DNA from: a virus | IMG/VR virus record: IMGVR_UViG_3300020020_000154 | Span: 1 to 24,441 of that record | Direction: 5' to 3' (one strand) | Length of the DNA: 24,441 nt | Shown here: positions 1-24,441 of the stretch, in pieces | How the letters are laid out: each line of letters begins with the position of its first letter | How positions within the stretch are numbered: the stretch's first letter is position 1 | The notes under the pieces: generated by a model | What the model saw: the letters and a program-made list of their open reading frames with translations, nothing else | What the model was told of the DNA's origin: nothing | The model's database searches: none | Translations under genes and position numbers: made by a program

Positions 1-237
1 CGTCTGCTGGAGCAGCAGAACGCAGCGACCGACGACGACGACGAAGATCTGCCCGAGAGCGAGCCCGAAGCTCAGCTCGACGACGATGGCAAGCGGACCT
101 ACAAGGAGCTCAAGTCCCCCGAGCTCAAGTCGCTCGCCGCATCGAGGGGTGTGGACATCACGAGTGCCAAGACGGTCGGCGACGTCCGCAAGGCACTCAT
201 CGCAGCCGACACCGCGGCCGCCGGCGACGCAAGCTAG
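1..237 (+). CDS. C-terminal part of a head-region protein (5' end outside window)
   Basis: The frame is open from base 1 to the TAG at 235-237 and gives 78 residues. It begins with an acidic stretch (DDDDEDLPE) and then a lysine-rich, SAP/HeH-like helical segment (YKELKSPELKSLAASRGVDI, then TVGDVRKAL). Such short helix-extended-helix modules often sit at the C-terminus of phage head or connector proteins. Codons end almost entirely in G or C, as in the major tail gene at 2380, which suggests high expression. It lies directly upstream of head-tail connector genes, where the capsid protein or a connector is expected. The family cannot be named because the N-terminal part is missing. Confidence 0.75.
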   Translation, partial: RLLEQQNAATDDDDEDLPESEPEAQLDDDGKRTYKELKSPELKSLAASRGVDITSAKTVGDVRKALIAADTAAAGDAS

Positions 238-243
238 TTCCTC

Positions 244-567
244 ATGCCGGAGACTCTCGCCGTCACTGCTCTTCGCCTGCGGGTAGGAGAGTCCATTCCT
301 GAGGGTGGCACCTCAAGTGACACGTTGTTCTCCGAGGAGCAGCTACAGACAATCGTCGATACAACCGACTCCACTGATGGGGCGGCGCTCGAAGCATGGG
401 AAATCAAGAAAGCGCACCTTGCTAACTTGGTCAACGTGACTGATGGCGCCGCCTCCCGTGAGTTGGGGCAGCTCTTCGAGCATGCAATCGAGATGGTTGA
501 CTCCTACTCCAAAAAGATCAACGGACGAATCGGACGCACACGAGTTGGGAGGATCACGCGCTCATGA
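244..567 (+). CDS. Head-tail connector (adaptor) protein
   Basis: Encodes 107 residues, mostly helical and acidic in the first 90, with a basic C-terminal tail (KKINGRIGRTRVGRITRS). Size, helical character and position between the head region and the closure and tail-completion genes match the head-tail adaptor that docks on the portal ring of siphoviruses. It starts 6 bases after the previous stop with no clear Shine-Dalgarno, so translation is probably coupled to the upstream gene. The stop overlaps the next start as ATGA. The role is inferred mainly from gene order, because connector sequences diverge quickly. Confidence 0.65.
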   Translation: MPETLAVTALRLRVGESIPEGGTSSDTLFSEEQLQTIVDTTDSTDGAALEAWEIKKAHLANLVNVTDGAASRELGQLFEHAIEMVDSYSKKINGRIGRTRVGRITRS

Positions 568-968
568 ATCAGACAGAGCTAATCATGCGACGACGAACAG
601 TAAGTGCGTTCATCGAAGCCGATAAGTTCGCCCTGGTTATCACGCGTGCTCTACCTCCCGTCAAGACTGGGGCGGGAGGGTATGCTCCTTCTACACAGCC
701 GCCAAATACCCTCTCGTCTCAGCGTGCTCGAATTGTACTAAATAAGAGACGATACACTGCAGGAATTGTAAACTCCGAAGCTGGAGACATTCCACACACA
801 GACTACCTTCTTATCGGGATGAACACCTTGAATCTCGAGAAAGAGGATGAGTTCGATTACGTTGGTGACCACTTCAAGGTCATCGGCATTTACGAACAAC
901 GAACCGAATCGACGCTAGCAGCCATTGAACTCCTAGGACCAAGGAACCGCAATGACGTTCTTGCTTGA
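564..968 (+). CDS. Head-tail connector / head-closure protein
   Basis: Encodes 134 residues. The start overlaps the previous stop (ATGA at 564-567). A basic N-terminus (MRRRTVSAFIEAD) is followed by a long polar loop with TGAGGY, then a beta-rich half (TDYLLIGMNTLNLEKEDEF, then FKVIGIYEQ). A small beta-barrel with a long disordered insertion is typical of the stopper/closure protein that sits below the adaptor and retains DNA. The beta segment ends in a hydrophobic strand (STLAAIELLG). The next gene begins inside this one at 952. Function is inferred from order and general shape, with no catalytic motif expected. Confidence 0.6.
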   Translation: MNQTELIMRRRTVSAFIEADKFALVITRALPPVKTGAGGYAPSTQPPNTLSSQRARIVLNKRRYTAGIVNSEAGDIPHTDYLLIGMNTLNLEKEDEFDYVGDHFKVIGIYEQRTESTLAAIELLGPRNRNDVLA

Positions 969-1305
969 CGATGGCATCATGGTCTGGTTCGATGGACCAG
1001 AATGGGACGATGTCGCCTTGGGTGTGTTTCGTGATGCGGCGGATCGAACGGCCGATGAAGCACGTACCCGTGCCCCTTGGGAAGACCGTACTGGCGATGC
1101 TCGAGCAGGAATTCAGGCCCAAGCTGCAGAAGATAACGGCGATGTTGTTCTTACCCTCTTCCACACCGTTGAGTACGGCCTTTGGCTTGAGGTTATCCAG
1201 AACGGACGCTTCGCCATCATTCTTCCTACACTTGAACAACAGGCGCCTCGAATCATGGGCGAAGCAGTTACTGCTATCAACAATGCACGAAGGGGACGAG
1301 GCTAA
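952..1305 (+). CDS. HK97 gp10-like tail-completion (neck) protein
   Basis: Encodes 117 residues. Features of the HK97-gp10-like neck family are visible: a stretch where an aromatic substrate-like loop is followed by 'RTGDARAGI' (about 46-54), then a beta segment and the 'VEYGLWLE' plus 'NGRFAII' block (about 72-90) and a C-terminal helix. These proteins sit at the top of the tail and help join it to the filled head. It overlaps the preceding gene by 17 bases and its TAA overlaps the next ATG (TAATG), so it is translationally coupled in the connector operon. Confidence 0.8.
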   Translation: MTFLLDDGIMVWFDGPEWDDVALGVFRDAADRTADEARTRAPWEDRTGDARAGIQAQAAEDNGDVVLTLFHTVEYGLWLEVIQNGRFAIILPTLEQQAPRIMGEAVTAINNARRGRG

Positions 1306-1718
1306 TGACTGCTCGCACTTTCGTCTATGCTACTTTGGCCAACCTTCCCTCAATCAATACAGGAGGGGGCGAGCCGCGAGTATTTGCCAAGAAGTCGATG
1401 ACATCCTCGGTGGAGGATTGCCCCTACATTGTCTACAAATTGGGATACAGTGCGGCCGAAGATCTTTCAGAAACGATCGATGCCGATCGTCAGTTCATGC
1501 AAATCTGGGTTCATGATTTCTCCGATGGTCAGACTGCTGATTACATGCGGATCGATGTCACAATCAAGGAAGTCAGAGCTGCCTTTAAACTCGCCTCCTC
1601 TCCTGAGGATGGTGTTATCGCCGTGCGTTATCTCGAGACAAGCCAGGACCTAAACGACGAGACGTTGAATACGGTCATGAGATATGTACGATTCCAGCTC
1701 ATCAACAAGGAGGAATAA
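1305..1718 (+). CDS. Tail terminator protein
   Basis: Encodes 137 residues. The central segment (PYIVYKLGYSAAEDL, then ADRQFMQIWVHD about residues 57-71, then DYMRIDVTI) resembles tail terminators of actinobacterial siphoviruses, which form the hexameric ring that stops tail-tube growth and provides the head-binding face. The C-terminus (RYLETSQDLNDETLNTVMRYVRFQL) also resembles that family. It starts by TAATG overlap and its stop overlaps the next ATG (AATAATGAAG). The position just before the major tail protein region supports the call. Confidence 0.75.
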   Translation: MTARTFVYATLANLPSINTGGGEPRVFAKKSMTSSVEDCPYIVYKLGYSAAEDLSETIDADRQFMQIWVHDFSDGQTADYMRIDVTIKEVRAAFKLASSPEDGVIAVRYLETSQDLNDETLNTVMRYVRFQLINKEE

Positions 1719-2047
1719 TGAAGAAAGTGGCTTATCAGGGTCCCGCCGATATCCGCATCTTGACGTCCGAAGACGTTCAGACGGTGGGTGTGGAGGCTGG
1801 AGTCTTCAAGAAAACAGAGTTCTACCGGGGTCAGGCTGTCGAGGTCGACGGCTCAGTGGCCGATGCTCTCATCGAGCATGGCGATGTCTTCGGCAAGTTC
1901 GCCGTCGTCGAAGCGGTCGACCAGGAAGCACAGGCCGACCAGGTGGCTGAAGTCGGAGAGGCGACTGCCACTGGTTCCAACCAGGAGAGTACCGGTACGC
2001 CCAGCGGTACGCCCAAGTCGGCTCGACCCTCGACGGGGAAGCCCTGA
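1718..2047 (+). CDS. Small protein of unknown function in the tail operon
   Basis: Encodes 109 residues, with AGGAGG about 5 bases upstream of ATG 1718 (1708-1713). The N-terminal 70 residues look folded and beta-rich (PADIRILTSEDV, then KKTEFYRGQAVEVDGSVADALIEHGDVFG). This resembles the short domain found in many actinophage proteins between tail terminator and major tail protein. The last 40 residues are low-complexity (Gln/Glu/Ala, then Ser/Thr/Pro/Gly) and probably disordered. No enzymatic motif is seen. A tail or head accessory role is possible from position only. Confidence 0.7.
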   Translation: MKKVAYQGPADIRILTSEDVQTVGVEAGVFKKTEFYRGQAVEVDGSVADALIEHGDVFGKFAVVEAVDQEAQADQVAEVGEATATGSNQESTGTPSGTPKSARPSTGKP

Positions 2048-2099
2048 CGCGCACGCGATCATGATGATGCGATAAGGAGTTTCGCCTGGGAATCGCTGG

Positions 2100-2137
2100 G
2101 AAGCGCTTCAAATCGCTCAGCATTATCCGCATGATAA
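2100..2137. other. Palindromes in the 133-bp gap before the major tail cassette
   Basis: The gap 2048-2180 has no gene. It holds a perfect 10-bp palindrome GAAGCGCTTC (2100-2109) and an inverted repeat TTATC-CGCAT-GATAA (2123-2137), separated by a second copy of AATCGCT (first copy 2091-2097). These could be an operator or RNA structure. No convincing -35/-10 pair is visible here. Confidence 0.35.
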
Positions 2138-2180
2138 ATTACTCGATGACAGTTGAATAGTCTCGAGGGAAAGCCCTAGG

Positions 2181-2378
2181 ATGACCACCCAACTTCGATG
2201 TGAGGGTAACCTCTACGGTATCATCTCTGATGATGCTAAGACCATTGAGGTCAAGTGCAAGCGCCGCAAGTGCGGAGCACGCCCGGGGGTAATAGTCCTC
2301 CACACCCTGTCACTTGAGACCGGGCAAGAGGTATCCACCCGCAGGTTCAGAGACCCTGCATACGTAAGAAAGGTATAA
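2181..2378 (+). CDS. Small Cys-rich (zinc-ribbon-like) protein
   Basis: Encodes 65 residues. Cys7, Cys26 and Cys31 (RCEGN, then VKCKRRKCG), possibly with His41, could bind one metal ion. Proteins of this pattern (Cys near the start, CxxxxC, then 'PGVIVLH' and 'TRRF.DP') recur next to tail genes in actinobacteriophages, but their role is not established. It ends one base before the major tail gene start (TAA then ATGG), so both are almost certainly co-translated. The ribosome binding site is weak. A chaperone or regulatory role for tail expression would be speculation. Confidence 0.7.
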   Translation: MTTQLRCEGNLYGIISDDAKTIEVKCKRRKCGARPGVIVLHTLSLETGQEVSTRRFRDPAYVRKV

Positions 2379-2379
2379 A

Positions 2380-2928
2380 ATGGCACTCGCACCTTACGCA
2401 CTGCCGTTCGGTCTCCGACAGGTCAAGCTCGTTCCTCTCGATGACGCAGGCGCTGAGATCGGAGCTTCAGGAATCTTCCTGCCGGCCTCTCGCACCTTCG
2501 GCTTCACGGAGACCGAGGACTTCGAGGAGCTCGATGGCGACGACAAGAAGATCGCATCGCATGGCGCCGGCCCTGTTGCCGAATGGGAACTCGAGGGTGG
2601 CGGCATCTCGCTCGCCGTCTGGAAGATCCTGTCCGGCGCAACCGTGACCGCATCGGGTGTCTCGCCCGCGGCGATCAACACGCTCTTGAAGAAGACGAGC
2701 CACTCGCGGCCGTACTTCAACGTCTATGGTCGGGCCATCTCCGACTCGGGCGGCGATTTCCAGATGAAGGTCTTCCGCTGCAAGGCGGACGGCGACCTCG
2801 AAGCGACCATGGAGAATGGGTCCTTCACTCTCACCGCCGCGTCCGGGAAGGGCTACGGCGACCTCACCACCGAGAACCTGTACGAGTGGATTCACCGCGA
2901 GACGGCTGCTCCGCTGGTTCTCCCGTAA
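2380..2928 (+). CDS. Major tail protein (tail tube subunit)
   Basis: Encodes 182 residues. The sequence is beta-rich with a single central helix region, as in tail-tube proteins: it contains 'SGIFLPASRTFGFTETEDFEELDGDD', 'EWELEGGGISLAVWKILSG' and a C-terminal strand block 'GDLEATMENGSFTLTAASGKGYGDL'. This arrangement (an N-terminal strand hairpin with 'GFTET.DF.EL.GDD' and the 'LEGGGISL..W..L.G' helix) matches actinophage major tail proteins. Codon use is strongly G/C-ending, unlike the neighbouring minor tail genes and consistent with very high expression. It is followed by two hairpins that may separate its transcript level from that of the chaperone and tape measure genes. Confidence 0.85.
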   Translation: MALAPYALPFGLRQVKLVPLDDAGAEIGASGIFLPASRTFGFTETEDFEELDGDDKKIASHGAGPVAEWELEGGGISLAVWKILSGATVTASGVSPAAINTLLKKTSHSRPYFNVYGRAISDSGGDFQMKVFRCKADGDLEATMENGSFTLTAASGKGYGDLTTENLYEWIHRETAAPLVLP

Positions 2929-2935
2929 TGAACTC

Positions 2936-2964
2936 GCGGGCATAAGAAAGAGAACGACGCCCGC
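2936..2964 (+). terminator. Hairpin after the major tail gene, candidate attenuator
   Basis: GCGGGC (2936-2941) pairs perfectly with GCCCGC (2959-2964) across a 17-base A/G-rich loop, starting 8 bases after the major tail stop. There is no T-run after it, so it is not a classical intrinsic terminator. It could attenuate or protect the 3' end of the abundant tail-tube message. Confidence 0.4.
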
Positions 2965-3005
2965 AAGAACATTACTAGGCATCGTCAGTTGTTGCGTGAT
3001 TTGTA

Positions 3006-3037
3006 TCGTGCATATACCCTTGACGGGTATTGCACGA
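3006..3037 (+). other. Strong stem-loop between major tail gene and chaperones
   Basis: TCGTGCATATACCC (3006-3019) pairs with GGGTATTGCACGA (3025-3037) over a 5-base TTGAC loop: 13 base pairs with one bulged T. Flanking GTAT/ATAC can extend the stem. It lies in the 187-base gap 2929-3115 and has no following T-run. Likely roles are mRNA processing, stabilisation or partial termination. Confidence 0.55.
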
Positions 3038-3115
3038 AATACGAACATGCAATGACTTCGATGACTTGCAATCAAAAACGATACAACCTCACACTATGAT
3101 CCCCAGGAGGACCCA

Positions 3116-3715
3116 GTGGCTAACTCGAAGACTCGTAAGAAGGCAGAAGAACTGCGTATCTCGCAGACCCGCGACTTCAAAACTCGCATGGGCGGGATCC
3201 AGGAACTGCCTTCTGGCCTTGTCGTCAAGCTGCGAAACCCCGGCGGGCTGCTGGCATTCATGGATACCAAGAACATTCCGAATGCCCTGCTCGCCATCAT
3301 TCAGCGTTCGGTCGCCAAAGGTCAACAGCCCTCACCCGAGGAGCTGATGAGCAAAGATGGATCGATCGACGACGATATGCTAGATGGCATGAAGCAGATG
3401 ATGAATGCCATTGCCATCAAGTGCATCGTTCAGCCCAAGTTCCTACCAGAACCATCCGAAGAAGATGTGGCCGCTCACAACGAGCAATATCCCGACGATC
3501 GGGTCGAGGATCCAGAGGAACTTCGCGAAGATGAACTCCTCTACATCGATGAACTTCCCTATGACGACAAGATGTTTATCTTCCAGTGGGTCTCCGGGGG
3601 TACCCGCGACCTGGAAGAATTTCGTCAGCGACACGACCAGAGTATGGTTGCTGTGGCTGAAAAGTCAAGCTCTGTCCGTGACGCCCAGCTCGCAGCTGGG
3701 CTTGACCCCAGGTAG
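3116..3715 (+). CDS. Tail assembly chaperone, short form (lambda gpG-like)
   Basis: Encodes 199 residues from a GTG with AGGAGG at 3105-3110, 5 bases upstream. It sits between the major tail and tape measure genes, where the two frame-related tail chaperones always lie. The protein is helical and acidic ('GLLAFMDTKNIPNALLAIIQRSV', then 'DDDMLDGMKQMMNAIAIKCIV', then a Glu/Asp-rich middle, then 'DKMFIFQWVSGGTRDLEEFR'), as in actinophage gpG-like proteins. Its stop (TAG 3713-3715) is overlapped by an open frame that continues to 3914, read by frameshifting. The chaperones coat the tape measure protein during tail assembly and are absent from virions. Confidence 0.85.
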   Translation: MANSKTRKKAEELRISQTRDFKTRMGGIQELPSGLVVKLRNPGGLLAFMDTKNIPNALLAIIQRSVAKGQQPSPEELMSKDGSIDDDMLDGMKQMMNAIAIKCIVQPKFLPEPSEEDVAAHNEQYPDDRVEDPEELREDELLYIDELPYDDKMFIFQWVSGGTRDLEEFRQRHDQSMVAVAEKSSSVRDAQLAAGLDPR

Positions 3716-3914
3716 TTACGAGGCATACTGTCTCGATGAGGCCGTATGGTATCTGGGTACATTCCTCGAAGGAGAACTTCAGAAGGCGGGACGCCAGAAG
3801 AAGCAAAAGGGTGAGGCATCAGCCGAAGCCGCTCGGAAGCGGGTAATGGGTAAGTACCTGACTCCGGAGAAAACACAGGGCCAGTATATGGACCCTGCAG
3901 TGCTCTTCTCGTAA
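3116..3914 (+). CDS. Tail assembly chaperone, frameshifted long form (gpGT-like)
   Basis: A +1 shift near 3709 would add 67 residues (3711-3914) to the first 198 of the short form, making about 265 residues. The extension 'GSYEAYCLDEAVWYLGTFLEGELQ' resembles the T-domain of actinophage chaperones, and it ends in a basic, disordered tail. The second frame has no good start of its own near 3700 with a ribosome site, which supports frameshifting. The frame relation (codon positions 2 to 3) fits +1 or -2 and excludes the -1 shift used in lambda. The T-domain recruits tail-tube subunits to the tape-measure complex. Confidence 0.8.
3707..3713 (+). other. Probable +1 programmed frameshift site CCC-A-GG-T
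   Basis: In the short frame the end reads GAC-CCC-AGG-TAG. Slippage of the proline tRNA from CCC (3707-3709) to CCA skips A3710 and continues GGT-AGT-TAC, giving LDP-GSYEAY. A rare-type AGG codon and a stop directly follow, which would slow the ribosome. A perfect 7-bp hairpin GCCCAGC-tcgca-GCTGGGC (3683-3701) lies 5 bases upstream. Confidence 0.7.
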
Positions 3915-3924
3915 GGACTAGGTA

Positions 3925-6774
3925 ATGGTCGGTGAAACGCTAGGTACAATTCGGGGTCAGATGATCCTGGATGTCAAGCAAGCACTCGCCGCTTATACAT
4001 CTGCACGATCTGCACACATCACGACAATCACCGCGCTGCACACGGGTGCAGCTGCTATGACGGCGACGGGCGCCGCGATTGCTGGTGTGGGAATAGCCAT
4101 TGAGGCTGGCTTCCTGATGGCAGTGGGTGCTGCTGCGGAGTTCGAACGCAAGCTCGATTACTTTACCGCAGTCGCGGGCCCTGAAGCTGCGGGCATGTTT
4201 GATGAAGTGCGCGAGAAGGCTCTTGAACTTGGTGCCGATACCATCTTCTCTGCAAATGAGATTGCTGACTCCTTTGTTGAGCTTGGTAAGGCTGGCGTTA
4301 GTGCTGAAGACATTATCAATGGTATTGGTGAGGGCGTCGCAAACCTTGCTGCTGCGGCTGATATTCCGCTTGACAATGCAGCCAAGATCATCATGTCTGC
4401 AGTTCAGACCTTCGGGTTGGGTGCTGGCGATGCAATCATGGTTGCTGATCGACTGGCCGGTGCAGCTAACGCCTCGATCGTTGATATTGAGGACCTTGGA
4501 GTCTCACTGAAGTATGTGGGTGGAGTTGCTTCCGCTCTTGGTATTCCCTTCAACGATGTAAATACAGCCCTTGCCCTTCTGGGTAAGTTTGGCATCCGAG
4601 GATCAACTGCCGGTACTTCGCTTCGACAGATCTTGGTTTCCCTTGGCGGAGCAACGAAGCCCGCTACTGCTGCACTGAGAGAACTGGGTATCATCACTGA
4701 AGATGGTGCAAACAAGTTCTTCGATGCTCAGGGCAAGGCTAAGCCGCTGGCCGATATCTTCCAGATTCTCCAGGACGCGACTGAAGGGCTCACCGATAAG
4801 CAGAAGGTGGCAGCCCTTGAGACCATCTTCCAGAATCGCGCACTCGCTACCGCGATCGGACTTACGCGAGAGGGTGCTGCAGGATTCTCAGAAATGGCTG
4901 CGGCAGTCGAGAAGACTACAGCCTTGGAAGTGGCCAGTACTCGACTTGACAACCTGAGTGGTGACATCGAGATTCTTCGCGGTAATATTGATACACTTCT
5001 TATCTCAGGCGGTTCTGGTTTCCAGGACTTTGCTCGTGGTATTATTCAGGGTATCACTGATTTGATTCAGGCATTCCTCGATCTGCCCTCGGGTGTACAA
5101 ACTACCATCGTCGCGATTCTTGCCATCATCGGGGTCATCTTGACCATCGTGGGAGTGGTGGGGATCTTCGGTGGCGCTATCCTCAACATCATCGCTCTAG
5201 TTACTGCGATGGGCCCTGTCTGGACACTCCTGGCTGCTGGTATCAAAATTGTAACTGGAGCCTTCTGGGCATTCAATGCTGCTTTGCTCGCTAACCCCAT
5301 CATCTTGATCATTGTGGCGATCATTGCCATTGTGGCAGCTCTCATCTGGTTCTTCACTCAGACCGAACTAGGTCGAGAAATCTGGGCTAACTTTACTCAG
5401 TTCTTGACTGAGGCTTGGAACAACATCGTCAACGTGGCGATCACGGTCTGGACTGCAGTTGCTGACTTCTTCAGTGAGCTCTGGACCAACATCGTTTCAT
5501 TCTTTGAGGGAGCGATCGACTGGATCGTGAATGCCTTCTTTACATGGCATCCCCTTGGAATCATCATTGCAAACTGGGAAGGCATTGTACAGTTCTTCGT
5601 TGATCTCTGGAACAACATCATCAATGGTATCGCCAGTTTCGTCATTGGTGTAATCACCTTCTTCCAAGAGCTGCCTGGTAAGATCGGGGCTTTCTTCGCT
5701 GCGCTGCCTGGAATGATCGGTTATGCTCTAGGTCTTCTACTCGGCACAATCGTTAGATTCTTCATCATGATTGCGACTTGGCTTATCACCAATGTTCCAA
5801 TCTTCATCAACAGCGTCATTACATTCTTCTCCGAGTTGCCAGGTAAGATCGGTCAGTTCTTCGCAGATATTTGGAACAACCTCATCGCTTGGGGCGTTGG
5901 TATAGTCCAGTGGGCAATGGTCACCATCCCGCAATTTGTGGCCTTTGTTATTGCCACCATCCAGGCACTACCGGGAATCATCGGTCAGTTCTTTGCCGAC
6001 ATCTACAACAACATTGTTACCTGGTTGACTGATGCTTGGAACAATGCTATCAGCATCGCAGCCAGTATTGTCTCGGGAATCATTAGCTTCATTTCCCAGA
6101 TTCCCGGTCAAGTTGCTAACTTCTTCCAGCAGGTAGTTAACAATGTCGTTACTTTCTTTACCAACGCCTATAACCAGGCGATCAGTATTGCGCGGAACAT
6201 CTTCAATGGTATCCGTGACGCAATCAATGGTTTGCCTGGTTTGGTCTCGGGTATCTTCGATCGAGTAGTTGGAGCAGTCCGAGATGCTGTTGGCGCGGCC
6301 TTTAACGCGGTACGTGACTTCGCCGCTGGACTTTGGGAAGGCTTCCAGGATGGTCTTGGCATTCACTCGCCCTCATATATTGAAGAGGCGATGTGGAGTA
6401 TCATGGATGTGGTCAACCATGAGACTGAACAACTAGCCAAGCAGGTTCGAGTAATCCAGGGCCTGGGCAATGGCATCAACGAAACTGGTGCTGAGCTGGG
6501 TGTGGGATGGGGTAAGAATGCCGACTATGGCGCAGTTCTGGACTCGATGCGCGCTAGCCGTGAACTTCAAACTGGAGTCGCTTTAGATTCCACACTCCGC
6601 ACTGACCTTGCTACTGCTGCTGAACTCTCGCAGCTTAATGACGTGCTAGCAGAAATTGCCGACAAGGATACTATCAACATCGAGAAGTACGAGACTAATA
6701 ACCCGAAGCCTGAGCCTGCATCCGACAGTCTCCCAAAGAATATGCGCAAAGTCGCCTTTCTGGTAGGATTATAA
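3925..6774 (+). CDS. Tape measure protein
   Basis: Encodes 949 residues, the longest tail-core protein, which sets tail length and is ejected with the DNA. An AAGGA at 3913-3917 precedes the ATG. The N-terminal half has the TP901-type tape measure signature: Ala/Gly-rich helices, 'AAEFERKLDYFTAVAG', 'LELGADTIFSANEIADSFVELGKAGV', 'AADIPLDNAAKIIMSAVQTFG' and 'TAGTSLRQILVSLGG'. Hydrophobic, possibly membrane-inserting segments lie at about 390-426 and 457-478. The region 583-790 is a Trp/Asn-rich repeat with 'LPG' every 44 residues. 'DGLGIHSPSYIEEAMW' near 810 is the conserved tape-measure 'GIHSPS' motif. At roughly 0.15 nm per residue, an unprocessed ruler would predict a tail near 140 nm. Confidence 0.95.
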   Translation: MVGETLGTIRGQMILDVKQALAAYTSARSAHITTITALHTGAAAMTATGAAIAGVGIAIEAGFLMAVGAAAEFERKLDYFTAVAGPEAAGMFDEVREKALELGADTIFSANEIADSFVELGKAGVSAEDIINGIGEGVANLAAAADIPLDNAAKIIMSAVQTFGLGAGDAIMVADRLAGAANASIVDIEDLGVSLKYVGGVASALGIPFNDVNTALALLGKFGIRGSTAGTSLRQILVSLGGATKPATAALRELGIITEDGANKFFDAQGKAKPLADIFQILQDATEGLTDKQKVAALETIFQNRALATAIGLTREGAAGFSEMAAAVEKTTALEVASTRLDNLSGDIEILRGNIDTLLISGGSGFQDFARGIIQGITDLIQAFLDLPSGVQTTIVAILAIIGVILTIVGVVGIFGGAILNIIALVTAMGPVWTLLAAGIKIVTGAFWAFNAALLANPIILIIVAIIAIVAALIWFFTQTELGREIWANFTQFLTEAWNNIVNVAITVWTAVADFFSELWTNIVSFFEGAIDWIVNAFFTWHPLGIIIANWEGIVQFFVDLWNNIINGIASFVIGVITFFQELPGKIGAFFAALPGMIGYALGLLLGTIVRFFIMIATWLITNVPIFINSVITFFSELPGKIGQFFADIWNNLIAWGVGIVQWAMVTIPQFVAFVIATIQALPGIIGQFFADIYNNIVTWLTDAWNNAISIAASIVSGIISFISQIPGQVANFFQQVVNNVVTFFTNAYNQAISIARNIFNGIRDAINGLPGLVSGIFDRVVGAVRDAVGAAFNAVRDFAAGLWEGFQDGLGIHSPSYIEEAMWSIMDVVNHETEQLAKQVRVIQGLGNGINETGAELGVGWGKNADYGAVLDSMRASRELQTGVALDSTLRTDLATAAELSQLNDVLAEIADKDTINIEKYETNNPKPEPASDSLPKNMRKVAFLVGL
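5704..6363 (+). repeat. 44-residue repeats inside the tape measure gene
   Basis: The tripeptide [LI]PG starts at residues 594, 638, 682, 726 and 770, exactly 44 residues (132 bases) apart. An extra LPG lies 11 residues before the first (583). Each is followed by 'xIGxFF' or a relative and then a 'WNN' or 'YNN'-type turn. 44 is four hendecads, and tape measures commonly carry 11-residue-based Trp/Phe repeats. DNA similarity between units is partial, so the repeats are old. Confidence 0.85.
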
Positions 6775-6775
6775 C

Positions 6776-7609
6776 ATGGTAAATACGACCGACCTCTACT
6801 GGACTGCTGATGGTGTGTCGCTCAATACGTGGGCTTGGAACATCTCAACTCTTGCCGGTCGTCTTTCACCTCCCCCCTTCCGGGGTGAAGATAGGGTGAT
6901 TCCATATAGCCCTGGTGAGGAATGGGTACCAAAGATCGTTGGTAGTCGAACGCTTACCCTTACGATGTGGATCAAAGGTTCAACTGCCGATGGGGGAATT
7001 CCGGTTGGAGGTGCCCGAGATGCATTCGATGATAACTGGGCGGCTCTAGTTAAGTTGCTTTGGACACCGGGACGTCAGTTCGATCTTGGTAAGCAATTTC
7101 GACGTGGAGGGGTACAGCGATTCGCAGTTGCTAAGGCTGAATTTGTTGGCGGTCTCGAGCCGACCATGATCGGTCGCAATGGGGCCAAGTTCACAGTTGA
7201 TCTGAAGCTCGCTGATCCTTACTTCTATGACAGCGCTGCAACAACTTTCACTCTGACAAGCCTCAGAGCAGACTATACTTTGCCTGGCGATGCGCGCACG
7301 CATAACATCGAATGGGTGATTGACGGACCTCGTGGGCCGCTTCAGCTGATCAACCATACGAATGGCCAATCGATGAAGATGCTTCGGACGACAGCCAGCA
7401 ATGAGATGATGAAGGCCCAGGTCAATAAGTGGGAGGCTCTCCGCTTGGTCGATGGAGGCGGACAAAATGATATCTCTTCATTGATGACTCACTTAGGTGA
7501 TCCCTTCTGGTTTGGCATGAATCCGGGTATCAACGACATCCAACGGATTGAAGATACTCCAACGGGCGGTGGCGTTATTACACTGAATGCGAAAGGAGCT
7601 TGGTTGTGA
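6776..7609 (+). CDS. Distal tail protein (Dit-like)
   Basis: Encodes 277 residues, starting one base after the tape measure stop. The N-terminal 150 residues contain 'LNTWAWNISTLAGRLSPP' and 'SRTLTLTMWIKGS', the strand pattern of the Dit hexamer-ring domain, with 'FVGGLEPTMIGRNGAKFTVDLKLADPYFY' closing that domain. The remaining part forms a second beta domain (DARTHNIEWVIDG, then MLRTTASNEM). Its place between tape measure and tail-tip protein is the standard Dit slot. It forms the hub linking tail tube to the baseplate/tip. The last codons overlap the next gene's GTG (GTGA). Confidence 0.85.
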   Translation: MVNTTDLYWTADGVSLNTWAWNISTLAGRLSPPPFRGEDRVIPYSPGEEWVPKIVGSRTLTLTMWIKGSTADGGIPVGGARDAFDDNWAALVKLLWTPGRQFDLGKQFRRGGVQRFAVAKAEFVGGLEPTMIGRNGAKFTVDLKLADPYFYDSAATTFTLTSLRADYTLPGDARTHNIEWVIDGPRGPLQLINHTNGQSMKMLRTTASNEMMKAQVNKWEALRLVDGGGQNDISSLMTHLGDPFWFGMNPGINDIQRIEDTPTGGGVITLNAKGAWL

Positions 7610-10600
7610 TTGAACTGAGGGTATACAAGTATAACGACCCCGATAACTTCCTGGGTGTCTTGCCCGTTAGATTTCAGCCTCAGTTTATGAACCAGCTCAA
7701 GTCAACCGGCAGTGGTTCATTCTTTATTCCTCTCGAGCGAGCACAGAAGAATTGGGAGCTGCTCGAGTACCGTAACATGGTGAAGATTGTTATTGACGAT
7801 CTTATTGTTGGTGGATTTCTCGTTGGTAAACAAAAAGCTACTACGATTACGGTGGGCGAAAAAGCCCAAGAAGTTATAGAGGTTATTGGCGAGGGTATCA
7901 AGATTCTGCTGGATGATGCTACTGTCTCGCCTTCCACTGGGCTTCAACCTAACTCCGGTGACACTAGAGCGTTTAACTTTGCCTCTGAGCGAGGTGCTTG
8001 GTACAATGAGGCAAACTGGAATGATGTTTTCCAGCTTAGTCTTGCATATGAGACTAGCAGTCCATGGGGTCAATATCCTACTGACTTTCCCCCTAACACG
8101 GGAGCATATTGGATTTGGGGTACTCCTTACTCTTTCATCATGCCTTTGCAGGCATGCTACTTCCGGTATGAATTCAATATCACGAATCCTGGTTCATATG
8201 CAGTGTATGCTGCTGGAGATAACTTCCTGACCATTTGGCTTGATGGGGAATTGCTTGCATCTCAGGAAGAAAGCAGCCTGGATGCTTGGCATAAGGCCAC
8301 AAAGCTAAGTCTTGATCTTAGCATTGGTGACCATGTTTTGGCTTTCACAGTAGCCAATGGAACACCAAATGGAGAATACGCTGGCCACAACCCCTCAGCT
8401 TTGCTCATGGCTCTTGTCAGAAACGATGGCGATGCTGAGACTGTAATTGATCGTTCACGTACTCACGCTCAATGGCAAGCTTATATCAATCCCCCTCAAG
8501 CTCCTGGGTGGGCCGCTGGAGAAGTTTTGCTGAAGTTGTTTGATGAGGCAGCTGATCGAGGTGTACTTTTCCCTCAGTGGTTTACTCCCAGTTTTACTGC
8601 AACCCATGATTCGGATGGTAACCCTTGGCTGACTAAGCTGGACTGGTCATTCGAGATTCAAGAGTCTTATCTCTCAGTGGTAAGCAAGCTCGAAGAAATT
8701 GGTATTGATCTCTGGTTTGACGTTGCAACTATGGAGATTCATGCGGTGCCTCAGCGAGGAGTGAACCGCACAGAATTTAGTACCATCGCTGGTACTCCAG
8801 TTACAAACCTGGCACAGAACCCCTCATTCGAAGCGGCTACTGGTACCGTTGTTACCCCAGATGGCCCCACCATGCCTGTGCCAACAGGTATTGGGTCAAC
8901 TACCTCTCCTCGAATTTCATGGCAAGATCCTGCAGCTGCTTATTCGGGCGCATATGGTATGCGTACTCAAATAACCCAAGCGGGAGTTGCCGTTGGTATT
9001 CAAGTAACAGCACAAAACTCTACGTCTGGCGTTCCTGGCACGATGATCATGAGGGTTCGTCCCAACCATCGTACTATGATAATGACCCCTCGAATTCGAG
9101 GTACTAGTGGAGTGGCTACAACTTTTCCAGTGGGTGAATGGACTGAGGTAAATACAACAGTAACTGTTGGAGGAGCTTCAAGCGTTTCAACTGGGCTATT
9201 GATAAGCTCAGCTGCGGGTCAGCAGATCGGTGATACTATTGATGTTGATACCGTAGTAGTGACCCTTGGTGCTTATAGTGGCCTTATTTTCGATGGTAAT
9301 ACCCCAGAGGATAATACATTCACTAATGTTGGTTGGAATGGAACAGTCAACGCTTCTTCCTCAACCGCAACTCCCTTGATTCTCGATGTTACCGGCGATC
9401 CACCGATCATCTTCGAGCGCGGTAAGAACCTGAAGCTGGCTGAGCTTGAGGGTGTGGGAAAGATCAAAAATGCTCTCGGTATTCGCACTGAGAGTGGGTG
9501 GCTGGAGGAAGAAGATTCTACCTCTATCGGGCTCTATGGTCGTATTGAGGGTAAGCTAGATACCAATGCTTCACCAGAAATTTCACAGTCATTGGCTCAA
9601 CTTGTCTTTAACCAGCGATCTACCCCCGAAGAGGGTGCCTCATACGAAGTCATTATTGGTTCTCAGTTTATTCCCTACCGTGATTTCAACGAGGGTGACT
9701 GGGTTATTGCTCCCAATAAGGATAATCAACTTGTACCCCGCCGAGTTATCTCGATCTCGGTAGAAGAGGGTGAGATGGGCGAAGCTCTTTATACTCTGGA
9801 ATTTGACACAGTCTTCCAGACGTATGAAGAGAAGGTCGCTAACTTCATCAACAAGTCTACCGGAGGGGGATCAGGTGCTGGGCTTAGTAATTCCAGTACT
9901 ACTCCTGCTGTCGGTGGTAATCCAATTATCATCCCTCCCGCACCTGTTCCAGTTACTACACCGGCAGCACCTTCTACAATTGATTCTACATCAGTTGGTA
10001 CTTGGTCTTCTAATGGAGTTTATCCGACTTCCAAAGTGACTTTGACCTGGACTGCAGTTACACTTAACACAAATGGTACTCCAGCAACCGTAGTTGAGTA
10101 TCAAGTTTGGGGTTACCCCACTCTACTAGGTCTTGCCGGAGATCGTCATCTTACAACCATCGTAGGTACTACTGCTGAGATGGATGGATTTACCCCTGGA
10201 CAGGAATGGACTTATCGGGTTCGAGCAATCAACTCTGTTGGTAATGAGGGTGCCTGGAGTGCTAATGAGGTCCACACTCCCATAGGTCCGACTGCGCCCA
10301 TGCTTGCGCCCACCATCCCCATCCTTTCCAGTGAGTCTGGTTTGCTGATCGTGAAGTGGGATGGCAAACTTAACAATGGTGGTTCCCCTATTGATCCTCC
10401 TCCTCAGTTCCGGTATGTCTATGCCACTGTCTCACCAACTTCAGTCGGTACTTATGTTCAAATGGGTCCTGCTCTTCAGCGAGGTGGAGGTCAGATTGTT
10501 ATCCCCGGCCTTACACTCGGTGAGGATTATTTCGTAAAGCTGATTGCAGTTGATGGTGTAGGAATTGCCTCACCAGTCTCTGCAATCGCCAGCATCGTAA

Positions 10601-12060
10601 TTGTAGGGGTAAACCTGGGTGATCTTGCTCAGGATGTTACAGATGCTGTAGATGCCGCCACCGCAGCTGCAGCAGCAGCTCAGGATGTTGCTGATGATGC
10701 TTTTCTGCTGGCAGATCAAGCCGCTGAAGATGCTGATGAAGCTCTCATCATTGCCAATGGTAAAAGCAAAGTAGTTTGGTCCACCGTTGCTCCTACTAAC
10801 CCTGCCACCGGATATTCAACGGGCGATCTTTGGTATCGTCGAGATGGCGGCAATCAGATTATTGGGATCTACGAGGTTAGTGCAGGTAACTGGGTAGCAC
10901 GTACCATTACAGATGCTGCGATTACCAATCTGGATGCAGGAACTATTACTGCTGGATTCCTTGCGGCTGCTCGTATTCAAGCACATACGATCTCTACTTC
11001 TAAGCTGCTGATCAGTTCCGATCTCACAAATATGCTCGAAGACCCGAGTTTCGAGGCTCAGAATAGCTCGGTGTGGAATCTTGCTACAGCTAACGTAACA
11101 AACGTTACCACTACTCCTCGTACTGGGTCTCGAGTTATGAGATTCAAGGCTGTTGCTTCAGCATATGAGGCCACACGACATCAGAACGCTGTCGCAGTAG
11201 AAGCTGGTCAGCGATGGGTTTTCGGAGGTTGGGTCCGAGCAGAAGGTGCTGGAACTACCGTTGATGGAGGTCTTGAGCTCTCAGTAGTTCATGGTACTGT
11301 TGAGGCAACTACAAGTACTGCAGTAGCTATCGCTTCAACGCCTGTACTCGGTGCTACATATACCTATGTTTCGGGTGTTTGGATTGTGCCGGCAGGAGCA
11401 AAGTTCGCTCGTCCCCGGATCATGATTCGAGACACTAATAACGTAAGCGTCTATCTTCTTGATGATGTAGCTTTTGCTAAGCAGTTGCCTGCAGTGCTTA
11501 TTGAAGATGGCGCGATTATCGCCAACAAGATTGGCGCCGCAGCGGTTACCGCAGAAAAGATTCAAGCGGGAGCAATTGCTGCAGACAAGATTCAGGCAAA
11601 CGCCATCAGTGCTGAGAAAATTCAAGCTGGAGCAATCACTGCAGAGAAATTGGCAGTAGATGCAGTTACTGCTAATAGCATCCAATCGGGAGCAGTTCAA
11701 ACCAATCACCTTTCTCCCCTGGTTGGTCAAGATCTTGATATTTCAGCCAATGATACCGTCAACATCATCTCCGGTCAACTTAGTACAGTTACTGATGATG
11801 TAAATAATACTGTTGGTCAAGTAGAAGCAATGCAAACTTACTATGCCTTTGGGCCTAGTGGAGCTACCATTTCTTCTCCAGGAAGCCCCTTTGCGGTACA
11901 TATTGATAACGACAGTATTGATATGATGGAGAATGGGAATGTTGTCTCGTACTGGAACTCAGGTACGATGTATGTCAATAACATGGTAGTTGAGAAGGTT
12001 ATCTTGGGTAATCACCAAATCGAGAAGTATTCTGATGGCACAGTAGTGAGGGCTCTCTAG
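7606..12060 (+). CDS. Tail-tip protein (tail-associated, gp37-like) with FN3 and sugar-binding modules
   Basis: Encodes 1484 residues. GTG 7606 overlaps the Dit stop (GTGA) and has AAAGGAG 7 bases upstream; TTG 7600 would leave no spacing. Residues 1-110 are the baseplate-hub fold (YKYNDPDNFLGVLPVRFQPQF). A beta insertion at about 120-280 ('YAVYAAGDNFLTIWLDGELLA') looks carbohydrate-binding, and a further 'NPSFEAATGT' module (400-590) resembles CBM4/9-type modules. Hub sequence resumes at 600-740. Two fibronectin-III domains follow at about 785-880 and 890-1000, then an Ala-rich coiled segment (1005-1050), another 'LEDPSFEAQNSSVWN' sugar-binding module (about 1144-1292) and decapeptide repeats (1302-1371). 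It resembles the Siphovirus ReqiPepy6 gp37-like family seen in actinophages. The role is host wall recognition and tail-tip closure. GC content is clearly lower than in the flanking major tail gene. Confidence 0.85.
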   Translation: MIELRVYKYNDPDNFLGVLPVRFQPQFMNQLKSTGSGSFFIPLERAQKNWELLEYRNMVKIVIDDLIVGGFLVGKQKATTITVGEKAQEVIEVIGEGIKILLDDATVSPSTGLQPNSGDTRAFNFASERGAWYNEANWNDVFQLSLAYETSSPWGQYPTDFPPNTGAYWIWGTPYSFIMPLQACYFRYEFNITNPGSYAVYAAGDNFLTIWLDGELLASQEESSLDAWHKATKLSLDLSIGDHVLAFTVANGTPNGEYAGHNPSALLMALVRNDGDAETVIDRSRTHAQWQAYINPPQAPGWAAGEVLLKLFDEAADRGVLFPQWFTPSFTATHDSDGNPWLTKLDWSFEIQESYLSVVSKLEEIGIDLWFDVATMEIHAVPQRGVNRTEFSTIAGTPVTNLAQNPSFEAATGTVVTPDGPTMPVPTGIGSTTSPRISWQDPAAAYSGAYGMRTQITQAGVAVGIQVTAQNSTSGVPGTMIMRVRPNHRTMIMTPRIRGTSGVATTFPVGEWTEVNTTVTVGGASSVSTGLLISSAAGQQIGDTIDVDTVVVTLGAYSGLIFDGNTPEDNTFTNVGWNGTVNASSSTATPLILDVTGDPPIIFERGKNLKLAELEGVGKIKNALGIRTESGWLEEEDSTSIGLYGRIEGKLDTNASPEISQSLAQLVFNQRSTPEEGASYEVIIGSQFIPYRDFNEGDWVIAPNKDNQLVPRRVISISVEEGEMGEALYTLEFDTVFQTYEEKVANFINKSTGGGSGAGLSNSSTTPAVGGNPIIIPPAPVPVTTPAAPSTIDSTSVGTWSSNGVYPTSKVTLTWTAVTLNTNGTPATVVEYQVWGYPTLLGLAGDRHLTTIVGTTAEMDGFTPGQEWTYRVRAINSVGNEGAWSANEVHTPIGPTAPMLAPTIPILSSESGLLIVKWDGKLNNGGSPIDPPPQFRYVYATVSPTSVGTYVQMGPALQRGGGQIVIPGLTLGEDYFVKLIAVDGVGIASPVSAIASIVIVGVNLGDLAQDVTDAVDAATAAAAAAQDVADDAFLLADQAAEDADEALIIANGKSKVVWSTVAPTNPATGYSTGDLWYRRDGGNQIIGIYEVSAGNWVARTITDAAITNLDAGTITAGFLAAARIQAHTISTSKLLISSDLTNMLEDPSFEAQNSSVWNLATANVTNVTTTPRTGSRVMRFKAVASAYEATRHQNAVAVEAGQRWVFGGWVRAEGAGTTVDGGLELSVVHGTVEATTSTAVAIASTPVLGATYTYVSGVWIVPAGAKFARPRIMIRDTNNVSVYLLDDVAFAKQLPAVLIEDGAIIANKIGAAAVTAEKIQAGAIAADKIQANAISAEKIQAGAITAEKLAVDAVTANSIQSGAVQTNHLSPLVGQDLDISANDTVNIISGQLSTVTDDVNNTVGQVEAMQTYYAFGPSGATISSPGSPFAVHIDNDSIDMMENGNVVSYWNSGTMYVNNMVVEKVILGNHQIEKYSDGTVVRAL
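11509..11718 (+). repeat. Seven decapeptide repeats near the tail-tip C-terminus
   Basis: Residues 1302-1371 of the tail-tip protein are seven 10-residue units of the form GAI.A[DE]KIQA (for example AAVTAEKIQA, GAIAADKIQA, NAISAEKIQA). The DNA units share GCAGA(A/C)AAGATTCAAGC-type sequence. Such 'GAITADKI' repeats form a triple-stranded beta-helix or coiled stalk in phage tail fibres. Confidence 0.85.
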
Positions 12061-12061
12061 C

Positions 12062-14188
12062 ATGGCGATCTATGATGGTGGCTTCAGCGGACGACCGATC
12101 ACGCTGAGACTTGAGGTTAACCAAGGCGCCCAAAGTATTGAGGGTAACTGGTCTCAGGTTAGCTGGTCTCTTATCGCCATCAAAACTGGTAACACTACTG
12201 CATGGAATAGTAATCCTGCCTATTGGTATGTCAATATCAACGGAGCTGTTTGGTCAGGCTCTTGGACCTATGATTTTACTTCTGTAGGCATCGGTGGTTC
12301 TATATTCATTGCGAGTGCCACTACCACTTACTCTCATAATGCCGATGGCACTATGACCCTTTCTACTTATGCTGATGCCAGTGACCCTTCTGGGTATCTC
12401 GGGTTTGCCAGTGCTGGTGGATCACTAAGTCTTACTACTATTCCTCGAGCAACAATAGGGACTTGGGCAGTACCGGGAAATGCTATTGCAGGGGTAGCTA
12501 AAACTCTCAATCTTCCCCGTGCCTCTGCCAGCTTTACTCATACTGTTCACTACTCTGTTGGTTCAACTGGGTGGGTTCTGGTCGGAACTGGACTAGGTAC
12601 TTCAGTAAGCATAAATGTACCCCTTTCTACTCTGAGTCAGATTCCAAACTCTACTACTGGACCGGGAATCATTCGTGTAACTACGTATAATGGTGCTACA
12701 TGGATTGGAGCTATGGATTCTAGCTTCATTCTTGAAGCACCAGCATCAGTAGTTCCAGATTTCACAACAGTTACTAATGTTGAAGCAGTAGCGGGAGTAG
12801 CAGCAAATATCGGGGGATATGTTCAGGGTATCTCTAAACTGAACTTGGCAATTACTGGAGCTGCTGGGATTCATGGTTCTACTATTACCGCTTATAAAAT
12901 CGAGGTCGCTGGACAGACTATCAATGCGGTAAGCGGACAAACTCCCACACCCTTGGCGACTAGCGGTACAGTTCCGATTGTTGCTACAATTACTGACTCT
13001 AGAGGTCGAACTAAACAAAAGACTGTAAACATTACAGTACTTGCTTATGCTCCCCCCGTCATCACCGCTATCACAGGACAACGAGCTTTGGCTGGTGGTA
13101 CTCCTGATGATGAGGGAACTAACATTCGAGTCAACATCAATGCTGCTGTCCAATCTTTGATTGTTAGCACTCAGCGTAATGCTCTAGTCTATAAGGTATA
13201 TAGTCGAATTCGAGGAAGTGGTACTTGGACCCTCAAGACTACTCAGACTCCAGGCGGCATCACATTCAATAGCTACTATCTCGCTACTTCCTATGCAATC
13301 GAAGATGCTTGGGAATTCCGAGTAGAAGTCATCGATGACTTTGCTACCTCAGCCATTGAGTTTACCATTGCTACTGCTGCCATCTTCCAGCACTGGGATG
13401 GCGCACTCGGCATGGGTGTGGGAAAGTATCGTCAGGATGGCATGCTCGATGTCTTGGGTGCTATCTACCAGGATGATGGTCGACGGGTACTTGGAGTAGA
13501 ACCAGCAGATCAAGTGAATGGGGCCATGCCCCTGTTTGATGGAACTAACTGGCAGGCAATGTTGGTGAAGGCGCCTAGAATCTTTGCCTCTGCGGCGGCT
13601 CGAGATGTGGTCTATCCTTCACCCACTCAAGGTATTCGAGTTTTCCGCAGTGATAAGCAGTGGGTGGAACAGTACTTTGCTTTGTATAATTCAGGGTCTA
13701 ATCCCGTAGGTGCTTCATCTGCTGGGTGGTATCCAATTGAGGGTGCTTTGCCCTTCGGTAACGTTATCAGAAGTACTAATGCTGGTAATATCTCACATGC
13801 AGCATACACAGACCTGTCAGCAAACACCTTCTGGGATGCACGACGTTTAGTTAACATGGCCGCTTATAACGATGGATGGGCAGTTGGACTTGCAGGTCGT
13901 TATAGAGTACATGCAAATGTAACTGCCTTTGGTGGGTCAGGTCTGTTTGCCGGTTTTATGGTTAGTACTGGTGCAACTCCTACTCTTCCCTATGCTTTGC
14001 GAGGTAGAGACGGATCAGGCCATGTTCAGAACTATTGTGAAGCCAATCCCATTGTAGATGACAACTTTGCTGTAGGGGATTACTTTAAACTTTGGGCATT
14101 GTCAGCCCTAGCTCTTGGGGCTTGGTCTGCTACTGGCAATGCTAGTGCTTTCACCCTTGAGTATGTAGGACCACCTCTCGGACCCTAA
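12062..14188 (+). CDS. DUF859-like minor tail protein, likely receptor-binding
   Basis: Encodes 708 residues, starting 1 base after the tail-tip stop. Residues 1-135 ('LRLEVNQGAQSIEGNWSQVSWSL', then 'NADGTMTLSTYADASDP', then 'SLSLTTIPRAT') match the N-terminal region of the DUF859 siphovirus tail family. Several Ig-like beta domains follow to about residue 440 ('SVPDFTTVTNVEAVAG', then 'ATITDSRGRTKQKTVNITV'). 'GMGVGKYRQDGMLDVLGAIYQDDGRRVLG' (about 457-485) is a typical shaft-to-tip linker. The last 200 residues are a compact beta domain ('LAGRYRVHANVTAFGGSGLFAGFMV') resembling C1q-like trimeric tips that bind cell-surface sugars. Location at the end of the tail module fits a receptor-binding protein. 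Confidence 0.75.
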   Translation: MAIYDGGFSGRPITLRLEVNQGAQSIEGNWSQVSWSLIAIKTGNTTAWNSNPAYWYVNINGAVWSGSWTYDFTSVGIGGSIFIASATTTYSHNADGTMTLSTYADASDPSGYLGFASAGGSLSLTTIPRATIGTWAVPGNAIAGVAKTLNLPRASASFTHTVHYSVGSTGWVLVGTGLGTSVSINVPLSTLSQIPNSTTGPGIIRVTTYNGATWIGAMDSSFILEAPASVVPDFTTVTNVEAVAGVAANIGGYVQGISKLNLAITGAAGIHGSTITAYKIEVAGQTINAVSGQTPTPLATSGTVPIVATITDSRGRTKQKTVNITVLAYAPPVITAITGQRALAGGTPDDEGTNIRVNINAAVQSLIVSTQRNALVYKVYSRIRGSGTWTLKTTQTPGGITFNSYYLATSYAIEDAWEFRVEVIDDFATSAIEFTIATAAIFQHWDGALGMGVGKYRQDGMLDVLGAIYQDDGRRVLGVEPADQVNGAMPLFDGTNWQAMLVKAPRIFASAAARDVVYPSPTQGIRVFRSDKQWVEQYFALYNSGSNPVGASSAGWYPIEGALPFGNVIRSTNAGNISHAAYTDLSANTFWDARRLVNMAAYNDGWAVGLAGRYRVHANVTAFGGSGLFAGFMVSTGATPTLPYALRGRDGSGHVQNYCEANPIVDDNFAVGDYFKLWALSALALGAWSATGNASAFTLEYVGPPLGP

Positions 14189-14197
14189 GGAGTAGTA

Positions 14198-14422
14198 ATG
14201 GCTAGTATCTCATTGACCATCCCCGATGACAAGCTCAGTCGAGTCGTAGATGCCCTTTGTCTTTATGGAGGGTATGTCGACACCGATGGAAACAAAGGGG
14301 CTTTTGCCAAAGCGACTGCGGCAAAGATCATTCGTCAGGTGGTCAAAGACACAGAACAACAGAAAGCATTTGAAGTGGCAATGGCGGCAGTCGTTCCAGC
14401 TGAAGAAATCACGATCACTTGA
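14198..14422 (+). CDS. Small conserved protein at the end of the tail operon
   Basis: Encodes 74 residues with AAGGAG at 14187-14192, 5 bases before the ATG and overlapping the upstream stop. The sequence 'ISLTIPDDKLSRVVDALCLYGGY' followed by 'KGAFAKATAAKIIRQVVKDTE' is a pattern I recognise from short proteins downstream of tail or minor tail genes in many actinophages. Two amphipathic helices follow a short strand. Function is not established; a structural accessory or regulator is possible. It is the last gene of the rightward structural operon before the strand switch. Confidence 0.8.
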   Translation: MASISLTIPDDKLSRVVDALCLYGGYVDTDGNKGAFAKATAAKIIRQVVKDTEQQKAFEVAMAAVVPAEEITIT

Positions 14423-14504
14423 TCGCACAATCAATCGAGTCATGCCCGTAGCGCATGCCTGGAGAGCTCCCAAATCACTCAGAATCAGTCGCGCGGGTGA
14501 TTGA

Positions 14505-14750
14505 TCATTCGCCAAATCGAGGCGAATAGATGTGAGTGTGCGGGAGCTCATTGCCCGCCGTATCGGCATCGATGCAAGGCAGGCACTCCTTGTTAAAGTT
14601 CTCAATGACTCGAGGGTCATTACGATTGATGTTGTTCCAGATCCACTCTCGAGCCTGTTCCTCACCTCCGATGTTCAATGCGATGGTGATGTCTCGAAGT
14701 GCCTCCATGTAGCCCTTGGAGTGATTGCGGGCGTCGCGTTGGTTCGTCAT
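14505..14750 (-). CDS. 81-residue protein of unknown function, leaderless
   Basis: Leftward gene. The sequence is mixed polar and helical (MEALRDITIALNIGGEEQAREWIWNNINRNDPRVIENF) with one CxxC-like pair (CLPC, residues 57-60). I do not recognise the family. Support for it being real comes from a consensus promoter (14757-14785) placed so that transcription would begin at the A of its ATG, with no ribosome binding site. It lies between the end of the tail operon and the leftward DNA-binding-like gene and forms its own transcription unit. A small regulator or anti-host protein is possible but there is no direct evidence. Confidence 0.65.
   Translation of the reverse strand: MTNQRDARNHSKGYMEALRDITIALNIGGEEQAREWIWNNINRNDPRVIENFNKECLPCIDADTAGNELPHTHIYSPRFGE
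14507..14527 (-). terminator. Hairpin at the 3' end of the leftward 81-residue gene
   Basis: ATTCGCC (14507-14513) pairs perfectly with GGCGAAT (14521-14527) around a 7-base loop, spanning the last codons of the leftward gene. No T-run follows, so terminator activity is uncertain. It also lies 85 bases past the end of the rightward tail operon. Confidence 0.35.
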
Positions 14751-14756
14751 ATTTAT

Positions 14757-14785
14757 ATGCTACCACTACCCCGTCATAAGGTCAA
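14757..14785 (-). promoter_or_regulatory. Promoter for a leaderless leftward transcript
   Basis: On the minus strand TTGACC (14785-14780), a 17-base spacer and TAGCAT (14762-14757). The expected start, 7 bases past the -10, is 14750, the A of the ATG of the 81-residue gene. There is no ribosome binding site between them. Confidence 0.7.
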
Positions 14786-14806
14786 GGCAATTTTGACACA
14801 CGACTA

Positions 14807-14839
14807 GGGCCCCTGCACTGAATCGGTATGCAGGGACCC
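14807..14839 (-). terminator. Terminator-like hairpin after the leftward DNA-binding-like gene
   Basis: GGGCCCCTGCA (14807-14817) pairs with TGCAGGGACCC (14829-14839): 10 of 11 pairs with an 11-base loop. It begins 22 bases past the stop of the gene that ends at 14861 and precedes the next leftward promoter. It is GC-rich but lacks a strong T-run, as is common in actinobacterial terminators. Confidence 0.6.
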
Positions 14840-14860
14840 AGAGGTGTTGCCGGCGGAGGG

Positions 14861-15283
14861 TTACTCCTCCTCGAGTTCCTCGTCGTCGTCCTCGGCCTCG
14901 GCCTCAGCCGCCTTCTTGGCAGCCCGCTGCTCGGCCTTCCGGGCCTTCAGCGCGTCGAGCTTCTCCTTCTTGTCTGCCTCGAGCTCGCCGGCTTCGTAGG
15001 CGTCGAGGATCTTTTCGACCTCGGCATCTTCGGGGCCGGACCAGACCCAGCGATCGCGGTTGCCGGCGACGATCTCGCGGTCGAGTCGGCCATCGCGGGC
15101 CATCTTCCGCAGAAGGGTACGCAGGTCACGGGTCTTGACGACCTTGCCGAACTTGACCTCGATGAGCTGGGCGACATCGGCGACGCCGAAGATCTCGTCT
15201 TCGACGGGTGCGGCGACCTTGGGGGCGGGCTTTGCAGGCGTCGCCTTGGTGGCGGCCTTGGTGTTCTTTGCCTTCGTTGCCAT
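14861..15283 (-). CDS. Putative DNA-binding, nucleoid-associated-like protein
   Basis: Encodes 140 residues with AAAGGAAAG just upstream of the ATG. Residues 1-28 are a Lys/Ala/Pro-rich tail (MATKAKNTKAATKATPAKPA) like histone H1 or actinobacterial nucleoid-protein tails. Residues 29-82 (DEIFGVADVAQLIEVKFGK, then TRDLRTLLRKMARDGRLD, then NRDRWVW) look like a small winged-helix or swivel-type DNA-binding fold. Residues 100-125 are a charged helix and 126-140 an acidic tail. Codons are almost all G/C-ending, like the major tail gene, pointing to high expression. It is transcribed alone, leftward, from a promoter facing the early operon, so it may compact DNA or regulate the divergent promoter. 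The family is not named with certainty. Confidence 0.8.
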   Translation of the reverse strand: MATKAKNTKAATKATPAKPAPKVAAPVEDEIFGVADVAQLIEVKFGKVVKTRDLRTLLRKMARDGRLDREIVAGNRDRWVWSGPEDAEVEKILDAYEAGELEADKKEKLDALKARKAEQRAAKKAAEAEAEDDDEELEEE

Positions 15284-15328
15284 CTTGTCTTTCCTTTTCC
15301 TCGGTGGCTGGTGGGTGATGCATCAATT

Positions 15329-15357
15329 ACACTAATAGCTGCCGCGCATATTGTCAA
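15329..15357 (-). promoter_or_regulatory. Leftward promoter of the DNA-binding-like gene
   Basis: Minus strand: TTGACA (15357-15352), 17-base spacer, TAGTGT (15334-15329). The predicted start near 15322 gives a leader of about 39 bases containing a purine-rich ribosome site. It lies back-to-back with the rightward promoter at 15374. Confidence 0.65.
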
Positions 15358-15379
15358 GGTCGGAGGGGCAGCCTTGACA
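15352..15379. promoter_or_regulatory. Inverted repeat covering both -35 boxes, candidate operator
   Basis: TGTCAAGG (15352-15359) and CCTTGACA (15372-15379) form a perfect 8-bp inverted repeat with a 12-base spacer. Each arm contains the -35 box of one divergent promoter plus two flanking bases. A dimeric regulator bound here would control both directions at once, though part of the symmetry follows from two -35 boxes facing apart. Confidence 0.5.
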
Positions 15380-15402
15380 AGGCGCTGCTGTATATATAGT
15401 AT
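15374..15402 (+). promoter_or_regulatory. Rightward early promoter
   Basis: TTGACA (15374-15379), 17-base spacer, TAGTAT (15397-15402) within TATATATAGTAT. The predicted start near 15409 leaves a leader of about 34 bases with AGGAG (15433-15437) before ATG 15443. It probably drives the whole rightward nucleotide-metabolism module. Confidence 0.75.
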
Positions 15403-15442
15403 TGAGGTATAGCAATTCGACTACATTCCCATAGGAGTTTCA

Positions 15443-15841
15443 ATGGCAGGCCGGTATCTCCTCATCGAGTTCGATGATGAAGCCGCGGCGGAACGTCTAC
15501 GCGCGCAGATCAATCAAGCGACTCAAGCCGGCAAGAGGTTTCGCGTCGTAGGTTTTTTCTCACGACCCGGTCCCGATTTCTGCAAATGTGGAACATGGGT
15601 TACTGAACGAGGTCAACCCGCTACCACTAAGATCGGTCGCAAGTTCGGTTGGGTAGTCTGCACAGTATGCAAGAAACCTGCTCCGGTCATGAGCTTCCTC
15701 CGTAATCTACTCAAGCCAGTTGACATCATCGATCCCCCCCTATATAGTATAGGTAGGGCTGGTCACGCCCCTCAGCCAATGGGGTTTTATACTGTCGGCC
15801 TAAGTGCACCATCACTTGGTGCTGGAGGATTCGAGGAGTAA
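15443..15841 (+). CDS. Zinc-ribbon protein of unknown function, first early gene
   Basis: Encodes 132 residues. The N-terminal 40 residues form an alpha/beta unit beginning 'RYLLIEFDDEAAAERLRAQI'. Cys47-x-Cys49 and Cys73-x2-Cys76 (FCKCG, then VVCTVCKK) make a zinc-ribbon-like site. Similar proteins starting with 'YLLIEFDD...A..L' and carrying two Cys pairs appear in actinophages next to replication genes; no function is established. The final 50 residues are Pro/Gly-rich and probably flexible. Its coding sequence contains a second consensus promoter (15720-15748). The stop overlaps the next ATG (TAATG). Confidence 0.75.
   Translation: MAGRYLLIEFDDEAAAERLRAQINQATQAGKRFRVVGFFSRPGPDFCKCGTWVTERGQPATTKIGRKFGWVVCTVCKKPAPVMSFLRNLLKPVDIIDPPLYSIGRAGHAPQPMGFYTVGLSAPSLGAGGFEE
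15720..15748 (+). promoter_or_regulatory. Promoter embedded in the zinc-ribbon gene
   Basis: TTGACA (15720-15725), 17-base spacer with a run of seven C, TATAGT (15743-15748) inside TATATAGTAT, the same -10 decamer as at 15393-15402. It would give a start near 15755, about 86 bases before the glycosylase-like gene at 15841, bypassing the upstream gene. Confidence 0.55.
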
Positions 15842-16287
15842 TGCAGACATTTCTGCCATACAAAGACTTCCGACAAAGTGCTCGTGTACTGGACACTAAA
15901 CTGCTAAGCAAACAAAGAGTTGAAGTCATTCAGATCATGGCCGCTCTTGTCAAGTTGCAGGTCCATACCGACACAGCAAACATCGCCTGGGGCAATCATC
16001 CCGCTACGAAGATGTGGCGGGGACATGAGCAGCAACTTTTCGAATACCAGACGGCAATGTGCGAGGAATGGATTCGTCGAGGATACAAAGATACTTGTCT
16101 CGAGAAGACCTACCGCATGTTGATTCTCTTCGGCTTTGAGTTCGATGAATCTCCTCCCCCTTGGTTAGGGTTGAAGCGATTCCATTCGGCACATCGTGCA
16201 AATCTACTACACAAAGATCCCGAGCACTATGGTAAATATGGCTGGAAAGAAAAGCCTGAGGAAGGGTATTGGTGGCCAGTCGCATGA
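15841..16287 (+). CDS. Pyrimidine-dimer DNA glycosylase-like protein (Pyr_excise family)
   Basis: Encodes 148 residues, starting by TAATG overlap after GAGGAG. 'MQTFLPYKDFRQSARVLDTKLLSKQRVEVIQI' and 'NHPATKMWRGHEQQLFEYQTAMCEEWIRRGY', then 'FHSAHRANLLHKDPEHY', match the actinobacterial/phage family grouped with T4 endonuclease V (Pfam Pyr_excise). Shared features are the 'LD...L.KQR.E' helix, 'NHP...MW' and the 'HR..LL.KDP.HY' end. T4 DenV removes UV-induced pyrimidine dimers; whether this branch keeps that activity is not proven. Neighbours in DNA metabolism support a repair or base-removal role. Confidence 0.75.
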   Translation: MQTFLPYKDFRQSARVLDTKLLSKQRVEVIQIMAALVKLQVHTDTANIAWGNHPATKMWRGHEQQLFEYQTAMCEEWIRRGYKDTCLEKTYRMLILFGFEFDESPPPWLGLKRFHSAHRANLLHKDPEHYGKYGWKEKPEEGYWWPVA

Positions 16288-17825
16288 GCGGCGATAGTAT
16301 CTATAGGTATAAGAAACGTCCCTATCACCACCAAGTTGCAGCCCTGAAGAAGTTGCTGAAAAATGGCTGGGGTGGTGCTCTGCTGATGGAGCCCCGAACG
16401 GGTAAGACCAAGGTAGTCATCGACTACATGGCCATTCTCCATCAGTTTCATGGTGTCAATCGAGTTGTCGTGGTCGGCCCAGTTGTTGCGATTGAGGTGT
16501 GGAAAGAACAGCTCAAGGAGAACATGCCATACAAGTATCGGCTAACCATTTGGGATCGCAAGGGTCGTAGAAAAAATGAACTGCCTCGGTATGGTCAGGA
16601 CATTCTCGACATCGTATTGATCAATTACGATGCCTTTAGCGTACCAGGGGCCTTCCGTACTCATCGCAGTGGACCGCAGAAAGGTCAGTACATCACCGAC
16701 GCAGAAGGTAACAAACTTCGGTCAAAGTCGGTAGGAGGTCGATTTGCCATGAAGAAGCAATTCAAGGCATGGGGACCCCAGTTGATCGTACTCGATGAAA
16801 GCCACCGCATCAAATCTCCTAGTGCCAAGAAGTCAACGGCTCTTCATAGTCTTGGCCCTCTAGCCGACTACCGAGTTATCATGACCGGCACGGTAGTAAC
16901 CAAGAGCAAGCGACTTTTCGACATCTATAGTCAATGGGAATTTCTCAACCCTGATCGTTTCGCCGCGCTGACGTTCGGTGAATTCAAGCACCGCTATGGT
17001 CGATGGGTCAAAAAAGAGCGGTACGAGAAGTGGACCGGAGCTCGTAATGAGCGTCATCTCCACACCCAAATCCACAAGGATTCGTACAGCATCACTCGAG
17101 AGGAATGCTATGATCTTCCCAAGGTCACTCCGCAAATCATCCCCGTACCTTTGGAAGAATCTGCCGAACTCTACGACCAGATGGCAAATGACATGGTTGC
17201 TCGTATCCGAACTGGTGAGATCACTGAGGCCAGTATCAAGCTGGTCCAGACGCTTCGCCTACAGCAGATTACGTCGGGAATTACGAAGACATCGCCAACC
17301 AAAGAATACCCTAAAGGGCGGATCGTAGTCGTCGGTTCAGAAAAGCTTCGGATGATCGAATCCCGTCTCGAGGATCTCATGGAAGCTGACGAGAAGGTAG
17401 TTATCGGCGCACTCTTCAAGGCTGACATTGCTCGCTTGCTGGGTGTGGGAAAGAGGCTGGGAGTACCAACCTTCACCATTCATGGTGGGGTGAAGATGAA
17501 AGATCGAGGAGGTATACCTAATGAATTCAAACGGGTTTCAGGGGGAGCCATTTTCATCGGCCAACCAGCTGCGGGAGAGAGCATCGATCTTAGTTGTGCC
17601 AGCATCCTCCAATGGTACAGCCTCCCCTCAAGCTGGGTCAACTTCCGTCAATTCAGCGACCGCATTGCTCTTTCCGATAAGCCCACCTTCCACGAATTCT
17701 ACTTGGCCGCTGGAACGGTCGATTTCTTGAAGCATGAAACGCTGATGGAGGACGGTGACATTGGCAAGAAAATGATTCAATCTCCCGAGCGTCTGCTCAG
17801 GCTTGGAGTTCAATTGGAGGATTGA
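16284..17825 (+). CDS. SNF2/DEAD-like DNA helicase
   Basis: Encodes 513 residues from ATG 16284, overlapping the preceding stop (ATGA); an upstream in-frame TTG (16269) is less likely. An N-terminal Q-like motif (RPYHHQVAAL) is followed by Walker A 'MEPRTGKTK' (35-43), Walker B 'LDESH' (170-174), motif III 'MTGT' (200-203), and in the second RecA domain 'IGQPAAGESIDLSCA' with 'SSWVNFRQFSDRI' (about 425-462, motifs V-VI). This is the compact SNF2-family ATPase common in siphoviruses, a translocase that remodels or unwinds DNA in replication or recombination. Motif VI retains Arg residues for ATP sensing. It sits upstream of the dNMP kinase promoter. Confidence 0.9.
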   Translation: MSGDSIYRYKKRPYHHQVAALKKLLKNGWGGALLMEPRTGKTKVVIDYMAILHQFHGVNRVVVVGPVVAIEVWKEQLKENMPYKYRLTIWDRKGRRKNELPRYGQDILDIVLINYDAFSVPGAFRTHRSGPQKGQYITDAEGNKLRSKSVGGRFAMKKQFKAWGPQLIVLDESHRIKSPSAKKSTALHSLGPLADYRVIMTGTVVTKSKRLFDIYSQWEFLNPDRFAALTFGEFKHRYGRWVKKERYEKWTGARNERHLHTQIHKDSYSITREECYDLPKVTPQIIPVPLEESAELYDQMANDMVARIRTGEITEASIKLVQTLRLQQITSGITKTSPTKEYPKGRIVVVGSEKLRMIESRLEDLMEADEKVVIGALFKADIARLLGVGKRLGVPTFTIHGGVKMKDRGGIPNEFKRVSGGAIFIGQPAAGESIDLSCASILQWYSLPSSWVNFRQFSDRIALSDKPTFHEFYLAAGTVDFLKHETLMEDGDIGKKMIQSPERLLRLGVQLED

Positions 17826-17850
17826 CACGACAAGGTTTTTCTGATAAATT
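17822..17850 (+). promoter_or_regulatory. Promoter before the nucleotide-kinase gene
   Basis: TTGACA (17822-17827) overlaps the helicase stop codon. A 17-base spacer leads to TAAATT (17845-17850). The start near 17857 leaves a leader of about 9 bases with no Shine-Dalgarno before ATG 17866, so translation would be nearly leaderless. Confidence 0.6.
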
Positions 17851-17865
17851 TACATAGTACACGAA

Positions 17866-18429
17866 ATGAAAGGCTACAAGGTGCTGATTGTAGAAGGTCC
17901 GGATGGAGCCGGTAAATCAACGCTCGTGAGGGAGCTCTCCGAATACCTCAAGATGCCCATCGCTCCGAGGGTGGTGACTCAACGTACAGAGGCGATGATC
18001 GATCTTCGTGACTGGGTCGACAACAATCTTGAAGAGGGCTTCCAGCGCACGATCTTCGATCGCTATCGCCTGATCAGCGAGACCATTTATGGGCCTATTC
18101 TGCGCGATCAGCAGCATCCCGGCTTCGACGACATCGCTTGGCTCGGTCCGCGATTGGCCAAGTTCTACGCGCTTGGGCCCATCATCATCTATTGTCTGCC
18201 AGAGTTCGAGGTGGTACGGGACAACCTCGAGAATGACGAGGACAACGAAGTCGTGCTGCCTCGGATCAAGTCGATTTACTCGGCATACATCAACCGCGCG
18301 GCCCTTGACTTCAACCTGGCTGGTTCCGAGGTCTATCTATACAACTACAAGATGCCTTTCTCCCAGGAAGAGAAGTACATCTGGTTCGATACCATCAACA
18401 AGCATATGCTCAGGAAGGCCGCAGCATGA
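17866..18429 (+). CDS. Thymidylate/deoxynucleoside monophosphate kinase-like protein
   Basis: Encodes 187 residues. 'LIVEGPDGAGKST' carries Walker A at residues 11-19, and 'IFDRYRLISE' (64-71, D65-R66-Y67) is the nucleotide-binding DRY motif of thymidylate kinases. 'IIIYCLPEFEVVRDNL' gives the next core strand. It would phosphorylate dTMP or another dNMP to the diphosphate using ATP. Codon use is more GC-rich than in the helicase before it. Its stop overlaps the next ATG (ATGA). In T4 the comparable kinase accepts hydroxymethyl-dCMP, so in this gene set the substrate could be a modified nucleotide; the sequence does not decide. Confidence 0.85.
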   Translation: MKGYKVLIVEGPDGAGKSTLVRELSEYLKMPIAPRVVTQRTEAMIDLRDWVDNNLEEGFQRTIFDRYRLISETIYGPILRDQQHPGFDDIAWLGPRLAKFYALGPIIIYCLPEFEVVRDNLENDEDNEVVLPRIKSIYSAYINRAALDFNLAGSEVYLYNYKMPFSQEEKYIWFDTINKHMLRKAAA

Positions 18430-19034
18430 CTGACCAGGAATCCGACTACATCGACCGTCTCGGTGAGATGTTCGAGCTGCAGGGCAATCTGCAGCGAGAG
18501 ACCTATGGATCACACCCCAGTGATATCATGGAGTTTCCTCTTGACGTAGAGGACGAGCAGTTTCCCCATCGGATCGAGTTCATCAAGGATATGCACATTG
18601 CTATCGGCGACGAACTGAGTGAGTTCATGGGAGAGATTGGTTGGAAGCCATGGGCAACCAGCCGTCACATCAACTTCGAGGCCGCACAGGGCGAACTGGT
18701 GGATGCCTTTCACTTTTTCATGAATCTCGCTATGGCAGTCGACATGACGCCAGAGATGCTCTATGAAAAGTACAAGGCCAAGCGACTCAAGAACATCAAG
18801 CGCCAAGAAGAGGGCTACGATGGAGTACATGGAAAGTGCCCGAACTGCAAACGGGCCCTTGATGATGAGGCGGTCAAGTGCCACACCGTCATGCCCGGGC
18901 CGAACGATAGCTGGCACCTCAAGCCTGGCGAACTAGCTGTTCAGTGTGAGGTCAATGGAGGTATCTATCGACTCAATGTCGCCAACACGGCTTGGTATCG
19001 GGTCAAGTCCTCCGCGATTGGAACTAAGTCGTGA
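18426..19034 (+). CDS. Dimeric dUTPase/dCTPase-like nucleotidohydrolase with C-terminal zinc ribbon
   Basis: Encodes 202 residues. The all-alpha NTP pyrophosphatase fold is indicated by 'GDELSEFMGEIGWKPW' (metal-binding E63, E66, E70) and 'QGELVDAFHFFMNLAMAVDMTPE' (E90, D93), followed by 'YKAKRLKNIKRQEEGYDG' (116-133), the basic motif of dimeric dUTPases. It would hydrolyse dUTP (or dCTP) to the monophosphate and pyrophosphate. Residues 138-174 add CPNC with Cys152 and Cys174, a zinc-ribbon-like tail not found in minimal family members. ATGA overlap upstream and GTGA overlap downstream place it in one operon with the kinase and thymidylate-synthase-like genes. Confidence 0.8.
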   Translation: MTDQESDYIDRLGEMFELQGNLQRETYGSHPSDIMEFPLDVEDEQFPHRIEFIKDMHIAIGDELSEFMGEIGWKPWATSRHINFEAAQGELVDAFHFFMNLAMAVDMTPEMLYEKYKAKRLKNIKRQEEGYDGVHGKCPNCKRALDDEAVKCHTVMPGPNDSWHLKPGELAVQCEVNGGIYRLNVANTAWYRVKSSAIGTKS

Positions 19035-20062
19035 GGACGTATCATGCGGCCACTATGACAGAGATGTACGATCAGCTCACGGACTCGCTTATCCATGCCA
19101 AGGAAGATGAACTCGATGTCATCTCTTCAGTAGATGTTCAGATTCATGACGTCATGGCACAGGCTGATTCGATGGTGTGGGACTTCGATTTCAAGTCGGC
19201 ATGGCTGACTAAGTCCCGCTGGTCCATGATGGTCAAGCAGTACATCGATCCCGAAGAATTGGAGGCCTGGATTGGCCAGTGTACAGGAAGAATTGGTCTT
19301 CGAGGCCGAGGGGTTGCGGTCTTGCGTACTAAGATCGTCAAACCCCGAGGCGGAGCCGCTACTGGTCACACAAACAAGGAAACGCGACGATGGGGATCGT
19401 GTATGCTTGGTATTAGTTACAAGGCTCTTCCTACTCCCCAAATCACTCTATACTCCCGTACATCGTACCTCGGGTATATTGGCGCGCTGGACCTCGGTGT
19501 TGCCTGGATGGTCGGACGTTATCTGGCCAAAGAACTTGGCGTGGACGTCAGCAAATTCCGATTCGTTTGGGTGAACCAAGCGATCCAGTGGCACAACTTC
19601 AAGTCACTTGCGTACATGCTGAATCATGTGAACCCAGTGCTTCGTAAGAAATACCGTCGGTTCCTGATTGAAGAATCCACTGAGTTGACCAAGGAAGAGA
19701 AAATCGAGGTAGTTCGTCACCCCGCGATCAAGCTCTCACGCAAGTGGCTTCGGAAGGTCATCAGCGAAGACACCGCAGGTCGAACCTATGGTGACATGAC
19801 CTACAACACGTTCCGTCGTATTGTTCGACGATTCCATACTGAAGTGTATGGAGAAGAGTATGCTAAGCAGTTTGAGGGGTGGAGCTTCTGGAAAAAGGGG
19901 CCCAAGCTTGGAGAACAAAAGGAATTCTTCAAGCGCTACCAGTTGCTGCCTTCAGTAAAAGTCGATAGCCTTGATTTTACTGCGATTGGTATGCCGATCT
20001 CGCGCTCATATGGTGAACCTTTCATCGGTGAGATGAATGACGACGATGATGATGATGAGTGA
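19031..20062 (+). CDS. Divergent thymidylate-synthase-superfamily protein (first of two)
   Basis: Encodes 343 residues from a GTG overlapping the previous stop (GTGA); ATG 19055 is an alternative start. The core resembles thymidylate synthase: 'WGSCMLGISY' puts Cys124 at the nucleophile position, 'ITLYSRTSYLGYIGALDLG' matches the phosphate-binding Arg strand (Arg143, 19 residues after Cys), and 'FRFVWVNQAIQWHNF' aligns with the strand that carries His/Tyr in ThyA. Asp154, 11 after Arg143, falls where dUMP enzymes have Asn. The usual catalytic-strand His is replaced by Gln in this alignment, so activity may be altered. The C-terminus ends MNDDDDDDE. It could be a hydroxymethylase, a partner subunit of the next gene product, or a non-catalytic paralogue. 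Confidence 0.7.
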   Translation: MRTYHAATMTEMYDQLTDSLIHAKEDELDVISSVDVQIHDVMAQADSMVWDFDFKSAWLTKSRWSMMVKQYIDPEELEAWIGQCTGRIGLRGRGVAVLRTKIVKPRGGAATGHTNKETRRWGSCMLGISYKALPTPQITLYSRTSYLGYIGALDLGVAWMVGRYLAKELGVDVSKFRFVWVNQAIQWHNFKSLAYMLNHVNPVLRKKYRRFLIEESTELTKEEKIEVVRHPAIKLSRKWLRKVISEDTAGRTYGDMTYNTFRRIVRRFHTEVYGEEYAKQFEGWSFWKKGPKLGEQKEFFKRYQLLPSVKVDSLDFTAIGMPISRSYGEPFIGEMNDDDDDDE

Positions 20063-20089
20063 TTCCTAGGCACAACAGGAGGCCGATAA

Positions 20090-20947
20090 ATGATAACCCT
20101 GAATGATGGCAAGCCAATCGTATTCAAAGCGGGATTTCTCGAGTTGCGTCGCCAGCTCAAGGAAGCCCCTAAAGTCGAAGTCGGCGAATGGCAGTCCCAG
20201 AAGATCGAGATGCCAATGCGTGAGCTACTGCATGTTGCCTTCGAGATGCACATCCCAGCAGACCAAGAGCATCTTGCTGAGATCACTGGGGCTCGTATGC
20301 CATGGGCTGAGGATCACTTCCTCGAGAGAGTGAGCGGGGACCCGCTGAATCCCAGCCCCAGCGAGGCCTGGTGGCCGTTCGCCAAGAAAGGCACTACGAC
20401 CAACGCCGATCACAAGTCTGAAGGCGAAGCATTCTCACACACCTATCCCGAGCGGATGTGGTCGAAGCAGGCCAACATGGATCATGTTCCTGAGCATGAG
20501 AGTGGTCCTCACTACGGGATTCGATTCGCCTATGGCGATCTTCGAGATGTCGTGAATCAGCTGGTTCGATCACCATACACTAGGCAGGCATACCTTCCGA
20601 TTTGGTTCCCTGAAGACACGGGTGCCGTTCATGGCAAGCGGGTTCCCTGCACACTCGGGTACCACTTCATCATCCGCGATGGCAAACTTGATATGTCGTA
20701 CTTCATGCGTTCGACTGATTTGCTCCGGCACTTCCAGGATGATGTCTACCTCGCAGGTCGACTCATGCAGTGGATGGTCGAGCAGATCCTGAGCCACCAG
20801 ATCATGGTGGGGTACAACTTCAACGACCCGCAGCCCGATCCCCTCCGAGTGGGCAATCTAATCTTCCACACCGCCAACATGCACATCTTCGACGGGGACA
20901 TCCCGATGATCGAGTTCTGGGAGCGAGAGGGCAAGACATGGTTCTGA
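20090..20947 (+). CDS. Thymidylate synthase/dCMP hydroxymethylase-like enzyme (second of two)
   Basis: Encodes 285 residues with AGGAGG (20077-20082) 7 bases upstream. Visible family features: 'YGIRF' (142-146), 'SPYTRQAYLPIWFPEDT' (the RR strand), the nucleophile in 'RVPC' (Cys187), 'FIIRDGKLDMSYFMRSTDLL' with Arg207 20 residues after Cys and Asp210, 'FQDDV' with Asp218, and 'FHTANMHIF' with His265. Spacing Cys to Arg (20) and Arg to Asp218 (11) equals that of E. coli ThyA (C146, R166, N177) and T4 dCMP hydroxymethylase (C148, R168, D179). Asp at this site is the dCMP-type residue. It would transfer a one-carbon unit from methylene-tetrahydrofolate to C5 of a pyrimidine nucleotide. The C-terminal tail after the His strand is short compared with ThyA. 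Confidence 0.85.
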   Translation: MITLNDGKPIVFKAGFLELRRQLKEAPKVEVGEWQSQKIEMPMRELLHVAFEMHIPADQEHLAEITGARMPWAEDHFLERVSGDPLNPSPSEAWWPFAKKGTTTNADHKSEGEAFSHTYPERMWSKQANMDHVPEHESGPHYGIRFAYGDLRDVVNQLVRSPYTRQAYLPIWFPEDTGAVHGKRVPCTLGYHFIIRDGKLDMSYFMRSTDLLRHFQDDVYLAGRLMQWMVEQILSHQIMVGYNFNDPQPDPLRVGNLIFHTANMHIFDGDIPMIEFWEREGKTWF

Positions 20948-21459
20948 GAATTACACGAGATATAATGCTGATGCAGATTGCATCAGTAGTCGCTAAGCGG
21001 GGAACCTGCAGCCGAGGTCAAGTCGGAGCGGTGGTCAGCCGAGATGCTCGAATCATCGCCACCGGGTATAACGGCGCTCCCTCAGGTCTACCCCATTGTG
21101 ACCACACTGCAGAACAGTTTCGATACGAGCTGGGTCACGAGGTGCTTGAGAACATTGAATGGTCGTCAGCACCGGGTCAGATAATGCAGATTCAACCTAC
21201 GGAGATCGTAGTTTCTGGTTGTCAGGTGGCCGTGCATGCTGAGCAGAATGCCATCGCATTCGCCGCCAAGTATGGTCTTGCACTCGAGGGTGGCGATCTG
21301 CATTGTACCCATGCACCATGCGCCAACTGTGCGCGTTCGATCATCAATGCTGGTATCAAGCGAGTGTTCTTCAAGATCCCTTACCGCCTGACTGAGGGTG
21401 TGGAATTGCTTGAACAGGCCGGGCTTGAGGTGTTTGACATGAGCGATGATGTCGGATAG
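20938..21459 (+). CDS. dCMP deaminase
   Basis: Encodes 173 residues. ATG 20938 has GAGAGG upstream and overlaps the end of the previous gene by 10 bases; ATG 20965 is a possible later start. Zinc-catalytic motifs are clear: 'HAE' at 100-102 and 'PCANC' at 127-131 (Cys128, Cys131). 'TGYNGAPSGLPHCDH' (42-56) is the deoxycytidylate-deaminase N-terminal signature, with Cys54/His56 possibly for a second zinc. It converts dCMP to dUMP, feeding dTMP synthesis, and is allosterically regulated by dCTP/dTTP in relatives. It directly follows the thymidylate-synthase-like genes. Its 3' end carries the promoter of the polymerase gene. Confidence 0.92.
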   Translation: MVLRITRDIMLMQIASVVAKRGTCSRGQVGAVVSRDARIIATGYNGAPSGLPHCDHTAEQFRYELGHEVLENIEWSSAPGQIMQIQPTEIVVSGCQVAVHAEQNAIAFAAKYGLALEGGDLHCTHAPCANCARSIINAGIKRVFFKIPYRLTEGVELLEQAGLEVFDMSDDVG

Positions 21460-21462
21460 GAT
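21434..21462 (+). promoter_or_regulatory. Promoter for a leaderless DNA polymerase transcript
   Basis: TTGACA (21434-21439), 17-base spacer, TAGGAT (21457-21462), inside the end of the deaminase gene. The expected start 7 bases past the -10 is 21469, exactly the A of the polymerase ATG. No Shine-Dalgarno precedes that ATG. The geometry is the same as at 14757-14785 on the other strand. Confidence 0.7.
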
Positions 21463-21468
21463 AGAAGT

Positions 21469-23997
21469 ATGATATATGACCCGGATGAGCAATGTGACCA
21501 TTGCGGCGATCATGCAGTTTGGTCATTTGCTACTGGGCCTAAGAGTGCAAGGATAGCAGTTGTTACAAATCGGCGTGCGTCGGGTAAGTTCCTCGCCGGT
21601 TTGGAAGCGCAGCTCACTGAGCTAGGGCTAAATACCAGTGATATCTATTTCACTCCGGTCATCAAGTGCACAGACTTCGATACCTCGCTCACAACTAAGC
21701 AGCTGAAAGAGCATGCTGCTCAGTATTTGATTCCCGAGCTTGAGGAAATCGAACCTGAGTATATCCTGGCACTCGGCAATGAGTCACTACAGGTCATCGT
21801 CGGTAAGTCAGGCATCACAAAGTACCGAGGTAAGTTTTACGAAGCTCGTGGCGCGACAGTGATGTCGACTCTCTCACCGGCGGCAGTCAATCGTAATCCG
21901 GGCATGCTCAATGGATACATGGCTGATCTTCGACTCTTCGCCAACAAGGTGAGGGGCCGTGCTTCTGGCATTCCCGATCCAACGTATCTCACAGTAGATA
22001 CTAAGGAGAAGCTCAACAAAATGCTGAAGATCCTCGATATAACTGAGGAGATCTACATTGACATTGAGACCGATCGAGGGGAGTACTACAAAGATGAAGC
22101 AAACATGGTCAGCTTGGCCGCCACTTGTGTGGTTACCAGACCCGATGGCACAAAGGCTAGAGCAGTATTCGCCCTCCCGCTCTATCATCCTCAGTCGCCT
22201 TGGCGATCACGATGGCGTGAAGTCTTACGAATCATGGGCAAACACTGTACCAACATTGAGAAGGTTGTCGCACACAACAGTACCTTCGACTGCAAGTGGT
22301 TGATTTGGTCTGGAGTTAAACTCTATCCAACGTTTGATACAATGCTTGCGATCCATCTGCTAAATGAGAACGTGCAGAAGGGGCTAAAGCCCCAGGCAAT
22401 GGCACGACTCGGAGTTGAGGCATGGGGTATCGACACGGGTAGCCTACTGAATACGCCGCTTGAAGAAGTACTGCATTACAATGTTCTCGATACTTGGTAC
22501 ATGTTCTTTGTGAAGAAGCAACTGGTGGAGGAACTTGCCGAACAACCTCGACTGGCGCGCATCTTCGCATTCGAGACGATGCCGGCACAAAGAGACCTAA
22601 TCGACTCTGAGATCCGAGGCATTTGGATCGATATCCGACGACTGAAGGAACGCAAGCCGATTGCGGTACAGAAGCTAAAGGAAATTGAACAGCGGATTCG
22701 TGAGGCAGCCGAATTGCCTGAACCGGGCAGTGAACTTTGGCCCCACACCATTCGTCATCTAAAGACGATGGACAAGCGAATCGATCTGCTTGAGAACTTC
22801 AATGCCAGCAAGTTTGCACGATGGATGCTCTTCGAGTGGCTCGAGATGCCCGTGCTTGAACGAGGCAAGAAAAAGCAGGATGGCTCGCCCGGTGACCCTA
22901 GCATGGCTGAGGATGTCATCATGCAGCTGTATGAAGACACCAAACACCCTGCACTTCAGGGTATGCTTGATCGAGTAACTGCACAGAAGCACCTCTCCAG
23001 TTTCTTCAACCCCTACGAGGAGTTATACGATGAAGATCACCGAATCCATACAACTTTCAAGTTGGCCGGTACCGTCACGGGACGACTCTCTTCAGGAAAG
23101 GATGACCCAGATAAGATTAGCGGTTCTCGTGGTAAAGTCCGAGGCGTCAATCTTCAACAAGTGCCGCGCGATCCGTTTATTCGAGGACTGTTCGGCGCTC
23201 CCCCCGGCTGGACATTCGTAGAGGCTGACTACTCTCAAATCGAGCTCAGGGTAGCGGCGATGCTCGCTGATGAAACTACAATGAAGCACTTGTACTCTAT
23301 CGGCGCTGACATCCATCTTTCAACTGCAGCACGAGTTACAGGGCTTCCCGAGTCGGAAGTCACCAAGGAAATCCGCAAGGTAGTGGGCAAGCCCATCAAC
23401 TTCGGCTTTCTCTACGGTATGGGTTGGCGCAAGTTCATTCATACTGCATTCAGCAACTACGGTTCAGTATTCACTGAAGAAGAAGCACAAAACGCTCGCA
23501 AAGCATACTTCGAACTGTATCCAAAATTGCTCCCCTGGCATGCTCGACAGCGACGACTAGTCAATGAGTATGGTCGCGTCGTAAGTCCGCTAGGACGTAT
23601 CCGGCATCTCCCTGACATCTACTCACCCGATCAGGGGGTGCGCGCTGAAGCTGAACGACAGGCGATCAACTCTCCGGTACAGGGGTTCGCCTCCGACATG
23701 GCAGTCATCAGCATGATCGAAACGAACAGGTTGTTCAAGAAGTACAAGATTCAAGGTCACTGCCTTGGTCTGGTGCATGATGCGATTAACTATGAAGTAC
23801 GTGATGACCACCTGAAATCGGCACTGCCTATTCTCAAGGATACCATGGAGAACATGGATCTGGTGTACAAAAAGTTCGGTACAGTAGTCGACATTCCGAT
23901 CATTGCCGATGTCTCAGTCGGTCAGCACTGGGGTGACAAGAAAGAACTCACCCCCGAGCAGGTTTATAACTTTGAGTTGGAGTACAAGGGTGCCTAA
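21469..23997 (+). CDS. Family A DNA polymerase with uracil-glycosylase-like N-terminal domain
   Basis: Encodes 842 residues. Residues 1-165 resemble family-4/5 uracil-DNA glycosylase: CxxC (9, 12), 'LGLNTSDIYFTPVIKC' (Cys67), 'IEPEYILALGNES' and 'KYRGKF', but the usual catalytic motifs are altered (TNRRASG in place of GExPG; LSPAAVNR in place of HPSAxxR). The 3'-5' exonuclease follows, with D198-E200 (IDIET), D274 (HNSTFD) and Y337/D341 (YNVLD). The polymerase domain has motif A D587 (VEADYSQIELR), motif B K641, F645 and Y649 (KPINFGFLYG) and motif C 'VHDA' (D771). It is the replicative polymerase. No 5'-nuclease domain is present. It is probably translated from a leaderless message. Confidence 0.93.
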   Translation: MIYDPDEQCDHCGDHAVWSFATGPKSARIAVVTNRRASGKFLAGLEAQLTELGLNTSDIYFTPVIKCTDFDTSLTTKQLKEHAAQYLIPELEEIEPEYILALGNESLQVIVGKSGITKYRGKFYEARGATVMSTLSPAAVNRNPGMLNGYMADLRLFANKVRGRASGIPDPTYLTVDTKEKLNKMLKILDITEEIYIDIETDRGEYYKDEANMVSLAATCVVTRPDGTKARAVFALPLYHPQSPWRSRWREVLRIMGKHCTNIEKVVAHNSTFDCKWLIWSGVKLYPTFDTMLAIHLLNENVQKGLKPQAMARLGVEAWGIDTGSLLNTPLEEVLHYNVLDTWYMFFVKKQLVEELAEQPRLARIFAFETMPAQRDLIDSEIRGIWIDIRRLKERKPIAVQKLKEIEQRIREAAELPEPGSELWPHTIRHLKTMDKRIDLLENFNASKFARWMLFEWLEMPVLERGKKKQDGSPGDPSMAEDVIMQLYEDTKHPALQGMLDRVTAQKHLSSFFNPYEELYDEDHRIHTTFKLAGTVTGRLSSGKDDPDKISGSRGKVRGVNLQQVPRDPFIRGLFGAPPGWTFVEADYSQIELRVAAMLADETTMKHLYSIGADIHLSTAARVTGLPESEVTKEIRKVVGKPINFGFLYGMGWRKFIHTAFSNYGSVFTEEEAQNARKAYFELYPKLLPWHARQRRLVNEYGRVVSPLGRIRHLPDIYSPDQGVRAEAERQAINSPVQGFASDMAVISMIETNRLFKKYKIQGHCLGLVHDAINYEVRDDHLKSALPILKDTMENMDLVYKKFGTVVDIPIIADVSVGQHWGDKKELTPEQVYNFELEYKGA

Positions 23998-24262
23998 GCC
24001 TAGAGTTAAGAAACTTACCAAGCCCATTGAACATGGAACTTACAATGGGGCACAGGCCCACTATCGAATGGGTGAATCACCTTGTGGACCATGTCGACTC
24101 GCCAAGAGTGAATATCAACTTGAGCCCAACCGAGTGTACAAGAGGAAGGTAGCTGAGGGAAATCGAGAGCGACGAATGACCCAACGTAAAGCAGTTGCTG
24201 AATTGGTGCGCCGGCATAACGAAGAATACCTAGAGATTCTCCGCGCCTTGACCTCTCGCTAG
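23990..24262 (+). CDS. Small CxxC protein of the 'HGTxxG' type
   Basis: Encodes 90 residues from GTG 23990, which overlaps the polymerase stop and has GGAG 7 bases upstream; a longer upstream reading of the frame would lie inside the polymerase gene. 'EHGTYNGAQAHYRMGESPCGPCRLAKSEY' (14-42) has His15, His24 and Cys32-x2-Cys35, a likely metal site. This HGT..G...H...GE.PC..C pattern recurs in actinobacterial and actinophage proteins of unknown function. The rest is a basic helix (KRKVAEGNRERRMTQRKA) suited to nucleic-acid binding. Its last codons contain the -35 box of the next promoter. Confidence 0.75.
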   Translation: MPKPRVKKLTKPIEHGTYNGAQAHYRMGESPCGPCRLAKSEYQLEPNRVYKRKVAEGNRERRMTQRKAVAELVRRHNEEYLEILRALTSR

Positions 24263-24275
24263 GCGTTGATATGAT
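24248..24275 (+). promoter_or_regulatory. Promoter before the last, partial gene
   Basis: TTGACC (24248-24253), 16-base spacer, TATGAT (24270-24275). The expected start near 24282 gives a leader of about 37 bases with AAGGAG (24304-24309). The -35 box lies in the last codons of the upstream gene. Confidence 0.55.
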
Positions 24276-24318
24276 TATGCTATAGCAATGCAATCGATTA
24301 TCTAAGGAGTTGAAAACA

Positions 24319-24441
24319 ATGGCACCATCCAAATTACGCCCCTTTTATATCGTGGTAACACGATATGAGGAGCCAAAAAAGCGCCCAATCACTCATGCCT
24401 ATGGAAGCTATGAGGGTTGGACCAAGGCTCGAGCAACAACC
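24319..24441 (+). CDS. 5' part of a protein of unknown function (runs off the window)
   Basis: Only 41 codons are visible: a short basic start (MAPSKLRPFYIVVTRYEEP), then 'KKRPITHAYGSYEGWTKARATT'. AAGGAG sits 9 bases upstream of the ATG. The strand-like 'FYIVVTRY' followed by a turn suggests a small alpha/beta protein. Nothing identifies the family. Confidence 0.7.
   Translation, partial: MAPSKLRPFYIVVTRYEEPKKRPITHAYGSYEGWTKARATT

Follow-up and report, generated by a model that had tools for sequence, protein, structure and literature searches.

On which nucleotide does a phage enzyme act that is labelled thymidylate synthase but carries aspartate where ThyA has the base-selecting asparagine? 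The question is raised by a soil-phage fragment of 24.4 kb from IMG/VR (the window, 24,441 nucleotides), whose kin are the Microbacterium phages Huwbert and Triscuit and the Curtobacterium phage Shrew. Its initial 14 kb are tail genes, and beyond them a replication and nucleotide module on the + strand runs in the order SNF2-type helicase, P-loop kinase, gp56-like pyrophosphatase, a phrog_13667 protein (the partner), the enzyme in question (TS-D), dCMP deaminase and PolA. We think it likely that TS-D is a folate-dependent enzyme that takes dCMP and not dUMP, and that it puts a one-carbon unit onto C5 in a T4-like pathway with a TS-fold partner. The DNA of the phages that carry it, among them the therapy phage Muddy, probably contains chemically altered cytosine. 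An Asp-type thymidylate synthase in a phage is of an already known kind. What is new is the occurrence of the Asp across a whole separately branching clade, whose actinophage members go by the annotation thymidylate synthase, together with a TS-fold protein that accompanies this clade and had not been recognised.

Fold and catalytic residues of TS-D

The TS-D reading frame (20090..20947, + strand) runs from an ATG at 20090 to a TGA at 20945-20947 and encodes a predicted dCMP C5-modifying enzyme of 285 amino acids. It scores 25.9 bits against PF00303, above the curated cut-off of 24.3, and matches the thymidylate synthase family phrog_160 with an E of 8.5e-33. The first-pass annotation had placed Cys187 (codon 20648-20650), Arg207 (20708-20710) and Asp218 (20741-20743) at ThyA spacing, with Asp at the base-selecting site. 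The positions and the gaps of 20 and 11 residues, equal to those of C146/R166/N177 in ThyA, are borne out, and D218 is present in 124/124 complete clade relatives. The same holds for Cys187 and Arg207: of the 128 sequences collected, only two truncated ORFs, Huwbert's canonical ThyA and a degenerate paralogue (locus L043) depart from the pattern. An AF2 model of TS-D (pLDDT 88, built on a 63-sequence alignment) overlays on E. coli ThyA over ~219 residues at 2.7 Å with a Z of ~19, tied with AfhB (9iqu), and its top Foldseek match is the CMP hydroxymethylase MilA. Profile searches match MilA best, together with AfhB and T4 dCH. By its predicted fold and by the catalytic Cys and Arg at ThyA spacing, TS-D belongs to the TS superfamily. 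We considered a misalignment of Asp218, which is unlikely because spacing, invariance and fold agree.

In the tree TS-D forms a separate deep clade (support 100/99), so that orthology gives no ground for transferring the activity of T4 gp42 to it. Since T4 gp42, ThyA and AfhB all lie on very long branches, we claim no sister group. Some active-site positions differ from the references. The counterpart of ThyA Tyr209 (Tyr218 in T4 gp42) is Phe267, which counts against the proposed reading. The register is ambiguous at the counterpart of ThyA Glu58 and T4 Glu60, where TS-D has E74, which is Asp in some sequences, and an invariant E79 that does not fall into register. Y119 is conserved and preceded by His117-Thr118, in the counterpart region of the T4 Ser/Thr and Tyr at 94-96.

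The cryptic partner and the nucleotide module

The gene directly upstream of TS-D (19031..20062, + strand) encodes a 343-residue protein that is filed under phrog_13667 as "unknown function". Only four columns of its alignment are invariant, Y71 (19241-19243), C124 (19400-19402), R143 (19457-19459) and D154 (19490-19492), held in 92-93/93 sequences with a truncated one as the lone exception. The Cys-Arg-Asp spacing is 19 and 11 and the Tyr-Cys distance 53, compared with 20, 11 and 52 in ThyA; it is by spacing that the Tyr is equated with the ThyA Tyr. On this alignment the four residues are read as the TS catalytic set with Asp. The AF2 model (pLDDT 92.7) has as its best structural match AfhB 9iqu (Z 16.0 over 186 residues, 3.8 Å), to which the partner is only 11-12% identical, followed by MilA (Z 15.1) and ThyA (Z ~12), and the partner matches thymidylate synthases and dCMP hydroxymethylases in BFVD. 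Using hhalign, C124, R143 and D154 fall into the register of the TS references with an E of 0.0014-0.0016 and a probability of only 16-18%. None of the 41 members of phrog_13667 has a Pfam match, and when the partner's profile was compared with that of TS-D alone, no significant match resulted. It is the model, together with the invariant residues, that reveals the TS fold, and on these two lines the partner is an unrecognised second TS-fold protein beside TS-D, one that the first-pass annotation had passed over. A folate site in it appears unlikely, because the pterin-Asp position holds Tyr or Glu (Y146 here) and because the model predicts only a short turn where ThyA has the Trp80 segment. 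A C-terminal helical extension (19733-19870), absent from AfhB, contains R263 and R267, conserved in at least 90% of sequences, and may make nucleic-acid or protein contacts.

The other genes of the module were assigned by domain and family matches, and all lie on the + strand. Its upstream end is the SNF2-type helicase (16269..17825; domain search and locus comparison), followed by a P-loop nucleotide kinase of thymidylate/dNMP-kinase-like type (17866..18429; phrog_761 thymidylate kinase, E 4e-17) and a T4 gp56-like dCTPase/dUTPase (18426..19034), an all-alpha, MazG-like NTP pyrophosphatase that matches PF08761 and, by BLASTP, T4 gp56 (E 5e-10), and whose C-terminal tail contains a Cys. Downstream of TS-D, the start of the dCMP deaminase gene (20938..21459; PF00383, E 3.7e-22; phrog_174, E 7.6e-51) overlaps the TS-D stop codon, and a domain match identifies a family A DNA polymerase (PolA, 21469..23997) with an N-terminal uracil-DNA-glycosylase-like domain and a 3'-5' exonuclease. 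The fused glycosylase-like domain might read modified bases. Upstream of the module, at 15841-16287, lies a pyrimidine-dimer DNA glycosylase, a T4 DenV-like repair enzyme (PF03013, E 7e-22).

With neighbour profiles seeded from this window's genes, the 74 distinct partner-bearing loci with full flanks have the deaminase adjacent in 73/74, PolA in 74/74, the kinase in 69/74 and the gp56-like enzyme in 58/74, and the module is missing around 29 distinct full-flank TS-D loci without the partner. The module also occurs in Pseudomonas phage PMBT14 and is therefore not restricted to actinophages. Two points weigh against reading the module as a modified-cytosine pathway. Phages with normal bases often have a dCMP deaminase and a kinase too, and within the 24-kb fragment no gene for a glycosyltransferase or another hypermodification enzyme could be recognised.

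The partner itself always occurs with TS-D, in 78/78 non-truncated loci; the other two are cut by contig ends. Its relatives are found in 85 phage records, two of them Muddy (gp47/gp46) and FF47, in which they adjoin TS-D; a search of bacterial genomes found none. Moskry_65, the neighbour of a 5-hydroxy-dCMP synthase, was compared as a candidate homologue and is not one.

What, then, might the partner do? It probably binds the same nucleotide as TS-D or the product of TS-D, and would either carry out a further, folate-free modification or serve as a partner subunit. Tentatively, it may be a folate-independent enzyme acting on the 5-substituted dCMP made by TS-D, which would yield an undescribed hypermodified cytosine in many actinophages, Muddy among them. 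Such an enzyme would reopen the Cys-C6 adduct and the exocyclic methylene, and then either add some nucleophile in place of water or oxidise the base. It is also conceivable, if doubtful, that TS-D and the partner form an obligate hetero-oligomer and are not enzymes in their own right. In thymidylate synthases the active site draws on two subunits, and such an assembly would fit the strict linkage and gene order of the 78 loci, as well as a locus (L043) with a third, Cys-less TS paralogue between partner and TS-D. The partner nevertheless retains its own catalytic residues, and TS-D keeps its own R165 and stands without a detectable partner at the 29 loci counted above. Because TS-D occurs without the partner and never the reverse, we slightly prefer the second, folate-free step over the hetero-oligomer. 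In L043 (4441-6762) the partner homologue is followed by the TS paralogue, in which Thr replaces the catalytic Cys and the 177 site holds Asn, and then by TS-D, an arrangement that suggests duplication and a non-catalytic TS subunit.

Chemistry and substrate of TS-D

TS-D keeps the pterin-binding Asp (D210; Asp171 in T4 gp42) and, as W95, the counterpart of Trp80/Trp82, both conserved in the alignment. Its motif is RS(T/C)D, whereas moskry_66, the Mosigvirus enzyme named 5-hydroxy-dCMP synthase (PMC13390438), has RSQN, and Tyr for the Trp; PDB titles for a protein identical to moskry_66 over the compared stretch read dCMP hydroxylase and flavin-dependent monooxygenase. Retention of D210 and W95, unlike in the Mosigvirus enzyme, favours folate-dependent one-carbon transfer by TS-D. 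With its TS fold and Cys/Arg/Asp set, TS-D thus resembles T4 gp42, but the signature of T4 hydroxymethylation, an Asp that activates water and precedes the Cys by three residues (PMC6400193), is replaced by Arg184 in 124/126 aligned TS-D sequences, which counts against that chemistry. Given Arg184 and a catalytic Glu that could not be placed, we do not file TS-D as a T4-type dCMP hydroxymethylase, though we propose that it works like one. The C-terminal tail that closes the ThyA active site for hydride transfer has no recognisable counterpart at the TS-D C-terminus. For this reason hydroxymethyl is favoured over methyl: hydroxymethyl-dCMP is the most likely product, and methyl-dCMP or another 5-adduct is possible.

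In phages of the Xp12 type all cytosines are 5-methylcytosine, and TS-D could, as expected for such phages, reductively methylate dCMP to 5-methyl-dCMP. We regard this as improbable. It would suit the missing hydroxymethylase Asp, and in the account that PMC8670742 gives of Liu and Santi (1992) the Asn-to-Asp exchange alone makes ThyA a dCMP methylase; against it stand the lack of a recognisable closing tail and the nearest solved relatives by profile, MilA and AfhB, which are non-methylases. Less probable still is a flavin-dependent 5-hydroxy-dCMP synthase like Mosigvirus AfhB. Searches by structure and by profile place AfhB (9iqu/9iqc) among the best matches, at 20-21% identity, and TS-D shares with it the TS fold, a Pro-Cys-Thr motif and the Asp at the base site. 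TS-D retains, however, the folate residues that AfhB has lost (Asn and Tyr in moskry_66 and AfhB), and no arabinosyltransferase or other sugar-transfer genes were seen near it.

The preferred reading, folate-dependent modification of a cytosine nucleotide, draws its substrate from the base-selecting site. Asp179 marks the cytosine substrate of T4 dCMP hydroxymethylase (PMC6400193), and MilA, also cytosine-specific, has Asp186 at the same site (PMC5175136). In MetaGPA, Asp at 177 is associated with cytosine-modified metavirome contigs, and position 147 is a second associated site (PMC8670742). The residue after the TS-D Cys is Thr or Ser (188) across the clade and not the His147 of ThyA, so that neither mark of a canonical ThyA, Asn177 or His147, is found in the clade. 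Compared by description, the MetaGPA thymidylate synthases share both the Asp at 177 and the change at 147; their contigs often add a carbamoyltransferase (PMC8670742), and none was seen in this fragment. SPO1 gp29, a phage dUMP hydroxymethylase also of the TS superfamily, has Asn at this site, the uracil type. In Huwbert a canonical ThyA (Cys-His147, Asn177) lies directly after TS-D (L091:10795-11598), the only one in the loci examined, and is a natural control for the substrate reading. The earlier proposal of a cytosine-nucleotide substrate therefore gains support from the clade-wide Asp, the module genes and this separate Asn-type ThyA in a relative, that is, from sequence, models and gene context.

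That TS-D is an ordinary thymidylate synthase for dTMP supply is very improbable. It is what the databases say, and the neighbouring dCMP deaminase makes dUMP, but Asp replaces Asn clade-wide and Huwbert encodes a ThyA of its own. The preference of MilA for ribose lies in Lys133 and Ala176, and K133R/A176S reverses it to dCMP (PMC5175136); the TS-D counterparts are R165 in all and S208 in 117/126 aligned sequences, the deoxy type. A MilA-like CMP hydroxymethylase acting on ribonucleotides, which the first-pass annotation had kept as an alternative, is accordingly disfavoured and hardly credible, even though MilA ranks first by profile and by Foldseek and shares the Cys and the Asp, because R165 and S208 replace K133 and A176 and the phage module is one of DNA-precursor metabolism. 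By these residue rules, dCMP is the expected substrate of TS-D.

Proposed pathway and distribution

By analogy with the T4 pathway (gp56 dCTPase, gp1 kinase, cd deaminase), which has its likeness in the gp56-like enzyme, kinase and deaminase of the TS-D operon, the gp56-like pyrophosphatase would drain dCTP to dCMP. In TS-D, Cys187 would attack C6 and Asp218 protonate N3, the one-carbon unit coming from methylene-tetrahydrofolate. The partner would then alter the product again or share in the catalysis. The kinase would raise the modified dCMP towards the triphosphate for incorporation by PolA, and the deaminase would turn surplus dCMP into dUMP for thymidine. The system differs from that of T4 in its extra cryptic TS-fold protein and its PolA-type polymerase, and no glucosyltransferase was seen.

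About 100 sequenced phages, mostly actinobacterial, carry a TS-D labelled "thymidylate synthase". The pair of TS-D and partner, the latter labelled "hypothetical", occurs in ~85 sequenced actinophages, including Muddy, and in one Pseudomonas phage. Nothing on the base composition of a carrier phage came to light in the literature searched, in which coverage of 2025 is incomplete. If the proposal is true, modified cytosine is present in carriers that include Mycobacterium phages which have been applied or investigated against M. abscessus and M. avium; it may shield their DNA against CRISPR and restriction and may also make it a target of modification-dependent nucleases. The partner would add a seemingly folate-free family to the TS superfamily, which has recently been the source of a flavin-dependent hydroxylase.

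TS-D genes without the partner (L041:5154-6720, L048:4810-6726 and similar) lie in other contexts, several on contigs over 200 kb, beside genes assigned by eye as phosphoesterase-like or IMP-dehydrogenase/GMP-reductase-like. Finally, the "deoxyuridylate hydroxymethyltransferase" of Pseudoxanthomonas phage PW916 (L178:1225-2043) has a Cys-Thr pair and carries Asp at the 177 site; going by these residues, its annotation may be wrong and the enzyme of the cytosine type instead.
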